Assembly (NCBI GenBank): GCA_015057705.1
Contig: SVDU01000012.1
Coordinates: 1 to 64,000 of the forward strand
Reading direction: 5' to 3'
Length of the DNA stretch: 64,000 nt
Source of the DNA: Paenibacillaceae bacterium
GTDB taxonomy: Bacteria; Bacillota; Clostridia; Lachnospirales; Lachnospiraceae
Shown here: positions 1-64,000 of the stretch, in pieces
Numbering within the stretch: the stretch's first letter is position 1
Layout: each line of letters begins with the position of its first letter
Program-made: the position numbers and the translations under genes
The notes under the pieces: model-generated
Database searches by the model: none
Told to the model about the DNA's origin: nothing
What the model saw: only the letters and a program-made list of their open reading frames with translations

Positions 1-60
1 TTACAATGGATTTTTTGATGCAGGGAGTGTTACACTTTTGGATTGCATTTCGTTACAGTT

Positions 61-150
61 TTATTTTACACTAAACACCGGAATAAATTCCGCAACATGA
101 TCTAAAACCATAAATATGAGTGCCAGTATTTTTAGCATTGTACTTGTCAT
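61..150 (-). pseudogene. TraX-family protein, N-terminal fragment
   Basis: A 29-codon reading frame starts at ATG 150 and ends at TAA 61-63. Its peptide begins MTSTMLKILALIFMVLDHV, which resembles the first transmembrane helix of TraX-family acyltransferase-like membrane proteins, where this is followed by several hundred more residues. Here a stop follows soon after and nothing TraX-like continues to the window edge. I read it as the surviving start of a lost membrane protein. The family assignment comes from recalled N-terminal resemblance only, so it is tentative. Confidence 0.4.
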
Positions 151-216
151 GAGCTTATTCTTCTTTCATTTATTTTAATATATCTGTTTTTCTTTCTCAT
201 AATCTGTTAAACAAAT

Positions 217-254
217 AAAAAACTACTAACTTAGTTTTGATAGTTAGTAGTTTT
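217..254 (-). terminator. Rho-independent terminator after the stalk-domain protein gene
   Basis: Perfect 12-bp inverted repeat (219-230 with 243-254) with a 12-nt loop, lying just past the stop codon of the minus-strand gene ending at 287. On the minus strand the stem runs into a short T-rich stretch. Confidence 0.7.
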
Positions 255-286
255 GACCAGAATTATTAATCACAAATTGGCGAGTT

Positions 287-907
287 TTACTTGATTTCAC
301 CTACGACCTTTATGTTCCCTCCATCCTTAAACACACCAGAACAATTATACTTCCAAACTCCCTTTTTCAAAGCTATTTTTTTTGTCATAATAGCTGAACC
401 GAAAGTAATTTTTTGTTCGTTCCCATCCGGGTCAAATAAAAATAAATCAACCACCCCGCCTTTAATATCAGAGGTAATATTTATGGTTAATGTCTGATTA
501 TCTTTCACACGGAATGCGCCAGATTTTGCTATGTTTGTCTGGTCGGCGTTATTTGTAAAATTCATAGCGACACTTCCCTCTGTAACGACGTCGCCAATTA
601 CTTCTGCTTCTTGTGAGTGGTTGTTACCAGGAATTAAATTAACCGTATTTTTTACGCTGTCATAACTAACGGTGTATCCAATCTTTTCAAACAATTCATT
701 TGCCGGTATATACAAACTCTCGTTTTGTTCATTATCCATTGTTACTGAAATTAGTGATTTACTAAGGGGCAATGCTTCCCCGTTAAGCGTAACTTTTGTA
801 TTGCTTAAAGTTGCTGACTTAATACCAGTTGCAGCATAAACTGTAGTTATGCCCATCGTTCCAATTATTACCCCTGCTACTAAACTTTTTACATCAAACC
901 TTTTCAT
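287..907 (-). CDS. Secreted protein with copper-amine-oxidase N-terminal-like (stalk) domain
   Basis: 206 aa. Residues 1-25 form a signal peptide ending near VYAA. Residues about 35-95 have the pattern of a stalk/copper amine oxidase N-domain: a V-T-L-N-G strand, a 'YIPANELFEKIGY' helix and a 'VNLIPG' strand. The remaining 110 residues are a beta-rich domain of unknown function, with no catalytic motif I recognise. It is probably exported and attached to or near the cell wall. The start is supported by GGAGAGG just upstream. It is monocistronic, with its own terminator at 217-254. Confidence 0.7.
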   Translation of the reverse strand: MKRFDVKSLVAGVIIGTMGITTVYAATGIKSATLSNTKVTLNGEALPLSKSLISVTMDNEQNESLYIPANELFEKIGYTVSYDSVKNTVNLIPGNNHSQEAEVIGDVVTEGSVAMNFTNNADQTNIAKSGAFRVKDNQTLTINITSDIKGGVVDLFLFDPDGNEQKITFGSAIMTKKIALKKGVWKYNCSGVFKDGGNIKVVGEIK

Positions 908-1018
908 ATATACCTCTCCTTTGGCAAAACCTATGCTAATCTTATATTTTAATCATACACCGGTAACTACTTAAATCAATTTAAGTTGTCAATTTACATC
1001 AATTCATCAAATTCTATT

Positions 1019-1531
1019 TTAGCTGATACTGATCCAATATCTCTGCTCCATAATACCCTCAACCAAAATTTCATTTTCAAGTACTCCACCATTGTTAACT
1101 ATACTTTTTGCAGAACCTATATTCTTTTTATCACATACCATTAAAACTTTATCCAGTCCCATTTTTTTGCACTCCTCAAGGGCAAGACCAATCATCCTGG
1201 TAGCAACTCCTTTCCTTCTTTCCGAAGGTCGTACACCATCCCCGATGTGTCCACCATTTAATAACAAAGATTCATTTAAATAATGCCTGATATTAACAGC
1301 TCCAACAAACAAATCTCTTTCTTCATCCAGGCAAAACAACGTAGAATATGGTACATATCCATCTTTTTCAATATTATTATCTAAACAGTTAATATAATTA
1401 TCAAAATCTTGGTAATCATATCTTGCAATTGCACTAGGAACGATTTTTTCACCCAAAGCATACCATTCTTCCATCATACCATTCAAATGCATTTTGTAGT
1501 TATCATTTAATTTTACTAAGCGCAATCTCAT
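1019..1531 (-). CDS. GNAT family N-acetyltransferase
   Basis: 170 aa. The C-terminal half carries the acetyl-CoA pyrophosphate-binding motif of GNAT enzymes, 'VRPSERRKGVATRMIGLAL' at about residues 99-117, followed by the usual strand and the 'NIGSAKSIVNNGG' segment. The family transfers an acetyl group from acetyl-CoA to an amine or small molecule; the substrate cannot be told from sequence. Length and motif order are those of an intact single-domain enzyme. It is the first of a run of solitary acetyltransferases on this strand and has no operon partner. Confidence 0.85.
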   Translation of the reverse strand: MRLRLVKLNDNYKMHLNGMMEEWYALGEKIVPSAIARYDYQDFDNYINCLDNNIEKDGYVPYSTLFCLDEERDLFVGAVNIRHYLNESLLLNGGHIGDGVRPSERRKGVATRMIGLALEECKKMGLDKVLMVCDKKNIGSAKSIVNNGGVLENEILVEGIMEQRYWISIS

Positions 1532-1676
1532 AAAAAAACCTCACATTTTTAATTTTCAAACAATAATACATCAAAATCTGATAAACATCAATATTTTTGT
1601 AATAAAACATTAATAATCAATCTACTATAATTGTGAAACAATGTATTATATACTTATTTTAAAAAAGAGGTTTCTT

Positions 1677-1781
1677 ATGATCGCTTATTATCCATTGCTG
1701 TTGAATCTGCTTGAATTATTTAAATACGTCGTCTACTTTACGTTTTTTCTATGCTGCATAAAGTACTTAAAAAGTAAATAG
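1677..1781 (+). CDS. Small hydrophobic protein, 34 aa
   Basis: ATG 1677 is preceded at good distance by AAGAGG (1664-1670), and the frame ends in TAG at 1779-1781. The peptide is one hydrophobic helix (residues about 6-27: leucine-rich, then YVVYFTFFLCC) followed by a basic tail IKYLKSK, so it is probably an inner-membrane peptide. A TATAAT box lies at 1626-1631, though I see no good -35. It sits 20 nt before the ORF at 1802 on the same strand, and the two are probably co-transcribed. Function unknown. Confidence 0.5.
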   Translation: MIAYYPLLLNLLELFKYVVYFTFFLCCIKYLKSK

Positions 1782-1801
1782 ATAAGGAGGTTACTGTAAA
1801 T

Positions 1802-2041
1802 ATGATTAACTACTTTCGATGGTCTTCATTGACGTGTGTATATACTACAGATGATAAAAATCGGATTCAGGAAACCCTTTACGAAAACAACATTCCCTTT
1901 AAATTAAGTGTAAAGGATTTATCCATTAGAAATAAGTTCGATTACCCTTATGGGGGTATCGGTACTAACAGACTAAAATTATCCTATGAATTTTATGTAA
2001 AGAAAAACGATATTGAATTTGCAATGCACCTGATAAAGTAA
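1802..2041 (+). CDS. Hypothetical protein, 79 aa
   Basis: Preceded by a strong AAGGAGG 10 nt before ATG, so very likely translated. The sequence is polar and mixed alpha/beta with no signal peptide. The arrangement of a short strand, 'DDKNRIQETLYENNIPF', and a C-terminal 'VKKNDIEFAMHLIK' loosely recalls small DUF2007-like putative signalling proteins; this is inference. It follows the 34-aa membrane peptide on the same transcript and converges on the DinB-like gene with only 7 bp between stop codons. Confidence 0.6.
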   Translation: MINYFRWSSLTCVYTTDDKNRIQETLYENNIPFKLSVKDLSIRNKFDYPYGGIGTNRLKLSYEFYVKKNDIEFAMHLIK

Positions 2042-2048
2042 TTTTTAT

Positions 2049-2561
2049 TTATGAACCTTCTGGCTCATTATAGGCATACCAATCCGATTCCGGCAAGCCC
2101 AATTCACGCAAAATGCCATTTAAGTAGCCGATATTATACATGATATGTCTTATTTGCCCAATAATTACATCTGCATAGGTGTATTGCGGGTTGTTGCCAA
2201 AAACGGAAGTCCCCAGTTTTTCATCATTCAGATGATCAAATACGCCTGTAGTTTTTATTTGAATTGCATCAAGATACTCTCTCATTTTTTCTTTTGATAT
2301 AAACAATCCATCATAACTTGCTGCGTATAAGTCAGTGGTGTAGGCATCATCAAAAACCATTGTACGCCATTCACTTTCGTCATACTCCTCACGCATCCAG
2401 AAATCAATATAATAAACATAATGAAAAACCTGCTGCCAAAAAGGCACTTCGTTATATGACGAAGCCCATATTTTTTCCGGACAAATGTCCACAAGAATAA
2501 CTGCCATATGAAATGTTGAATCGAACTGATTTCGCAAAGCCTCTGTTATTAACTTACTCAT
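2049..2561 (-). CDS. DinB superfamily protein
   Basis: 170 aa, start supported by GGGGGG seven bases upstream. The pattern fits the DinB/YfiT four-helix bundle: an N-terminal helix, 'VPFWQQVFHYVYYIDFW' with a histidine at about residue 47, and a second conserved site 'IIGQIRHIMYNIGYLNG' with a histidine at about 138. In DinB proteins such histidines bind a divalent metal, and many members are thiol- or stress-linked transferases. The substrate here is unknown. Confidence 0.65.
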   Translation of the reverse strand: MSKLITEALRNQFDSTFHMAVILVDICPEKIWASSYNEVPFWQQVFHYVYYIDFWMREEYDESEWRTMVFDDAYTTDLYAASYDGLFISKEKMREYLDAIQIKTTGVFDHLNDEKLGTSVFGNNPQYTYADVIIGQIRHIMYNIGYLNGILRELGLPESDWYAYNEPEGS

Positions 2562-2603
2562 TATATTCCCCCCTATATGACATATATTTAATAGATTGCC
2601 TTT

Positions 2604-3353
2604 TTAAGCACGTGACAACATGGGAAACATCAACTGATTGTCCCTAAATATATTCTCTTTTCCATTTAGCACAAATAAGTGATTGTCTTCCTCTTGTGAT
2701 TCTTCAATTGTATACCCATGTTTTAATTCCGGTGTAAATCCCAGACACACATGATCTGTATCATCATTAGCCACAATACCTAAAATATCATCCAGCCGCT
2801 TATTGGCATCGGCAAAAACATCATAACAAATAATCTTGCTCTTCTCACGTTTAACCACTGCAACGGAATCATATTGTGGGATATAATAAATATCATTCGC
2901 TCTGAATTGTATACAATGAAATACAAACTGACTCAGATTATCCACTTTTAGTTCAGAAAAAGGATTTCCTTTCCTATAGCTTTTAATTAATAATTCCCAG
3001 TCTTTCGGATCCCCTATATTAAGCTTTCTATATGTCCCCTCTGATTTTAAAATGGGCTTATTATATTCAAATTCTTTGTATTCCTCAAAATTAAACTTAG
3101 GATAAAAATTTACAACGGAATCATTTGATAGTAAATAAACTGCATCGCATTTATTCACCCAATCGGCTAAAACGTGTTCCATCAGATAGCGGTTTAATCC
3201 CTTTTTTCTATACTCAGGCAGAGTCATAACAGTGCTGATTTGTACATATCTCTTTTGCTGGCCTTTCCAGCTTATATCATTCACACATACTGCAACACTT
3301 GAAACTGCCGTATCCCCATGCATAATAACATATGGGATATAACGGTTATCCAT
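2604..3353 (-). CDS. GNAT family N-acetyltransferase, apparently 5'-truncated
   Basis: 249 aa from ATG 3353. The GNAT core is clear: 'VQISTVMTLPEYRKKGLNRYL' at about 36-56, with a C-terminal extension typical of a larger subfamily. No ribosome site precedes ATG 3353. The frame stays open upstream and reads ...RYFQLSKDIYKLKYEKWYQ before GYMDNRYIPY, which looks like the normal N-terminal segment of this subfamily but has no start codon and overlaps the end of the monooxygenase-like gene. The first 20-30 residues therefore seem to have been lost in a deletion. It may be poorly expressed or dead. Confidence 0.6.
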   Translation of the reverse strand: MDNRYIPYVIMHGDTAVSSVAVCVNDISWKGQQKRYVQISTVMTLPEYRKKGLNRYLMEHVLADWVNKCDAVYLLSNDSVVNFYPKFNFEEYKEFEYNKPILKSEGTYRKLNIGDPKDWELLIKSYRKGNPFSELKVDNLSQFVFHCIQFRANDIYYIPQYDSVAVVKREKSKIICYDVFADANKRLDDILGIVANDDTDHVCLGFTPELKHGYTIEESQEEDNHLFVLNGKENIFRDNQLMFPMLSRA

Positions 3354-3382
3354 ATAACCGGATTGATACCACTTTTCATATT

Positions 3383-3664
3383 TTAGTTTGTATATATCTT
3401 TTGAAAGCTGAAAGTAACGGTTCCTTCTGGATAAGTGACAGCAATTCTGGGATTATCTCCAGCAAACGCGATCATGCTATCCATTGAGTCCCATTTAGTA
3501 CACAAGAAAAAATGAGCATATTGATCCTGTTCAATTATCTCTAAATAGGCTCCCTGATTGCCTTTTATCGCAAGAGATTCTTTCACGCCTGTCTCATATT
3601 CGTATTGTTCAAATTCATCTTTCATGTTTAAAGGAACCATTCCATGCCACGTTCTTGAAATCAT
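3383..3664 (-). CDS. Antibiotic biosynthesis monooxygenase-like protein, probably 3'-truncated
   Basis: 93 aa. 'MISRTWHGMVP', 'LEIIEQDQYAHFFLCTKWD' and 'MIAFAGDNPRIAVTYPE' match the small ferredoxin-like ABM domain, which acts as a dimeric monooxygenase or haem-degrading fold in many contexts. After 'TYPE' the family normally has another strand ending around a histidine-tyrosine motif; here the protein ends abruptly in an unrelated-looking GTVTFSFQKIYTN. The tail coincides with the missing start of the following GNAT gene, suggesting one deletion hit both. It lies 14 bp after the HAD-kinase gene, and a GGAG precedes its ATG. Confidence 0.6.
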   Translation of the reverse strand: MISRTWHGMVPLNMKDEFEQYEYETGVKESLAIKGNQGAYLEIIEQDQYAHFFLCTKWDSMDSMIAFAGDNPRIAVTYPEGTVTFSFQKIYTN

Positions 3665-3678
3665 GGTTTATATCACTC

Positions 3679-4932
3679 CTAACCTATTTTATCTTCACCT
3701 TTTATTATGAAAGGCATATGGTAATTGTTGTTATCTATCAATATATCACAATTTTCTTTTGGTTTACACTGTTCCAGGTACTTCTTTTGAATAGGAATGT
3801 ACTTATTTATATATCGATTGAGGAATTCTGGTCCATATTTGGGTATATCCCTTATTTGGGCTCTTTTAAGCACCTCATCAAAATTTATATCTATAAATAT
3901 TTTCAGATCAAAATAAGACAGTAACGGGTCCCGAAACAATAATACACCCTCCAGGATTACAACGGTATCTTTGTCAATGGAATAGGTGATCTCATTTATA
4001 TATTCATCTTTGTCCAAATCCAGACATTGAACTGTTTTATTTATATGCCCAAATTGTTTTAGTGGAAAAAGTACTTCAGAAAGTAACTGGTCATAATTGA
4101 ACGCGTTATTATAATAAGCATCTATTTCGTTTTCCCCCGCACTTCTCACTGCTCTTGTATTATGAAAATCATCAATGTGAATTACTGAATTCTTAATCCC
4201 AACGGCTTGCAGATATGTTGATAGTTCTTTTGAAAAACTTGTTTTTCCTGAAGTATCTACGCCATTCACACCGATAATTCTTATTTGTTCCCTTTGTATA
4301 ATCTTTTTAATAGTTTCGTATATTCGGCATCTGTGAGCAATAGGCAGTATATCTGCTGGCCTGTCTGCAGTAAAATAGATCTCATCCCATGTACCTTCTG
4401 CACCATATCCATATCTGCAAAATACAAATGATGACCTGACCTGTCTGGAAGCAACATAATCCGTTTCTGTATCACCAACAACAATAACTGAATCTCCATC
4501 TTCATTTAATTCCCTTATTGCCTCGGCCTTACCCGTATAGGCTCTGAAACTGTACTTTTTTTCAAAGAAATGATCTATGCCTAACGTTTCTGTCACTACA
4601 TTAATATATTCCAGACTGCCCGATGAACAAATGTATAGTTTATCTCCTTCTGCTCTCAGTGTGCTCAATAGCTCTTTTATCCCTTCATAACACACCCCGT
4701 CATTTTTCACAGCTTCCCGTTCACACTTTCTAAAATACTCCAATATTTCAATAGTCGTCTGCACGCCAAATACTATCTGCAAAAACTGTTCAGATGGAAG
4801 TCCAATCATATGCGTAATGTATTCCATGTTTCTACATGACAATCCGAATCTGACAGAAGTTTTTTTCACTGCAGCAAGGATAGATTTTTCTGTCATATAT
4901 AAAGTACCATCTAAATCAAAAATGACTTTCAC
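3679..4932 (-). CDS. HAD-family phosphatase fused to uridine-kinase-like P-loop kinase
   Basis: 417 aa, GTG start with GGGGGTG upstream. Residues 1-200 are a HAD phosphatase: DLDGT nucleophile motif at 6-10, 'YICSSGS' (motif II) at about 100-106, and 'VVGDTETD' (motif III) at about 151-158. Residues 217-415 are a nucleoside-kinase-type P-loop domain: GVDTSGKT at 224-231 and 'VIHIDDFHN' at about 250-258, where uridine kinases bind the substrate. One polypeptide thus pairs a phosphomonoesterase with a kinase, so it could act on a nucleoside/nucleotide or a phosphorylated drug. The substrate is not knowable here. It is followed closely by the ABM-like gene. Confidence 0.75.
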   Translation of the reverse strand: MKVIFDLDGTLYMTEKSILAAVKKTSVRFGLSCRNMEYITHMIGLPSEQFLQIVFGVQTTIEILEYFRKCEREAVKNDGVCYEGIKELLSTLRAEGDKLYICSSGSLEYINVVTETLGIDHFFEKKYSFRAYTGKAEAIRELNEDGDSVIVVGDTETDYVASRQVRSSFVFCRYGYGAEGTWDEIYFTADRPADILPIAHRCRIYETIKKIIQREQIRIIGVNGVDTSGKTSFSKELSTYLQAVGIKNSVIHIDDFHNTRAVRSAGENEIDAYYNNAFNYDQLLSEVLFPLKQFGHINKTVQCLDLDKDEYINEITYSIDKDTVVILEGVLLFRDPLLSYFDLKIFIDINFDEVLKRAQIRDIPKYGPEFLNRYINKYIPIQKKYLEQCKPKENCDILIDNNNYHMPFIIKGEDKIG

Positions 4933-4957
4933 TTATTTTATACACCCCCATGACTTT

Positions 4958-5500
4958 TTATATACGAGGTTCACCGGTATAAAATTCTGTTCTGGTAATG
5001 GAATATACACTTGTTTTTATGTTGATCTGATCGGGATACTCCTCACGCAAAGACATCCCCATCTTTTCGGCTACTTTTCTTGATGGAATATTGATCGACT
5101 TCTGATACGAGAATACCTCGTTAAAATCAGTGTTCTTAAAGACATACCCCAGACATGCTTTTGATGCCTGGGAAGCATATTCTTTATTCCAAAAATTCTT
5201 ATTAATATGATAGCCGATTTCAGGAAACAAATTGCCATCACGCTATATATTTTGCATGGTAATACCGCAATCACCAATGAATTCATTGGTTTTCTTTAAA
5301 ATAACCGCCCATAATCCAAATCCGTATTTGCTATAATTATCAAGATTCCTGTTGATCCACTTTCACTGTTCCTCATCAAATTCTTTTGGATAATACTGCA
5401 TCGTCTCTTTATCGGATAATATCTGATGCCAGGCATCAAAGTCCGCCATTGTCAGCTCTCTTAATGCAATCTGATCTGTTTCTATAATATATTTAGTCAT
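4958..5500 (-). pseudogene. GNAT acetyltransferase pseudogene with two in-frame stops
   Basis: An uninterrupted GNAT reading phase runs from ATG 5500 (good GGGAG upstream) to the stop at 4958, 181 codons, but codon 46 is TGA (5363-5365) and codon 86 is TAG (5243-5245). Between and after the stops the sequence remains protein-like and in phase: MTKYIIETDQIALREL, KWINRNLDNYSKYGFGLWAV, LFPEIGYHINKNFW and YQKSINIPSRKVAEKMGMSL, the last being the typical acetyl-CoA-side motif of RimJ-like GNATs. With only two point nonsense changes and no frameshift, the inactivation looks recent. Confidence 0.8.
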
Positions 5501-5610
5501 TAACTCTCCCTTAATTTATTCCACGTCCCCATCATTTAGTAAATCATTTCAAACTCAATTTAATGTTTTAATGAAATATTATAATTACCTAAAAGCGAAG
5601 ATAGCAGGTT

Positions 5611-5832
5611 TCATTTTTCTCGAAACATCCAATGAATTATGATAAAATCTATCATATAAGTCAGTAGTCTTATAATATCACTATTATCTAATACGATTAT
5701 ACCTTCTACTTTAGTCATGTCAATTACTGAACCACGTATTATTATATCCGTGGGAAACCAGTGTTCTTTAATAAAGGAATTGACTTTTTCCCTGTTTTGC
5801 CCATTGATCATTATATATTCCGCAAAAATCAC
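5611..5832 (-). pseudogene. GNAT acetyltransferase, N-terminal fragment
   Basis: 73 aa from a GTG that overlaps the stop of the methyltransferase gene (GTGA). A later ATG at codon 8 is an alternative start. 'REKVNSFIKEHW', 'VIDMTKVEGIIVLDNSDIIRLLTYMI' are the first helix and the first strands of a GNAT domain, but the acetyl-CoA binding motif never appears: the frame ends after IIIHWMFREK. I take it as the 5' third of a lost acetyltransferase gene, still translationally coupled to its neighbour. Confidence 0.6.
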
Positions 5833-6581
5833 CGCCTTGCTACCAGTGTAAATTCTCCTGGTACACTTTTATCTTCCCATGCAGGGTGCTCATCAAATCG
5901 GGACAACGTGAATCCTGTCGTTATAACTGCATTAATTATTTCACTGATCGTGTATTTTCTATAACTGCATAAAGGCATCTGTTTCCGAATTTCATCAGGG
6001 AAAAATCTTGCATGAGCCATCTCACCTTCAATTACATCACCTGAAAAATAATTCATTGTGGACTGCTCTAGCCCTAACATATCCGCTATCTTTTGAAAGG
6101 GATGGAAATCATTGCATATAAGCCTTCCATTTGGGTTAAGGAGCTGATACATTACTTTCATAAATTGGTCAAGATCATGAAAATAGTGAAGGATTCCGCC
6201 CTCCATGAATACCACATCAAAAGAATCTCCGTATTTATTCATGTCAATTTCCAAAACATCCCCAACAACAAAATCAATTTTTACATTTGCGGCATCTGCT
6301 ACCTCAAGTGCGTATCTTTTATTGTCTTCTGATATATCAAAAATTGTTACTTCTGATCCCAGAATTGCAAGAGGGATTGCTTTCTTCCCACATGACCCAC
6401 ATATATTGGCCACTTTTATATCTTTATAAGTTTCAAAATAATCCGTATACCGTTTCAGCATACCCCTTGGGTCTTCCAAGTCTTTCTTTGCCCTGTCTTT
6501 TGGTTTACCTGAATTATTTATCCAAAAATCATATGCATTATATTCCCACGCTTTCTTATTTTGTTGGCAATAATCTTCCAT
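5829..6581 (-). CDS. Class I SAM-dependent methyltransferase
   Basis: 250 aa from ATG 6581, chosen over the TTG at 6602 because AAAGGA lies just before it. 'KVANICGSCGKKAIPLAILG' is motif I (SAM-binding glycine loop), 'VTIFDIS' the acidic ribose contact, 'IDFVVGDVLEID' motif II, and 'FDVVFMEGGILHYF' motif IV. These are the features of a UbiE/MenG-like small-molecule methyltransferase. The substrate is unknown. Its stop overlaps the start of the GNAT fragment that follows. Confidence 0.8.
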   Translation of the reverse strand: MEDYCQQNKKAWEYNAYDFWINNSGKPKDRAKKDLEDPRGMLKRYTDYFETYKDIKVANICGSCGKKAIPLAILGSEVTIFDISEDNKRYALEVADAANVKIDFVVGDVLEIDMNKYGDSFDVVFMEGGILHYFHDLDQFMKVMYQLLNPNGRLICNDFHPFQKIADMLGLEQSTMNYFSGDVIEGEMAHARFFPDEIRKQMPLCSYRKYTISEIINAVITTGFTLSRFDEHPAWEDKSVPGEFTLVARR

Positions 6582-6670
6582 GTAATCCTTTCCCGTTTCC
6601 AAATGAAACTAAAATGCTTATACTGCATATTCCATAAAATATGCGTGTTGCTCGTCGATGAGCCTTATAA

Positions 6671-7306
6671 TCAGCAGGATATCCCGCTCAAATAATTTTG
6701 TAACGAATCCACTAATTTCCCAATATGTATTCCATCTACAAAAGAGTGATGAACCTGAACGGAAAAGGGAAGTATCTTTTTTCCATCCCTGTCAAAATAT
6801 TTTCCCCAGTCAAACAATGGTGTAGCATTATCTTTTTTACCAGAGTTTGTATGTGAAATATGGGTATACGATACCCATGGCATTGGCGAAAACTGAAATA
6901 CATCATTTCCCAGTGGTCCGGTGAAATAGTCCTTCTGATCTTCAGCTTTCCTGGCTGCTACCGAATTATATTGTTCCAGTGTATCCTGCATCTCAACATT
7001 GACAACTTTAAATAATTCTGTTTCTTTATCCAGATAGGTAAAGGCTGTGTTAATTTTGTCATATAGCACTATTTTGCCATCAAGAAAGCGATACCGAAAT
7101 TCTTCAATGTCATTTGCACATCTTGAAACGATATAGATGAGGGATAGGGTAAAGGATAGATCTTTTTCCCGAACTGCCTTCAAAAAATATGTAATATCCA
7201 ATTCAAAAGTAACACAATACGATGGTTCTATACTGTTTCTGAATACTTGACAATGTAAAGCTCTTTTCCAATTGGTTTCATCAATTATCTTATATGGATT
7301 CGTCAT
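6671..7306 (-). CDS. Chloramphenicol acetyltransferase (CAT) family protein
   Basis: 211 aa from ATG 7306, preceded by AAAGGAG. An upstream ATG at 7405 is out of reach of a ribosome site and lies inside the VOC gene. The CAT signature is present at the C-terminus, 'VQVHHSFVDGIHIG', giving a catalytic His at about 187 and Asp at about 191. The N-terminal 'NWKRALHCQVFRN' and the central 'FSPMPWVSYTHISH' are also CAT-like. CATs transfer acetyl from acetyl-CoA to chloramphenicol as trimers; whether this divergent member uses chloramphenicol is not shown. It overlaps the end of the VOC gene by 17 bp. Confidence 0.8.
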   Translation of the reverse strand: MTNPYKIIDETNWKRALHCQVFRNSIEPSYCVTFELDITYFLKAVREKDLSFTLSLIYIVSRCANDIEEFRYRFLDGKIVLYDKINTAFTYLDKETELFKVVNVEMQDTLEQYNSVAARKAEDQKDYFTGPLGNDVFQFSPMPWVSYTHISHTNSGKKDNATPLFDWGKYFDRDGKKILPFSVQVHHSFVDGIHIGKLVDSLQNYLSGISC

Positions 7307-7727
7307 CTGTACTCCTTTCTTTAGCTTTCCCATCCCAATAATCATAATCCTCTGGCGGACGATGAGATGCCGTGGATAAATACCACCATACGCCAAATTT
7401 ATCAACTATTGATGCCGCACAAGGGCTCCATGGCAGTTCCCCTATTGGCATGTCAATTCTTCCGCCTTCTTTTAATAATTCATAGGCACATCTTACTTCT
7501 TCCGGACTATCAAATTCGTAACCTAACTGAACTACACTCTCCTCTGTATTAGCCCTTGGCGCTTCTACTACAGCCAGAAAGCATTCCCCATTTCTATAAA
7601 GCTCTGAATGAAAAAAAGAACCATCTGGATTTTTCACATGATACCCCAACTCTAATCCAAATACCTGTTGATACAACTCAACTGCCTTTGCACTGTTTTT
7701 CACATATACTCCAATACCAATTCCCAT
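7290..7727 (-). CDS. VOC (glyoxalase/bleomycin-resistance) family protein
   Basis: 145 aa from ATG 7727. The ATG at 7742 is rejected because the AGGAG ribosome site for 7727 lies inside that extension. 'IGIGVYVKNSAKAVELYQQVFGLELG' is the opening beta-alpha-beta unit of the VOC fold and 'VQLGYEFDSPEEVRCAYELLKEGG' the second half. The C-terminal 'ASIVDKFGVWWYLST' is typical of PhnB-like members. The family includes metal-dependent isomerases and drug-binding proteins. It is coupled by overlap to the CAT-family gene. Confidence 0.8.
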   Translation of the reverse strand: MGIGIGVYVKNSAKAVELYQQVFGLELGYHVKNPDGSFFHSELYRNGECFLAVVEAPRANTEESVVQLGYEFDSPEEVRCAYELLKEGGRIDMPIGELPWSPCAASIVDKFGVWWYLSTASHRPPEDYDYWDGKAKERSTDDESI

Positions 7728-7747
7728 TTGTTCTCCTTCCATACAAT

Positions 7748-8683
7748 CTAATTAATCTTCTTCCAATGCGTCCATACAATCCCATCAGAGTAACCAATTT
7801 TCTTATAAAATTCGTTTCCTCCGCCAGTCATATGAGTTGCACCAAGCTTCTTCATTCGTTCATAATGTTTCGATAATGCAACCGCTGCCAATCCTCTGTT
7901 TCTATATTCTGGTATTGTGCATAAGGGCTCCATATAAGCTAAATTGTTTTCCTTAACCCACCACATTCCAGAGTAACAAACATACTCATCTTCTTCGTTT
8001 GCAATGATTATATCAAATTGGGGAGTTGCATGAGGAGCCGGACACATAACACCTCTCCTCACACCATTATATCCCTTTTGTGGATTCCAGCTCGTTCCGC
8101 AATCTGCCTCTTCCCATTTTTCAAATGGACCTTTATCCTCCTCATGGTCGAATCCTTTCCAGCAGCACCTGGCCAGTTTTACGGGATCAACCTCACTCTC
8201 CTTCACGAAATGAAAACCTTCCGGCAGCTGATAGGTAAGTTCATTTTGAAAGTCGAAAATGAAGTCGTGCGCTTCATACACCTTACTATATCCTCTCTTT
8301 GCCACTGCATCAATGAGAGATTGCTGTCCTTTAAATAAAATGAATTGTCTGTGATCATTAAAATTCGGCATATATTCTTCAGCGTAATCTAATAATTCCT
8401 CCACTAATTCTTCATAGCCAGGACGTAGATTAAAAAATATATTAGTAACAGGTGATTCTGTGAAAACAAATGCTACAACTTTGTCTCCATCAAACCAAAT
8501 GCGATTCAAGTACTGATATGAAATGTCCATCCATGTTGATGTGATTGCATATTCATAAAAAGGAGCCGCCACACCATTGCTGAAATTGCGCCCATAGATT
8601 TCCACCATAAAATCCCAGATTAAATTAATATCTGTTAATATCTGAAATTGCTTTGTATTAATATTTCTACTGTACTCTTTCAT
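7748..8683 (-). CDS. GNAT family N-acetyltransferase, two-domain
   Basis: 311 aa from ATG 8683, with AGGAG 9 nt upstream; the GTG at 8701 is a weaker choice. The C-terminal 120 residues are a complete GNAT domain: 'AYMEPLCTIPEYRNRGLAAVAL' is the acetyl-CoA motif, followed by 'MKKLGATHMTGGGNEFYKKIGY'. The N-terminal 180 residues look like a degenerate GNAT half, as in tandem acetyltransferases. The substrate is unknown. It lies 20 bp upstream of the VOC/CAT pair on the same strand and may be co-transcribed with it. Confidence 0.8.
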   Translation of the reverse strand: MKEYSRNINTKQFQILTDINLIWDFMVEIYGRNFSNGVAAPFYEYAITSTWMDISYQYLNRIWFDGDKVVAFVFTESPVTNIFFNLRPGYEELVEELLDYAEEYMPNFNDHRQFILFKGQQSLIDAVAKRGYSKVYEAHDFIFDFQNELTYQLPEGFHFVKESEVDPVKLARCCWKGFDHEEDKGPFEKWEEADCGTSWNPQKGYNGVRRGVMCPAPHATPQFDIIIANEEDEYVCYSGMWWVKENNLAYMEPLCTIPEYRNRGLAAVALSKHYERMKKLGATHMTGGGNEFYKKIGYSDGIVWTHWKKIN

Positions 8684-8787
8684 TCCTTTTTTCTCCTGCA
8701 CAATATTATGTTTTCACGATTTGCTTTTCATAGCTCTGCAAACTACCAATAAATTATAACTGTTTCTTTAATGTATATAGTCTGATA

Positions 8788-9006
8788 TCATCTGGAAAAC
8801 CATTGACTTCCCCACAAATAACATATCCATCCCGATACACCTCCCACAATAACTCCCTTTTCATTTCGTGCTATATTCGTAAACTCTATATTTGGTACTT
8901 TTAATTTACTGTTTGTTCTTTTCATATTGTGCTCAAGCAAACCATTTATACGAACTGAATTTAAAAACTCTTGTTCATCACAATCATTATAAATAGTTAT
9001 AGACAT
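8788..9006 (-). pseudogene. GNAT-like N-terminal fragment
   Basis: 72 aa from ATG 9006, with a strong GGAGGTGA upstream. The peptide SITIYNDCDEQEFLNSVRI... then 'IARNEKGVIVGGVSGWI' resembles the substrate-side half of a small GNAT enzyme up to strand 3. It then changes character (CYLWGSQWFSR) and stops before any acetyl-CoA motif. It is best explained as a truncated acetyltransferase, although the intact ribosome site means a short peptide may still be made. Confidence 0.5.
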
Positions 9007-9082
9007 TTTTGTCACCTCCATAATACCCATTTAATACATCAAACCTGCTAACTCTCAATATTAAGTTCTCAATATACATTGA

Positions 9083-9673
9083 TCACACACGCCATTCAAC
9101 AATATCATCTAACCTTTTTCTGGGTCTTGCATGAGGATCTTCATCTGCATACCCTACTGTCATTGCAGCAAAAAGCTCTCCTTCAACATTTAACCAATCG
9201 CTTAATTCCTTATATGCAAAATATGTATCGCAAATCCATAAGCTGCCCAATCCAAGTTCAGAAGCTGTGAGCGCCATATTCTCGATTGCTGCACCGATCG
9301 ACTGAGCATTACAGATTTCGTAAATACGTTCTTCCGGTTTTAATGAAGTATAAATATTTAATCCAAGGGAATTGATAATAAAAATGACAACAGGTGCCTG
9401 TTCCATAATATTTAAAGTATATTCTGCACTATTGAGATACTGCGCGCTTTCCGGAAGAAGCGGAAGATCTTTCTCTCTCATTAATCCAGTACCCATAACT
9501 GCAAGCATATCCTTCTTTGCATTGCCAGTTACTACAATAAATTTCCATGGCTGTCGGTTTTTAGAAGATGGTGCAAGGATCCCTGACTGTAAAATTTCCT
9601 CTATCATGTGTCTGGGGACATCTGCTCTTTTATATTTCCGTATACTACGTCTGTTTATGATGGCTGATAACAT
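9083..9673 (-). CDS. Nitroreductase family protein
   Basis: 196 aa. 'INRRSIRKYKRADVP' (FMN phosphate contacts) opens the protein, followed by 'ILQSGILAPSSKNRQPWKFIVV', the family's second flavin-binding segment. 'IGAAIENMALTASELGLGSLWI' is the dimer/FMN helix. The C-terminal 'VGYADEDPHARPRKRLDDIV' is standard for the fold. The family performs NAD(P)H-dependent reduction of nitroaromatics, quinones or flavins. The gene begins directly after the stop of the GNAT gene at 9674, so the two form a pair. Confidence 0.9.
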   Translation of the reverse strand: MLSAIINRRSIRKYKRADVPRHMIEEILQSGILAPSSKNRQPWKFIVVTGNAKKDMLAVMGTGLMREKDLPLLPESAQYLNSAEYTLNIMEQAPVVIFIINSLGLNIYTSLKPEERIYEICNAQSIGAAIENMALTASELGLGSLWICDTYFAYKELSDWLNVEGELFAAMTVGYADEDPHARPRKRLDDIVEWRV

Positions 9674-10150
9674 TTACCGCTCCCTCCTCAGATAAACCAT
9701 ATCAACCAGCTGTTTTCCATCTTCAAACATTGGGTGATCGTAGTTATCTACAAAAAAGTTTTTTATTCGGTGTGATTCTGTAAAGCCACATTTTTTATAA
9801 AAAGTAAGCGAAGAGGGAACATCTCCTGTCCCAACAAACATAGTGTTACAATCCGTATAAGCGGAAAACAGGAACTCTATCAGACTTTTTCCATAGCCTT
9901 TTCGTTGACAATCAGGTGAAACAGCTATGTTTTTAAGCTCATAAACGCCATCACCTTCTTTGGTAATCACGCATTCAGCTTTTATGCCATTATCCTCCAA
10001 AACGAACATTTCACCACGCTCAAGATATTTATCTATCATATCTTCCTGCTCGTCGGCCAACAATAACAAGTCTATATATTCCTTTTTGTTGTTTGTAATT
10101 TTCCTTATCCTTCTATTGTCAGTATAAATTTCTGCATGATCCCATGCCAT
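9674..10150 (-). CDS. GNAT family N-acetyltransferase
   Basis: 158 aa, AGGAGGAG upstream of ATG. 'YELKNIAVSPDCQRKGYGKSL' holds the acetyl-CoA loop, and 'SSLTFYKKCGFTESHRIKNFFVDNYDHPMFEDG' is the conserved C-terminal part of a well-populated GNAT subfamily. It looks intact. It is translated immediately before the nitroreductase, with no gap between stop and start, so the two products are likely made together. Confidence 0.85.
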   Translation of the reverse strand: MAWDHAEIYTDNRRIRKITNNKKEYIDLLLLADEQEDMIDKYLERGEMFVLEDNGIKAECVITKEGDGVYELKNIAVSPDCQRKGYGKSLIEFLFSAYTDCNTMFVGTGDVPSSLTFYKKCGFTESHRIKNFFVDNYDHPMFEDGKQLVDMVYLRRER

Positions 10151-10323
10151 ATTAAGCTCCTCCTCAATTTCTTATTCATTTCTTTTGTAAGCATGACACT
10201 TCTTTATCAAACCAAGCTACAATGTCATTTCGCAACGATAGAACAGAATCATTTAGCGATATAGGAAGTATGTTTTTATGGTGTCTTTGTATTCATCTGT
10301 CTGAGTTTTGGTATCTAATTCCA

Positions 10324-10923
10324 TTAGGATTTATCAGCTCGCTTCTTTCCTTTAAAATCTTTTTGAATATAGATATGCTCTTTTAAATTAATAAGTGCTG
10401 TTTTATCAAATTGAAGTTCAATAATGTATGGCATCCAATCAATTATTCGGAGAAAATCATCACAACCAAACTTTGGGTTGTAATAATTAAGAATTGAGCT
10501 AAGTGCTGTACCATGAGTTCCAACCACAATAGTTTTACCCTCATTATTACTGATTATCTCTTCTAATGCCGATATATTTCTTTTCTGTACCATATTGATG
10601 GATTCCCCACCATCTTCGTGGAAATCCTTGTCAAGCCAACGCTTCTGAAACATTCCATAATTGTTACCATCAGTGCCTTTTTTTCTTTCACGAAGCCGTT
10701 CATCCAATATAATCTCTTTTTTGTGAAACGCCGCTGATTCTTTAATAGTTTCAACACTTCTTTTATATGGACTACAGTAAAAGACATCTATATTCTTTTC
10801 TTTTAAAAACTCATACACCATTTTTGAATCTTGCTGACCATCTATTGTCAAAGGTCTGGTACTGTCATCATCAGTCCAGGTATGGTCTGGTTGCGCATGT
10901 CGTACAAAATAAACAAATGTCAT
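10324..10923 (-). CDS. Histidine phosphatase (phosphoglycerate mutase-like) family protein
   Basis: 199 aa from ATG 10923, with GGAGGT upstream; a TTG at 10935 overlaps that site and is rejected. 'YFVRHAQPDH' at residues 5-14 carries the RHxxP-type loop with the phospho-accepting His 9. 'TIVVGTHGTALSSIL' provides the second catalytic histidine, and 'FYCSPYKRSVETIKESA' and 'LDERLRERKKG' are family motifs. It is a cytosolic phosphatase of unknown substrate; the family covers sugar phosphates and nucleotides. Monocistronic. Confidence 0.85.
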   Translation of the reverse strand: MTFVYFVRHAQPDHTWTDDDSTRPLTIDGQQDSKMVYEFLKEKNIDVFYCSPYKRSVETIKESAAFHKKEIILDERLRERKKGTDGNNYGMFQKRWLDKDFHEDGGESINMVQKRNISALEEIISNNEGKTIVVGTHGTALSSILNYYNPKFGCDDFLRIIDWMPYIIELQFDKTALINLKEHIYIQKDFKGKKRADKS

Positions 10924-10967
10924 AATTACCTCCAATTCAACGCTATAATATTATTATTTAGCAAAAA

Positions 10968-11363
10968 TCAATAGAAGTCACAATATACTTTCCAGTCAGA
11001 CAATTGAGTGTTGTAGAAAAAATAGAAGTTTCCACTGTCTACAATATTGAACTTAGCTTTCTCATCTTAAGAAATTTGCATAACGAACTCATACCCATTA
11101 CCAAAAGAAAAACCCGACTGGCAAAAGGATGGATAACCACCAACCTTGTGTCCTGAGTATATTTCTTCGCATATATTATCAAAATATTCGATTCCTTCTG
11201 TTGTCTCTAAATGAAGTATTATATCTTCAATATCTCCTGGAATTCCACCACCATCCCAACATGGAAAATCATTCTCCACCAAATTACGCGTAAGAGGAAA
11301 TGGTTTTATTATATCAATTTGATAATAACAAGGGACTAACTGTTCTAATGAACCTTTACCTAT
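10968..11363 (-). pseudogene. DUF1963 (YwqG-like) pseudogene, 5'-truncated with internal stop
   Basis: One reading phase runs from an upstream stop at 11364-11366 to TGA at 10968-10970. It reads ...CYYQIDIIKPFPLTRN..., 'YSGHKVGGYPSFCQSG', 'GYEFVMQIS', then a TAA at 11067-11069, then DEKAKFNIVDSGNFYFFYN and a tail ending VYCDFY. The H-K-[IV]-G-G-Y-P block and the 'NIVDSG-FYFFY' ending are hallmarks of DUF1963 proteins, so the TAA is a nonsense mutation in an otherwise conserved frame. The N-terminal half of the usual protein is missing. Confidence 0.7.
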
Positions 11364-11376
11364 CTAACCTATCTAA
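11359..11376. repeat. 9-bp direct repeat at a gene-fragment junction
   Basis: CCTATCTAA occurs twice head to tail (11359-11367, 11368-11376), exactly between the shortened end of the RNA-ligase-like gene and the start of the DUF1963 remnant. Short direct repeats at such joints fit slipped-strand or illegitimate recombination (inference). Confidence 0.6.
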
Positions 11377-11846
11377 TTGAATTGTATAAATTTCTTCCAC
11401 ATATGTAATATTAAATCACTTGCATGATAAAAAGCACTATTATCATCCTCACCAGTGAGAGCAACAGTACAATGGGGAACCCAATGATCTGGACAATACC
11501 ATTCCCATCCTTTATTATCAAAATCATTTAAATACTCGTGTAATTCCCGCTGAAATTGATACATACTACTATTCATTACAGGTGATACAAAAATTGTCTT
11601 AGTATCATTAAACATCCCTACTGACCCTATATGTACAGGTAATTGTCTGTGACTTTGAGAGAATTCCATTAATTTTTTTATACATTTTTCTTCTTCCACG
11701 TCATTAAAACAAGCTAATGTTAGATGTGGTCTTGTTTTCCATTCTAAAAACTTTGAGCTTAGTTTTTCATCCGCCACTCGCTTAGCTAAATGGTAAAGTT
11801 TCTGTTCCGTTTTTATATCGTAATATAATTCTATTGCATATTGCAT
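11373..11846 (-). CDS. 2'-5' RNA ligase / cyclic phosphodiesterase family protein, C-terminus probably truncated
   Basis: 157 aa from ATG 11846, with GGAGGT upstream; the ATG at 11861 overlaps that site. Both catalytic H-x-T-x boxes are present, 'RPHLTLACF' at about residues 40-48 and 'WVPHCTVALTG' at about 124-134. The family cleaves or joins 2'-5' RNA bonds or opens cyclic phosphates. After 'DLILHMWKKF' the final strand expected in the fold is absent and the gene stops at a 9-bp repeat next to a pseudogene. The active site is intact but folding may be impaired. Confidence 0.7.
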   Translation of the reverse strand: MQYAIELYYDIKTEQKLYHLAKRVADEKLSSKFLEWKTRPHLTLACFNDVEEEKCIKKLMEFSQSHRQLPVHIGSVGMFNDTKTIFVSPVMNSSMYQFQRELHEYLNDFDNKGWEWYCPDHWVPHCTVALTGEDDNSAFYHASDLILHMWKKFIQFN

Positions 11847-11968
11847 ATAACATACCTCCACAAAATATCGAGATCACTTAAATTATTATATTTATAAAAA
11901 ACCTTTACAGCGTATGTAAAAAATGATACGGCTATCGTATTGCTAATCAAGAATTATATTACTTATAT

Positions 11969-12553
11969 CTATTTTTTACTATTAATATTATCTGTTATTT
12001 TCTCTAAATTGTGTATCACAGAAAATGTTCCATCAATTACAATAACAGGACAACCAAGCTTCATTGCACATTCTTCAACTTCTTTTGAGTCGCGATTTTT
12101 TACTTTTTCTCGAAATTCCATTTGCTGTGCGAACATATCACCACCATCAAGAACTCTTGCTCCGAACCTTCTTTCTTCCCTCGCTTGAATTCTCTTTAAT
12201 CTTTCTTCAAGTGGCGTTTGAACCCAAAAAGCAATATCAATATGAGAAAGAATTTCATCACACCAATTCATTGTGACTCCAGAAATAATAAACCTTGGAT
12301 GAGTCTTTATATTCTCCATAATTGCCGTTTGTACTTCACTCTTTGTTCTAGGGTTGGAAAAAGGTAGTTCGTCTAACTGGTCATTATCAATTACACAGTT
12401 ATTTTCTAACGCCCATTTTCTTGATTCTCTATGCTGAGGAAAATAATAATCTTCCACATCCATCTCAAAATAACCTGTCTGTTTTGATAATGCATGTGTC
12501 AGAGTAGACTTTCCACTCCCATTCAGCCCAAAAATAGCAATCCCTTTAACCAT
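11969..12553 (-). CDS. P-loop kinase/ATPase, 194 aa
   Basis: 'GIAIFGLNGSGKSTLTHAL' with Walker A GLNGSGKS at 9-16, 'EMDVEDYYFP' in the position of a nucleotide-kinase DxD substrate site, and a 'LEERLKRIQAREERRFG' lid-like helix with arginines. These place it among small AAA/shikimate-kinase-like phosphotransferases, often annotated as AAA family ATPases in accessory regions. The substrate is unknown. It has its own GGGGGG ribosome site and is followed downstream by the RNA-ligase-like gene. Confidence 0.75.
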   Translation of the reverse strand: MVKGIAIFGLNGSGKSTLTHALSKQTGYFEMDVEDYYFPQHRESRKWALENNCVIDNDQLDELPFSNPRTKSEVQTAIMENIKTHPRFIISGVTMNWCDEILSHIDIAFWVQTPLEERLKRIQAREERRFGARVLDGGDMFAQQMEFREKVKNRDSKEVEECAMKLGCPVIVIDGTFSVIHNLEKITDNINSKK

Positions 12554-12590
12554 CCTTTACCCCCCTCCCACACACATATACCTGGAAGCT

Positions 12591-13037
12591 TTACGTTAGT
12601 TTCACATATTCTATCTCATCATCATTTCTTGAAATTTCTCTATAACCAAATTTAGTGTATAAATGCTGATTTCCTACACTAAATACTGGTGTAGATAATT
12701 TCCATTCCTTAATGTCTGGGTGCATCTTTTCAATTAACTGCATCACTTTATATCCGTATCCATTCCCTTGATATATTGGATCAATTACGAAATCCTCAAA
12801 TCTCATTTTGTTTCCTTCAATTGGAATTAAGAATAATCCACCAATAATGTTATTATCTAAGACAATTTTGTACGCTATAAAATCAGCTATGATTTTGTTC
12901 TCAGATTCAACTTTATCATAACCAGGAGGGCCTCCATTTCTACCTAAGTATGTATTTATTTCTTTATTAAATGCCTTTATCTTTATTTCTGTTATTGCCT
13001 CTGCATCTTCTAATAGTGCTCGTTTTATCTCTATCAT
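12591..13037 (-). CDS. GNAT family N-acetyltransferase
   Basis: 148 aa. 'MRFEDFVIDPIYQGNGYGYKVM' is the acetyl-CoA motif (Q/N-G-x-G-Y), and 'NQHLYTKFGYREISR' is the closing segment. It appears complete, with AGGGAG before ATG. It sits 37 bp upstream of the P-loop kinase gene on the same strand and may share its transcript. Confidence 0.85.
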   Translation of the reverse strand: MIEIKRALLEDAEAITEIKIKAFNKEINTYLGRNGGPPGYDKVESENKIIADFIAYKIVLDNNIIGGLFLIPIEGNKMRFEDFVIDPIYQGNGYGYKVMQLIEKMHPDIKEWKLSTPVFSVGNQHLYTKFGYREISRNDDEIEYVKLT

Positions 13038-13213
13038 AATTTACTCCCTAATTTTTAGTTGTCCTCTTACATTCATAGTGGGAAAATATAAACATTAAAG
13101 TTAAACGCTTGTTTTCAAACACTATTTCTATTTTATGATAATTTGTAGGATAATTCAATCAACTAATCAAATTTTATTTAATTTGATACAACATGTCTCT
13201 TACCATCTATCTA

Positions 13214-13264
13214 CTATATTAATAATACTACTATTAAAACAAATAGTACAAGAATCTTAACCAC
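13214..13264 (-). CDS. Possible 16-aa hydrophobic peptide
   Basis: A GTG-started frame, preceded by AAGGGAG at 5-nt spacing, encodes MVKILVLFVLIVVLLI and ends in TAG. It is almost wholly Leu/Val/Ile, so it could insert in a membrane. A still shorter ORF (13275-13295, six codons, after GGAGGAG) ends inside its ribosome site. In AT-rich DNA such ORFs occur by chance, so confidence is low. Confidence 0.2.
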   Translation of the reverse strand: MVKILVLFVLIVVLLI

Positions 13265-13342
13265 TTTTTCTCCCTTAAACGCATTTATTTATCATTAACT
13301 CCTCCAACTAAAACTTTGAGAAAAAAACGCCATAAAGTAATC

Positions 13343-13372
13343 TTGACACCCTATTATTTCCTATGATATAGT
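13343..13372 (+). promoter_or_regulatory. Promoter of the ferric-reductase-like gene
   Basis: TTGACA (13343-13348), 18-bp spacer, TATAGT (13367-13372) preceded by an extended -10 TG. This is a near-consensus sigma-A promoter pointing into the plus-strand membrane-protein gene. Confidence 0.75.
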
Positions 13373-13376
13373 TCGT

Positions 13377-13416
13377 GATGGTTAGCTTTTGCTAACCATC
13401 GTGCAACCATTTGCAC
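13377..13416 (+). promoter_or_regulatory. Two tandem leader hairpins
   Basis: A perfect 10-bp stem with TTTT loop (13377-13386 / 13391-13400) is followed immediately by a 6-bp stem with CCAT loop (GTGCAA 13401-13406 / TTGCAC 13411-13416). Transcription should start just upstream, so both lie at the 5' end of the mRNA. The second hairpin contains the TTG that could start the coding frame. Confidence 0.6.
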
Positions 13417-14214
13417 CCATCTCCAACACTACCAAGAAAGGTTAAACGGCACATTTACATGATTTTCTTAATTGCGTTACTGGAAACCATCCTATTTGTA
13501 TTCTTTTTCAAAAATGCCATCCGCAAACACCCGGCAGTATTTTATGTACTATCTGTAGCAGTCATCGGATTTATCGTATGTTACACAAAACTAAACCTAT
13601 ACGAAGTCTTTCCGGAATGGACCTACCTCTATATCATTTCAGTCTTTTACAGAGGTGCCTTCTCCACTGCACTATTCGTTATTGTTATGTATATTGGAGC
13701 TTTAAATCCAAAAGGAAAAATAGTACGGGCGTTGATGCCCATCAGAGGTTATTTGTCCATTATCGCCTGCCTGATTACATTAGCACATTCCTTTGCTTAC
13801 GGGATCTATTACATAGCAGCTGTTTTTATTACCCCAGAAGAACTGGATCTTCGACAGATTCTAGCATTAATTCTGACAGTACCGCTCTTTTTAATTATGA
13901 TTGTTTTAATGGTCACATCTTTTAAGGCTGTGAGAAAAAAGATGAAACCCAGAGTTTGGAAAAATGTACAGCGGCTTTCCTACCCCTGGTTTGCCATCCT
14001 TTACGTTTACTTGATGGTGCTATTAATTCCCGGCATGCTGGAATCCCTGAACCCGGCTTCTGGTGTGGAAATGCTCTATCAGGTGAACTATGTTTTATCC
14101 GTATTGGTATACACGGTTGTGTTTGGTGTTTATCTGTTTCTAAGAATTAGGAAGTACAAAAAAGACCAGTTAAGACGAAGACAGAATCTGCAAAAGTCTG
14201 CAGTTGCTGCCTGA
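13411..14214 (+). CDS. Ferric-reductase-like multi-pass membrane protein
   Basis: 267 aa if begun at TTG 13411; 251 aa from ATG 13459. Neither start has a convincing ribosome site (AGAAAGG at 13434 is 18 nt from the ATG). About seven transmembrane helices follow a basic N-terminus. 'IRGYLSIIACLITLAHSFAYG' and 'WKNVQRLSYPWFAILYVYLMVL' resemble the haem-bearing helices of ferric reductase/MsrQ-like domains, but the second usual histidine is replaced by tyrosine, so haem binding is doubtful. It is the only plus-strand gene in its neighbourhood and is monocistronic. Confidence 0.6.
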   Translation: MHPSPTLPRKVKRHIYMIFLIALLETILFVFFFKNAIRKHPAVFYVLSVAVIGFIVCYTKLNLYEVFPEWTYLYIISVFYRGAFSTALFVIVMYIGALNPKGKIVRALMPIRGYLSIIACLITLAHSFAYGIYYIAAVFITPEELDLRQILALILTVPLFLIMIVLMVTSFKAVRKKMKPRVWKNVQRLSYPWFAILYVYLMVLLIPGMLESLNPASGVEMLYQVNYVLSVLVYTVVFGVYLFLRIRKYKKDQLRRRQNLQKSAVAA

Positions 14215-14222
14215 TCAGACTC

Positions 14223-15536
14223 CTAATACTCCTTCCACGCCTTTACCACCTCATCCTCCAGCTGGTTTGCAGTATCCCGGTTTAAGGGCATCACTCTGCC
14301 ATGGTACTGATAGTAAAGGAGGTTTGACCAGATAACTTCAAACCCACCCTTGTCATATTCAGCAGCTGTCGGTAGATAACTGGAGCATCCATTTGTATAA
14401 CCATTGAAAAATAACATGGGATTATTGCTCTTCTTCCAGATTTTAACTGCAATATCAGACATGACTTCATTGGGAACACCGCAGAGGCAGCCTTCATTGA
14501 CTGCGAAAAACTGTATTTCAATTTCGGCTCTCTGCTTTTTCTCTCCCTTGTTCAGTAATCTCTCCACTTCCATTAACCACCCTTTACCATCAATCCCCCC
14601 CATTTCCCATGCTTCGGCTGCGATTTCCCCTGCCCTTTTCAATTCCGGAACATCAGCATAAAAAGACGACTTAACCGAAAACATGGATATTCTGGAGACA
14701 GGCCTTGGTTTTATCAGATATACGACCGGATGAAGAGATTCACAGATGGCTTCTGCCATATCCTTCAATGCCTTCTGGCTCTGTGCATCAGATCTTTCTT
14801 TCATCTGAACACTGTTGTTCATTAAATGTTCCTCTGCTGGATGGATTTCCAGATAATCTGCATTTTCCTGGCGGTATCTGGGTCTTACATCTCCGGAAGC
14901 CCCCTGCATCATCATTACACTACAGCCATATCTTCTCTCCAGGGCTTCTCTTGCCTCCCCGAAATAATCCGGTGAAATCAGGTAATTATCTGGCATCAGA
15001 ACATTGCAGTGAGCAGTTATCCTGACTACAAGAACTTTTATTTTTTCCTGATCCTCCCCGCATATCTTTAAGATTCCCATTCGTGGATCAATTGGCTGAT
15101 CATACTCTCTTCGGTTAATTCCAACTGTGTTTTCTGCAATCCCCCACCCTGCGTATACGGGTACCATGGATTCATCCGCCTTCTTTACCCCTGAAAGAAT
15201 TGACTGACACACAAAATCATAATATTCTTTTTCCACTGCAGCATTGGGAGCAGCGTGTGTATGGGAAAAACAAATCATGACCTGTTCCATTTTAGCTGAC
15301 AGAATCTCTGCTGCCTTTATTCTTAAAAAACTGGTCAGCTCAACGGTAAATCCCAGGCTGTCAATTGTTATAAGACAGAATCGTTCCTCGTTTTTTTTAA
15401 TTATAAGTATCTGGGCCTTTAAATCCTTCATGACTCCCCTCAAGCAGTTGTCAATCCGTGCATCATATCCCGCCATCTGTACCGGTTTTTCCGGCGTTAT
15501 GATTCGTTCTTCATATCCCATATATGTCGGATCCAT
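14223..15536 (-). CDS. Neutral/alkaline ceramidase-like protein
   Basis: 437 aa with GGGAGGG before ATG. The N-terminal 'YEERIITPEKPVQMAGYDAR' and 'LITIDSLGFT', together with the metal-site region 'VMICFSHTHAAPNA', match the neutral/alkaline non-lysosomal ceramidase N-terminal domain. 'VRITAHCNVLMPDNYLISPDYFG' and 'MMQGASGDVRPRYR' supply the other expected ligands. True ceramidases hydrolyse the ceramide amide bond. Many clostridial members lack a signal peptide, as here, and have unknown substrates. It is convergent with the membrane-protein gene, 8 bp apart. Confidence 0.7.
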   Translation of the reverse strand: MDPTYMGYEERIITPEKPVQMAGYDARIDNCLRGVMKDLKAQILIIKKNEERFCLITIDSLGFTVELTSFLRIKAAEILSAKMEQVMICFSHTHAAPNAAVEKEYYDFVCQSILSGVKKADESMVPVYAGWGIAENTVGINRREYDQPIDPRMGILKICGEDQEKIKVLVVRITAHCNVLMPDNYLISPDYFGEAREALERRYGCSVMMMQGASGDVRPRYRQENADYLEIHPAEEHLMNNSVQMKERSDAQSQKALKDMAEAICESLHPVVYLIKPRPVSRISMFSVKSSFYADVPELKRAGEIAAEAWEMGGIDGKGWLMEVERLLNKGEKKQRAEIEIQFFAVNEGCLCGVPNEVMSDIAVKIWKKSNNPMLFFNGYTNGCSSYLPTAAEYDKGGFEVIWSNLLYYQYHGRVMPLNRDTANQLEDEVVKAWKEY

Positions 15537-15633
15537 ATTTATTCCCTCCCCTTACAGCTTTTAAAGTTATTGTATCCGCGTCTTCTGAAGAATACAATGT
15601 ACCGTTTGTTTCTGTATTATTCTGTATAAAATA

Positions 15634-15657
15634 ACGGAGCTGCAACAGCAGCCCCGT
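15634..15657 (-). terminator. Hairpin terminator after the CD3324-family gene
   Basis: 10-bp stem with one G-U-type pair (15634-15643 / 15648-15657) and AACA loop, directly after the stop at 15662, followed on the minus strand by TATTTTAT. Confidence 0.6.
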
Positions 15658-15661
15658 CCAT

Positions 15662-15925
15662 TTATTGATCATATATAATTTTTCTGATTGCGGATAGAGA
15701 AAGGCAGTATTGCATTGCCAGGACTTCTATGGAACTGCCCGTTTGGTATTTGTTCCTGATTTCACTATTTCTCTGTTTTAACTCATTTCTGTACCCGGTC
15801 TTCTCTCCCCATTGTTTTCTATGTTCACAAAGAGCAGGGATATAGAGATATTCTCCCTGAATATATTGCTGCAATTCCCTGATCAGTTCATCGGGTAGAA
15901 TTGTTTTCGCATTGATATATTTCAT
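15662..15925 (-). CDS. CD3324-family HTH protein
   Basis: 87 aa. 'MKYINAKTILPDELIRELQQYIQGEYLYIP', then 'WGEKTGYRNELKQRN' and a C-terminal helix-turn-helix 'SSIEVLAMQYCLSLSAIRKII', match the small CD3324 family found in clostridia, thought to be DNA-binding (Mor-like). Its ribosome site is TAGGAGG. The upstream leader contains a large interlocking inverted repeat (15957-16029). Its target is unknown. Confidence 0.75.
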   Translation of the reverse strand: MKYINAKTILPDELIRELQQYIQGEYLYIPALCEHRKQWGEKTGYRNELKQRNSEIRNKYQTGSSIEVLAMQYCLSLSAIRKIIYDQ

Positions 15926-15956
15926 GCTGGCTTCCTCCTATTTTTTAAGTCAGAAG

Positions 15957-16029
15957 GCAAAACCGGCATTATTTCAGTGACGGAACTCTCTCCATGCAAT
16001 TGTCACTGAAACTGCCGTTTTTGCATGGA
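15957..16029. repeat. Interlocking inverted repeats upstream of the CD3324-family gene
   Basis: Arm A (15957-15981) pairs with A' (16002-16024): ten exact pairs TTTCAGTGAC/GTCACTGAAA plus an outer 12-bp block with one mismatch. Arm B TCCATGCAA (15991-15999), inside the A loop, pairs exactly with B' TTGCATGGA (16021-16029), which overlaps the outer end of A'. The two pairings are mutually exclusive or would form a pseudoknot. Confidence 0.65.
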
Positions 16030-16138
16030 GCCATACATCGTTTTTTCTTTTCTTATTGATACACATAAATTCTCCTTAAAAATATGATCTAATATACTAA
16101 ATTTATTTACATTTATTTCCTATAGATGAAACATATGA

Positions 16139-16144
16139 TATAAT
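16139..16144 (+). promoter_or_regulatory. Extended -10 box for the GntR gene
   Basis: TGATATAAT: a consensus TATAAT with the TG extension and no matching -35. It would start transcription near 16151, so the 16158 ATG would be almost leaderless. Confidence 0.5.
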
Positions 16145-16157
16145 TAGTGTCAGTTAA

Positions 16158-16949
16158 ATGAATATGTTAAAAGAAAGGAGGAATTATGAAAATCAATTGC
16201 TGCCCTATGATTTTCATAATTACTTTACTATGGGGAAAGTTCCGGCTTATATGGTTGTTCATGATTTAATTAAATTAAAGATTAAAGATGGAACCTATCC
16301 TGTTTCAGAATTCCTTCCTACAGAACCAGAGCTTGAAAAGATATACAAAGTGAGCCGCACTACTATCAGAACTGCCATGGAAATCCTGAAGGATGAAGGT
16401 CTTGTTGAAATCAGGCAGGGGAGGGGTACAATCGTACTGGACTCCAGAGCTATTCAATCTTTAAACAAAGTCACCTCAGTTACTGAATGTCTTCGCAACA
16501 GGGGATTTGATGTCCGAACCAAAAGCATGTATATTGATATTATTCACGCCACAGAAAAGCTGGGAAAAGAGCTTAATCAGCCTATCGGTACCCCAATAGC
16601 CAGAATACAACGGATTCAACTGATTAATGAAAAACCAATAGCCATCATTAAAGATTACTTACCTTATGCTCTGGTTCCCAATATAGAGCAGTTTACAAAC
16701 AAATTCAACGGTCTCTATGAATTTTTAGAGCAGCAATATCATTTGGAGATCGAATCTGCCGACGACAAAATCTTTGCAAAATCTGCTGACTTTGCAGAAT
16801 CAGAGATGCTGGCGGTCTTACCGGGTACTGCTCTTTTGTGTATCCAGCGGATCTGCTACAAGGGAGAGAAACCGATCTTTTCTGATGATGTATGCATTCT
16901 GGGCGATCAATATGAACTTTCTATTTCATCCAAAGGCCGATATAAATAA
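16158..16949 (+). CDS. GntR-family (HutC/UTRA) transcriptional regulator
   Basis: 263 aa from ATG 16158; an internal ATG at 16230 (MGKVPAY...) is where homologous proteins usually begin. 'VVHDLIKLKIKDGTYPVSEFLPTEPELEKIYKVSRTTIRTAM' and 'GLVEIRQGRGTIV' form the winged HTH. Residues about 100-260 are a UTRA ligand domain ('IARIQRIQLINEKPIAIIKDYLP'). Such proteins respond to sugar phosphates or related small molecules. Neither start has its own ribosome site. The only strong one, AAAGGAGG at 16174, serves a different frame, so synthesis may depend on that leader. It stands alone and converges on the GTPase-NYN gene. Confidence 0.8.
   Translation: MNMLKERRNYENQLLPYDFHNYFTMGKVPAYMVVHDLIKLKIKDGTYPVSEFLPTEPELEKIYKVSRTTIRTAMEILKDEGLVEIRQGRGTIVLDSRAIQSLNKVTSVTECLRNRGFDVRTKSMYIDIIHATEKLGKELNQPIGTPIARIQRIQLINEKPIAIIKDYLPYALVPNIEQFTNKFNGLYEFLEQQYHLEIESADDKIFAKSADFAESEMLAVLPGTALLCIQRICYKGEKPIFSDDVCILGDQYELSISSKGRYK
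16182..16221 (+). promoter_or_regulatory. 13-bp perfect inverted repeat over the leader start codon
   Basis: AATTATGAAAATC (16182-16194) and GATTTTCATAATT (16209-16221) are exact complements around a 14-nt loop. The left arm contains the leader ATG 16186 and abuts its ribosome site. As DNA it is a good dyad operator; as RNA it would hide the start codon. Confidence 0.65.
16186..16269 (+). CDS. Possible 27-aa leader peptide inside the GntR 5' end
   Basis: ATG 16186 follows AAAGGAGG with a 4-nt gap, the best ribosome site in this region. The frame, +1 relative to GntR, encodes MKINCCPMIFIITLLWGKF and eight more residues, mostly hydrophobic, and ends in TAA 16267-16269. It overlaps the GntR start region including the ATG at 16230. 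It could be a regulatory leader ORF, or a sign that the GntR start has been shifted by an indel. Confidence 0.4.
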   Translation: MKINCCPMIFIITLLWGKFRLIWLFMI

Positions 16950-17008
16950 ATTTCATTGGGTCCTTCCTGCAGCCATCGATTTTTTGTCTGCAGAAAGGGT
17001 CAATGCAA

Positions 17009-19657
17009 TCAGGACTCTTTCCTGGCCGCTTCTTTTAACTGTTCTTTCGTTTCATCTGACAGAGAATCAAGCAGATAATTACGCTGACTTGGTCTGGATT
17101 CCTGAAAATCTTCTGCCACTCTCTTATTTGCCACTTCCATCTCAATCTTTAATTCTCTGGCAGATAACAGGGCACAGCCGGCTCCTCTTACGATCATCTG
17201 CTGCAGACCATCGGAGGTAGCTACCGTGATCCGGTATTTTCCATTGTTATCATGAGCAAATCTTTCAATATAATGATCGGCTGTCTGCGCCTCTTTCGTA
17301 TATACCAGATGGATATTGTGATAGGCAATCATTTCTTCCCTGTGTTCTTTTACCCGGTATGCATCAAATACGGCTATGATACTGCATTTGCGGATCGCCT
17401 GATAATTACACAGCTGATCCAGAAGCTTCATTCTTGCACCATCCATATTATCTTCTGCCAGTTCGGCAAGTTCCGGCCATGCAAATACAATGTTATAACC
17501 ATCTACAAGGAGGTATTCTTCCCGATGCTCTGCCTGCCTTGGTTCATGATAGACAGGCTCCCGGCGCACCTCATACACAGGCCGTTTTCTTTTCCATTCT
17601 GTCCGCTTCCCTCTGTTAGCATAGAAGGTGCTTTCAATAATCCGGTCGATTTCTTCCAGACTCATAAGTGGTGCTTCCCGGCTGGCTGAACGGCTGTCTC
17701 TTGTCTCCTCAATCACAGATGACTGGGTCAGTTTTAGAAATGATTCCAGATGCATGTGGTTTTTTACCTGATACCAGGGAACTACAAAACCGGCGCCATG
17801 GGAGCAGAATACTGATCCAGAGGGATTGTCCGGATCGGTTTCTGAATTATAACCGGATTCCTTTATTACAGCTTCCGGATCATGGCATGGCTCATAGCCT
17901 TTTAAGGTGCAAAACAGCCTTCCCATACCTCTGGAGTATGCCGATACCTCTTTCTGGTAATTTCTCATGGTAAATACCGGAGCACTGCCGGTAAGAACTG
18001 CGGTTTCACCGTCTGTATGGGTGATCTCACAGGTTCCAGACATCTTTTCGATGTCTGTCATCGCTCTTCCAACCAGATTTTCCGGTAGTTCCAGGGTAAA
18101 ACCATAATAGGGCTCCAGCAGAACCGATTGTGCTTCTTTTAAGCCCTGCCGCACCGCCCGGTATGTGGCTTCCCTGAAATCTCCGCCTTCTGTATGTTTT
18201 TGATGAGCTTTCCCCGACACAAGGGTAATTCTCATATCTGTAATTGCAGATCCAGTGAGGACGCCTTTATGATTTTTTTCCTCCAAATGAGTCAGTACAA
18301 GCTTCTGGTAGTTTTTGGCCAGCAGATCCTCACTGCAGGCTAAACAAAATTCCATACCACTGCCTTGTTCCCCAGGTTCAAGCAAAAGATGGACCTCTGC
18401 ATAATGTCTCAGCGGTTCAAAATGACCCACACCTTCCACAGGATTTTCAATGGTCTCTTTGTACACAATCCTTCCCGTATCAAAGGATACCTCCACTCCA
18501 AACCGCTCTAAGATCAGGGTTTTTAATATCTCAATCTGTATTTCCCCCATGATCTGTGCCTGAATCTCCTGTACGTGTTCATCCCATACAATATGAAGTT
18601 CCGGCTCCTCTTCTTCCAACTGGCGGAGTTTTGGAAGCATTTGTCTTGGGTCACAGCCTTCCGGTAATGCAATCTGATATGACAGAACCGGTTCCAACAC
18701 CGGTGATTCATAGGCTGCCTCAAAACCAAGCCCCTCACCTGGTCTTGTCTTAGTAAGCCCGGTTACTGCACAGATGCAGCCGGGAGTAACTTCATTCACT
18801 GCCTCGTATTTTTCCCCGGAATAGATGCGGATCTGGTTGATTTTTTCCTCCCAGACTCCGTTGGCCAGGGTATTCTTTACACTGAGGGATCCGCCGGTAA
18901 GCTTTAGGTAAGTCAGCCGGTTTCCCTGGTCATCTCTTGTTATTTTAAATATTTTTGCTCCGAATTCTGGGGGATACTCCGGTATCAGGGCGTAATCCCT
19001 GATTCCTTTCATCAGTACTTCTATTCCCTGTAATTTCAGAGCAGAACCGAAAAAGCATGGAAATACAGTCCGGCTTTTAATTCCCTGCCGGATCTGGTTC
19101 CCGCTTACCAGGCCGGTCTCCAAATATTCATCCATCATGCTTTCGCTGCACATGGCAAGCTGATCATAAAAGCCATCTGTATCATTCAGAGAAAAATCGA
19201 TACAGCTGTCATGAAGCTGCTTTTTGACCTCTCTCATCAATCTGTCCCGATCGGCGGCCGGCTGATCCATCTTATTAATAAAAAGGTAAACAGGGATCTG
19301 ATACATGGATAAAAGACGCCATAAAGTTCTGGTGTGTCCCTGTACTCCGTCTGCGCCACTGATTACCAGTATGGCATAGTCCAGCACGCGAAGGGTCCGC
19401 TCCATCTCCGCACTGAAGTCCACATGCCCCGGAGTATCTAAAAGGGTGATTTTAAGATCTCCCATTTCAAAAACTGCCTGTTTGGAAAATATGGTGATCC
19501 CTCTGGCTTTTTCCAGCTCGTAGGTGTCTAAGAATGTATTTTTATTGTCAACTCTTCCTGGCTTACCGATCTTCCCGCTTGCATAAAGAATTCCTTCTGA
19601 CAGCGTGGTCTTACCTGCATCGACATGAGCCAGTATTCCTATGGTTAATTGTTTCAT
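17009..19657 (-). CDS. TetM-like ribosomal translation GTPase fused to a YacP/Rae1-type NYN domain
   Basis: 882 aa. Residues 1-650 follow the TetM/TetW/EF-G layout: P-loop AHVDAGKT 10-17, switch I 'RGITI' 52-56, 'DTPGHVDF' 74-81 and 'NKMD' 128-131, then the beta-barrel and EF-G domains III-V. A linker rich in charged residues leads to residues 713-880, a NYN/PIN-like nuclease domain resembling YacP: 'EYLLVDGYNIVFAWPEL' with Asp 719, 'AVFDAYRV' with Asp 765, 'TADHYIERF' with Asp 794 and 'ATSDGLQQ' with Asp 816. YacP (Rae1) is known as a ribosome-A-site mRNA nuclease in Bacillus. So this may couple A-site GTPase action to mRNA cleavage (inference). Tetracycline resistance is not established. 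Single gene. Confidence 0.85.
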   Translation of the reverse strand: MKQLTIGILAHVDAGKTTLSEGILYASGKIGKPGRVDNKNTFLDTYELEKARGITIFSKQAVFEMGDLKITLLDTPGHVDFSAEMERTLRVLDYAILVISGADGVQGHTRTLWRLLSMYQIPVYLFINKMDQPAADRDRLMREVKKQLHDSCIDFSLNDTDGFYDQLAMCSESMMDEYLETGLVSGNQIRQGIKSRTVFPCFFGSALKLQGIEVLMKGIRDYALIPEYPPEFGAKIFKITRDDQGNRLTYLKLTGGSLSVKNTLANGVWEEKINQIRIYSGEKYEAVNEVTPGCICAVTGLTKTRPGEGLGFEAAYESPVLEPVLSYQIALPEGCDPRQMLPKLRQLEEEEPELHIVWDEHVQEIQAQIMGEIQIEILKTLILERFGVEVSFDTGRIVYKETIENPVEGVGHFEPLRHYAEVHLLLEPGEQGSGMEFCLACSEDLLAKNYQKLVLTHLEEKNHKGVLTGSAITDMRITLVSGKAHQKHTEGGDFREATYRAVRQGLKEAQSVLLEPYYGFTLELPENLVGRAMTDIEKMSGTCEITHTDGETAVLTGSAPVFTMRNYQKEVSAYSRGMGRLFCTLKGYEPCHDPEAVIKESGYNSETDPDNPSGSVFCSHGAGFVVPWYQVKNHMHLESFLKLTQSSVIEETRDSRSASREAPLMSLEEIDRIIESTFYANRGKRTEWKRKRPVYEVRREPVYHEPRQAEHREEYLLVDGYNIVFAWPELAELAEDNMDGARMKLLDQLCNYQAIRKCSIIAVFDAYRVKEHREEMIAYHNIHLVYTKEAQTADHYIERFAHDNNGKYRITVATSDGLQQMIVRGAGCALLSARELKIEMEVANKRVAEDFQESRPSQRNYLLDSLSDETKEQLKEAARKES

Positions 19658-19710
19658 AATATTTTACGAATCCTTTGTGCCATTCATTTCTTGTCTGATT
19701 TGTCTTTATT

Positions 19711-19745
19711 ATCATACCAGTTTCCCGTAATTTTGTATACGGGAA
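19711..19745 (-). promoter_or_regulatory. Putative promoter with overlapping dyad for the GTPase-NYN gene
   Basis: On the minus strand TATGAT (plus 19711-19716) could be the -10. The -35 zone is covered by an 8-bp inverted repeat TTCCCGTA/TACGGGAA (19722-19729 / 19738-19745). No consensus -35 is seen. The dyad is placed where a repressor or activator would act. Confidence 0.35.
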
Positions 19746-19794
19746 GATCATAATTCAATCAGACTCTGACACAAAGTTTTTTGTCAGCTAAGTT

Positions 19795-20280
19795 CTAAAC
19801 AGCTTCCACTGCTACACTTCCACCTCTGACAATTTCAAATGGATTATTCATCTTTTGGTATAATAACTGCAGCATAAGATTATTTTCTTCTTCCGCTTTT
19901 ATGCTTTCCATCAATACTGAATCTTTGTTAAAATCAAGAATTCTGGTTGCATATATTTCTGAAAACTGAAAGAGGAAAACTCGATCCTGCTCTGTGCATT
20001 TCAATATTTTCAAAAACATAATCTCTTTTCTGTGAATGTTAGTATCCGTATAATCGATTACTTTAATCACTTCCACCATGCGGTTTAACTGTTTTTTAAT
20101 TTGTTCAAAAATCTGGTCATCACTGAACAGGCTGATGGTTACCCGGGACACCGTCTCATCCTGTGTAATCCCTACCGTAAGGCTGTTAAGATTATAAGCT
20201 TTTGCGGAAAAAAGCCCGGTAATTTTTGCCAGTACGCCCACTTCATTTTCTACAAACAGACAAAGCCACCTTTTTTTCAT
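19795..20280 (-). CDS. ilvN: Acetolactate synthase regulatory (small) subunit
   Basis: 161 aa. The ACT domain is seen at residues 4-75: 'LCLFVENEVGVLAKITGLFSAKAYNLNSLTVG' and 'VSRVTISLF'. The family's C-terminal half follows with the conserved 'NRMVEVIKVIDYT', but the last 70 residues are divergent. It binds the large subunit and gives valine-type feedback control in branched-chain amino-acid synthesis. It begins 17 bp after ilvB, with AAGGAAGG upstream, so the two are co-transcribed. Confidence 0.85.
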   Translation of the reverse strand: MKKRWLCLFVENEVGVLAKITGLFSAKAYNLNSLTVGITQDETVSRVTISLFSDDQIFEQIKKQLNRMVEVIKVIDYTDTNIHRKEIMFLKILKCTEQDRVFLFQFSEIYATRILDFNKDSVLMESIKAEEENNLMLQLLYQKMNNPFEIVRGGSVAVEAV

Positions 20281-20297
20281 ACCTTTACCTTCCTTAT

Positions 20298-22019
20298 TTA
20301 GTATTCCATAATCATTTCACTTAACTGGCTTCCCGGCGGAACAATGGGAAGAACGTTTTCTTCCGGTTCAATAATAAACTCTATTAATGTAGGAGCAAGG
20401 TCATTTTGGGCGGCATGATTAAATGCTGCCTCAACTTCTTCCCTGCTGGTGACACGAATCCCAAGTGCCCCATAACTTTCCGCCAGCTTCACAAAATCTG
20501 GAATATAGACAGGGCACGTTTTTCCAGGACCGGTGCAGCCCTTTTTGCACCGTTTTCTATACTTCAGGCAGGTGGAAGAATACCGGTTATTATAAAACAT
20601 CTGCTGCCACTGCCTTACATTACCAAGATATCCATTATTCAGAACACAGACAATTACAGGCAGTTCCTGTACGACTGCTGTTGCCAGCTCCTGAATATTC
20701 ATCTGAATCCCACCATCCCCGCAGACAGCAACTACGTGTTTCTCCGGATTGCCAAGCTTCGCTCCCAGTGCGGCGGGGAGACCATATCCCATGGTTCCAA
20801 GACCTCCTGATGTCAGCAGTTGTTTTTCTTCATTTAACTCCAGAAACTGTGTCGTCCAGAGCTGATTCTGCCCCACGTCCGTCACTACAATAAGTTTGTC
20901 AAACATTTTATTAATCTTCTCAATAATAAACTGGGGTGTCAGACCGGTCTGCTTCATTGCAAGAGGATACGACTTTTTTAATTCTTCCAGCTGTTTTTTC
21001 CAGCCATCGCAATTACAGGACTCTGTCTTTTGAAGCAGACGACAGATTGCTTTTTTTGCATCTGCCACAATGGGGATATCAACTGCGATATTCCTTGATA
21101 TGGAAGCCGGATCTATATCAATATGGATCAGTGTTGCCTTACTGGCAAAAGTACCCGCTTTTCCTGTTATTCGATCGTTAAACCTTGTTCCAATGGAGCA
21201 AAGTACATCGCATTCACTGATCGCCTTATTGGCTGCATAACTGGCATGGATTCCTATGTTTCCTATGTAAAGTGGATGGTTTGTAGGTATCGCACCTTTC
21301 CCCATTATAGTTGACACCACCGGAATCCCGGTAATATCCACAAGCTTTTCCATTTCTTTCCCCGCTCCTGCTGCCAGTACACCTCCCCCTGCAAGGAACA
21401 GAGGTTTTTCTGCCTGTTTTAGCGCAGCCAGAGCTTTTTTAATCTGTCCCTCATGGACTGATACACTGGGTTTATATCCCCTGATTTCCACTGTATCCGG
21501 ATACGTGTCAATGCCATATTCCTGCTGAATGTCTTTTGGAATGTCTACCACTACTACTCCGGGTTTTCCGGTTGCAGCGATATAAAATGCTTTTTTTATA
21601 ATTGATCCAAGTTCCTGCCTGCTTCGGACTGTCACCGCATATTTACAGATATTTCTTGTGATACCCACGATATCAACTTCCTGAAATGCATCATTACCAA
21701 TGAGGTGGGTGGGCACCTGTCCGGTAAAACAAACAAGGGGAACACTGTCATAATTGGCGGTTGCTATGCCTGTTACCAGATTGGTTGCACCAGGTCCGCT
21801 GGTCACCAGGCATACCCCGGTCTTTTTTAATGACCGTGCGTATCCATCTGCAGCGTGTATTAATCCCTGTTCATGGCGTGGTAAAATTACCTCAATATCA
21901 CTCTGACCATACAACGCATCAAAAAGGTCAATAGCCTGACCTCCAGGGTATCCAAACAGAATATCTACTCCTTCCTTTCTTAAGGCTTTAACAAAAAGCT
22001 GGGCACCTGTTATCTCCAT
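20298..22019 (-). CDS. ilvB: Acetolactate synthase catalytic (large) subunit with a cysteine-rich insert
   Basis: 573 aa. The N-terminal TPP domain has 'FGYPGGQAIDLFDAL' and the catalytic-glutamate region 'RHEQGLIHAADGYAR'. The central domain binds FAD, and the C-terminal TPP motif runs from GDG 434 to NN 462-463. The enzyme joins two pyruvates, or pyruvate and 2-oxobutyrate, in Val/Leu/Ile synthesis. Just after 'YNNRYSST' lies an unusual segment with Cys 484, 491, 495 and 502 (C-x6-C-x3-C-x6-C), near the loop that closes over the active site. The gene has AGGAGG before ATG, an operator palindrome 17 bp upstream and ilvN downstream. Confidence 0.93.
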   Translation of the reverse strand: MEITGAQLFVKALRKEGVDILFGYPGGQAIDLFDALYGQSDIEVILPRHEQGLIHAADGYARSLKKTGVCLVTSGPGATNLVTGIATANYDSVPLVCFTGQVPTHLIGNDAFQEVDIVGITRNICKYAVTVRSRQELGSIIKKAFYIAATGKPGVVVVDIPKDIQQEYGIDTYPDTVEIRGYKPSVSVHEGQIKKALAALKQAEKPLFLAGGGVLAAGAGKEMEKLVDITGIPVVSTIMGKGAIPTNHPLYIGNIGIHASYAANKAISECDVLCSIGTRFNDRITGKAGTFASKATLIHIDIDPASISRNIAVDIPIVADAKKAICRLLQKTESCNCDGWKKQLEELKKSYPLAMKQTGLTPQFIIEKINKMFDKLIVVTDVGQNQLWTTQFLELNEEKQLLTSGGLGTMGYGLPAALGAKLGNPEKHVVAVCGDGGIQMNIQELATAVVQELPVIVCVLNNGYLGNVRQWQQMFYNNRYSSTCLKYRKRCKKGCTGPGKTCPVYIPDFVKLAESYGALGIRVTSREEVEAAFNHAAQNDLAPTLIEFIIEPEENVLPIVPPGSQLSEMIMEY

Positions 22020-22035
22020 GGCTGAACCTCCTCTT

Positions 22036-22057
22036 TATGCAAGTACTCACTTGCATA
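22036..22057 (-). promoter_or_regulatory. Palindromic operator upstream of ilvB
   Basis: TATGCAAGT / ACTTGCATA, 9-bp arms around ACTC. It lies between the ilvB -10 box (22064-22069) and the ribosome site. It shares the TGCAAG half-site and the 18-bp core size with the palindrome before the tetR gene, so both are probably bound by that TetR protein. Confidence 0.7.
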
Positions 22058-22063
22058 TTATTT

Positions 22064-22069
22064 ATTATA
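22064..22069 (-). promoter_or_regulatory. -10 box of the ilvBN promoter
   Basis: TATAAT on the minus strand; no consensus -35 at 17 bp. Transcription would start at the edge of the 22036-22057 operator, a classic repressor position. Confidence 0.5.
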
Positions 22070-22107
22070 AATGGCATCACCAATCAATGATGATACCATC
22101 TAATCTG

Positions 22108-22686
22108 TCATCGCTGCTCAATACCTTTTACAAACAAAGACACACTGTTTTTAATATATTCTTCCTGTCTGACCGTTGTAAGCTGGTCATCAAAAGAAGC
22201 TTTTAAAAAGGTAAAACCAAATGTTGAGGAAAAAACAGTCATTGCCAGGCATTCGTAATCCAAAAGTGGTAGTTTACCCATTTCATGCATTTTCTCAAAA
22301 TACTGGATTAAGGTCTCTAGAAATACTTTTGGTATTTTTAATATCTGAGGTCTGGTATCCTCGTAAATCTGGGGCGCACGCAGGCCAATAGATAATTTAA
22401 CAAAATCTGGCGTGATACGGTCCAGATAATTGCGCATAAACATCTCCAGATCCGGTTGAAGCTGCCATGTTATATTTTGAAAAATGGCTGGAGATATATT
22501 TCCCCTCCACTTTTCCTGCTCCATTCCCGTAAGAACAATCTCTTTTTTTCCCTTAAATTTTCGAAATATGGTACATTCATTGATATCGGCACGGCCTGCT
22601 ATATCTTTCGTGGTAGTAGCAACATATCCCTTCTCTTTAATCAGTTCCATGGCAGCATCAATGATTTTCTGACTTGTCTCGTCCAA
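22108..22686 (-). CDS. TetR-family transcriptional regulator, likely controlling ilvBN
   Basis: 192 aa. It has a TTG start with GGAGGAATCC correctly spaced, and no better codon nearby. The N-terminal HTH is 'IIDAAMELIKEKGYVATTTKDIAGRADINECTIFRKFKGKKEIV'; the rest is a helical ligand/dimer domain. It lies upstream of ilvB on the same strand. Palindromes containing TGCAAG precede both its own start and ilvB, which implies autoregulation and control of the acetolactate synthase operon. TetR control of ilvBN is uncommon. Confidence 0.85.
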   Translation of the reverse strand: MDETSQKIIDAAMELIKEKGYVATTTKDIAGRADINECTIFRKFKGKKEIVLTGMEQEKWRGNISPAIFQNITWQLQPDLEMFMRNYLDRITPDFVKLSIGLRAPQIYEDTRPQILKIPKVFLETLIQYFEKMHEMGKLPLLDYECLAMTVFSSTFGFTFLKASFDDQLTTVRQEEYIKNSVSLFVKGIEQR

Positions 22687-22701
22687 TCAGGATTCCTCCA
22701 T

Positions 22702-22721
22702 ATGCAAGTATATGCTTGCAT
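22702..22721 (-). promoter_or_regulatory. Palindromic operator upstream of the tetR gene
   Basis: ATGCAAG / CTTGCAT, 7-bp arms around TATATG, placed between the -10 box and the ribosome site, matching the ilvB palindrome in half-site and core length. Confidence 0.7.
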
Positions 22722-22748
22722 TCTAACGTATCAGACCGTTTTTGTCAA
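22720..22748 (-). promoter_or_regulatory. Promoter of the tetR gene
   Basis: TTGACA (plus 22743-22748), 17-bp spacer, TAGAAT (plus 22720-22725). The -35 overlaps the stop codon of the GNAT gene. The -10 touches the operator palindrome. Confidence 0.75.
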
Positions 22749-23173
22749 CAGGTGCTGTTCCAGACCATCTCATACTCTACTTCCCCATTTTCCCTGTCCT
22801 CCTGTTTTTCAGTCACAAGAAAACCTTCTCTTAAATAAAAATTCACCGCACGTTGATTTTTTTCATACACCTTTAACGATAATTCATTGTGATTTCCTTT
22901 TACATGATGAAGCAACTGCCTTCCAATTCCCCTGGACTGGTTATCCTTCGAAATAAAAATACCAGCAATGTAATTGTTCATCAGACCAATAAATCCCTCT
23001 ATGATTCCATTATCTTCATACACATAAACAGAAGCTTTTGGGAGTATCTCCATTACTTCATCAAAGTGATCCTGCCAATAGCTTTTTTCAATAAAATCAT
23101 GGGCCTGTATGTTTGTCTCAAGCCATAAATCCATAATCCGGTTTAAATCTTCCGCTCTAAAGTCTCTTACCAT
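22745..23173 (-). CDS. GNAT family N-acetyltransferase (YjaB-like)
   Basis: 142 aa. 'AGIFISKDNQSRGIGRQLLHHV' carries the acetyl-CoA loop, and 'LSLKVYEKNQRAVNFYLREGF' the C-terminal signature shared with YjaB/PhnO-like acetyltransferases. 'IMDLWLETNIQAHDFI' at the N-terminus is typical of that group. It looks intact. The tetR promoter -35 lies in its stop codon, so it does not seem to share a regulatory unit with ilvBN. Confidence 0.85.
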   Translation of the reverse strand: MVRDFRAEDLNRIMDLWLETNIQAHDFIEKSYWQDHFDEVMEILPKASVYVYEDNGIIEGFIGLMNNYIAGIFISKDNQSRGIGRQLLHHVKGNHNELSLKVYEKNQRAVNFYLREGFLVTEKQEDRENGEVEYEMVWNSTC

Positions 23174-23207
23174 TTTCCTAACTCCTTTGTTCTTTGATTT
23201 ATTTAAA

Positions 23208-23253
23208 AAAACAGATAACTCTCATGTGTGACTCACAAAGAGCTATCTGTTTT
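23208..23253 (-). terminator. Rho-independent terminator after the DUF4397 gene
   Basis: 15-bp stem with one G-U-type pair (23208-23222 / 23239-23253), and on the minus strand a run of seven T residues directly after the stem. Confidence 0.85.
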
Positions 23254-23277
23254 CCCTTACTTATTCAAAGTTATACC

Positions 23278-23901
23278 TTAAATTTCATCCATTGTCAAGA
23301 GAACCTCCAGCTGAGGATCCCCCTGAAGCAACCCGACTGCATAAATTGTATTAAGACTGTTTTCCGTTAATGGGACATTGGGGATTTCCAACACTATGTC
23401 TGATGCCCCTGCTGGTCTGACCTGCAAAGTGAGTTCCATGGGGTCTGCGGCGATGTAGGGGGTGATCTGTTTAAATGCGACATTGGGAAAGATCACAGTT
23501 CCGTCCTGGAGAGTGATATCTACGGCTGGCGCATCTGGAGAAAGATGTATAAAACGTACCATGGCTTTACCTGGGATGATATCACTGCCACCATCTGTGA
23601 TAGAAAGCAGACTAATATTATCAGGAGTTCCAACTGCTGCTACAGTGAGCATGACGTCCGGCTCTACAGGAAGCATGTTGGCTACAATGGGATTATCCTG
23701 AGTTCCCGCCACATAAAGAGTAACTTTATAGGTTCCTTCCTGTACGGTTAAGTAATCTGTAAAATCTCCATAAGCAAGATTATCAATTATCATCTCATCA
23801 TCCACGTATATGTCAACATTCGGTGCATTGGGAACTGTGTGCATAACACGCACATAGCCTACTTGTACTTCATCTGACGGTCTGGTTGTGTACTGATCCA
23901 T
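23278..23901 (-). CDS. DUF4397 domain protein, two repeats
   Basis: 207 aa made of two similar beta-sandwich repeats: 'GYVRVMHTVPNAPNVDIYVDDEMI' and 'AMVRFIHLSPDAPAVDITLQDGTVI', each followed by 'Y...V..G.Y.V.LY.AG'-type strands. This is the DUF4397 pattern, usually found on exported or cell-surface proteins. No signal peptide or transmembrane segment is present here, which is odd for the family. GAGAGG precedes ATG and a strong terminator follows. Function unknown. Confidence 0.75.
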   Translation of the reverse strand: MDQYTTRPSDEVQVGYVRVMHTVPNAPNVDIYVDDEMIIDNLAYGDFTDYLTVQEGTYKVTLYVAGTQDNPIVANMLPVEPDVMLTVAAVGTPDNISLLSITDGGSDIIPGKAMVRFIHLSPDAPAVDITLQDGTVIFPNVAFKQITPYIAADPMELTLQVRPAGASDIVLEIPNVPLTENSLNTIYAVGLLQGDPQLEVLLTMDEI

Positions 23902-23972
23902 ATGATACCTCTCGATTTATATATACGGTATAATATATGCTCACTGGAGAGGAAGTGACCAGATTTTCCTTT

Positions 23973-24911
23973 TTATTCCATTCGATAAAAATATGTTTCT
24001 GTTCCCTTCTGCTGCTTTGCTGCATACATGGCGGCATCCGCTTTTACAAGCAGCTGGTCTATGGTTTCTGCATCAATTGGATAAAAGCTGATTCCTCCGC
24101 TTATGGACAGTGAGATGGTTATGTTCTGGATCTTCACCGGTTTTTTGGTAAGTTTAACTATTCTGGAAGCAACAACTTTATAATTGTCAACATCTTTCAT
24201 GTCAGGCAGAAGAATAACAAATTCATCTCCCCCATACCGGCATACCATATCACTTTCTCGTGCCGACTTCTCAAGCAGCTGGGAAATATGAATCAGTACC
24301 TTATCCCCAAACTCATGACCATAGGTATCATTAATGGATTTGAATTTATTGACATCACAAAAAATCAGCCCCAAAAGAGTCTTATTCCTTTTGGCCTGCA
24401 AAAGTAAGCTGGCTGAGACTTCATAGAATAAGCTGCGGTTTGCAGCGCCCGTTAATTTATCATGATATGCCAGCTTTTGTATTATCTTTTCCTTCTCCTT
24501 CAGTTCCCTGTTGGTATCCCATAATTTATTTACGTAGGATTTTAACTGTTTAATCTGATTAAACTGGCTGGTAACATTCATAAATTCCAACTGTATAAAA
24601 TGTTTATCTTCATTTTCAATTCTGCTCATTTTCAGATTAAAATGATCGGAATTATTTAACATCTGCTTATGAATTGCACCGGAAAAGAAACGGATCGTTC
24701 CCTGTTCAATCACATCGTAAAAAGCATCCAGATAATATCTCATACTAAAATTAGGCAGGATATCAACAATCGGCTGATTGAGAATATCATACCGTTTTAG
24801 ATTAGTAATATCTTCCATGTAATAATTCCAGTAAATAATCTGCAGTTCCTCATTTAACAGAACAATCCCTTCATTAAGGTTGTCCAACACCTGATATAAT
24901 AATTTATTCAT
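23973..24911 (-). CDS. PAS-GGDEF diguanylate cyclase
   Basis: 312 aa. Residues about 5-120 are a PAS-like sensor ('GIVLLNEELQIIYWNYYMEDITN'), then a short coiled coil, and residues 145-310 a GGDEF domain: 'LAYHDKLTGAANRSLFYE', 'GLIFCDVNKFKSINDTYGHEFGDKVL' and the active-site loop 'RYGGDEFVILLPD'. The active site is intact, so it should make cyclic di-GMP from two GTP. It has no transmembrane part. It overlaps the CheC-like gene by 8 bp and is the last gene of a CheY / CheC-like / cyclase operon. Confidence 0.9.
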   Translation of the reverse strand: MNKLLYQVLDNLNEGIVLLNEELQIIYWNYYMEDITNLKRYDILNQPIVDILPNFSMRYYLDAFYDVIEQGTIRFFSGAIHKQMLNNSDHFNLKMSRIENEDKHFIQLEFMNVTSQFNQIKQLKSYVNKLWDTNRELKEKEKIIQKLAYHDKLTGAANRSLFYEVSASLLLQAKRNKTLLGLIFCDVNKFKSINDTYGHEFGDKVLIHISQLLEKSARESDMVCRYGGDEFVILLPDMKDVDNYKVVASRIVKLTKKPVKIQNITISLSISGGISFYPIDAETIDQLLVKADAAMYAAKQQKGTETYFYRME

Positions 24912-25536
24912 ATAGTGATTCCTCTAGCTTGTGAATCCTCGTTAATAAATCATTGATTGAATGAAGAGATAAGTCAACGATAATTGCCCCTTCAATCTCT
25001 GTATCCCCAATAACAAAGGTTATATATAAAATCAGCACATATACATTGTCTGTATGTTGATAGTCATACTTAAATTCCATAGCATTAAAAAGCCTGACCT
25101 CCGGCAGCGTATATTTAAAACTGATATTTAAAAGATTTCCCGTCTCTCCTATAATACAGTTCAATATAATATTGCCAATTTCTTTAATAATATCAAAATC
25201 AACATCATTAAAATTCATATCGTCACTGTCGCTTTTCTCTTCCTGCAGGCAGAGACTGATAAATGTTTTCATCTTTTCCGCTGAAAAAATAAGGCTTGCT
25301 TTTCCTGTATAATTTTCTTTAAATGAAAGAGTGGATACCATAAGTGTACCGTTTTTCTTCATGGAAATATACTCGTCAATTGCATAGGATTCGGAAGAAG
25401 CTTTTAAAATTTTAACATTAGGTACGTTTAGAAGTATTTTTTGTCCGACTATATCGGATAAAATACCAGCTGCACGACCGACACTGATGTTAAACAGCTC
25501 CTTTAGTATATCCTGTGTCATATCACTGCTTCCCAT
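24904..25536 (-). CDS. CheC/CheX-like phosphatase-family protein
   Basis: 210 aa. Two helices with the CheC-type pattern are visible: 'DILKELFNISVGRAAGILSDIVG' near the N-terminus (weak, lacking the usual E-x2-N spacing) and 'DFDIIKEIGNIILNCIIGE' in the middle, with the E-x2-N residues used to dephosphorylate CheY. So one site seems active. It is likely to act on the CheY-like protein encoded just upstream. Overlaps at both ends (14 bp and 8 bp) give tight coupling with both neighbours. Confidence 0.75.
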   Translation of the reverse strand: MGSSDMTQDILKELFNISVGRAAGILSDIVGQKILLNVPNVKILKASSESYAIDEYISMKKNGTLMVSTLSFKENYTGKASLIFSAEKMKTFISLCLQEEKSDSDDMNFNDVDFDIIKEIGNIILNCIIGETGNLLNISFKYTLPEVRLFNAMEFKYDYQHTDNVYVLILYITFVIGDTEIEGAIIVDLSLHSINDLLTRIHKLEESLYE

Positions 25537-25903
25537 TGTCCTTCTCCTTCATTATATTGCAGATAATCTGGGCTTTTTCTTCGGTAAATGGTTTATTAAT
25601 AAATGACATGATATGAAGATTTTCAATTTCTTCCCTGACATGATTCTGAACATCAGCGGTAACTACAATGATATTTGCAGTGGAATCAGACTCTTTAATC
25701 AGTTTGATCAGGCTCTGTCCATCCAGTCCAGGCATCAGAAGATCCACAAAAACATAATCCGGCTTCAGTTCCTGATATTTCTTAAGGCCCTCCCAGCCGT
25801 CAGCAGAAAAATAGATCTCTGACTGTTCTACATGCTTTCTTAAAATATTGGCAGTGATTTTCTGTGAAAAAACAGAATCATCCACAATTAGTATTTTAAT
25901 CAT
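25523..25903 (-). CDS. CheY-like single-domain response regulator
   Basis: 126 aa from ATG 25903, with GAAGGG upstream; the longer frame to 26152 runs into the LytTR gene and is rejected. 'MIKILIVDDSVFSQ' gives the acidic pair, 'YVFVDLLMPGLDG' the phospho-acceptor Asp 54, 'IIVVTADVQ' the Thr/Ala switch, and 'FINKPF' the conserved Lys. It has no output domain. It is first in an operon with the CheC-like protein and the diguanylate cyclase, so it may carry a phosphate signal toward cyclic di-GMP output (inference). Confidence 0.9.
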   Translation of the reverse strand: MIKILIVDDSVFSQKITANILRKHVEQSEIYFSADGWEGLKKYQELKPDYVFVDLLMPGLDGQSLIKLIKESDSTANIIVVTADVQNHVREEIENLHIMSFINKPFTEEKAQIICNIMKEKDNGKQ

Positions 25904-26043
25904 ATAATCCCTTCTTTCCAGACAAACTGGTTTTGACAGCGTGTCCCATTCATACATGTACTTAAATATAAAATATATCATTCCCAGGTTGTTGCATTTT
26001 GTACTCAATACTATTTTTTTCGTTCCCAATACAGGAAAATCTT

Positions 26044-26784
26044 CTACTTTGGTACATGGAGGCTGATCCGGCTGATATAATCGGAAAAAGCCTGTCTTAC
26101 CTGCTTTATATACGTAACCCCCAGGGGTATCACCGCTCCTGTCTTTAAGCAAACAGCATTTTGCTGAAACATTACAATATAAGACAGATTCACAATATAG
26201 GACCGGTGCACGCGTACAAAGCCCTTTCCTGACAGATGATTTTCAATATTCTCCATAGAAGAGTAAAAGCTGAACTTCTCCATAACGTTATAATGAACTG
26301 TTACAATTCGTTTTGTAATTTCAAAAAAAGAAACACTGCTTACAGACAGCACTTTCTGCACTCCCTGTGATTGACATAAAAACAAATCATTGCCTTTTTT
26401 TTGAATTTTGGAGATTGCCTGTAGAAATACCCTTTCAAACCTCTCCGGTGTTGTTTCTCCTTTTAATAAATACTGCACCGGAGTGACATCAAATGCCTCA
26501 AATACATATTCGTCACTGGTAGTCAAAAAAACAATTTCTGACTGGCAGCCGGAATCCCTTAACCTTCTTGCAGTCTCAACCCCATTTAACTGGTGCATAT
26601 GTATATCCATATAAATAATATCGGCCTGACCCGGACTGTCAGAAAGATGAAATAAGAGCTGTTCTCCTGAGCTGAACGAGGAGATTCTGACTTGGATTTG
26701 ATTCTTTTCTGCAATTGTTTTAATAAGGCTTGCGTACTCATCAAGGGTTTCTTGAATATCGTCACACAGGAATATGGTATACAT
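26044..26784 (-). CDS. LytTR-family response regulator
   Basis: 246 aa. The receiver domain has 'FLCDDIQETLDEY' and the phospho-acceptor Asp 60 in 'IIYMDIHMHQLNG'. The LytTR DNA-binding domain (about 135-240) shows 'SSVSFFEITKRIVTVHYN', 'FVRVHRSYIVNLSYI' and 'AVIPLGVTYIKQVRQAF'. It resembles AgrA/ComE-type regulators of peptide-signalled or surface functions. No partner histidine kinase is adjacent. It lies upstream of the CheY operon on the same strand. Confidence 0.88.
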   Translation of the reverse strand: MYTIFLCDDIQETLDEYASLIKTIAEKNQIQVRISSFSSGEQLLFHLSDSPGQADIIYMDIHMHQLNGVETARRLRDSGCQSEIVFLTTSDEYVFEAFDVTPVQYLLKGETTPERFERVFLQAISKIQKKGNDLFLCQSQGVQKVLSVSSVSFFEITKRIVTVHYNVMEKFSFYSSMENIENHLSGKGFVRVHRSYIVNLSYIVMFQQNAVCLKTGAVIPLGVTYIKQVRQAFSDYISRISLHVPK

Positions 26785-26936
26785 AAATGATTCCCCTTCT
26801 TATATATCTAAATATCTTATGTCCTGATCCCGTTGTAATTCTCCTTCCATTTTAATAAATGAAAGCAACAATTACAAGAAATTCTTTTAAAAATAAAAAA
26901 GGTGTAATCAAAGTTAAATATCAAACCGGCAAAAAC

Positions 26937-26957
26937 CCCTGACATCTCGTCAGGGGC
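26937..26957 (-). terminator. Rho-independent terminator after uppP
   Basis: CCCCTGAC/GTCAGGGG perfect 8-bp stem (26937-26944 / 26950-26957), followed on the minus strand by TTTTTG. Confidence 0.85.
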
Positions 26958-26991
26958 TGCAAAAAATAAACACGTAATTGGTAAAATACAA

Positions 26992-27825
26992 CTATCTCAG
27001 GAAAAAATAAAACAGAACAACCATACCCATTATAATGCGATACCATCCAAAAATTTTAAAATCGTGTTTCTTTATATAACTCATCAGAAATTTTATAACC
27101 AGTATGGAAACGGCAAACGCAACAGCCATTCCTGTTACCAGAATAAATAGTTCTTCCCCGGAAAAGGTCAATCCGAATTTAAGTATCTTGATAGCACTTA
27201 AGCCAAACATCACAGGAACTGCCATAAAAAACGTAAATTCAGCTGCCGCTGTCCGGGATACTCCGATGAGCAAAGCACCGATTATGGTTGCACCAGAACG
27301 TGAGGTGCCAGGAACAATGGAAAGCACCTGGAATAATCCGATAATAAATGCTGTCTGGTAATTAATATCTGCTATTTTAGTTATAGCTGGTGTTCGACTT
27401 TTATTCCAGTTTTCAATCAGGATAAATGCGACTCCATAAAAAATCAAAGCTGCTGCAATGACCTGTGGTGTCTGAAACCGGGCGTCAATATAATCATCAA
27501 AAAGAATGGTTACAATTGCTCCAGGCACACAAGCAATTACTACCTTAATCCAGATAAGAAATGTTTCTTTTATAAGAAAAGGGCTGTTTTTATCACTCCA
27601 CTGAAATGGAAACATTTTATACCAAAACAGGATTACTACAGCAAGGATTGCCCCCAGCTGAATCACAACAAAAAACATTTCCTTAAACCCCTCACTCCCA
27701 CTGATCTGTAAAAACTGATCCACAAGAAGCATATGTCCGGTACTGCTGATCGGCAGCCATTCTGTAATACCTTCTACAATTCCTAAAAATACAACCTTAA
27801 AAAACTCTGTTACTATGGAACCCAT
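26992..27825 (-). CDS. uppP: Undecaprenyl-diphosphatase
   Basis: 277 aa from ATG 27825, which sits 10 nt after AGGAGG; the ATG at 27834 is too close to it. 'IVEGITEWLPISSTGHMLLVDQFL' and 'VLSIVPGTSRSGATIIGALL' are the two signature motifs of the BacA/UppP integral membrane enzyme, which recycles undecaprenyl diphosphate to the monophosphate carrier for cell-wall synthesis and gives bacitracin tolerance. About eight transmembrane helices. Single gene with its own terminator. Confidence 0.95.
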   Translation of the reverse strand: MGSIVTEFFKVVFLGIVEGITEWLPISSTGHMLLVDQFLQISGSEGFKEMFFVVIQLGAILAVVILFWYKMFPFQWSDKNSPFLIKETFLIWIKVVIACVPGAIVTILFDDYIDARFQTPQVIAAALIFYGVAFILIENWNKSRTPAITKIADINYQTAFIIGLFQVLSIVPGTSRSGATIIGALLIGVSRTAAAEFTFFMAVPVMFGLSAIKILKFGLTFSGEELFILVTGMAVAFAVSILVIKFLMSYIKKHDFKIFGWYRIIMGMVVLFYFFLR

Positions 27826-27925
27826 TGGTTTCATTCCTCCTGTTTTTCCTTTTTTATTTCTATCCCCAATCTTCCTCTTTTATGCAGAAAAAAGCAAGAC
27901 ACCTGACGTCACTTAAAAGAAAAAA

Positions 27926-27950
27926 CCCGTGACACGAATGGTGTCACAGG
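27926..27950 (-). terminator. Rho-independent terminator after the HTH membrane protein
   Basis: CCCGTGACAC/GTGTCACAGG stem (27926-27935 / 27941-27950) with a 5-nt loop, then TTTTTTC on the minus strand. Confidence 0.85.
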
Positions 27951-27974
27951 CCTGAAATCTTGTATAAACTACTT

Positions 27975-28586
27975 TTATCTGGAAGGGCCTTTTATTAACA
28001 GCACCACCTTCCCCATGAGTAAGAGGAAGAGAAATGCCGCTACATACAGCTGACGGAATGCAATAAAAAAGAGGACTGCCATGGAATGGACCAACAGGGA
28101 AAACTGGTTCATCCTCTTTCTTAATGTCTCGTGGTCCTTCATCTGTACAATCAGTTCTATTACGCCAATCAGTGTCAGGCACAGAATAAAACTGGCAGAC
28201 AGAAATATCCCCCATATAGGATTATCTGTAAATTTAAAGAATGGCACTGAGAGAAAATGTCCCCCTTCTTCCTGAGTAAAAAGTGGAAGCACCAGGAAAG
28301 ACACTGCTATGAAATCGAAAACTCCATACGCCAGATTAAAAATCTGCCCCAGATTTCTGCGGTTCTCATCTTCAGCAAGAGTAATGAGCTCCTCTCCCAT
28401 TAGCAGCTCATCAATGGTTACACCAAACAGCTTTGATATGCATTTAAGGGAGTCAATATTGGGATAGCCCTTTCCGCTTTCCCATTTTGATACCGCAGTC
28501 CTTGAAACATACAGCTGGGCTGCAAGCTGTTCCTGGGTCAGATTGTTCTGTTTTCTCAGTAACTGCAGTTTTTCACCAAACTCCAA
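27975..28586 (-). CDS. XRE-family HTH regulator with C-terminal membrane domain
   Basis: 203 aa, TTG start after GGGGGTAAGGA. Residues 5-60 are a classic Cro/C1 HTH ('LRKQNNLTQEQLAAQLYVSRTAVSKWESGKGYP'), followed by 'IDELLMGEEL' and four transmembrane segments in residues 85-200. Such membrane-tethered XRE proteins are common in clostridia and probably sense envelope state. The gene lies 20 bp downstream of the chemoreceptor gene on the same strand. Confidence 0.85.
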   Translation of the reverse strand: MEFGEKLQLLRKQNNLTQEQLAAQLYVSRTAVSKWESGKGYPNIDSLKCISKLFGVTIDELLMGEELITLAEDENRRNLGQIFNLAYGVFDFIAVSFLVLPLFTQEEGGHFLSVPFFKFTDNPIWGIFLSASFILCLTLIGVIELIVQMKDHETLRKRMNQFSLLVHSMAVLFFIAFRQLYVAAFLFLLLMGKVVLLIKGPSR

Positions 28587-28606
28587 ATCCTTACCCCCTG
28601 ATCATT

Positions 28607-30568
28607 TTATTTATTTCTCCTGGCTAATTCAAATTTGGAAACCAGACTGGTCATAATTAAGGATTGCCCGGACAGCTCCTGTGCATACGCCGCACTTTCT
28701 TCTGCAGTGGCAGCATTGGACTGAACCACTCCGGAAACCTGCTCTATGCCGATTTTTAATTGGGAAACGGCCTCCGACTGCTCTAAGGAACGATTGGAGA
28801 TCTGGTTGACCAATTGGGAAACCTCTCTTGTGCTTGTCACAATCTGTTCCAGAGAATGGGATGTTTCTATGGCAATTTCATTTCCGTTTTTCACAGCCTC
28901 AATGGATTTTTGAATCAAAGCAGCCGTATCCCTGGCTGCATCTGAACTTTTTCCGGCCAGATTCCGTACTTCGTCTGCCACTACAGCAAACCCTTTTCCG
29001 GCCTCCCCAACTCTTGCAGCTTCCACAGCTGCATTCAGTGCCAGAATATTAGTCTGAAAAGCAATGTCTTCCACTACTTTTATAATCTTTCCGATTTCCG
29101 TTGACGTTTCATTGATCTCATTCATTGCGGTTACCAGTTTATTCATCTCCAGCTGCCCGCTGCTGACCTGATCTACCGCCTGCAGTGATTTGGTTCCGGC
29201 CAGTTCAGCATTATCGGCGTTGGAACTGATATGGTGTGAAATATCGGAGATGGTTGCCGCTATTTCTTCCACAGAACTTGCCTGCCTTGTGGCACCCTGG
29301 GATAACTGCTGGGAGGATTCCGCTACCTGTTCTGAACTGCTGTTTACCTGTCTGGCTGAGATTATAATTTCACCAAATGCTTTGTTTAACTGATCTGTAA
29401 TCTGGTTTAATGAAGTCTGTATTTCTATAAATTCGCCTTTATATTCAATATCCGATGACACGCTTAAGTTCCCTGCAGATACCTGCTGCAAAATATAGGC
29501 AATTTCCTGAATATAGGATTTAAGGGAACTTACCATATCGGCGATACTTCTTGTCAATATGCCAATCTCATCCTTGCTGTTATGGATATAGACTTCACTT
29601 TCCAGATCTCCTTCAGCCAGAAGTTCCATACGTCTGGTGATTTTCTTAATTGGGTTAGACAGCCCATTTGCCAGCATAAAGCTTGCAGCAATACCGACAA
29701 TGATTAATACACCAGAGGAAACCAGGAGCAATACAATTGTGTATATAATGGAGGATGTCATTTCCTTAACAGGCGCCACCACTCCGTAGGACCAGCCATC
29801 GGAATTGCTTACAGGGCCAAAGGCACAGATTCTGGCACCTGTCTCATATTCATATGTATCTACTCCCTTTTCCCCTTTTATCATCTTGCCATATACCTTT
29901 GACGCATTAACCAGGGAATGATCTGTTTTCGCCTTTTCAATAAAATTCTGTCGTTCTTCCACCAGATTGGGTCTCTTGTTGGCTACGAAGGTACCGGTAC
30001 TGTCAAGCATAAACACATTGCCTGTCTTACCAATTACAATTTTTTCAATAATCCGGCTGAAGTAAAGACTGTCCAGAACACCGATCACCACACCTGATTG
30101 AGAAGGCAGAGGAGCACAGACATAAAATACCATCTGATTGTCCAAAGCTTCCGTTGAGGAGATTGTAGTATTTCCTTTTAAGCTATCAGAGAAGAACGTT
30201 TTGGATGAAAAATCCTGCCCGTTCAGGGTTTGATCCGTACTGGACAGCTTTCCGTCTGGACCTGCAACTGCCAGTGCTTTAAATTTCGTATTTTTCATTG
30301 CCATATCCAGAGCTTTCAGCTTCTTACCCATATCACCTGACTGCACCGTTCCCAGCTGACTGGCAAGACTTTCTGCCTGTTCCTTTAACAGACTGATCTC
30401 CGCAGCCAATGCAGTGTTGGCAATCTCACCCATAGCATTCATATCACTTTTGGTGTTCTCGGTAATACTGTAATAACTGGCGCTGATACCTGTAATCACA
30501 TTGACCGCTGAGGTCGCAAATAACAAAAGAAATATAACAAAAAACAGTTTGCTTTTTATTGTCTTCAT
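28607..30568 (-). CDS. Methyl-accepting chemotaxis protein
   Basis: 653 aa. An N-terminal transmembrane helix, an extracellular dCache-type sensor (about 35-275, '[34 protein letters not shown]'), a second transmembrane helix near 280-300, HAMP ('[28 protein letters not shown]') and a long cytoplasmic coiled coil. The signalling tip is intact: '[39 protein letters not shown]'. It passes ligand signals to CheA/CheW. Its ligand is unknown; no che genes other than the CheY/CheC-like pair appear in the window. It has its own promoter at 30604-30632. Confidence 0.93.
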
Positions 30569-30603
30569 AAAAACATATCCCCCTTGTCATAGTAGTTAAG
30601 TCT

Positions 30604-30632
30604 ATTATACATTGGGATTGTTTATTTTACAA
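30604..30632 (-). promoter_or_regulatory. Promoter of the chemoreceptor gene
   Basis: TTGTAA (plus 30627-30632), 17-bp spacer, TATAAT (plus 30604-30609) on the minus strand, about 35 bp before the start codon. Confidence 0.65.
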
Positions 30633-30666
30633 ATATCTATTTCAAAAATCGACTAAATTTTACAAT

Positions 30667-31845
30667 TTATTCCTTTATGAAACTCATTACATCTCTTCTC
30701 ATGGAATTTGGAGCAGATGTTTCCGGTTTCCCAATTCGTAAAAGCATCTGTATCGTCTGGCCCTGGCCGGCATAATCGTTTCTGAAACTATCATAGGGCT
30801 GTTTCATCTCCGGATATTCCTCCAGCACCTGACTGAGAGGCTGCATGGCAAGACCCATGGTATGACCCGTAAGAATCATCCTGCTGTATAGCATACCGCT
30901 TAGCACCTGATCTGTCCGTGAGTTGGCGCTGGTTGTTATGACTGCATAGGCGGCAGTATGATCGACTGCTGTTTTCGTATAATGAATGAAGTTTTCAGAT
31001 GCACCTTTTCCTTCATTAATAGAGGGAAACATGGTGATTAAACCCTGGAGCAGATACCGTTTAAAGCCGGAAGCTCCCTGTCCTTCCACCGAATATCCCC
31101 ATCGGTATTTGTTTTTTTCCTTTTCGTTTGCACGGAAGATTGCATTGGATTCCTCCATTGCCCTGGTAACCCCGACTTCGATTGTTGCACTTTCCATAAC
31201 GTAATTGCCGATTTTATTAAGATCAGCCCGTTCGGTATAAAGCTTTATGGACAGACTGTTCCGATCCGGTAATTTTAATAATTGGGAGATCTGGGAAGAA
31301 TCAGGAGTTTCCATCTTATAATTTCCCCGGTTTGTATCTGCCAGATATATCCCACTGTAAAGAGGACTTTCTTCCTGCTTGGAAGGTATAAGAGTAATCT
31401 TAGCTACCGGTTTTTTATCCATGCTGCTTAAGATATCATTTTCCTCATATTCACCCTCTGGAAAGATGGCAATCTCAGTTTGAAATCCTTCCTTTTCTCC
31501 GGCCACTCTTACATACTCTAAGAATGTCCCCTGAGTAATCATCATCTGCCGGTAAAGAGGATCTACCTCTTTGGTAGTCCTCAGGCTGTCCGCATATAAG
31601 TAAAATACCATGGAATCTTCTTTGTCCAGTTTCACGTTCCACGGTTGCATATTGTGGTTGTTTGCTGCCAGCAGTCCGGCCGCAGTCAGACGCACCCGGG
31701 GATCTGCAAACTTTGATGCATAATTTTTGTTCCACGGTTCTAAATATGACTGCTTCATAAATCCTCCGCCCAGTATAAATAATACAAACAATAGGAACAT
31801 AATGGAACTGGCCATACAGGCAATTATCTTTAAAAATACTTTCAT
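30667..31845 (-). CDS. Acg-like nitroreductase-family protein, membrane-anchored
   Basis: 392 aa with one N-terminal transmembrane helix (about 7-28), so membrane-anchored with the body probably outside. 'VRLTAAGLLAANNHNMQPWNVKLD' is the flavin-binding start of the Acg branch of nitroreductases, and the second half holds 'MGLAMQPLSQVLEEYPEM' and 'IQMLLRIGKPE', also typical. Acg-type proteins bind FMN, but some are thought to sequester it. It is 11 bp downstream of a TetR gene and probably its target. Confidence 0.75.
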   Translation of the reverse strand: MKVFLKIIACMASSIMFLLFVLFILGGGFMKQSYLEPWNKNYASKFADPRVRLTAAGLLAANNHNMQPWNVKLDKEDSMVFYLYADSLRTTKEVDPLYRQMMITQGTFLEYVRVAGEKEGFQTEIAIFPEGEYEENDILSSMDKKPVAKITLIPSKQEESPLYSGIYLADTNRGNYKMETPDSSQISQLLKLPDRNSLSIKLYTERADLNKIGNYVMESATIEVGVTRAMEESNAIFRANEKEKNKYRWGYSVEGQGASGFKRYLLQGLITMFPSINEGKGASENFIHYTKTAVDHTAAYAVITTSANSRTDQVLSGMLYSRMILTGHTMGLAMQPLSQVLEEYPEMKQPYDSFRNDYAGQGQTIQMLLRIGKPETSAPNSMRRDVMSFIKE

Positions 31846-31856
31846 ACACCAGTCTC

Positions 31857-32504
31857 CTATGCCAAAACAAGCTGTATCATCAACTGAAAGGACTCCTCTA
31901 AGAAATCCTCCACGGAAGTATGGTGATAATACTCCAGATATTCCTTTTTCCTTCCACCTGCATTAAAAACTCCGATTGTAAATGCCCATAAAATCAATGC
32001 AGTTTTCTCACAGTTCAAATCCCGTTTAAAGCTTCCATCGTTTTTACCCTTTTTCAGCGCCTCTAACAGATAAGAAAGAACTTCCTCACCCAGGCGGTAA
32101 CACTCTTCTTTCGAGTCATCTGTAACGCCGCATTGATACCCATCATCCTTGGTTTCATACTCCATGATTGCCTTGAAGTAATCTACATGCTTCTGCCGAA
32201 AAGAGAATAAGGTGAAAAAAATACAGTGAAGCTCATCCAGTGCACTGGCTGGTTTTTCTTTTCCAAACCCTTCCTCCATCATTCTTAACAGCTGTCTGTA
32301 ACCTCTGATCATAATTTCAAAATAGATCTGTTCCTTACTGTTAAAATATACATAAACGGTTCGTTTGCTGAATTCCGCCTTTTTTGCAACTGCATCCATG
32401 GAAGAATTCTCATAACCGTTTGCAAAGAAAACTTTTTCCGCTGCGTCTATGATATCCTTTCTCTTAATTTCCTTTTCCTGTTGTTTCCGTTCTTCCGCAC
32501 CCAA
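31857..32504 (-). CDS. TetR-family transcriptional regulator
   Basis: 215 aa, TTG start with AGGAGGTATTACAA ahead. 'IIDAAEKVFFANGYENSSMDAVAKKAEFSKRTVYVYFNSKEQIYFEI' is the HTH; the remainder is the helical ligand domain. It is co-transcribed with the Acg-like nitroreductase. A 27-bp palindrome just before its start overlaps the -10 box, so autorepression with induction by an electrophile or nitro compound is likely (inference). Confidence 0.88.
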   Translation of the reverse strand: MGAEERKQQEKEIKRKDIIDAAEKVFFANGYENSSMDAVAKKAEFSKRTVYVYFNSKEQIYFEIMIRGYRQLLRMMEEGFGKEKPASALDELHCIFFTLFSFRQKHVDYFKAIMEYETKDDGYQCGVTDDSKEECYRLGEEVLSYLLEALKKGKNDGSFKRDLNCEKTALILWAFTIGVFNAGGRKKEYLEYYHHTSVEDFLEESFQLMIQLVLA

Positions 32505-32533
32505 TTGTAATACCTCCTGTATCCCATCACTTT

Positions 32534-32560
32534 AATAAGTAAACTGGTAGTTTACTTATT
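32534..32560 (-). promoter_or_regulatory. TetR operator palindrome
   Basis: AATAAGTAAACT / AGTTTACTTATT: perfect 12-bp arms around a 3-bp centre, directly downstream of and touching the -10 box of the TetR-nitroreductase operon. Confidence 0.75.
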
Positions 32561-32586
32561 TTATAACAGTTTACAGATTATGTCAA
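32558..32586 (-). promoter_or_regulatory. Promoter of the TetR-nitroreductase operon
   Basis: TTGACA (plus 32581-32586), 17-bp spacer, TAAAAT (plus 32558-32563) on the minus strand. The -35 sits just past the thiD stop codon. Confidence 0.75.
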
Positions 32587-33360
32587 TCCCCACATATGAT
32601 TTAATGGACCGCTGCCTTTCCCGATGTTTAACTGGTCATTTAAAGCTCCTGTAATATACGCTTTGGCATTTTTAACGCTCTCTTCCAGAGTGCAGCCATT
32701 GGCCAGACTGCAGGCAATGGCGGAGGACAGCGTACATCCGGTCCCATGGGTGTTGGGATTATCAATGCGTTTTCCTATAATCCATACCATGTTTTCTTTG
32801 GTATAGAGAAGATCGTCAGAAGTCTCTGTCAGGTGACCTCCTTTTATTAAAACTGCACATCCCAACTTTTGAAAGATTGCCTCTGCCGCTTTTTCCATAT
32901 GGTTTTTGCTGGTGATTTTTATATTACAAAGGGCCTCTGCTTCCGGGATATTAGGCGTGGCAAGAAGCGCTGCAGGCAGCAGTCTGCTAATCAGCGCATC
33001 CATTGCCGTTTCAGAAAGCAGCTTAGAACCGCTGGTTGATATCATAACCGGATCGACAACCAGATTTTTTACCTTATATTCCTTCAGTTTCGTGGCAATA
33101 GTCTCTATAATTCCGCTGTTTGATACCATGCCGATCTTCACCGCATCGGGAAAAATGTCAGTAAAAATACAATCCATCTGCTGTCCTACAAATTCAGGTG
33201 TCACATCCATAATCGATGTGACACCTGTGGTATTCTGGGCAGTAAGCGCTGTAATTACACTCATTCCATATACCTTGTGTGCAGTCATTGTCTTTAAATC
33301 TGCCTGAATACCAGCGCCGCCGCTGCAGTCAGAGCCTGCAATCGTCAATACTTTTTTCAT
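32578..33360 (-). CDS. thiD: Hydroxymethylpyrimidine / phosphomethylpyrimidine kinase
   Basis: 260 aa. 'VLTIAGSDCSGGAGIQADLKTMTAHKVYGMSVITALTAQNT' is the ThiD N-terminus, and 'DNPNTHGTGCTLSSAIACSLANG' the catalytic ribokinase-type motif with the GTGC anion hole. It phosphorylates HMP and then HMP-phosphate in thiamine synthesis. It overlaps thiE by 4 bp and is last in thiM-thiE-thiD, under TPP riboswitch control. Confidence 0.95.
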   Translation of the reverse strand: MKKVLTIAGSDCSGGAGIQADLKTMTAHKVYGMSVITALTAQNTTGVTSIMDVTPEFVGQQMDCIFTDIFPDAVKIGMVSNSGIIETIATKLKEYKVKNLVVDPVMISTSGSKLLSETAMDALISRLLPAALLATPNIPEAEALCNIKITSKNHMEKAAEAIFQKLGCAVLIKGGHLTETSDDLLYTKENMVWIIGKRIDNPNTHGTGCTLSSAIACSLANGCTLEESVKNAKAYITGALNDQLNIGKGSGPLNHMWGLT

Positions 33361-33995
33361 GAAACCGCCTCCTTCACCAATGATAAAAGAGTCTTTACTG
33401 CTTTTTCCTTATCTTTGGCAGCAAAAACTGCAGAAATAACTGCTACTCCGTCAATACCGCTTCCTTTTAGTTTTAAAATATTATCCTCATTGATTCCGCC
33501 TATGGCTAATACAGGAATGGATACGCAGTTACAGATTTCATTTAAAGTCTCAAAGGTAACAGGATTGGCATCAGTTTTGGTGGAGGTCTCAAAGACTGCA
33601 CCCACCCCGATATAATCTGCACCGTTTTTCTCAGCCAGAAGTGCCTGCTCTTTTGTCTGAGCCGATACTCCAAGTATCTTGTCTTCTCCGATCAGCTCCC
33701 TGCATTTTTTTGCCTCCAGGTCTTTCTGCCCTACGTGAACACCATCTGCCCCTACAGCAAGAGCTACCTGAATATTATCATTTATTACAAAGGGTATTTT
33801 ATATGTTTCAGTGATTCTTCTGATCTCTTTTCCCTCTGCTACAAAGCTGTCGTAATCAAGGTTTTTTTCCCGAAGCTGAATGAACGTAGCACCTGATCTA
33901 ATAATTTCCTCCACCTGGTCATGAAGTTTGTACCCATTCAGCCAGGTCCGGTCGGTCACCACATATAAAAGCATATTTTCTTTAGATACATTCAT
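33357..33995 (-). CDS. thiE: Thiamine-phosphate synthase
   Basis: 212 aa from ATG 33995, with GAGGGTGG upstream; the longer start at 34025 lies inside thiM. 'LLYVVTDRTWL', 'IQLREKNLDYDSF', 'FVINDNIQVALAVGADGVHVGQKDL' and 'VPVLAIGGINEDN' are the ThiE TIM-barrel motifs for HMP-pyrophosphate and thiazole-phosphate binding. It joins the two halves of thiamine phosphate. It overlaps both neighbours. Confidence 0.95.
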   Translation of the reverse strand: MNVSKENMLLYVVTDRTWLNGYKLHDQVEEIIRSGATFIQLREKNLDYDSFVAEGKEIRRITETYKIPFVINDNIQVALAVGADGVHVGQKDLEAKKCRELIGEDKILGVSAQTKEQALLAEKNGADYIGVGAVFETSTKTDANPVTFETLNEICNCVSIPVLAIGGINEDNILKLKGSGIDGVAVISAVFAAKDKEKAVKTLLSLVKEAVS

Positions 33996-34806
33996 ATTTT
34001 CCACCCTCTTTAAGCATCTGTTCATTCAGTCTGCTCATTTCATCAATCAGCAGCATACGGTATGTACCGGTGCCTCCGTGAAGCTGGCAAAGTTTCTTAT
34101 ATGCCAATTCCCCACACAATCCCATCCCACATACGGCAGCTGCAGAGGCCTTTAAAATACTGCCGGGATTGGCTCCCACATAACTTCCGGTAACAGCAGC
34201 GAGCATGCAGCCGGTTCCAGTGATTCTGCTCATCATGATATGACCGTTTCTGATTGCATACCCATGATTCTCATCAGCAACCACATCAATGGCTCCTGTA
34301 ATCGCGATGACAGAACCGGTTCTTTTTGAGAACTCTTTTGCAAAGTCTGCCACACTTTTTAAATTGTCCTCCGTCACTTTATCCCCTTCACAGGCATCCA
34401 CACCTGCAGTCTTTCCTTCTCCTGCTGCCAGGAATTTAATTTCCGATATATTGCCTTTTATTACGGAAAACCGGATCTCTTCCAGAAGCTGATATGCTAT
34501 TTTTTTCCGAAATGCCGATGCACCGGCTCCTACAGGATCAAAAACAACAGGCAGACCGCACTGATTTGCTTTCTTTCCTGCTGCCAGCATGGATATGGCG
34601 GTACGTTCATTCAGGGTTCCCATATTGAGTACAAGAGCGGAAGAAATAGCGGTAATATCCGTAACTTCATTGATATCATCTGCCATAATCGGAGATCCTC
34701 CGCTTGCCAGAATGATGTTGGCACAGTCGTTTACAGTTACATAATTTGTAATTGTATGGACCAGTGGAACATTGTTTCTTACATTCGTAATAATTTGTTC
34801 AAACAT
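33982..34806 (-). CDS. thiM: Hydroxyethylthiazole kinase
   Basis: 274 aa from ATG 34806, with AAAAGGAG upstream; the frame to 34914 crosses the riboswitch and is rejected. 'NVPLVHTITNYVTVNDCANIILASGGSPIMADD' and 'PVVFDPVGAGASAFR' are ThiM motifs, and 'ITGTGCMLAAVTGSYVG' holds the catalytic GTGC loop. It salvages thiazole alcohol for ThiE. It is first in the thi operon, directly behind the TPP riboswitch and terminator. No de novo thi genes are seen, so this operon is of the salvage type. Confidence 0.95.
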   Translation of the reverse strand: MFEQIITNVRNNVPLVHTITNYVTVNDCANIILASGGSPIMADDINEVTDITAISSALVLNMGTLNERTAISMLAAGKKANQCGLPVVFDPVGAGASAFRKKIAYQLLEEIRFSVIKGNISEIKFLAAGEGKTAGVDACEGDKVTEDNLKSVADFAKEFSKRTGSVIAITGAIDVVADENHGYAIRNGHIMMSRITGTGCMLAAVTGSYVGANPGSILKASAAAVCGMGLCGELAYKKLCQLHGGTGTYRMLLIDEMSRLNEQMLKEGGKYECI

Positions 34807-34843
34807 TTTCCTTACTCCTTTTCCTGTTTTGAGGGAAAAAAAT

Positions 34844-34869
34844 GAGATATGCCCATAAAGACATATCTC
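34844..34869 (-). terminator. Riboswitch-controlled terminator before thiM
   Basis: GAGATATG/CATATCTC 8-bp stem (34844-34851 / 34862-34869), followed on the minus strand by ATTTTTTT. It lies between the TPP aptamer and thiM, so it is the likely expression platform. Confidence 0.8.
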
Positions 34870-34881
34870 ATAATAGTTAGT

Positions 34882-34976
34882 AAGAGTGGCTGTCCCTACG
34901 TTGGCATTACCCAAATCAGGTTATAAGGGTCGAAGTTCTTTACTTCCTCTCAGCCGGGTCACCAGCTCCCCAAAAC
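34882..34976 (-). promoter_or_regulatory. TPP riboswitch (THI element)
   Basis: On the minus strand the conserved blocks occur in order: GGGGAGC near the 5' end, GGCTGAGA, GACCC, ACCTGAT, then GGGTAATGCCAACGTAGGGA. These are the defining pieces of the TPP-binding aptamer. A terminator hairpin follows, and thiM begins about 75 nt downstream. High TPP should stop transcription of thiMED. Confidence 0.95.
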
Positions 34977-34993
34977 ATTATTGAATTTTCTCG

Positions 34994-35022
34994 ATTTTAA
35001 CACAGGGGATAGAAGCTGTCAA
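34994..35022 (-). promoter_or_regulatory. Promoter of the thiMED operon
   Basis: TTGACA (plus 35017-35022), 17-bp spacer, TAAAAT (plus 34994-34999) on the minus strand. The -35 overlaps the stop codon of the GGDEF/HD-GYP gene. Confidence 0.85.
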
Positions 35023-37625
35023 TTCAATCCCTTCATATGGTTCACAAAAAATTCAACCAGCTCCGGATCAAACTGTTTTCCTGAACCCTTAATCAGCTCG
35101 TCTTTTGCATAGGCGGAAGGCAGTGCCTTCCGGTAGCTTCTGTCACTTGTCATGGCGTCGTAAGCATCCGCTATGGTGATGATTCTTGCAAACAGCGGAA
35201 TGTCTGTTTTGCTTCTTCCTTTGGGATATCCCTTGCCATCCCACCGCTCATGATGACATAAAACAATCTCCGCTATCTCCGACATATTAGGGGAGGTGTT
35301 TAAGATTCGGTATCCGATCTCTGAATGCTTTCTGACCTCCTGATATTCATCTTCCGTTAAGATTCCGGGTTTATTTAATACCTCTTCCTGAATTCCGATT
35401 TTTCCAATATCATGAAGAAGACCGGCTGCCTTAATCTTATTTATATCGCTGTCGGGCAACCCCATCTGCTTTGCCATTGTCTCACAGATTTCTGCCACTC
35501 TCTGGGAATGCTGCTCTTCTCTTGGATTCTTTTCATGAAGGGTATTTAATATAATATCAATGGTTTTGCTTCTTCTGCTACTGGCCTCATATAACTTATT
35601 CTGATACATCTCATCTTCTGCCAGCTTTACCGCTTTTTGAATGGGCATCCCGGATTCCTCAATAATGTGATATCCAAACGAAACCGAAAGCTCGATTCCA
35701 TTGATGGTCTCCTTTGCACATTTTTCTTTTAATTCCCGGATATACCGGTCTGTCTCCCCTCTTTCTGTCCTTCTTAAAATAATAGCAAACTCGTCTCCGC
35801 CTACACGGCTGATTAATTCCCCTTTCTTTCCTGAATCCGCCAGGATTTCGGCAAACCGCTTCAGCATATAATCTCCGTATTCGTGACCGAACGAATCGTT
35901 TACCATCTTTAGTCCATTAAGATCCGAGAAAATGACACTGATGGGATAATTTTCAGACTGATTCAGATCCTTTGATACCAGGTCAAAATACCTTCTGTTG
36001 TGCAGTCCTGTTATATGATCATGATAACTGATCTCTTCGATTTTCTTAATATAATTATGAGTTTCTGTGATGTTTCTGGCAATTGCAATGGCTTTGTCAT
36101 CAAACCATTTTACAATCCGCAGTTCATGATATTCTGTAATCCGTGCGCTGGTCCACTCATACTCGATTTTCTGGTTTTCTCCAGTGAGAAAAACCTGATC
36201 GATCAGCTCCCTGCCCTTTTCAGCAATAGGTTTTGGCATTACATCGGTAATATTTTTACCAATAAAACGCTCCCTCTTAAAAAACAGATGATCCAGATCT
36301 CCAATACAGTCTAAAAAGACACCTTCCTGGGAAATGACAAATACTGTGTCAGGAATGGCTTCCATCAGCGAATGGGCATACTTAAGGCTATGATACATCT
36401 GTGTTTCCCGCTCTGTTAAAATCTGGTTCTGCAAGATTAATTGTTTCTGGGAATCCACATTCTCTTTGAGAGAATGCTCCAGCTTTTCATTGCTTTGTTT
36501 TAACTGCTGCTTCATTTCATCCAGAGATTTTCCTATTAATCCAAATTCATCGGTTCTTTTTACCAGTTCTCTGCTGACTTCCTGGTCAAAGTTGCGAACT
36601 CCTATCTCTTTTATTTCTCTTAAAATAGCTTTCACCGGATGGTCAATGATTCTTCCGGTGAGAAAAAAAACGGTGAGGGACATAAACATAAGGGATATTC
36701 CGAATATCCAAATGAACGTATTTGACAGCTGCCGTATGGGTTTATTAATGGAGCTCTCCGGTATTTCAAAGACAATTTTCCAGCCCAGATCATTTAGTGT
36801 CTTATAAAACACAGTAATTTCCTGTTTATTTTTAAGATAAGATGTTCTTCCATTGTCACTTGAAATAACTTCTGAAACAGCAGCAAGATAAGACTGATTA
36901 TTGGAATCGTATACAGTGCCTTTTGCTTTCACCGCAGCTTCGCTTTCCGCAGCGAGATAGGTTCCTTCCCTATTAATAATATAGGTTGTACCATCATGAC
37001 TGGCAATGTAATCGGAGATGAATTTCTGCATGGAAGACAGTCCTACGTCCACAGTTACACAGCCTGTAAATTTACCGTTACCATCATAGACAGGCTGGGA
37101 ACAGGTAATCATATATAGATTACTGGTCTGGTCATAGTACATATCCGTCCACACAATGTTATTTGTTTTCTTTACCAGAGCATAGTAATCCTGAGAAAAG
37201 TAATCATAGTCAGCGTTACTGTAATCAAATGTTGTTATAATCCGGTCGCCATCCCGGTACACATAGGGTCCCATATATTTTTGAGATTTGTCATATGCAT
37301 ATGGCTCATACCAGATCCCGGCACCCAGTATAAACTGATTATCCTGGACAATGGGTTTTAAAATCCGGATAAAATAATCTGGTGAATAATCTTTGCAGCC
37401 ATTTCCTGCAAACACAGCCAGAGCCCTGGATATTTCAGCTGCATCATTCATGTTCTTTTCGATGATGTTTTTCTGTATCTCTTTCTCTGCAGATATTCGT
37501 TCACTGGTTTCATGATCAACCAGCCTTTTTGCTGTCTTTACACTGGCATTATAACTCAGCATAAGGACTACACATAATACGGGAATAACGATCAGAAGCA
37601 TTTTCATTCGAATATGGCTAAGCAT
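35019..37625 (-). CDS. dCache-HAMP-PAS-GGDEF-HD-GYP signalling protein
   Basis: 868 aa. Transmembrane helix at the N-terminus, extracellular dCache sensor (about 30-290, 'GAGIWYEPYAYDKSQKYMG' and 'WTDMYYDQTSNLYMITCSQPVYDG'), second helix near 300-320, HAMP ('IIDHPVKAILREI'), and a coiled coil with PAS ('IPDTVFVISQEGVFLD'). Then follow GGDEF with 'RVGGDEFAIIL', and HD-GYP from about 697 with the metal HD pair near 738 ('LLHDIGKIG') and 'HHERWDGKGYPKG' near 791-803. It may both make and degrade cyclic di-GMP, switched by an external ligand. Monocistronic. Confidence 0.92.
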   Translation of the reverse strand: MLSHIRMKMLLIVIPVLCVVLMLSYNASVKTAKRLVDHETSERISAEKEIQKNIIEKNMNDAAEISRALAVFAGNGCKDYSPDYFIRILKPIVQDNQFILGAGIWYEPYAYDKSQKYMGPYVYRDGDRIITTFDYSNADYDYFSQDYYALVKKTNNIVWTDMYYDQTSNLYMITCSQPVYDGNGKFTGCVTVDVGLSSMQKFISDYIASHDGTTYIINREGTYLAAESEAAVKAKGTVYDSNNQSYLAAVSEVISSDNGRTSYLKNKQEITVFYKTLNDLGWKIVFEIPESSINKPIRQLSNTFIWIFGISLMFMSLTVFFLTGRIIDHPVKAILREIKEIGVRNFDQEVSRELVKRTDEFGLIGKSLDEMKQQLKQSNEKLEHSLKENVDSQKQLILQNQILTERETQMYHSLKYAHSLMEAIPDTVFVISQEGVFLDCIGDLDHLFFKRERFIGKNITDVMPKPIAEKGRELIDQVFLTGENQKIEYEWTSARITEYHELRIVKWFDDKAIAIARNITETHNYIKKIEEISYHDHITGLHNRRYFDLVSKDLNQSENYPISVIFSDLNGLKMVNDSFGHEYGDYMLKRFAEILADSGKKGELISRVGGDEFAIILRRTERGETDRYIRELKEKCAKETINGIELSVSFGYHIIEESGMPIQKAVKLAEDEMYQNKLYEASSRRSKTIDIILNTLHEKNPREEQHSQRVAEICETMAKQMGLPDSDINKIKAAGLLHDIGKIGIQEEVLNKPGILTEDEYQEVRKHSEIGYRILNTSPNMSEIAEIVLCHHERWDGKGYPKGRSKTDIPLFARIITIADAYDAMTSDRSYRKALPSAYAKDELIKGSGKQFDPELVEFFVNHMKGLN

Positions 37626-37740
37626 ACCATCACCTCTATCATACGTATTCTTTCATTGAACTATTTCAAATAGTTTAATTATATTATCGACAGATTGTCA
37701 AGCTGAATTAAAGTTGAACGATAAAAATTAAATATAAAAA

Positions 37741-37780
37741 AACCGGCTCTGGGTTCTGTTCATAGAATCCAAAGCCGGTT
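37741..37780 (-). terminator. Terminator after the ferredoxin-type aldo/keto reductase
   Basis: AACCGGCT/AGCCGGTT outer stem with an inner GGTTCT/AGAATCC stem. On the minus strand it is followed by TTTTTT. The A-run on the other side would let it serve both directions. Confidence 0.8.
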
Positions 37781-37791
37781 TTTCATGTAAT

Positions 37792-38961
37792 TTATTTATC
37801 AAATCTCATAACCTTTTTAATCAGGAACCGCAGCGGTTTGTAGGTAAACCCTTCCAGTGACTTAGCCACCTGCGTCATTTCCCCGCTGATCTTAATATGT
37901 TGGGGACAATGGGATTCACACTTTTTACACTTTACACAAAGCGATGCATTGCGGGGTTCATTTTTAATGCCGGTCTGCATGATGTATTTGACTTTGGAAG
38001 CTAATTTTCCCTCTATCTCCGTGTCATTATAACAGGAAAAACAGGTTGGGATATCCACTCCCATAGGACACGGCATACAATAATTACAACCGGTGCATGG
38101 AACCTTTATTGTCTGGTCAAGAATCTCCTTAACCCGTTTAAATAAATTAAAATCCTCATCAGTAAAGGCATTAACCTCCGTCTCGGAAGCCACTCTGATA
38201 TTTTCCTTTAACATTTCCATAGAATTCATTCCTGAAAGTACAACCGTGACCTCTGGCTGATTCCAGAGCCATTTAAAAGCCCACTCTGCAGGTGAACGCT
38301 TCACATGGGCATTGTCCCAGATTGACTTCACCTCTTTTGGGAGATTTGTCACCAGCTTTCCTCCCCGCAGTGGTTCCATAACCATGACTGGGAGGCCTTT
38401 ACTGGAAGCATACCGGATTCCCTCTATGCCAGCCTGTTTGTTCTCATCTAAATAGTTATACTGAAGCAGACAGAATTCCCATGGATAAATGTCTACCAGC
38501 CGGATAAACTCATCTCTTCCTCCGTGGTAGGAAAAACCAATGTTCCTAATCTGGCCTTTATTCTTCTTTTCTACGATCCATTCATTAATCCCCAGCTTTA
38601 TCAGTCGGTTCCATACCGTTGTATCAGGCAGCATATGGATTAAGTAATAGTCGATATAATCGGTCTGAAGCCGTTCTAATTCGGTTAAAAAGATCCGGTC
38701 AAAGTCCTCATACTTTTTAATGGTATGAGGAGGCATTTTAGTAGCAATCTTCACCCGTTCCCTGTATCCCTTAGAAAGCACCCTTCCTAAAACCACTTCG
38801 CTGTTTGGATAGATATATGCAGTATCAAAATAATTAACGCCATGCTCGATCGCATAAATGATCTGCTTTTCCACTTCCTTTTCATCCCTGCTAAACCTCA
38901 TACAGCCAAAACCCAGGGTGGAAAGTTCGTCCTGATTTTTGGGATTGATCCGATACTTCAT
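37792..38961 (-). CDS. Aldo/keto reductase with C-terminal 2x[4Fe-4S] ferredoxin domain
   Basis: 389 aa. Residues 1-270 are an AKR TIM barrel: 'LGFGCMRFSRDEKEVEK', 'NYFDTAYIYPNSE' with catalytic Asp/Tyr, 'VKIATKMPPH' with Lys and 'YYLIHMLPD' with His. The C-terminus has 'CTGCNYCMPCPMGVDIPTC' and, after a gap, 'CVKCKKCESHCPQHI', two iron-sulfur clusters. This AKR/ferredoxin fusion is common in anaerobes and probably uses ferredoxin electrons. It is downstream of the RbsD/FucU gene with an 85-bp gap, possibly an end member of the transport operon. Confidence 0.9.
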   Translation of the reverse strand: MKYRINPKNQDELSTLGFGCMRFSRDEKEVEKQIIYAIEHGVNYFDTAYIYPNSEVVLGRVLSKGYRERVKIATKMPPHTIKKYEDFDRIFLTELERLQTDYIDYYLIHMLPDTTVWNRLIKLGINEWIVEKKNKGQIRNIGFSYHGGRDEFIRLVDIYPWEFCLLQYNYLDENKQAGIEGIRYASSKGLPVMVMEPLRGGKLVTNLPKEVKSIWDNAHVKRSPAEWAFKWLWNQPEVTVVLSGMNSMEMLKENIRVASETEVNAFTDEDFNLFKRVKEILDQTIKVPCTGCNYCMPCPMGVDIPTCFSCYNDTEIEGKLASKVKYIMQTGIKNEPRNASLCVKCKKCESHCPQHIKISGEMTQVAKSLEGFTYKPLRFLIKKVMRFDK

Positions 38962-39046
38962 GCCTCATCCTCCTGAATTGGGATTTTTATTCTTATTATA
39001 ATCCTTTCTGCTATGATAGCAAGCAGATCCTTTCAGGAATATTTAA

Positions 39047-39481
39047 TTATTTTACCACGCCTTTTTTCAGTATGATATTGGCATACAATTCACTTTCCCC
39101 TGTCATAATCACAACGGAGGAGTGATTCTTTGTCCGGTCGTAAAATTCCCACTTGTCAATTTCTTCAAAGCAGGCAGCCCCTCTCTCGTCATGCTTTGCC
39201 ACAATTTCCTTATATTTGTCCCAGATGGGAGTCTTAACGTCATCCCCTGGAACCACTCCCATCAGCGTAACCGGATGATCCACATAGGTATCAAGGGGAA
39301 ACAGCTGTAAAATTGCGTCCAGTATTTCCGGCACCCCGTGCCCATCCAGACGGATCACCTTTTTGCCGTAAGTATGACCTGGAAAGTTTCCGTCTCCAAT
39401 GGTAAGCTCATCGGTATGACCCATTTCACATAAAACCTTTAATAACTCGGGGCTGATAATTGATGGAATTCCTTTTAACAT
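39047..39481 (-). CDS. RbsD/FucU-family sugar mutarotase
   Basis: 144 aa. 'LLKVLCEMGHTDELTIGDGNFPG' gives the catalytic His and Asp of the RbsD/FucU fold, followed by 'IRLDGHGVPEILDAILQLFPLDTY' and a C-terminal 'ESELYANIILKKGVV'. The family converts sugar anomers (ribose pyranase or L-fucose mutarotase) after import. The sequence is closer to the FucU type, but the substrate is not certain. It follows the binding-protein gene by 56 bp in the ABC importer operon. Confidence 0.85.
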   Translation of the reverse strand: MLKGIPSIISPELLKVLCEMGHTDELTIGDGNFPGHTYGKKVIRLDGHGVPEILDAILQLFPLDTYVDHPVTLMGVVPGDDVKTPIWDKYKEIVAKHDERGAACFEEIDKWEFYDRTKNHSSVVIMTGESELYANIILKKGVVK

Positions 39482-39537
39482 AATATTTTTCTCCTTTTCT
39501 CAAAGAGCGCTCCCCTGTGAAGGAGAGCGCTTCAAAA

Positions 39538-40683
39538 TTAATCGTATAAGTTTTGTGATATCTCACTGCTGTCCATATTGTCTTTGTTGTACCACTGGCT
39601 TCCTGTATCAACATCTGCAACGGATTCTCCCTTTGCAGCTGCAACTGCCAGTTTTACGGTCTGATAACCGATTTCTACCGGTGCCTGGGTAACAGCGCCT
39701 GCCAGTTTTCCTGTTTTGATTGCATCTTTAATCATAGTTCCTGAGTCAAATGCAACACCGATAACATCTTTTCCTAATCTTCCTAAATTCTCGTCGCCGG
39801 TAATCAGACCCTCACCAGTCTTTTGGTTGGAAGCAAAGATACAGATGGTATCTTCTTTGTTTAAAATGGTCTGTGCATCGGTAGTCATTAAGGAAGCTTC
39901 TACCTTTGAAGGAACGGCAACATCAAGTATGACATCTGCTGAGTTTCCTTTGTCTGTCTTAGAGTCGGTTACAAACTTATCATTGCCGGTGATACATACG
40001 GTTTTTCCGTCTGCCTTTATTAATTCTGTTATTTTGTCAATAAAACCAAGACCACGGCTGATAATCGACTCTGAGGTTGCATCCTGGTTCAGTACGCCGA
40101 TGCGGACGCTTTTTGATGACTTGGCAATTAAATCTTTAATAAGCGGATAGGTGTTTTCTGCCGCAACTTCACCTGCCTTGTAATTATCTGTGGCCGCATT
40201 GGCGACAACAGCACCCTTTGGTGCATCCGGAACACCGGAGTCAAATCCGATAATCGGTATTTTTGCATCCTGGGAAGATTTAATGCTGTCGTTAAGGGCT
40301 GAAACATCAAGAGCTGCCAGTCCGATTGCCGCCGGTTTCATCTGAACTGCATTGTTCATCATCTGAACCTGTTGTGCAATATCTGATTCTGAATCCGGTC
40401 CCTGAAATTCCAGGTGAACGCCCAGTTCCCCAGATGCCTTCTGTGCTCCCTTATAAACCGCCTGCCAGTACTGGGACTGAAAGCCCTTTGCCACCATGTA
40501 AACGGTCATATCTTCCTTGCCTTTTGCTGCTTCAGTAGCTGCCTGGGTACCTGCCTCTTTTGTTTTGCTTTCTGCCGCTGCTGTGGTCTTCACATCATTA
40601 GTAGAAGAATTGCTTGCGCAGCCGGCAGTCAGTGATGCCATCATAGCTGCTGTGATTAAAACGCCCCATACATTTTTCTTCAT
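39538..40683 (-). CDS. Ribose-type sugar ABC transporter substrate-binding lipoprotein
   Basis: 381 aa from ATG 40683, with AGGAGG upstream; the ORF extension to 40833 is inside the permease gene. The signal peptide ends in the lipobox LTAGC with Cys 22, so it is a lipoprotein. 'VYMVAKGFQSQYWQAVYKGAQKASGELGV' and 'IPIIGFDSGVPDAPKGAVV' are periplasmic-binding-protein type I (RbsB/ALS) motifs. It delivers a sugar to the permease encoded upstream. Third gene of the ATPase-permease-binding protein-mutarotase operon. Confidence 0.9.
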   Translation of the reverse strand: MKKNVWGVLITAAMMASLTAGCASNSSTNDVKTTAAAESKTKEAGTQAATEAAKGKEDMTVYMVAKGFQSQYWQAVYKGAQKASGELGVHLEFQGPDSESDIAQQVQMMNNAVQMKPAAIGLAALDVSALNDSIKSSQDAKIPIIGFDSGVPDAPKGAVVANAATDNYKAGEVAAENTYPLIKDLIAKSSKSVRIGVLNQDATSESIISRGLGFIDKITELIKADGKTVCITGNDKFVTDSKTDKGNSADVILDVAVPSKVEASLMTTDAQTILNKEDTICIFASNQKTGEGLITGDENLGRLGKDVIGVAFDSGTMIKDAIKTGKLAGAVTQAPVEIGYQTVKLAVAAAKGESVADVDTGSQWYNKDNMDSSEISQNLYD

Positions 40684-40735
40684 TGTTTGCTTCCTCCTGG
40701 TTTTTTTATGTAAATTCTTGCGAATTACACTGCGC

Positions 40736-41722
40736 TCAGCTCTTTCTCCTGTTACGGTACACATCGGCAAATACAGCAACGATGATGACCAGACCTGTGG
40801 CAACCTGCTGGTAGTGGGTCTGAAGTCCCACAAAGGGCAGCCCTGTCTTTAATACAGAAATAATAAATACACCGATCATGGTTCCGGCTATGGTTCCGAT
40901 TCCGCCTGACATGGAAGTTCCCCCAATTACAACACCGGCTATGGCATCCATCTCAAATCCGGCTCCGCCTCCCGGCAGCAGCGTGGAATAAATGGTGGAA
41001 TAGGCAAGACCTGCAATCCCTGCAAAGGTACCGCTGATGATATAGGCAATGATTAAATATTTATCCACATTGACTCCGGATAACCGGGTTGCCTCTTTGT
41101 TACTTCCAAGCGATAAGATATAGCGTCCTGCTTTGGTTTTGTTCATTACCACTGCCATGACAATGGCAGCTGCAATCAGGAATAAAAATCCGGTTGGAAT
41201 TAAGAGTCCGCTCTCTGTTTTAATTTTAAATATGGCGCGGTACCAGCCTTCCGGATCAGAACCTGATTTCCAGGTAACCGACTGGGCTCCTGTGATAATG
41301 GAACCGATTCCTTTTGAAAGCATCATGGTTCCTAGGGTTGCAATAAAGGGCGGAAGCCCCATTTTTGCCACCAGCAGGCCATTTACAACACCAAAGGCAG
41401 TTCCGATTAAAATACAGATAATAATCACCAGCCATATGGGAAATCCCATATTTACGCTTAAGTATCCTGCCACCAGACCGGACATGGTAAGCACGGTTCC
41501 GATGGATAAATCGATTCCTCCTGTTGCAATTACAAAGCAGATGCCGATTGCCATGAATCCAATATAATAGGAGGCATCAAAAATATTCACCATGGTGTTA
41601 TAGGTTGCAAATCTGGGATTCATGATTCCGAATGCCAGGTAGATTACGATGAGCGCCAGCAATGCTACCAGCCTCTGGGTTCCTATCGCCTTTATTAGCG
41701 GGTTATTTTTCAGTTTTTCCAT
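40736..41722 (-). CDS. Ribose-type sugar ABC transporter permease
   Basis: 328 aa, about ten transmembrane helices. 'FVIATGGIDLSIGTVLTMSGLVAGYLS' and 'LGSNKEATRLSGVNVDKYLIIAYIISG' are the RbsC/BPD-2 signature segments, including the cytoplasmic loop that contacts the ATPase. It overlaps the ATPase gene by 20 bp, so translation is coupled. Confidence 0.92.
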   Translation of the reverse strand: MEKLKNNPLIKAIGTQRLVALLALIVIYLAFGIMNPRFATYNTMVNIFDASYYIGFMAIGICFVIATGGIDLSIGTVLTMSGLVAGYLSVNMGFPIWLVIIICILIGTAFGVVNGLLVAKMGLPPFIATLGTMMLSKGIGSIITGAQSVTWKSGSDPEGWYRAIFKIKTESGLLIPTGFLFLIAAAIVMAVVMNKTKAGRYILSLGSNKEATRLSGVNVDKYLIIAYIISGTFAGIAGLAYSTIYSTLLPGGGAGFEMDAIAGVVIGGTSMSGGIGTIAGTMIGVFIISVLKTGLPFVGLQTHYQQVATGLVIIVAVFADVYRNRRKS

Positions 41723-43226
41723 TGCTGACCTCCTGATTTCTCATGGTAGCAGAAGCCATGATCCGCTCCTGCGACACCTCTTCGATTGGGATTTCATCAG
41801 TGATGCGTCCTTCGCACATTACGATGACCCTGTCACTCATACGCAAAATTTCAGCCATCTCTGACGAGATCATAATGATGGATTTTCCCTGTTTTACCAG
41901 CTCATTCATCAGGTGATAGATCTCGCTTTTTGCTCCGACGTCAATTCCTCTGGTGGGTTCGTCAAAAATAAGAATATCGCAGTTTTTAATCAGCCATTTG
42001 GCAATGACTACCTTCTGCTGGTTTCCTCCCGACAGATTCACCACCATCTGGTCTACGCCCGGAGTCCTGGTATTTAACAGATGAACATAATGTTCTGCCT
42101 GCTGATGCTCTTTCTTCTTATCGATGAATGCGCCTTTCATAAATGACGAGAGGGACGCCATGGTGGAGTTTTCCGCTACGGATTTAAACACTACAAGTCC
42201 AAAGCGCTTCCGGTCCTCTGACAGATATCCGATTCCCTGATTGACTGCATCTTCTGTGGTCTTTATCTCTGCTTTCCTGCCATTGATGAAGATCTCTCCC
42301 CCATCTTTTCTGTCCGCTCCGAAAATAGCTCTGGCTGTTTCTGTTCTGCCCGCTCCCATTAATCCGGAAAAGCCCAGGATTTCACCTTTTCTCAGTTCAA
42401 AGCTCACATCTTTTACCATTTTGCCTGCGCTTAGATGTTCCACTTTTAAAACGACTGGGGCATCCTCTTTTACACTTCCAGCCTGTTTCGGCTCTTCGTA
42501 AATAACCCGGCCTACCATCATATTGATGATGTCATCCTTGGTACAGTCTTTAGTTGTCAATGTGCCCACATAGGTTCCGTCACGCATAACAGTCACCCGG
42601 TCTGTTATCACCTTAATTTCATCCATTCGGTGGGATATGTAGATGATTCCCATCCCCTTGGACCGGAGATCCCGGATAATTTTAAACAGCTCTTCTATCT
42701 CTGTTTCCGTCAGTGCCGCAGACGGCTCATCAAATACAATCAGCCTGGCTTCTCTGGAAATTGCTTTCGCTATTTCACACATCTGCTGCCGCCCTACGGT
42801 TAAATTCCCCATTACCTCAGAAGGGTCTATCTCAATATTGAGACGCCCAAACAACTTCTTTGCCTCTTTATTCATCATGGAATCGCTGATAAACCCACTT
42901 TTCATTATTTCCCGGCCAATAAACAGATTCTGGGCCACTGTTAAGTGATTCATCATATTCAGTTCCTGATGGACAATGGCAATTCCGGCTTCCTGGGCCT
43001 TGGCTGGAGTGGTAAAATTCACTTCCTGACCCTCAAATTCAATGATACCGGAATCTTTAGAATAGATGCCTGTAAGGATTTTCATCAGAGTGGATTTTCC
43101 TGCTCCGTTCTCCCCCATCAGTGCATGAACCTCTCCTGCCTCTACCTCCAGATCTACGTGATCCAAAGCATGTACCCCAGGAAAGGACTTGTCAATCCCT
43201 TTCATTCTCAGCATAACCCTGCCCAC
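41703..43226 (-). CDS. Ribose-type sugar ABC transporter ATP-binding protein
   Basis: 507 aa with two ABC modules as in RbsA. Module 1 has Walker A 'GENGAGKST', signature 'LTVGRQQMCEIAKA' and Walker B 'LIVFDEP'. Module 2 has a degenerate Walker A 'GLMGAGRTE', signature 'LSGGNQQKVVIAKWL' and 'ILIFDEPTRGID'. It energises import. The start is GTG 43226, with ATG 43214 possible; both have weak ribosome sites. It is separated by 122 bp from the sensor trio and has its own candidate promoter. Confidence 0.92.
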   Translation of the reverse strand: MGRVMLRMKGIDKSFPGVHALDHVDLEVEAGEVHALMGENGAGKSTLMKILTGIYSKDSGIIEFEGQEVNFTTPAKAQEAGIAIVHQELNMMNHLTVAQNLFIGREIMKSGFISDSMMNKEAKKLFGRLNIEIDPSEVMGNLTVGRQQMCEIAKAISREARLIVFDEPSAALTETEIEELFKIIRDLRSKGMGIIYISHRMDEIKVITDRVTVMRDGTYVGTLTTKDCTKDDIINMMVGRVIYEEPKQAGSVKEDAPVVLKVEHLSAGKMVKDVSFELRKGEILGFSGLMGAGRTETARAIFGADRKDGGEIFINGRKAEIKTTEDAVNQGIGYLSEDRKRFGLVVFKSVAENSTMASLSSFMKGAFIDKKKEHQQAEHYVHLLNTRTPGVDQMVVNLSGGNQQKVVIAKWLIKNCDILIFDEPTRGIDVGAKSEIYHLMNELVKQGKSIIMISSEMAEILRMSDRVIVMCEGRITDEIPIEEVSQERIMASATMRNQEVSNGKTEK

Positions 43227-43282
43227 ATTCTCACTCTCCGCTTCTTTTTGTCTGGAACACTTTGTTTTGTTCTCATGAGTTC

Positions 43283-43307
43283 ATTATATCGGAATAGAAA
43301 ATTTCTA
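43283..43307 (-). promoter_or_regulatory. Candidate regulated promoter of the ABC importer operon
   Basis: TATAAT on the minus strand (plus 43283-43288) with no -35 match. A 13-bp palindrome TAGAAAATTTCTA (43295-43307) occupies the upstream promoter region. A weak -35 plus a palindrome suits activation by the YesN-type regulator encoded upstream (inference). Confidence 0.45.
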
Positions 43308-43348
43308 ATATAGAGGATCTTACAAAAAAAGAAGAAGATTTTACTTTC

Positions 43349-44323
43349 TTAAAATGGGAAGAGCAGTTTCTGATTCTCATCGGTATAAATGTTGTCTGCA
43401 GTAATCACCTCCGTATCGCAGTATATATTTTTATCAGACTTTTTCCCCCGCACGGTTTCTACCGCAGTCTGGATCCCGATATATCCCATATTAAAGGGCT
43501 TTTGTACAATCAGGGTATCAATAATCCCCTCTTCTAAATACTGAATTCCTTCAATGTCATTATCAAAGCCTACCACATGTACTTTCCGGCTTAAATTCAT
43601 CTCCCGAATGGCTCTTGCAACCCCAACAGTAGAATACAGATTAAGCCCGGCGATCAGCGTGATGTCCGGATTTGTCTTCATCAGTTCTCTTGTTTTTTCA
43701 TATGCCTGGTTATAGTCGGAATTGCTGTACAGGACCATTTTGATCTTGCTCTGATCCTCACCCAGCCCTTCCCGAAGCCCTTCCTCCCGTTCTATGGCTG
43801 TGGAAGAACCTTTTACATGGGAAACAACGGCGATTTTTGTATCCGGGTCCACATAATCCCGCATCTTTTTCCCCATTTGAAGACCTGCGTTACGATTGTC
43901 TGTACCAATGTAGGTTTCCTCAAGATTCTGATCCAGTTTGGAATCAATGAGAATGAGTTTAATTCCTGCATCTGTCACCTGTTTTACGCAATCTGTCATT
44001 TCCGAATACCGTATGGGAGCAAGTGCGATGGCATCGGGTTTCATCTTCACTGCCTCTTCAATATATTTTTTCTGGGTCTCATAATCATTTTCCTCATCTG
44101 GAGCCAGAATCACCAGATTGGCCTGATATTCCTTACCTGCACTTTTTGCGCCGGATATCATGGACATCCAGAAATCATTTGTCTTGTCCTGGACCTTGGG
44201 TATAAAGACGATTTTAACCGTTTTCTTTTCACCGAACTCATCCAGTAAAAAAACGCCTGACAGGAACGAAACAGCCAGAGTTAAGAACAGAATTCCTAAT
44301 AATGCATTTTTATGTTTCTTCAT
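43349..44323 (-). CDS. Membrane-anchored sugar-binding protein of a sensor trio
   Basis: 324 aa. The N-terminal hydrophobic helix (about 8-28) lacks a lipobox cysteine, so it is probably a membrane anchor. 'IVFIPKVQDKTNDFWMSMISGAKSAGKEYQ', 'KPDAIALAPIRY' and 'VVGFDNDIEGIQYLEEGIIDTLIVQKPFNMGYIG' mark a type I sugar-binding fold. It is encoded right after, and overlapping, the YesM-type kinase (14 bp), not with a permease, so its likely job is to present sugar to the kinase, as in binding-protein-dependent sensor systems. Confidence 0.85.
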   Translation of the reverse strand: MKKHKNALLGILFLTLAVSFLSGVFLLDEFGEKKTVKIVFIPKVQDKTNDFWMSMISGAKSAGKEYQANLVILAPDEENDYETQKKYIEEAVKMKPDAIALAPIRYSEMTDCVKQVTDAGIKLILIDSKLDQNLEETYIGTDNRNAGLQMGKKMRDYVDPDTKIAVVSHVKGSSTAIEREEGLREGLGEDQSKIKMVLYSNSDYNQAYEKTRELMKTNPDITLIAGLNLYSTVGVARAIREMNLSRKVHVVGFDNDIEGIQYLEEGIIDTLIVQKPFNMGYIGIQTAVETVRGKKSDKNIYCDTEVITADNIYTDENQKLLFPF

Positions 44324-46076
44324 TCACATCCTCCATCCGCCGGTAAGGGATGGTGATTGTCACAGTCGTTCCCTCTCCTTCCCTGCTGTCCACGCTTAAA
44401 CCGTTTCCAGGCCCATAATACATGTTAAGGCGGTCCTGAATATTTTTCATTCCCACACCGTTATGCTTCTGATCTGTTTTCTTCTGAAAAATGCAGTTAA
44501 GAGCTTCTTTTGTCATGCCAACACCATCATCCATGACCTTTAATATCACGGTTTCATCCTGTCTGTAACCGAAAATGAGAATATTGCCCTGCTCTTTTTT
44601 ATACTTTAATCCGTGGTACAGGGCGTTTTCCACTAATGGCTGTAAAACCAGCTTGACGATGGCGCACTCCATAACCTCTGAGTCAACCCGGATATCGAAA
44701 GCCACCTTATCCTTATACCTCATCTGCTGGATCAGCAGATAGTTTCTGGTATATTCAAGCTCCTGCCACACCGTCACATAGATATTGGAATTGCCGATTG
44801 CCTGACGGAAAAATCTGGCAAGAACAGAGGTCATCTTAATGGCCTGTTCGGAATCCTCCGTTTCGATCAGCCAGATTATGGAATCTAATGTATTATAGAG
44901 AAAATGGGGATTAATCTGAGACTGCAGCGCCTTTAACTCGCTCTTTCTTTTTTCCGCCTGCTCCTTGCTGTTTTTCTTCATTAGCTCATCGATCCGCTCC
45001 GTCATGCTGTTAAAGGAATGGGTCAGACTGGAAATCTCATCTTCTCCTGCCGTTTCAATACTCACTGGTTGGAATTTTCCTTCCTGCACCTCCTTCATAG
45101 CTGCCTGAAGCTGTTTAATGGGCTTCGTTATTTTAGCTGACAGAAAAACTGCAAACAGGCATGCCAGCAAAATCAGCAGAAATGCGGCTCCCGTATACAT
45201 GGTTTTCATGGCCACTTCATTGCCTGCCAGCTCTGAGGTGTAATTCACGCCCACGATGGTCCAGCCTGTTTTTTTAGAGTGAAACGGGGTATAAATCTTA
45301 TTCTCTCCGTTTTCATCCACATGGGTAAGACTGGTTTTACTGGCCGATACTTCTTTTAAAAGTTCTTTTTTTACCCCGCTTAGAATCAGCTGCTGCTGGG
45401 GGTGATAGACGATTTCCCCTTTCCTGTCAAGGATATACACATACCCCTTATTGCCCAGGCTGATGGACTCGCATAAATTATTGATTACGTCATAGTTTAA
45501 ATCAATGACCAGCAGTCCTTCCACACGCCCCGTAGCCGGATTGGTGATCCCCCGGCTTAGGGTTACCACCCATTTATAATCGTTCTTTACCAGATTCTGT
45601 ACGTGTGAGGAGGAAATAAGGATTTTGCTTTCCGCCATTTTTGCATCCTGATACCACTCTTTGTCCTTAAGCCGTGCCCGTAAGTTTAAGCTGTCACTTC
45701 CATTGTTGATAAAATATCTCCCATTGTCCCCAAGAACGGCAATGTTATAGATGTCTGTCCTGGCATGGAGGATGGTCTGAAAAGCTTCTTTTAAGCCTTC
45801 TCCTGTTTCTGTCCCGTCATCGAACAAATATCCGGTTATATCCCGGTTGTTCATGATCACCTGGGAGATATTTTCCATGTAGTCAATGTAGTTTTCAATA
45901 TTAAAGTTGACCTGTTCAATCAGCTGCCTGCTGTTTTTTTCCGAATTGTCCATCAGATTGCTTTTGGTAAACCGTATGGAGAAGAACAGGAACACCGTTA
46001 CGGTTAAAAGAACCAGAAGAGAGAAATAAATGATCATATTGGTCCGTATACTTTTAAACCTGACTTCAATTCTCAT
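44310..46076 (-). CDS. YesM-type sensor histidine kinase
   Basis: 588 aa. Transmembrane helix at 12-32, extracellular Cache-like domain ('WYQDAKMAESKILISSSHVQNLVKNDYKWVVTLSRGI'), second helix near 285-305, HAMP, then the His_kinase domain with 'LQSQINPHFLYNTLDSIIWL' (phospho-His). The HATPase has 'LVLQPLVENALYHGLKYKKEQGNI' (N box) and 'DDGVGM'. It autophosphorylates and passes phosphate to the adjacent YesN-type regulator. It overlaps both neighbours (11 bp and 14 bp). Confidence 0.92.
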   Translation of the reverse strand: MRIEVRFKSIRTNMIIYFSLLVLLTVTVFLFFSIRFTKSNLMDNSEKNSRQLIEQVNFNIENYIDYMENISQVIMNNRDITGYLFDDGTETGEGLKEAFQTILHARTDIYNIAVLGDNGRYFINNGSDSLNLRARLKDKEWYQDAKMAESKILISSSHVQNLVKNDYKWVVTLSRGITNPATGRVEGLLVIDLNYDVINNLCESISLGNKGYVYILDRKGEIVYHPQQQLILSGVKKELLKEVSASKTSLTHVDENGENKIYTPFHSKKTGWTIVGVNYTSELAGNEVAMKTMYTGAAFLLILLACLFAVFLSAKITKPIKQLQAAMKEVQEGKFQPVSIETAGEDEISSLTHSFNSMTERIDELMKKNSKEQAEKRKSELKALQSQINPHFLYNTLDSIIWLIETEDSEQAIKMTSVLARFFRQAIGNSNIYVTVWQELEYTRNYLLIQQMRYKDKVAFDIRVDSEVMECAIVKLVLQPLVENALYHGLKYKKEQGNILIFGYRQDETVILKVMDDGVGMTKEALNCIFQKKTDQKHNGVGMKNIQDRLNMYYGPGNGLSVDSREGEGTTVTITIPYRRMEDVNEET

Positions 46077-47658
46077 AGCTGCCTTTCCTGTTCCTTCTTA
46101 AGCCTGCATATTCTTTCGGTGTCTTTTCCGTTGCCTTTTTAAAAATGGCACTGAAATAGTTGGCATCGTTGTATCCGCATTTTTCTGCAACCTCGTAAGT
46201 CTTTAAGGATGTGTTTTCCAAAAGCTCCATGGCTTTTTCCATCCGCTTCTTTGTCAATGCTTCCACAAAGGTCATACCAGTATAGTTTTTAAAGGCAGAA
46301 CTGAAATAGCTGACACTGATGGCCAGTTTCTCACATATCTCCTGGAGAGACAGGCTGCAGTCCGAGTAATGGCTGTTGATGTATTCCAGCGCTGCTACCG
46401 CCTGATGATCCCCGTAATTGCCCCGGTTGCTGTTTACAATCTCCAGTGCTGTATGAAAAAAGTCCAGCACTTTTTCTTCCATCTGGGAAATATAAGTGCA
46501 GCCGAACAGTCCTGATATAATCTCCTGTTCTTTTAAGAAGAATTTATCTTCCACAAGATTGAGCCGCTCCAGAAAATTCATGACTGCAAGGATCAGACTC
46601 TGGTAGATCACCACAACTTTATTTCTGGTAACCCAGTTGACCTGGCATTCCGTTCGGATCTGTGCAATCTCCATTTTAATCTCTTCTGCCAGATTGCTTC
46701 TGACTGCAAGTACAATTCGTTTTTCCCGCTCTCCTTCACTCAGTAACCCCTGAGCGCTGAGCCTGTACTTTTGAAACCTGTCCCATTCATAGATTCCCGG
46801 ATCCCGCTCCAGATAAAGATACTCTTTCATCTCCATAGCCTTTTCATAGGAAAAGCTGAGTCCGCTTAAATTAAATACACAGGTTCCAACCAGGCAGTAA
46901 ACAGTTTTTCCCATTTTCTTAAGAATCAGGTCTGCAGATTCATTGCAGATCACTGCAATCTCCTTTTTCATCTGGGAGCTGTTTTTCTTCTTCACATAAA
47001 GAAGAAGCTGACCGTCATCATCTTCTGTCACCAGCACATCTTCACTCCATTTTTCCCGGACTAAGTCTGCCATCTGGGAAATTTCCTTTTTTTCTGCCTG
47101 ATCCCTGGGACAAAGGAGCGCTGCGCAGTAACATTCACCGGTAAAATCAATGTGAAATTCTTTTAGTTTTTCCCCGATCTGATCCTCATGAATCCGTCCC
47201 TGCCCAAGCTGAAGCAGAAACTGGTTTTTTAAAAGGGGGTAACTCCCTTCATAATAAGTCCTGACCTGGAGATTCTCCGCTTCTCCATCCAGGATCTTTT
47301 TTGCTTCCTTCAGCTTTTCAATCAGTTCCCCTGCAGTAACCGGCTTTAGCACATAGGAAAGTACATGGTATTCCACTGCTCTTTTGGCATATTCGAATTC
47401 GTCGTAGCCAGTTATAATTACCGCTTTTGTACATTTCCTGCTTTCATATAAATACTTCGCCAGTTCAAGACCATCTACATAAGGCATGCAGATATCCGTG
47501 AGCACAAGATCCACCGGCTCTTTCTCCATAAAGCCGATAGCTTCTTTTCCGTTTTCGCAGGTTCCTGCCAGTTCAAACCCCAGTGTACCCCATGGTATTC
47601 TCTGTGAAATTCGCTCTCTTATCAAAATTTCATCATCAACCAACAATACCTTATACAT
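46066..47658 (-). CDS. YesN-type response regulator (receiver + AraC)
   Basis: 530 aa. The receiver has 'LLVDDEILIRERI', Asp 55 in 'LVLTDICMPYVDG', and 'VLSYVLKPV'. A long middle region follows, then a C-terminal AraC domain with two HTHs: 'SLSLQEICEKLAISVSYFSSAFKNYTGMTFVEALTKKRMEKAMELL' and 'YEVAEKCGYNDANYFSAIFKKATEKTPKEY'. It probably activates the downstream sugar importer. First gene of the sensor trio. Confidence 0.92.
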   Translation of the reverse strand: MYKVLLVDDEILIRERISQRIPWGTLGFELAGTCENGKEAIGFMEKEPVDLVLTDICMPYVDGLELAKYLYESRKCTKAVIITGYDEFEYAKRAVEYHVLSYVLKPVTAGELIEKLKEAKKILDGEAENLQVRTYYEGSYPLLKNQFLLQLGQGRIHEDQIGEKLKEFHIDFTGECYCAALLCPRDQAEKKEISQMADLVREKWSEDVLVTEDDDGQLLLYVKKKNSSQMKKEIAVICNESADLILKKMGKTVYCLVGTCVFNLSGLSFSYEKAMEMKEYLYLERDPGIYEWDRFQKYRLSAQGLLSEGEREKRIVLAVRSNLAEEIKMEIAQIRTECQVNWVTRNKVVVIYQSLILAVMNFLERLNLVEDKFFLKEQEIISGLFGCTYISQMEEKVLDFFHTALEIVNSNRGNYGDHQAVAALEYINSHYSDCSLSLQEICEKLAISVSYFSSAFKNYTGMTFVEALTKKRMEKAMELLENTSLKTYEVAEKCGYNDANYFSAIFKKATEKTPKEYAGLRRNRKGSYEN

Positions 47659-47733
47659 AGAACTATCCCCTCAGATCTCCAATAAGCGCTACATTCAGTA
47701 TGCGCAGTTTCCAGAAAAGAAAATAGCAATAAG

Positions 47734-47778
47734 GCCGGAATTTCTGAAGTTGTTTTCCTGTGCTTCAAAAATTCCGGC
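47734..47778 (-). terminator. Hairpin terminator after the aldo/keto reductase
   Basis: GCCGGAATTT/AAATTCCGGC 10-bp stem with a further GAAG/CTTC inner pair. Only a weak T stretch follows on the minus strand. It separates the catabolic operon from the sensor trio. Confidence 0.6.
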
Positions 47779-47796
47779 TGTTTCTTAAGTACCTGG

Positions 47797-48810
47797 TTAT
47801 TTTACAATAAACCCATCCTCATCCCAGAGATCGTGCCAGTCATTTGCGCCTTCCCAAAGGAATACCTGACCTTTTACCAGACGGTTATTTCTCTCTAAGG
47901 TTGCAATCTTACTCATTTCTTCTTCTGTAAGCGGATCCTCCGTCATTGCCTTTAAGTTGCTTACGTATTCCATTTCATGAATGGAGAAAGGAATGGGGAT
48001 CTGTCCTCTCTGACGTGCCCATTTAAGAGCGATAACTGCTGGGTGAACGCCGTGAGCTGCTGCGATTTCCTTCATTTCAGGCGTCTGTAAATCTGCCACA
48101 TCCTCCGGACACATATCTCTTTCCGGTCTCTGGGGAGAGCCTAATGGCATGAAACCGATTGGCTGAATATTGTGGGCAACCAGATAATCAAACAGCTCCT
48201 GCTGTTGGAAACATGGATGAAGCTCCATCTCACAGGCAGCTGGCTTTATGTTCATATGAGGCAGAACTGCCTCCAGCTTCGGAATGGTCATATTGGAAAT
48301 ACCAATGTTGCGGATCAGTCCTTTTTTAACCAGTTCCTCACACTGATGGTATGTGTTTAAAAATTCTTCCGGAGAAAATGGTCTGGAATCCGGATTGCGG
48401 GAATCTACATCGCAGTGAGGTGCATGATAATTTGGAAATGGCCAGTGTATGAAGAACATATCCATATATTCACACTGTAAGTCAGCAATGCTCTTTTGGC
48501 AGGATTCCTCTACTCTGTCATGCATGTCATTCCATACCTTTGTCATAATGAAAAGGTCTTTTCGCTCCACGACTCCCTCTTCAAATGCATGATGGAATAC
48601 TTCTCCGATCTGATCCTCATTTCCATAGCAGGCTGCACAATCGAACAAGCGGTATCCGCAGCGGATTGCACCTCCTACAGCAGCCGATACTTCATCAGGA
48701 GTAAAGCGGTCGGAACCAAAGGTTCCCATGCCTACACAGGGAATCTCCTCTCCTGTGTATAATTTCACTTTCGGCACTATTGCCGGATTTACAAATTCAT
48801 TCATTGTCAT
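47797..48810 (-). CDS. Aldo/keto reductase
   Basis: 337 aa. 'YTGEEIPCVGMGTFGSDRFTPDEVSAAVGGAIRCGYRLFDCAACYGNEDQIGE' is the AKR N-terminus with catalytic Asp and Tyr, 'LFIMTKVWN' gives Lys and 'DMFFIHWPFP' His. 'RNIGISNMTIPKLEAVL' and the C-terminal NADPH site 'IPFSIHEMEYVSNLKA' are present, although the latter is atypical. It is the final gene of the six-gene catabolic operon and probably interconverts a sugar and a polyol. ATG 48804 is an alternative start with better spacing from GGAG. Confidence 0.9.
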   Translation of the reverse strand: MTMNEFVNPAIVPKVKLYTGEEIPCVGMGTFGSDRFTPDEVSAAVGGAIRCGYRLFDCAACYGNEDQIGEVFHHAFEEGVVERKDLFIMTKVWNDMHDRVEESCQKSIADLQCEYMDMFFIHWPFPNYHAPHCDVDSRNPDSRPFSPEEFLNTYHQCEELVKKGLIRNIGISNMTIPKLEAVLPHMNIKPAACEMELHPCFQQQELFDYLVAHNIQPIGFMPLGSPQRPERDMCPEDVADLQTPEMKEIAAAHGVHPAVIALKWARQRGQIPIPFSIHEMEYVSNLKAMTEDPLTEEEMSKIATLERNNRLVKGQVFLWEGANDWHDLWDEDGFIVK

Positions 48811-48825
48811 ATTCTCCTTCTCTTT

Positions 48826-49707
48826 TTATAGGATTGTGATTTGATAGCTCAGCCTTTTTTCTTCCCCTGGCTTTACAATTGCTGCATTTCGTTTCTCTTC
48901 AAATATATCGTTCTCATCGCTGCAGGTGGACAGCCCTGTCCAGGGCTCCAAAGCAAGAAATGGTCCGTCATTGGCCGCTGACCAGATGACCAGATAGGGA
49001 AATGACCCCATCTCCAATTCTACTCCATGTCCCGTTTCTTTGTGACAGAGTATTACTTTTTTTGATTCCAGCCGGTCAAATATAATGCCGTCCTGGTAAA
49101 ACAGGGAGTGGGCAAGAGGTAAAACAGTACCTTCCAGTGAATTTTCTTTCCTGTGTCCCATATCCACCAGTCCTGTTTTCAAATCCGGTGTGGGCGCAGT
49201 TTTTTCTTCTTCTGCATCAAAGACAACCTGATAATCCTCAAAGTTCTCTGTTGGTAAAAGAGGACACCGGAACGCCGGATGACCTCCTATGAAGAAAGGC
49301 ATATCCTCTGTGCCAGTATTTTTAACTCCATAGGTCACAAGAATGCTGTTCTCTTTCAAACTGTATTCCATGGTAAGGGTAAATGGATAAGGATATTTTC
49401 CCATCATCTCTTCATTTTCTGAAATGGAAAAACAGATGCTGTCCACTTTTTCTGACTCCAGCTTAAATTCTTCCTTTCGGACAATCCCATGCCTTGGCAT
49501 CTGGATCTGCTTTCCATCTTTTGTGACTGCCTTGTTGTCCCTTAAGCTTCCGCAGATGGGGAATAGAACAGGTGCCTGCCCGCTCCAGTACTCAGGATCT
49601 CCCTGCCATAGATATTCCCTACCAGTTTCGTTCTTTATGGATGTGAGAGCGCCTCCAAGGGAGGTGAAGCCCACTTCCAGCCGGTCATTCTTTAATAAAT
49701 ATTTCAT
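48826..49707 (-). CDS. Aldose 1-epimerase family protein
   Basis: 293 aa from ATG 49707, two bases after the upstream kinase gene; the frame extension to 49896 lies inside that gene. 'YLWQGDPEYWSGQAPVLFPICGSLRDNK', 'MPRHGIVRKEEFKL' with a catalytic His, and 'PFFIGGHPAFRCPL' with the second His match the GalM/YeaD-like epimerase fold of the LacX branch. It equilibrates anomers of a hexose or hexose phosphate. It belongs to the catabolic operon. Confidence 0.88.
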   Translation of the reverse strand: MKYLLKNDRLEVGFTSLGGALTSIKNETGREYLWQGDPEYWSGQAPVLFPICGSLRDNKAVTKDGKQIQMPRHGIVRKEEFKLESEKVDSICFSISENEEMMGKYPYPFTLTMEYSLKENSILVTYGVKNTGTEDMPFFIGGHPAFRCPLLPTENFEDYQVVFDAEEEKTAPTPDLKTGLVDMGHRKENSLEGTVLPLAHSLFYQDGIIFDRLESKKVILCHKETGHGVELEMGSFPYLVIWSAANDGPFLALEPWTGLSTCSDENDIFEEKRNAAIVKPGEEKRLSYQITIL

Positions 49708-49709
49708 GT

Positions 49710-50645
49710 TCAACCCCCGATTCTCGTGATTTCTATCTGCGGCTGCAGTCTTTGCATGTCTTCCATCAGGAAATAGCCTGTTTCCTCTCTTAATGCGGAA
49801 GCTGCCGAGACAGCACTTGCATTTCTTAATATCTCTTCCATGGGAAGCTGTCTGGAAAGACCAAGAGCAAAACCAGCTATCATGGAGTCGCCGCATCCCA
49901 CTGTATTCACTGCATCTATTTTAGGTACTCTGGCTCTGTAAATACCGGAGCTGCATACCACGAAGGAGCCTTCTGAACCAAGGGAAACTGCTACGATCTC
50001 CACACCACGTTTATGAATGTCCTCTGCAGCTTCGATCATCTCTTCCAGGCTGTCGCAGCTTTTTCCTGTCAGCATACGGATCTCATCCAGATTGGGCTTA
50101 ATCATGGAAGGAGCGGCTTCGATTCCCATCTTAAGTAGATTTCCGCTGGTGTCTAAAATCACCTTTTTTCCTGCTTCCTTTCCGATCTTCACCATTCTCT
50201 GGTAAGCAGTTCCGTCAAGTCCCCTTGGCACACTTCCTGATATGGCAATGACTTCTGCCTCATTTGCAAGCTTTTTATAATGTTCCAGGAATTGAAGAAA
50301 GTCTTCTTCTCCTACTTCAAAGCCAGGTTCCAGAAATTCTGTCTGGATCTTATTTTTTTCATCCCAGATATTAATACAGGAACGGCTCTCTTCTTTTAAA
50401 TGGTAAAATGCGCTGGTGATCCCAAAGGTGCTTAAGGCTTCTTCAATGTAATTACCTGCGTGGCCCCCCACGAAACCGGTTGCCACTACGCTGCCTCCTG
50501 CAATGACTGCTGGTTTTGAGACATTTAAGCCTTTACCACCTGGCGTATAGGAACATGATTTCACACGGTTTACTTCTCCCTGTGAAAACCCATCAACTAC
50601 ATACCGTTTGTCAATGGCAGCATTTAATGTTACGGTCAGTATCAT
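49710..50645 (-). CDS. 1-phosphofructokinase-type (PfkB) hexose-phosphate kinase
   Basis: 311 aa, AGGAGG before ATG. 'LTVTLNAAIDKRYVVDGF', 'SCSYTPGGKGLNVSK' and the catalytic 'NTVGCGDSMIAGFALGLSR' with the anion hole and Asp base are those of the FruK/LacC branch of PfkB kinases. The branch phosphorylates fructose-1-phosphate, tagatose-6-phosphate or tagatose-1-phosphate to a bisphosphate. Between a ketose kinase and a class II aldolase, it should supply the aldolase's bisphosphate substrate (inference). Confidence 0.9.
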   Translation of the reverse strand: MILTVTLNAAIDKRYVVDGFSQGEVNRVKSCSYTPGGKGLNVSKPAVIAGGSVVATGFVGGHAGNYIEEALSTFGITSAFYHLKEESRSCINIWDEKNKIQTEFLEPGFEVGEEDFLQFLEHYKKLANEAEVIAISGSVPRGLDGTAYQRMVKIGKEAGKKVILDTSGNLLKMGIEAAPSMIKPNLDEIRMLTGKSCDSLEEMIEAAEDIHKRGVEIVAVSLGSEGSFVVCSSGIYRARVPKIDAVNTVGCGDSMIAGFALGLSRQLPMEEILRNASAVSAASALREETGYFLMEDMQRLQPQIEITRIGG

Positions 50646-50654
50646 AGGTACCTC

Positions 50655-51701
50655 CTATTCGTTTACCAAAAGGATCTTTCCTTTTACCAGACCCGGTGTC
50701 TTAAACAGCTGGAACGCCTCCTGCGCCTGGCTCATGGGCATCTTTTTATAGACGAATCCGGGATCAAATTTCAGCTGTCCTGTTGCAAAGTAATGGGCGG
50801 TCAGTTTCCACTCTTTACCCGGGAATGGGGAACTATAAGACATCCAGGATCCGGTTAACTTAAATTCTTTCCGGTTCATATTTTCCCACATGGAAGGGGT
50901 AAAGGATAAATCAACATGGGGAGTTCCGATGAAGCAGACGCTGGCCTTATTGGCTGCCAGTTCAAATGCCATCTGCATGGTCGGTACCTGTCCGGCTGTC
51001 TCAAATACATAAGTAAAGCCTTTTCCTTCTGTCAGAGCCATTGCTTTTTCCTTAAAGCCTTCCTCGGTGGTATTAATCGCTTCATCTGCGCCCAGACGTT
51101 TTGCCAGCTCCAGACGTTCTTCACTGATATCAAATACAACCACTTTTTTTGCTCCGAAGATCTTCGCCCACTGCATGGTGAACATGCCGATGGTTCCGCC
51201 TCCTAAAACGGCTGTATACTCACCGCCCCGGTAGTCATTCTGGAACAGACCGTGAAGGGCAACGGTAGAAGGCTCAAACATAGCGCCCTGCTCGTAGGAA
51301 ATGCTTTTATCAAATACAACCGCATTCTGCTCTGGAATTACCACATAGTCTGCGTTGCTTCCCTGTTGCCTGGAACCGATAAAGCTATAGTGTCTGCAAA
51401 GAGAGAAGTTTCCATTCTGACAGTCATCGCATTTCATACATGGGATCAAAGGTGCTCCGGAAACCCGGTCTCCCGGTTTTACTGAAGTAACTCCTTCTCC
51501 AACTTCCACTACATCTCCGGAAAATTCATGTCCCAGTACAATGGGATAAAAATGTACTCCGTTATGCAGTACTCTTGGAATATCAGATCCGCATATACCA
51601 GATGCCTTTACTCTGATTTTCACCAGTCCGGGACCTGCTTTCGGCTCCTCATAATCCATATACCTTACGTCCTCATTTGCACAAACAACTGCTGCTTTCA
51701 T
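50655..51701 (-). CDS. Zinc-dependent alcohol dehydrogenase, galactitol-1-phosphate 5-dehydrogenase-like
   Basis: 348 aa. Catalytic zinc ligands are in 'ASGICGSDIPRV' and 'IVLGHEFSGDVVEVG', the structural zinc site is 'PCMKCDDCQNGNFSLC', and the Rossmann motif is 'VLGGGTIGMFTMQWAK'. 'NGVHFYPIVLGHEFSG' and 'FIGTPHVDLSFTP' are features of the galactitol-1-phosphate 5-dehydrogenase (GatD) group. It oxidises a polyol or polyol phosphate with NAD. Its ATG overlaps the FGGY kinase stop (ATGA). Confidence 0.88.
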   Translation of the reverse strand: MKAAVVCANEDVRYMDYEEPKAGPGLVKIRVKASGICGSDIPRVLHNGVHFYPIVLGHEFSGDVVEVGEGVTSVKPGDRVSGAPLIPCMKCDDCQNGNFSLCRHYSFIGSRQQGSNADYVVIPEQNAVVFDKSISYEQGAMFEPSTVALHGLFQNDYRGGEYTAVLGGGTIGMFTMQWAKIFGAKKVVVFDISEERLELAKRLGADEAINTTEEGFKEKAMALTEGKGFTYVFETAGQVPTMQMAFELAANKASVCFIGTPHVDLSFTPSMWENMNRKEFKLTGSWMSYSSPFPGKEWKLTAHYFATGQLKFDPGFVYKKMPMSQAQEAFQLFKTPGLVKGKILLVNE

Positions 51702-53224
51702 GACTCATTTTCTCCTTCCTGAACCATCATATCTTTCAAATGCTCATATAAGCTTAAATATTTCCGGTAATTCCGGTCATAGATGTTACGGTCTGCCTGA
51801 TTGGGAACATGATACCGCTTATTTTCCACAGTCAGTTTAACTGCCTCTTCAAAATCTTCATAAATGCCAACTCCCACTCCTGCAAGAATTGCCGCGCCTA
51901 AGGTTGTGGCTGTATCGGAAGATGGAACGATCACGGGCTTGCCTGTCACATCGGATTTAATCTGTGTCCATAAAAGAGAATTTGCAGATCCTCCCATGGC
52001 CCTTAACACATCAACGGATGCGCCTGCCTCTGCCGCCACTTCCAGATTATGCCTTAAAGACATGGCAACCCCCTCCATGGCCGCACGTATAAAATGACCT
52101 TTGGTCTTTCCAAAATCCATTCCGTAATATACGCCTTTCGCATAGGGATTCCATAAGGGGGAACGTTCCCCTGCCATGTAGGGAAGGAAGATCAGTCCGT
52201 CACTGCCTGGCGGGATACAGCCGGCTGCTTCATTGAACAGATCCAGGGAGCTTTTCCCTGTTCTTCTGCCTTCCTCTCTTTCAAATGCGCCAAACTCCTT
52301 CTCAAGCCACCTCATGGCTCCGCCGCCTCCGGTAGTTCCGCCCTGTAAAAGCCATTTGCCAGGTACTACATGACAGCTTAAAATCAGCCTTGGATCGGCT
52401 TTGTAGCTGTCGATGCAGATACTCATTCCGCCAGCCTGACCTCCCTGTTCCTGGGTTTCCCCGCCATGGATTACTCCGGCACCAAGTGTCCCGCAGGCTG
52501 CGTCAAGACCACCGGCTACTACAGGGGTTCCCTCAGCCAGTCCGGACTGAATAGCTGCCGCTTTCGTCACTGTGCCAATCACCTCATGACAGGGGTGGAT
52601 ATCCGGAAGAATGTTGGCCGGAATTCCAAGTGCTTCGCACATTGCCTGATCCCAGGTTCCGGTATGCATGTCAAAGCAGTGAAAACCATATCCCTGGGAG
52701 AGATCCTGGATCATCTGACCGGTAAGTCTATAAGCAATGTAGCTGTTGGATTGCAGTACCTTATAAATATTCTCATACACCTGGGGCATATTTCTCTGGT
52801 ACCAGATGATCTTTGCCGTGCTGTAGGAAGGCTGCAGGGAATTGCCTGCCACTTCAAATATCCTCTGTTCTCCCACCTTCTCACTGAGTTCCCTGCAAAT
52901 ATCATCGGCCCTGGTATCCATCCAGATGGGCGTATTGGTTAACACGCTGCCCTCTTTGTCTACCGCTATGGCTGACCAGCTCTGTCCGTCGATTCCGATT
53001 CCTGCGATTTCTTCCGGCTTTATCTGGGATTTGGAAAATATGTATTTCATGGTGCTGCAGATCACCCGCCACCATTCGTCGGGATCCTGCTCTGCCCAGC
53101 CTGTCTGGGGATAATAAACCTCATATTCCCCGGTTGCAGTCTCTAATACGGTTCCATTTCTATCAAAAATGGCGATCTTACAGGCGCTGGTCCCTACGTC
53201 AATCCCTAATAAATATGGTTTCAT
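51698..53224 (-). CDS. FGGY-family carbohydrate kinase (xylulokinase-like)
   Basis: 508 aa from ATG 53224, with AGGAGG upstream; the TTG at 53242 is rejected. 'LLGIDVGTSACKIAIFDRNG' is the FGGY phosphate-1 motif, 'GIGIDGQSWSAIAVD' the sugar-site strand, 'VAGGLDAACGTLGAG' the catalytic Asp region, and 'LRAMGGSANSLLWTQIKSDVTGKPV' the C-terminal ATP site. It phosphorylates a ketose or polyol; xylulose is only the nearest family. Second gene of the catabolic operon. Confidence 0.9.
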   Translation of the reverse strand: MKPYLLGIDVGTSACKIAIFDRNGTVLETATGEYEVYYPQTGWAEQDPDEWWRVICSTMKYIFSKSQIKPEEIAGIGIDGQSWSAIAVDKEGSVLTNTPIWMDTRADDICRELSEKVGEQRIFEVAGNSLQPSYSTAKIIWYQRNMPQVYENIYKVLQSNSYIAYRLTGQMIQDLSQGYGFHCFDMHTGTWDQAMCEALGIPANILPDIHPCHEVIGTVTKAAAIQSGLAEGTPVVAGGLDAACGTLGAGVIHGGETQEQGGQAGGMSICIDSYKADPRLILSCHVVPGKWLLQGGTTGGGGAMRWLEKEFGAFEREEGRRTGKSSLDLFNEAAGCIPPGSDGLIFLPYMAGERSPLWNPYAKGVYYGMDFGKTKGHFIRAAMEGVAMSLRHNLEVAAEAGASVDVLRAMGGSANSLLWTQIKSDVTGKPVIVPSSDTATTLGAAILAGVGVGIYEDFEEAVKLTVENKRYHVPNQADRNIYDRNYRKYLSLYEHLKDMMVQEGENES

Positions 53225-53242
53225 GTTTTCCTCCTGAACCAA

Positions 53243-54094
53243 TTAGTCCGCTTTATGGTCACATCCGCAGACCAGAATTCGGTTCTTAACGAACTGCTTC
53301 ACTGCTTCCATTCCCACTGTGCCCAATTTCTTTGGATCAAAGGTGTCCGGATGCTCTTTTAAAAGCTTCTTTCCTGCATCGGTATAAGCCACTCTTAACT
53401 CTGTTGCAAAATTAACCTTACACATTCCTCTGCTCACACATTCTCTTACATCTTCGTCGCTTAAGCCAGATGCGCCGTGAAGAACTAGGGGCACAGACAC
53501 TAACTTTTTGACTTCACTGATCCGCTCTTTGTCTAAAACAGGAGTGGTTGCATAAAAGCCGTGGGCAGTTCCGATTCCGATTGCCAGGGAGTGAACTCCT
53601 GTCCGTTCTACGAATTCCTTTGCCTGCATGGGGTCGGTGTTGTTGTCCGCTTCTGCTTCCAGATCATCTTCTTTGCCGCCAACCTTACCGAGCTCGCCTT
53701 CTACTGTGATATTGCAGGCTCGTGCCGCATCTGCAGCCCGTTTGGTTAATGCGATGTTACTCTCAAAGTCTAAGTGGGAGCCATCAATCATAACAGATGT
53801 ATATCCGGCACGGATTGCCTGGAGAACAAGCTCGTAGCTGCTGCCGTGATCTAAGTGGAGACATACCGGTACGGTTGCCTTCTCAGCCTCGGCTGCTGCC
53901 ATGGCGTAGTATGTTTCCAGCGTTCCGTATTTAACCGTTGACGGTGTGGTCTGAAGCATAACCGGAGCCCCAAGCTCCTCAGCTGCAGCCACCACGGCTT
54001 TCAGCATTTCCATATTTTCAACATTAAAAGCTCCTACTGCGTATCCGCCTTTTTGAGCATCCAAAAGCATTTGTTCCGATGTAACCAGTGACAT
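53243..54094 (-). CDS. Class II (zinc) ketose-bisphosphate aldolase, GatY/KbaY-like
   Basis: 283 aa. 'VPVCLHLDHGSSYELVLQAIRAGYTSVMIDGSHL' gives the catalytic Asp and a zinc His, and 'AIGIGTAHGFY' and 'PLVLHGASGLSDEDV' the other zinc histidines. Length and sequence are those of tagatose/fructose-bisphosphate aldolases. It splits a ketose 1,6-bisphosphate to DHAP and glyceraldehyde-3-phosphate. First gene of the catabolic operon, 18 bp before the FGGY kinase, with AGGAGG. Confidence 0.92.
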   Translation of the reverse strand: MSLVTSEQMLLDAQKGGYAVGAFNVENMEMLKAVVAAAEELGAPVMLQTTPSTVKYGTLETYYAMAAAEAEKATVPVCLHLDHGSSYELVLQAIRAGYTSVMIDGSHLDFESNIALTKRAADAARACNITVEGELGKVGGKEDDLEAEADNNTDPMQAKEFVERTGVHSLAIGIGTAHGFYATTPVLDKERISEVKKLVSVPLVLHGASGLSDEDVRECVSRGMCKVNFATELRVAYTDAGKKLLKEHPDTFDPKKLGTVGMEAVKQFVKNRILVCGCDHKAD

Positions 54095-54144
54095 AATATT
54101 TTCCTCCTAACAATTTTACGATCATTTGGTTCTTTACACTTACC

Positions 54145-54150
54145 ATTATA
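54145..54150 (-). promoter_or_regulatory. -10 box of the catabolic operon promoter
   Basis: TATAAT on the minus strand, with no recognisable -35 at 16-18 bp. A missing -35 fits dependence on an activator such as the divergent AraC protein. Confidence 0.5.
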
Positions 54151-54284
54151 CCGTTTCTGTTTCGAAAAATTAGAGGGGAACCAGACAGAAGCCAGGGCTG
54201 TATGTCGTGTTATCGAACATTCCTTAACTTGCATCAATCATGCTGATAAAGTAAAATATAGAATAGAGATTGGAGTGGGAAATC

Positions 54285-55160
54285 ATGAGGACAGGATATA
54301 AAGATTTAAATATAAAAATAGGGATCGATGATACCACGTTTTTGGTTTTAAACATCGTTTTTGAGCGGTTTCTCCGTTCCATGCCAAGACACAGCCACGG
54401 GAATAACAGTTATGAAATCCACTATATTCCCTACGGTCATGGCAAAGTAAATATTGATGACCAGATTTATAATATTACGCCCAATACTCTGTACATGACA
54501 GGCCCTCATGTGGAGCATGAACAGATACCTTTAAAGAATGATCCCATGGCGGAATATTGTATTTATTTTAAGCTGCAAAAAAATAATACTCACATCCAGC
54601 CTGAGGTGGATACGGTGGCTTATAAGTTCGAGAAAACCCATTTCTGGTTCGGACAGGATACCCAGGAGCTGTATCCGCTGATGCAGCAGATCTTTTTTGA
54701 ACTGGAACACCGCTATACGGGATACATGATTTTAGTGGAGGCCCTTCTCCAGCAATGCGTAGTTAAGATTGTACGGAATTACGAATATAAGGCACAGTCC
54801 AAGGTTCATTTTTCGCCATCCAATCTGGTGGATAGTAAATATATTATTGTGGAAGAATGCTTTCTTTATGAATATGAAACCATAACTCTGGAAAATCTGG
54901 CGGAGAGGCTTGGTTTAAGTGTACGACAGACGGAGCGGTTTTTAAAGGATTATTACGGCAGAACCTTTCTTCAGAAAAAAACAGAAGCCAAGATGTCTAT
55001 GGCTAAGATTTATTTAAATGATGAAACGATTAATATATCGGAGATTTCTGACCGACTGAACTACTCATCCATTCAGCACTTTTCCTATGCATTTAAGCAG
55101 TATTACGGGATCTCGCCAAGCAATTATAGGAAGAAGAATATGATACGGGATAACAGTTAA
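54285..55160 (+). CDS. AraC-family transcriptional regulator (cupin + two HTH)
   Basis: 291 aa from ATG 54285, with GGAGTGGG ahead; the TTG at 54270 overlaps that site. Residues about 25-95 are a cupin-like sugar-binding domain ('MPRHSHGNNSYEIHYIPYGHGKVNID'). The C-terminus has 'ITLENLAERLGLSVRQTERFLKDYYG' and 'INISEISDRLNYSSIQHFSYAFKQYYGISPSNYRK'. It is divergent from the aldolase operon with a 190-bp shared region, so it is its likely activator. Confidence 0.9.
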   Translation: MRTGYKDLNIKIGIDDTTFLVLNIVFERFLRSMPRHSHGNNSYEIHYIPYGHGKVNIDDQIYNITPNTLYMTGPHVEHEQIPLKNDPMAEYCIYFKLQKNNTHIQPEVDTVAYKFEKTHFWFGQDTQELYPLMQQIFFELEHRYTGYMILVEALLQQCVVKIVRNYEYKAQSKVHFSPSNLVDSKYIIVEECFLYEYETITLENLAERLGLSVRQTERFLKDYYGRTFLQKKTEAKMSMAKIYLNDETINISEISDRLNYSSIQHFSYAFKQYYGISPSNYRKKNMIRDNS

Positions 55161-55198
55161 CCTTATTTTAACAGATGCATGATTGGAGGGGTATTGTA

Positions 55199-55432
55199 TT
55201 GAGTCAGACCGAATGTAATATATATTTGATTTTTGCTTATTTACCTTTTGTTTCTATTTTGATCAGCGTTCTTTTACTTATAATTGGAGTAGTTTCTAAA
55301 TATAAAAAAACATTAGTCTATAAAAAATATTTTTTTGCAAGCTGTATTTTTTTCGCAATTTTTTTACTATGCTTAATTGCAATTATATCCATGGGGTTAA
55401 TTGGGATTGGACCTGGAATATCAGATACGTAA
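55199..55432 (+). CDS. Small membrane protein with two helices
   Basis: 77 aa from TTG 55199, preceded by GGAGGGG at 8 nt; an ATG at 55175 would lie upstream of that site. Two transmembrane helices ('IFAYLPFVSILISVLLLIIGVVS' and 'FFASCIFFAIFLLCLIAIISMGLIGIG') are joined by a basic loop KYKKTLVYKKY. No family recognised. It is 38 bp after the AraC gene and may share its transcript. Confidence 0.6.
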   Translation: MSQTECNIYLIFAYLPFVSILISVLLLIIGVVSKYKKTLVYKKYFFASCIFFAIFLLCLIAIISMGLIGIGPGISDT

Positions 55433-55480
55433 CCTGCACTGAATTCGTAGTTAAATAAACTATAAATTGTATTTTTTTAA

Positions 55481-56158
55481 TTATACTTGTAATGTTTTAA
55501 TTAGATTTTGAAACATCAATTTCTGCACATAATCTGCTGGGTGAAGACCATCATTTGTACAATCCTCACCGTAAATAATGTCATCAATTACTAATTTTTC
55601 TTTTGCAAGATATTCCATAATATATTTGTAATTATCTATTAATAAGATTTTTCTGCTATTTGCAATGCAACGTAATATTGCAACGACTTCATCGGTATGA
55701 TAAATTCTATTGGTATAATACTCATTACTGTGAACCGATGGAGTTGGGGTTAACAAACACACCATTTTACCATTATTAATCAATTCATCAACAATATGCT
55801 CACAATTACTCTCTAATTCTTTCATACCATTTATCCGTTTACGGTCATTTAATCCCATTAAAACAAACACTAAATTATCATCAATAGATACAAGTGCATC
55901 AAGATACTTATTTATCTGATATGAAAATGCTCCTCCACATCCTTTGTTCTCAACGCTGCAGTTAATATATTTATCTCGCAGATATTGTTCCAACAATCCC
56001 CACCAACTGTTTGGTGCTACCCTCCTAAAGAATTTTGTACCATCCCCTTCAAATATAAGTTCTTCAGTCTTATAACTCATAGAACTACCAGCACCAGCAG
56101 CAATACTATCTCCTATAATTTTTATTTTAATACCTCTTGTTAATATATCTTTATACAT
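55481..56158 (-). CDS. SGNH/GDSL-type hydrolase
   Basis: 225 aa from ATG 56158, or 56161 (two adjacent ATGs after GGGAG). 'KIKIIGDSIAAGAGSS' carries the nucleophile Ser, 'NKGCGGAFSYQI' the oxyanion Gly, 'VFVLMGLNDRKRI' the block III Asn, and 'DCTNDGLHPADYV' the Asp-His pair. All four SGNH blocks are present, so an active esterase or acyl-hydrolase is expected. No signal peptide. Similar proteins act on acetylated polysaccharides or lipids; nothing nearby indicates which. Confidence 0.8.
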   Translation of the reverse strand: MYKDILTRGIKIKIIGDSIAAGAGSSMSYKTEELIFEGDGTKFFRRVAPNSWWGLLEQYLRDKYINCSVENKGCGGAFSYQINKYLDALVSIDDNLVFVLMGLNDRKRINGMKELESNCEHIVDELINNGKMVCLLTPTPSVHSNEYYTNRIYHTDEVVAILRCIANSRKILLIDNYKYIMEYLAKEKLVIDDIIYGEDCTNDGLHPADYVQKLMFQNLIKTLQV

Positions 56159-56185
56159 CATTTGTCTCCCACAAATTACTATCAC

Positions 56186-56447
56186 TATTTATCAAATTTA
56201 TTATTAAGACAGCTTTTTATGTACTTGTCACGTCAAGTTATTCAAATTTTTTTCTTTTTTCTACCCTTGCTTTAGTGAAACATCCTTTTCTACTTTATCC
56301 TCTTTCATGGAACCCTTCCCCTAAATCTAGATTTATATCATCTTACATATTACACCATATTTCTCCAAAAAAAACTACCTTGTAAACTATAAGGCATCCC
56401 GCCAACATAAAACGCAGGATGCCTTTTCTTATAAATGATCAAATCCA
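56186..56447. other. Intergenic region between the SGNH and alpha/beta hydrolase genes
   Basis: 262 bp, AT-rich. It contains a 15-codon minus-strand ORF (56261-56308, MKEDKVEKDVSLKQG) after an AGGGGAAGGG ribosome-like site, too short to assess, and the hairpin at 56391-56425. Nothing else stands out. Confidence 0.4.
56391..56425 (-). terminator. Hairpin, likely terminator after the alpha/beta hydrolase
   Basis: AAGGCATCC/GGATGCCTT 9-bp stem with a 17-nt loop, 22 bp past the stop codon. The T-run after it on the minus strand is poor, so the call is moderate. Confidence 0.5.
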
Positions 56448-57275
56448 TCAGATATGTTTCCCAAGCCATAGTAAGATATCCGCAATAATCTCATCTCTGC
56501 ACGGCTCGTTTAAGATCTCATGAAAAAGGTTTGCGTAGACATGCAGGCTCTTATCCTTAGAACTTATTTCTTCAAATAAATCCAGGGAATCTTTTGCTGC
56601 CACCAGACCATCATCAGCTCCATGAAGAATGAGAACCGGATCGGAGAAGCTTTTTATATTGGCCTTCAGCCATTGGACGCCTGCATATATCTGGTTAATC
56701 AGTCCGGTGCTGATCTCCTTTTCCACCAGAGGATCAGAAACATACGCTTCAATCACCTTTTTATCGCTGCACACTCCGTCTCCAAGTTCATTGGGCAGAT
56801 AGGTATCATCCGGTGCCTCAATTGGGAACTGATCTCCCATAACAGGATGATTGTAATGGGTCAGCGCACCAGAAGTAATAATTCCATCTGCCATTCCCGG
56901 ATTCTTTGCACCAAACAGTGTTACTGTCTCCCCGCCCATGCTGTGTCCGAACAGGAAAACCTTTTTCCCCTCACTCTCCTGTCTGGCAAGAGCAAGGATT
57001 TGCCCCAGATCGTCAGGCATCTCATTAAAATCTTTAAAATAAACCTTTTTCCCCTCTGATTTTCCATGTCCCCTCTGATCATACCGGTAAACGCTGTAGC
57101 CATTCTCGTTAAGCTTTTCCGTGAAATAATCGTACCGGTTTAAATGCTCACACAAACCGTGGGCAATGACGATCAGTGCTTTTGGATTCTCCACTGCATC
57201 TTTTTTAAATCTCAGTTTTGTGCCGTCGAAGGATATAATCATTCTTTCCTCCTGCATTCTGTTTTCCCCATTCAT
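56448..57275 (-). CDS. Alpha/beta hydrolase, monoacylglycerol-lipase-like
   Basis: 275 aa from ATG 57275, with AAAGGAG upstream; the start at 57293 overlaps that site. 'ALIVIAHGLCEHLNRYDYF' is the oxyanion region, 'YRYDQRGHGKSEG' the conserved strand, and 'VFLFGHSMGGETVTL' the nucleophile elbow with Ser. 'PVLILHGADDGLVA' supplies the acid and 'ANLFHEILNEP' the His. It is a serine hydrolase acting on lipid esters or similar substrates. No signal peptide. Monocistronic. Confidence 0.9.
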   Translation of the reverse strand: MNGENRMQEERMIISFDGTKLRFKKDAVENPKALIVIAHGLCEHLNRYDYFTEKLNENGYSVYRYDQRGHGKSEGKKVYFKDFNEMPDDLGQILALARQESEGKKVFLFGHSMGGETVTLFGAKNPGMADGIITSGALTHYNHPVMGDQFPIEAPDDTYLPNELGDGVCSDKKVIEAYVSDPLVEKEISTGLINQIYAGVQWLKANIKSFSDPVLILHGADDGLVAAKDSLDLFEEISSKDKSLHVYANLFHEILNEPCRDEIIADILLWLGKHI

Positions 57276-57372
57276 AATACCTTCTCCTTTCAAATTTCCA
57301 TGGATTTTGACGGTTGTATATCAGTAATTTCATCATACTACAAGGACTGCTTCATGGCAAGATCATATGATT

Positions 57373-59472
57373 TTACCCTTCTAGCCCGGTGAATTTTATA
57401 TTACTAAAACAGGTTCGTCCATAGCTCAGAGATCCAAATCCAAACATTCCCGATTCAAAAGAGGAATCCACTGCTTCCAGTATCACTACACCATTTACGG
57501 ATAAAATTATTTTTTGCCCTCTTACTTCTATTTCAAATAAATAGGTGCTTTCCACATCCCATGAGTAGTCAGTTTCCGCCAAAATATAATATCCATACTC
57601 ATTTTTATAAAGTGCCAGTCTGTTCTGCCCGGAAAAACCTGCCGCATAACCAAGCATCGCCCCTTTTGCACGCACTGTCATTAAGTGATTCTCCCCAAAC
57701 AGTGGTTTTACAAGAGCGCTGACCCGGTAGTCTTTGCTGTAATAATTTCCTGTATAAGCAAATGCTGGTTCGGCCCGGTGGAGATGAAGATATTCTCCCT
57801 GTTTCGTCCAGTGCCCGCCATCTGTGGAAAATGGAGTCACTGTTCCAAATTCTTCTTTTTGCTTCGCTATATCAATTTCATAATCTGCAAGTCCTGTTAC
57901 CTGGAATTTTTTCATATGAATATAACCGGTTGTAGTTCCTTCCGGAAAGCTGCTTCCCCTGATAATAAATCCAACTTCCTCTACAAGATCACCTTTTGTA
58001 TCAGGTATTGTAAATTCCACCTTAAACCATTCATTTTCTGGATAATCAACAAAACTAATTTCTACGATATCATGCTGCCCAAACGTCTTTATATACGGCA
58101 CCAGATCCAGCTTCTGTCCTTTCAGCCATTGTACAGACAGTTCCATGGTAACCTTCTGCCCGGAATAAACCTTTGGAGAGAAAACCGGAGAATAACGCTC
58201 ATCAGAAAAATCTTCTCTTCCATAAAAACTTTTATAATAAATCCGGCAGGAATCATATCCCATATCATCAATGAGAATGCTTAGTCCATTCCCAGGCGTA
58301 TGGTTTTCACTTCCACAAGGATTGATAGTACCATAGAAGGGATTGGATACTCTCATATTGTGTGTCATACCTGGAAGAAGAAAGTCAAAGTTTATTACTT
58401 CCGGATTCATTCGAAGTTCATCTTCCATTTCTTCTCCCATTGCAGCATATCCATGGGCAGCGATCTCTTTGGCATAGGACGGGATGTCAAGAATATTGAG
58501 ATAGCCGGATATTCCTGATAAAACCACCGAATCGTTGATGGGCCTGCGGTATTTGTCCGGAATCAGGGAAAGACCGCAATATACGCCCGCGATTGTACCC
58601 ACATTGCCTGCGTTGCAATCTGTATCCCAGCCGCACATACAGGCGATTTCCACTGTCCTGGAAAAATCACCATTTCCATAAAATAATGCAAGGGCACACA
58701 CACCTGCATTTGGAATAATATGGCATGCACCCGGATATTTGTCATATCCCCAATCCCGTTCCAGCATATGAAAACATCCTCTGAAATCGCCGGGATTACT
58801 GCGGTAGAATCCTTCCACGCTTTTAACCACCTGATAATAAAGGCTTTCTTCTGGTATCTGATTTAAACCTGCCGCCACAATCTCAGCCACTGATTGTGCC
58901 GTAAATGCCTGTGCAATACAGGCGCAGATAAATCTGGCTCCGTTTACCCCCTCCCCGTCATGGGAAACACTGGCTGCCGCCGCTCCGTCATCTGCTGCTT
59001 TTTTCGGATCCCCGGGATGAATCAGCCCCCAGGTATCAATAAAGATCTGTCCGCCAATCTGCTCCGCCACCGTACTTCCGTTACATTCAACAGACCCTGA
59101 TAAAGGTGCCGGTATTCCCATCTTTAAATTCATATAGGCCGTATGTTCAGTGCTGACTCCATATCCGCCCCACCAGAACATCCCCTTTAAATACCTGGTA
59201 TAATTTAACCATGCTTTTGCCACATCTTCCGGAGTTACCGGTGTCCCCGTCTCCTTCCTGTCATCCAGTGCTCTTAAGAAATAAACCGGGCCGTTTACAT
59301 CATCATCTGCAGCAAAATTAATATAATCTTTCACATAACCGTTTAAATCACCGTAAGTCTGAAATATCCGTTCCTCTGTCCAGACATCCGGCTCTATGGG
59401 CGCACCTAATCGGATTCCGATATTCATGCCTAAAAATCCTGCATATACTTTTTCATAATAGCGTTCCACCAT
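57373..59472 (-). CDS. ADP-ribosylglycohydrolase-family protein with C-terminal lectin-like domain
   Basis: 699 aa. Residues 1-345 are the ARH helical fold: 'VYAGFLGMNIGIRLGAPIEPDV', metal-binding Asp at 56-58 in 'FAADDDVNGPVYFL', and the second metal site 'IACMCGWDTDCNAGNVGTIAGVYCG'. Residues about 360-695 are beta-rich, ending in a concanavalin-like (DUF1080-type) sandwich. ARH enzymes cleave ADP-ribose or other N-/O-glycosidic bonds to ribose. Being last in a nucleoside importer operon, it probably hydrolyses an imported nucleoside-like compound (inference). It is separated from the permease by a perfect 14-bp hairpin. Confidence 0.82.
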   Translation of the reverse strand: MVERYYEKVYAGFLGMNIGIRLGAPIEPDVWTEERIFQTYGDLNGYVKDYINFAADDDVNGPVYFLRALDDRKETGTPVTPEDVAKAWLNYTRYLKGMFWWGGYGVSTEHTAYMNLKMGIPAPLSGSVECNGSTVAEQIGGQIFIDTWGLIHPGDPKKAADDGAAAASVSHDGEGVNGARFICACIAQAFTAQSVAEIVAAGLNQIPEESLYYQVVKSVEGFYRSNPGDFRGCFHMLERDWGYDKYPGACHIIPNAGVCALALFYGNGDFSRTVEIACMCGWDTDCNAGNVGTIAGVYCGLSLIPDKYRRPINDSVVLSGISGYLNILDIPSYAKEIAAHGYAAMGEEMEDELRMNPEVINFDFLLPGMTHNMRVSNPFYGTINPCGSENHTPGNGLSILIDDMGYDSCRIYYKSFYGREDFSDERYSPVFSPKVYSGQKVTMELSVQWLKGQKLDLVPYIKTFGQHDIVEISFVDYPENEWFKVEFTIPDTKGDLVEEVGFIIRGSSFPEGTTTGYIHMKKFQVTGLADYEIDIAKQKEEFGTVTPFSTDGGHWTKQGEYLHLHRAEPAFAYTGNYYSKDYRVSALVKPLFGENHLMTVRAKGAMLGYAAGFSGQNRLALYKNEYGYYILAETDYSWDVESTYLFEIEVRGQKIILSVNGVVILEAVDSSFESGMFGFGSLSYGRTCFSNIKFTGLEG

Positions 59473-59518
59473 ACCAATAACCTGCTTTCTGCATATTTAA
59501 TTCAGACTGATATGCCAT

Positions 59519-59554
59519 TTCAGGCGGCGAAGAACATATACTTCGCCGCCTGAA
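59519..59554 (-). repeat. Perfect 14-bp hairpin inside the nucleoside importer operon
   Basis: TTCAGGCGGCGAAG/CTTCGCCGCCTGAA around an 8-nt loop, between the permease stop (59558) and the ARH-family gene. No T-run follows on the minus strand, so it is not a standard terminator. It may stabilise the upstream mRNA or reduce read-through. Confidence 0.7.
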
Positions 59555-59557
59555 TTA

Positions 59558-60475
59558 TTATCTCTTTTTCAGCTTTAAATACTCTTTATAGGAAAATGCA
59601 AACAGTCCGATGAGTGTTGAAACATAAGGAATTGTCTGCACCAGACTGGATGCCCAGCCCACCGTGGATGCCGCTGTAGCAATGGCATTGAAAAAACCAA
59701 AGGCTATGGATGCCGCAGCTGTTCCAATGGGATTAGACCTTCCTATGGCTTCCGCTGCTACTGCAATCCATCCTCTTCCCGATACCATATCTCTGGTAAA
59801 CGATGACAGATAGCCCATTGACATAAAGGCACCGCCGCATGCACAGAGAAATCCACTTAAAAGGAGGGCAATTGTCTGGGTAAGCTTCACATTAATTCCT
59901 ACCGATTCTGCTGCTTTTAAGTTTTCCCCCACTGCCCGGATATGATAACCCAGCGTGGTTTTTCCAAGAAAAACAGCCACAATTAAAATCATAATAAATG
60001 CCAGATACGTCATGATATTCTGTCCGGAAAGAATGTCACCCAGAAACGGAATATCCTTTAACACGGGAATGGCAATCTCCGGCAGTGTTTTACTGGCAAC
60101 AGAAGTGGAGCTTCCTTTATCTCCTGTAAACAGGTAAAGCAAAAATACCGTACCTCCTGATGCTAAGGAGTTAATGGCAATACCTCCTAAAATAACGTTT
60201 GCCCGGTAATATAAAGTAAATAACGCCAGTATCCCGGAACAGATTAACCCGGATAAAAGGGCGATTAAGAATCCTCCCACAGCACTTCCCGTTGCCGCAC
60301 TTCCAAATACTCCAAAGAAAGCTGATATCAGCATGATTCCTTCCAGAGCAATATTGGCCACACCTGCGCGATTTGCGATCACTGCCCCAAGGGAAGCGAA
60401 CAGGATGGGAGTTGTCACCCGGAATACGGAATGCAGGAATTGTGCTGTGAAAATGATATTTAACAATTCTCTCAT
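59558..60475 (-). CDS. Nucleoside-type ABC transporter permease (second)
   Basis: 305 aa from ATG 60475, with GGGGGA upstream; it overlaps the first permease's stop by 4 bp. About nine transmembrane helices. 'LGAVIANRAGVANIALEGIMLISAFFGVFGS' and 'TLGYHIRAVGENLKAAESVGINVKLTQTIALLLSGFLCACGGAFMSMGY' are hallmarks of the YufQ/NupQ-type permeases paired with BMP binding proteins. Confidence 0.92.
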   Translation of the reverse strand: MRELLNIIFTAQFLHSVFRVTTPILFASLGAVIANRAGVANIALEGIMLISAFFGVFGSAATGSAVGGFLIALLSGLICSGILALFTLYYRANVILGGIAINSLASGGTVFLLYLFTGDKGSSTSVASKTLPEIAIPVLKDIPFLGDILSGQNIMTYLAFIMILIVAVFLGKTTLGYHIRAVGENLKAAESVGINVKLTQTIALLLSGFLCACGGAFMSMGYLSSFTRDMVSGRGWIAVAAEAIGRSNPIGTAAASIAFGFFNAIATAASTVGWASSLVQTIPYVSTLIGLFAFSYKEYLKLKKR

Positions 60476-61512
60476 TTGGCAATCCCCCTTTCCATCCACC
60501 GCTGCTTAAAGGAATGAAGGAAACGTTCCGAAGCGATGAGAAGAATAATCAGACTCTGAAGGATGGTTGACATCTCAGCAGGAACATCAGAAAGCCTTGC
60601 GACGATATCTGCACCTGTAGATAAATACGCCACAAAAAGGGCTGCATAAATCACGCTTACCGGATTATTATTGGCCAGCATGGCAATTAACGCTCCGGTG
60701 AATCCATATCCGGGAAGCCCATTCCATTCAAAGCGGGTATGCATGGCAATGGATTCCACAGAACCGCCGATACCCGCAATCGCTCCAGATACCAGATGAG
60801 CGATAATAATGGTTTTAACAATATTGATTCCGGAATAGGATGCAAACTTGGCATTAATACCTACCATGCGAATCTCATATCCCCATTTTGTTTTATATAG
60901 AAAAACAGAGACTGCCGCAACACAAAGCAGTGCGATAAACAGTCCATAATGTACTTTAAATGCCGGTATGATCACCGGTATTTTGGCTGTGTCCAGATAG
61001 GGATAGGAACCATTTGATGCCATGGGATCCTGAAGCACTCTGGTCATAAGATAGGAACCAAGTCCCAGCAGAATGCTGTTCATCATCAGGGAGGTAACAA
61101 GTTCGCTTGCACCGTATTTTGCTTTTAAATATCCTGGAATCAGCATAATTAAGGCACCGATTACAGCAGCAGCAAGAATGATGACCACCTGGTGAACACC
61201 AGCGGGGAGGGGTACCCAGATCGCAATCAGGGAAATGACAGCTCCGCTGAAATAAAAAATACCTTCCGCTCCCATATTAAACTGGCTGGCCTGGAAAACA
61301 ACTGCCATGGACAGACCTGAAAATATAAGAGGAATTGCCGTATTAATTATGTTTCCAATATATCTTGGTTTACTGAAAGGACCCAGTATAAATAAACGGA
61401 TGGACTCTATGGGTGTTTTGCTTACCATAAAGATGACTGCAAAGGCTGCAAGCATTGCAATGACCAGAGCCACAGTTGTTCTTAAGACATGAAAGGATTT
61501 TTCCCTACTCAT
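60472..61512 (-). CDS. Nucleoside-type ABC transporter permease (first)
   Basis: 346 aa from ATG 61512, with CAGGAGG upstream; the long ORF to 61647 lies inside the ATPase gene. 'IPLIFSGLSMAVVFQASQFNMGAEGIFYFSGAVISL' and 'KWGYEIRMVGINAKFASYSGINIVKTIIIAHLVSGAIAGIGGSVESI' define the YufP/NupP group. It overlaps the ATPase gene by 8 bp and the second permease by 4 bp. Confidence 0.92.
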   Translation of the reverse strand: MSREKSFHVLRTTVALVIAMLAAFAVIFMVSKTPIESIRLFILGPFSKPRYIGNIINTAIPLIFSGLSMAVVFQASQFNMGAEGIFYFSGAVISLIAIWVPLPAGVHQVVIILAAAVIGALIMLIPGYLKAKYGASELVTSLMMNSILLGLGSYLMTRVLQDPMASNGSYPYLDTAKIPVIIPAFKVHYGLFIALLCVAAVSVFLYKTKWGYEIRMVGINAKFASYSGINIVKTIIIAHLVSGAIAGIGGSVESIAMHTRFEWNGLPGYGFTGALIAMLANNNPVSVIYAALFVAYLSTGADIVARLSDVPAEMSTILQSLIILLIASERFLHSFKQRWMERGIAK

Positions 61513-63055
61513 AGCGCATCCTCCTGATCTGACTCTCATCCTGCTTTTTAATACCCAGCATATAAAGTCCAAGTTCTTCTTCGGTAATATCAGACAGGTT
61601 CTCATAATAAGCCACAAACCTGCCTTCATACATGACTGCCAGCACATCTGACAGCTTAATCAGTTCTGCCATATCTGCCGAAAACAGCAATACGGCACAG
61701 CCATTATCACGCAGCTTTACAATGTTCTGATGAATGATATGGGCTGCTCCGATGTCGACACCTCTGGTAGGCTGCTCGGCAATCAGTACCTTTGTCTCTT
61801 CCATACATTCTCTTGCTACAACTACTTTTTGCATATTTCCGCCGGACAGGCCGTCGATTCTACCATTTTCTCCCGAACATTTTACGGAATATTCTGCGAT
61901 CATCTGTCTGGCATACTCACTGATTTTTTTCTTTTTTAAAATTCCCTTGTTGCAGAATTCTTCTGTATCATATTTATTGGAGATCAGATTTTCATTGACA
62001 GCGGCAGTCAGGGCTACGCCCTGACGCTGTCTGTCTTCCGGGATATAGCCAAACCCTTTGTCCCGCATCTCCTTAATGGTCATGGACTGAATATCAGCCT
62101 GGTTAATCTCCACGCTGCCTGATTCCACACGCCTGCTTTTGGTTAAAATCTCAGCCAGTTCTACCTGCCCATTGCCCTGGACACCGGCAATTCCCATGAT
62201 CATACCGGATTTCACCTGAAAGTTTATATCCTGTAAGATGGGAACTTTCTCCCCTCCATAGTAGGATAAACCAGTCACACTGATTCTGGCTTCACCAAAG
62301 GCATGCTCCTTTTTATGAATGGAGGTGTCAATTTTCCAGCCTACAATTTTATTGGATATCTCCTGTTCCGAGATTTCACTGGTATTAAAAACTCCTTCGG
62401 AGCAGCCCGCCCGCATAATGGTCACTCTGTCACTGATTGCCTTAATCTCTTTAATTTTGTGAGAAATAAAAACAATGGTATATCCCTGTTTTTTCAGCTT
62501 CACAAGTTCCTCAAATAACTGTTCTGTTTCCTGAGGAGTCAGTACGGCTGTGGGCTCATCTAAAATCAGAATTTTTGCTCCTCTGGCCAGTGCTTTTAAT
62601 ATCTCAATCTTCTGCTTGATTCCTACAGGCAGAGTTCCGGTAATGGCTCTTGGATCTACTGCAAAATTATATTGACTGCTTAATTGCTCGGTAAATGCAA
62701 CCGCAGCATTTTCATCTACAAAATGATGGTTTGCAGGCTCGATCCCCAGCGTAATATTCTGAGCTACAGTAAAGGAATCTAACAGCATGAAATGCTGATG
62801 CACCATACCGATCCCATGCTTTATGGCATCGTTGGATGAATTGATATCCAATTCCTTGTCCCTTAGATACAGTTTGCCTGAAGAGGGTTTTTCCATGCCG
62901 AAGAGAATCTTCATCAGGGTTGTTTTACCCGCTCCGTTTTCTCCCACAAGGGCATGGATTTCACCTTCTTTTAAGGAAAAGCTGACATCCTTATTTGCCA
63001 CAATACCATTGCCGTATATTTTGGACACATTCTCCATTCTCAAAAGGTATTCCAT
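61505..63055 (-). CDS. Nucleoside-type ABC transporter ATP-binding protein
   Basis: 516 aa with two ABC modules. Module 1 has 'ALVGENGAGKTTLMKIL', 'LPVGIKQKIEILKALARGAKILILDEPTAVLTPQE'. Module 2 has 'GIAGVQGNGQVELAEIL' (Walker A lacking the usual Lys-Ser/Thr, so probably inactive), 'LSGGNMQKVVVAREC' and 'VLIAEQPTRGVDIGA'. This is the YufO/NupO layout, used for import of nucleosides or related ligands. GGAGG precedes ATG, 31 bp after the binding-protein gene. Confidence 0.92.
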   Translation of the reverse strand: MEYLLRMENVSKIYGNGIVANKDVSFSLKEGEIHALVGENGAGKTTLMKILFGMEKPSSGKLYLRDKELDINSSNDAIKHGIGMVHQHFMLLDSFTVAQNITLGIEPANHHFVDENAAVAFTEQLSSQYNFAVDPRAITGTLPVGIKQKIEILKALARGAKILILDEPTAVLTPQETEQLFEELVKLKKQGYTIVFISHKIKEIKAISDRVTIMRAGCSEGVFNTSEISEQEISNKIVGWKIDTSIHKKEHAFGEARISVTGLSYYGGEKVPILQDINFQVKSGMIMGIAGVQGNGQVELAEILTKSRRVESGSVEINQADIQSMTIKEMRDKGFGYIPEDRQRQGVALTAAVNENLISNKYDTEEFCNKGILKKKKISEYARQMIAEYSVKCSGENGRIDGLSGGNMQKVVVARECMEETKVLIAEQPTRGVDIGAAHIIHQNIVKLRDNGCAVLLFSADMAELIKLSDVLAVMYEGRFVAYYENLSDITEEELGLYMLGIKKQDESQIRRMRYE

Positions 63056-63086
63056 TGTTATCCTCCAGGCATTAAGCTTTTACATA

Positions 63087-64000
63087 CTAGTTTGGAGCAG
63101 CTTTACTTCTGATTGCAGCAATGTCATCGGTAGACATAGACTGTACATCGGATAATTTCACTTCACCAGATATGATTTTCTGTTCTAACTCCTTAATGCT
63201 ATTCTTTTGTTCATCAGACATCAACGCATCATAATATTTATTTTCTGCCAGGCCAACTCCACCGTCTTTCAGGCCGAGAGCAAGAGATTTACCGCCGAAG
63301 GTAAGTGTTCCGTCTGCATACTGGTTTACTAAATCCACTGCGTAAACGGATACCTTTTTCATTGCTGACGTAATAATGTGTTTTGCCTGATCCGGGTTAC
63401 TGGCTTCCAGACTTGCAGCCTGGTCTGAATCAACACCTATAGCTAATTTATCAAGACTTGTGGCTGCTTCAAACACACCTAAACCAGCACCGCCTGCTGC
63501 CTGATAAATAATGGGAACTCCTGAGTTGTACATAATCAGTGCCAGTTCCTTTGCGGTTGCACTGTCTGTAAAATCACCAACATAGGAAGCCTTAACTTTC
63601 ACATCAGGATTTACACTCTGAGCGCCTTCAATATATCCAACGAGGAAATAGTTGATACCTGGTATATCCATACCTCCGATAAAACCAATGGTATTACTTC
63701 CTGCCTCTTTTGCCTTTAAAGCTGCCACTGCACCTGCCAGAGCGCTCATCTCATTGCTCTTTGTAACTACGGCAAGAACGTTGTCTCCAAAACCAACGCT
63801 GTCTGTATCCAGGTTGATAAACTTCTGATCCGGATACTGTGCGGAAACCTGTTTTAAAACATCATCGCCTGCTGTGGAAACAGTCATGATTAAATCATAG
63901 CCGTCTTCACAGTAATCTTCATAAGTTGCAAGATATTTTGTGGTATCAGTTCCCATCTCTACAACATCTGTCTGGGCACCCAGTTTTTCCTTAATGGTAT
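63087..64000 (-). CDS. BMP-family nucleoside-binding ABC transporter protein, partial
   Basis: The 3' part of the gene; the frame is open through base 64000, so the N-terminus (signal peptide and lipobox) is outside the window. 'YDLIMTVSTAGDDVLKQVSAQYPDQKFINLD' and 'SNTIGFIGGMDIPGINYFLVGYIEGAQSVNPDVKVKASYVGDFTD' are BMP (basic membrane protein, PnrA-like) motifs. BMP proteins bind purine and other nucleosides for the YufOPQ-type importer encoded downstream. Confidence 0.92.
   Translation of the reverse strand, partial: TIKEKLGAQTDVVEMGTDTTKYLATYEDYCEDGYDLIMTVSTAGDDVLKQVSAQYPDQKFINLDTDSVGFGDNVLAVVTKSNEMSALAGAVAALKAKEAGSNTIGFIGGMDIPGINYFLVGYIEGAQSVNPDVKVKASYVGDFTDSATAKELALIMYNSGVPIIYQAAGGAGLGVFEAATSLDKLAIGVDSDQAASLEASNPDQAKHIITSAMKKVSVYAVDLVNQYADGTLTFGGKSLALGLKDGGVGLAENKYYDALMSDEQKNSIKELEQKIISGEVKLSDVQSMSTDDIAAIRSKAAPN

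Follow-up and report, generated by a model that had tools for sequence, protein, structure and literature searches.

We infer from its sequence that the gene at positions 17,009 to 19,657 of the window (the whole 64,000-nt stretch of DNA analysed) encodes a chromosomal ribosome-factor candidate that tethers a Rae1 (YacP) domain to a distinct translational GTPase of the EF-G/Tet-like type. Each genome of the window's genus carried either this fusion or a separate GTPase and YacP pair, never both, and this fusion-for-pair pattern points to a ribosome-clearing factor rather than a plain tetracycline-resistance gene.

The first-pass annotation of this DNA had described a ribosomal-protection-type GTPase joined to a Rae1-like mRNA nuclease, without naming a strand. 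The ORF sits on the minus strand and is organized as follows:

17009–19657, minus strand: whole gene for the 882-aa fusion protein, one uninterrupted ORF of 882 codons
18992–19648, minus strand: GTPase (G) domain, residues 4–222 (Pfam GTP_EFTU, E 2.8e-51)
18740–18961, minus strand: EF-G-like domain II, residues 233–306 (Pfam EF-G_D2)
18482–18694, minus strand: EF-G-like domain III, residues 322–392 (Pfam EFG_III)
18128–18475, minus strand: domain IV, residues 395–510 (Pfam EFG_IV, E 8.4e-20)
18176–18214, minus strand: domain IV tip loop, residues 482–494, GKAHQKHTEGGDF (from alignment with EF-G, GSYHDVDSSEMAF, and Tet(O), GLYYSPVSTPADF)
17879–18124, minus strand: domain V, residues 512–593 (Pfam EFG_C)
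17750–17878, minus strand: conserved tail motif, residues 594–636, which also closes un-fused GTPases (invariant residues)
17516–17749, minus strand: variable charged linker, residues 637–714 (length and conservation over 109 proteins)
17027–17512, minus strand: YacP/Rae1-type NYN nuclease domain, residues 716–877, with D719, D765, D794 and D816 (Pfam and alignment with 5mq8/5mq9)

The GTPase motifs previously claimed (AHVDAGKT, DTPGHVDF and NKMD) were all found in the 882-aa protein, whose five EF-G-type domains and intact G1, G3 and G4 motifs place it in the EF-G/Tet branch. Among solved structures, the GTPase part matched Tet(O) best (E 7.2e-75), followed by EF-G (5.1e-69 and weaker). The YacP-type NYN domain, earlier placed after residue 713, was borne out by Pfam, as NYN_YacP (PF05991) matched residues 716–877 with an E-value of 3.6e-53 and 180.4 bits (gathering cut-off 24.6), covering profile positions 1–164 of 166. 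Alignment with B. subtilis YacP, extending over 139 residues (5mq9, E 4.4e-24; 5mq8, E 5.2e-24), likewise agreed with that claim and paired D719, D765, D794 and D816 with chain positions 7, 53, 81 and 104 of the Bacillus protein, as counted by hand. The fusion thus resembles Rae1/YacP of B. subtilis (PF05991; 5mq8, 5mq9) in its NYN fold region with all four acidic positions and in being, as a rule, present in one copy per genome. Unlike the B. subtilis protein, which comprises 181 residues, it carries the nuclease as a C-terminal domain behind a linker of 62–121 residues.

Fused homologues were collected from 21 other genomes, 80 named public contigs and the same-genus genomes. Each of the 21 (two from the same family) was a single ORF of 857–904 aa. 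A public scan returned 599 pattern matches, 591 of them confirmed relatives, and the best 80 of the 591 were kept; each of these 80 had one ORF of 807–1080 aa running across both GTPase and NYN, that of locus L104 being without the first 78 residues. The titles of these best 80 of 591 often named Lachnospiraceae or Oscillospiraceae, and also Anaerovorax, Fusibacter and others. Single-ORF homologues in so many other genomes rule out a sequencing artefact joining two genes, a caveat raised at first pass.

The four aspartates earlier proposed as catalytic proved invariant in all 109 aligned fused proteins, and every stand-alone YacP row set beside them (20 + 24) had them too (a comparison that left out the near-copies L143, L145 and L151, identical stand-alone rows, and the split copy L183). 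The P-loop, DTPGH and NKxD motifs were kept in nearly all of the 109, with A14 replaced by S in 12, N128 by T in four, H11 and H78 replaced once each, and the P-loop columns missing in one row. By mean majority fraction over the 109 proteins, domain IV was the most conserved of all parts (0.81), followed by the G and NYN domains (both 0.69), domain II and the tail motif (both 0.67), and domains III and V (both 0.64); the linker (0.30; 62–121 aa in length) and the C-terminal end (0.26) were the least conserved. Within the tail motif, S615, F617, G621 and W628 were invariant in 109/109. Un-fused relatives of the GTPase measure ~650 aa, e.g. L133, which stops just past the tail motif, and the stand-alone YacP proteins of the genus span 173–182 aa in the aligned rows. 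The fusion thus comprises a complete GTPase, a linker and a complete YacP.

All 25 genomes of the window's genus harbored exactly one YacP domain. In 14 of them, it was a stand-alone YacP (ORFs of 174–195 aa) accompanied by an un-fused GTPase (45–47% identity), and in the other 11, our own included, the fusion was the only YacP; no un-fused GTPase of this type was detected at E ≤ 1e-60 in any of these 11. The fusion was full length in eight of the 11, cut at contig ends in two (G608, G609) and broken by several stops in one (G618). An additional Tet-type gene (31% identity) was seen in one fused genome, G601.

Via neighbour genes, the old sites of the pair were traced in eight of the 11 fused genomes, and four (G000, G607, G605 and G598) were fetched; gene names at these sites were read from the sequences by eye. 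The stand-alone yacP locus L196 has the order gatC-aspS-MATE-yacP-mntP, and all four fetched genomes had aspS and mntP at this site without yacP, the MATE gene also being absent. The un-fused GTPase locus L199 reads LysM-GTPase-xerC. In G605 and G598, the LysM gene and xerC adjoined (163 and 59 bases apart, respectively) with no GTPase between them, and in G607 and G000 the site held other ORFs and no GTPase, the LysM gene not being seen in G000. Separate YacP and GTPase genes lay at unlinked sites in the two pair-carrying genus genomes viewed at both.

Across a sample of the phylum, YacP was found in 219 of 398 genomes and the fusion in 28 (12 family codes; ORFs of 857–937 aa), 22 of which were among the YacP matches listed; the other six were fetched and showed the fusion as a single reading frame. 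Each of the 28 had exactly one YacP match, the fusion itself, and a Fisher test for the missing second YacP gave p of about 5e-9, a value to be taken as a guide only, given the shared ancestry of the genomes and the chance that the other 191 include a few unrecognized fusions. Two YacP matches each were present in G205 and G300, neither of which is fused. A sole YacP as the tail of a GTPase is a pattern seen in many clostridia.

Within the family, 179 of 200 sampled genomes carried YacP, 175 of them as a single match, and among the matches listed most YacP rows fell into ORFs longer than 840 aa. The GTPase (E ≤ 1e-120) was found in 161 of the 200, i.e. in 161 of the 179 YacP-positive genomes and in none of the 21 that are YacP-less. 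Ten family genomes were judged from listed ORF lengths (174–260 aa) to have a stand-alone YacP, leaving out G430 (a split copy) as well as G475 and G585 (NYN near the contig start); seven of these ten had the GTPase, compared with 0/21 YacP-less genomes (Fisher p 4.6e-5). When four of the 18 YacP-positive, GTPase-negative genomes, those with long ORFs, were fetched, all four turned out to hold fusions; the search at E ≤ 1e-120 therefore misses some GTPases, and 0/21 could be too low.

Outside the family, six genomes of the phylum sample had an un-fused GTPase and four of these also had YacP, close to the base rate of 191/370 (~52%). The remaining two, G357 and G312, showed no YacP match, so we rejected an obligatory GTPase–YacP pairing across the phylum; the three of ten stand-alone family genomes without the GTPase likewise make the pairing non-obligatory. 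In the phylum sample, stand-alone YacP was frequent, including among genomes that gave no hit for the GTPase, and Rae1 therefore does not always need the GTPase.

To place the two halves phylogenetically, GTPase and NYN trees were built from the query and 54 fused ORFs, hand-picked for spread out of 108. Rooted with a Tet-like outgroup, the fused GTPases formed one group with the un-fused ones outside, apart from two exceptions: L183, the split copy, fell inside the fused group and L182 was its immediate sister. In a second GTPase tree, which left out 21 of 84 rows, the un-fused protein L214 from a Ligilactobacillus salivarius plasmid stood among the fused ones. This tree suggests secondary nuclease loss in Ligilactobacillus, an explanation we did not adopt, as an AU test (L183 left out, as in all AU tests) did not reject one fused clade without the Ligilactobacillus protein (p 0.44). 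Support for the NYN tree is weak; in it, rows clustered strongly by fused or stand-alone state, and starred branches required the fused label to change three times. From these trees we infer that the fusion replaced the pair, rather than the reverse. The fused GTPases of the window's genus grouped with those of family codes f15, f19, f59, f62, f73 and f134, Anaerovorax and Fusibacter (SH-aLRT 99), apart from a further two fusion carriers of the genus's own family; this grouping suggests that the fusion may have been transferred into part of the genus. A single clade of four own-genus fused rows and the two same-family rows was rejected (AU test, p 0.008), which, with just two same-family rows, lends weak support to a transfer from outside.

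The claim that the protein is not simply a tetracycline determinant was upheld by its score and its tip loop. With the 775-bit cut-off of NCBIfam NF012153 as the threshold for Tet membership, the window's fusion scored 418.9 and a second fusion (L042) 438.6 bits, both below it; three un-fused GTPases reached 380.9, 407.7 and 430 bits, and two Tet genes of the genus, serving as positive controls, 817 (L166) and 811.4 bits (L167). Two of four other Tet-like outgroup proteins were scanned and, at 457.3 (L168) and 613.7 bits (L169), also remained below 775, so a sub-cut-off score is not peculiar to the fusion clade. SPV residues of the Tet tip loop play a part in dislodging tetracycline. Excerpts of PMC4342817 ascribe this dislodging to domain IV loops of Tet proteins. 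The tip loop of the window's protein reads AHQKHTEGGDF and departs from the Tet(O)-type YSPVSTPADF, while that of the genus's two Tet genes, YYSPVSTPADFR, is the same as in Tet(O). HT[EDQ]GGDFR was present in 54 of 55 fused rows, and the un-fused GTPases carried KHTxGGDFR (20/23), EHTHGGDFR (one), VHTVGGDFR (one) or a loop unmatched by the pattern (one); among the four other outgroup rows, L168 had EHTHGGDFR and three were unmatched. EF-G has a histidine in the column of H485, a residue kept in 105 of the 109 fused proteins. Identity between the fusion and the genus's Tet genes was 30–31%, and that between an un-fused relative and two EF-G proteins, 26–28%, is not far below this value.

Set against known factors, the fusion shares with Tet(O)/Tet(M) the G-II-III-IV-V order, the GTPase motifs and the best solved-structure sequence match, but differs in its ~30% identity, the absence of SPVST, the extra tail motif, linker and nuclease, and a score below the Tet cut-off. 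With elongation factor G it has in common the same five domains and the histidine at the domain IV tip (H485), but it is separate by score and has a nuclease attached. The earlier expectation that databases list such fusions as tetracycline-resistance-like agreed with the RefSeq names of plasmid homologues, namely 'TetM/TetW/TetO/TetS family tetracycline resistance ribosomal protection protein' or 'translation factor GTPase family protein'.

No conserved operon emerged around the fusion, the commonest neighbour family, identified by eye as a MATE-type transporter, occurring at 10 of 104 loci. Terminator-like hairpins lay upstream of 18/102 fusions vs. 33/431 control ORFs; these may just be terminators of the preceding gene, and upstream transcription attenuation was not retained as an explanation. 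At least 80% of the protein was encoded on two of 72,556 plasmid records, which does not support a mobile resistance element. Two metagenomic 'phage' records without annotation likewise contained most of the protein. No PADLOC defence family matched at E ≤ 0.001 any of three proteins compared (a fusion, an un-fused GTPase and a stand-alone YacP).

We give about an even chance to a reading in which the GTPase is joined by a flexible tether to the cell's only Rae1 and serves stalled-ribosome clearance and codon-dependent mRNA decay, not tetracycline displacement. Counted in its favor were the intact domains and active site, the sole YacP, the fusion-or-pair split, the conserved domain IV, the EF-G-type tip histidine in fused and un-fused proteins alike, the score below the Tet cut-off, the co-occurrence of GTPase and YacP in the family sample (161 of 179 YacP-positive vs. 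0 of 21 YacP-less genomes) and the spread of fusions over 12 family codes. Counted against it were the frequency of stand-alone YacP, the non-obligatory pairing and, outside the family, a co-occurrence near the base rate. By analogy, the fusion would bind ribosomes and hydrolyse GTP, and its NYN domain may cleave mRNA in the A site. In EF-G and Tet proteins, domain IV itself sits in the A site. As domain IV and NYN cannot share one A site, a hand-over along the linker of 62–121 residues would be needed. Judging from the two families, the GTP form would bind the factor site of ribosomes that have stalled or slowed and place domain IV into their A site; upon GTP hydrolysis domain IV would withdraw, and the tethered NYN domain, kept nearby, would enter the emptied A site and cut the mRNA there, leaving the ribosome to be recycled by tmRNA or other rescue. 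In line with the cleavage step, excerpts of PMC12320835 indicate that Rae1 can attack A-site mRNA in B. subtilis. More tentatively, and with somewhat less than an even chance, the fusion may act as a GTP-clocked A-site endonuclease, whose domain IV probes stalls and hands the A site to the tethered Rae1, with stand-alone Rae1 using an un-fused GTPase partner; a literature search returned no report of such a partner.

Fusion for mere economy or co-expression would leave both halves with their old jobs and no mechanical coupling, the GTPase as an EF-G/LepA-like elongation aid and the NYN domain in Rae1-type decay or RNA maturation. A linker this long and unconserved suits such a loose union as well as it suits a tether, the partners stand apart at unlinked sites in the same genus (pair in 14/25), and their pairing is non-obligatory outside the family; the un-fused L. 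salivarius plasmid protein among fused ones in the tree would also speak for it, although a place outside them fits the data too. Given that the fusion recurs in 12 family codes, that a single gene stands in for both old genes together in the genus, and that the GTPase was not found in YacP-less family genomes (0/21), we hold economy alone to be unlikely.

More improbable still, in our judgement, is a protein for resistance to tetracycline, or another A-site antibiotic, that has gained an RNase, the proposal made in 2015. Tet(O) being the best solved match, the Tet-family names in RefSeq and the suggestion in the excerpts of PMC4342817 speak for it, and the upstream hairpins leave room for drug-induced attenuation. 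Weighing against it are the bit scores far from those of the genus's Tet genes (418.9 and 438.6 vs. 811.4 and 817, cut-off 775), the loop without SPVST, the 30–31% identity, one copy per genome with at least 80% of the protein on a mere 2/72,556 plasmid records, and neighbour families that never exceed 10 of 104 loci. A translation-shutoff or anti-phage effector appears highly improbable: a ribosome-aimed nuclease could stop translation, and the two 'phage' records would suit such a role, but YacP was present in 179/200 family genomes with a single match in 175/179, the three proteins lacked PADLOC matches and no neighbourhood recurred. Thus, of the first-pass annotation, the domains, the four aspartates, the non-Tet reading and the guess about databases stood, and its interpretation was strengthened by the fusion being the sole YacP and standing in place of the pair, whereas translation shutoff, with the gene present once per genome and defence families unmatched at E ≤ 0.001, was left unsupported.

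The architecture as such was already known, as one sentence in the available excerpts of PMC4342817 (Atkinson 2015) describes a YacP-like NYN domain gained by the Tet proteins of ten Clostridiales species. There, an RNase-based resistance was proposed and an rRNA cleavage test of clostridial Tet proteins named as future work. Compared by description rather than by sequence, those Tet–YacP fusions have the same architecture and come from the same bacterial group as ours. Besides PMC4342817, the literature search yielded no paper joining NYN/YacP with Tet GTPases. Within the search's reach, which ended short of Condon 2018 (on Rae1 distribution; it may mention the fusion), no earlier account was found of the sole-YacP status, the fusion-or-pair split in the genus or the Tet-negative tests, which we consider new here.

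SmrB of E. coli is an SMR-type rather than an NYN nuclease and is not known to work with a GTPase. As described in excerpts of PMC10897456, it is recruited to collided ribosomes, and the fusion would act similarly, a functional parallel for which no homology is claimed. None of the literature excerpts examined explains how Rae1 locates the ribosomes on which it acts. From a fusion standing in place of separate Rae1 and GTPase, one would predict that Rae1 has a GTPase partner. If the ribosome-clearing reading is true, a nuclease-bearing translational GTPase would join ribosome quality control in many clostridia, often gut-derived. Our findings further suggest that some clostridial 'tetracycline resistance' annotations are mistaken, a point of consequence for resistance surveys.

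Three further features of the window were noted:

17750–17878, minus strand: tail motif following domain V of the fusion protein
16158–16949, plus strand: gene resembling a GntR-type regulator, convergent with the fusion
34875–34982, minus strand: TPP riboswitch (Rfam RF00059, 71.5 bits), located elsewhere in the window

Several residues of the tail motif are invariant in the fused proteins, and the motif is common to the un-fused GTPases; Pfam reported no domain over this segment of the window.

Among the 104 loci whose gene neighborhoods were inspected, the commonest neighbor was a MATE-type gene, present next to the fusion at 10. A MATE-transporter-like gene, followed by the stand-alone yacP of the genus, also occurs at a same-genus locus (L196, 3278–5320). 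Genes similar to the GntR-type-like one of the window lie near the fusion at three loci of the same genus (L201, L202 and L203).

On L183 (3014–5699; genome G430; also L227), GTPase and NYN domain occupy two overlapping frames on the same strand, GTPase first; the copy may be split, the linker may carry a frameshift, or the sequence may contain an error. In a genome of the window's genus (G618, locus L131; assembly completeness 89%, contamination 6%), several stop codons break the fusion, representing either a pseudogene or read errors.

Among un-fused relatives, one with ~50% identity (L214, 5001–6920), annotated as TetM-type and with an rpsN copy nearby, resides on Ligilactobacillus salivarius plasmids of >200 kb. 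In the tree, this plasmid-borne protein was placed among the fused ones. YacP was not found in G357 and G312, two genomes carrying an un-fused GTPase (L176 and L177). Outside the clade, a Tet-like GTPase (L168, 863–2869; G334) scored below the Tet cut-off (NCBIfam NF012153, 775 bits) and has the HTxGGDFR tip loop in common; it may represent another trGTPase family annotated as Tet.
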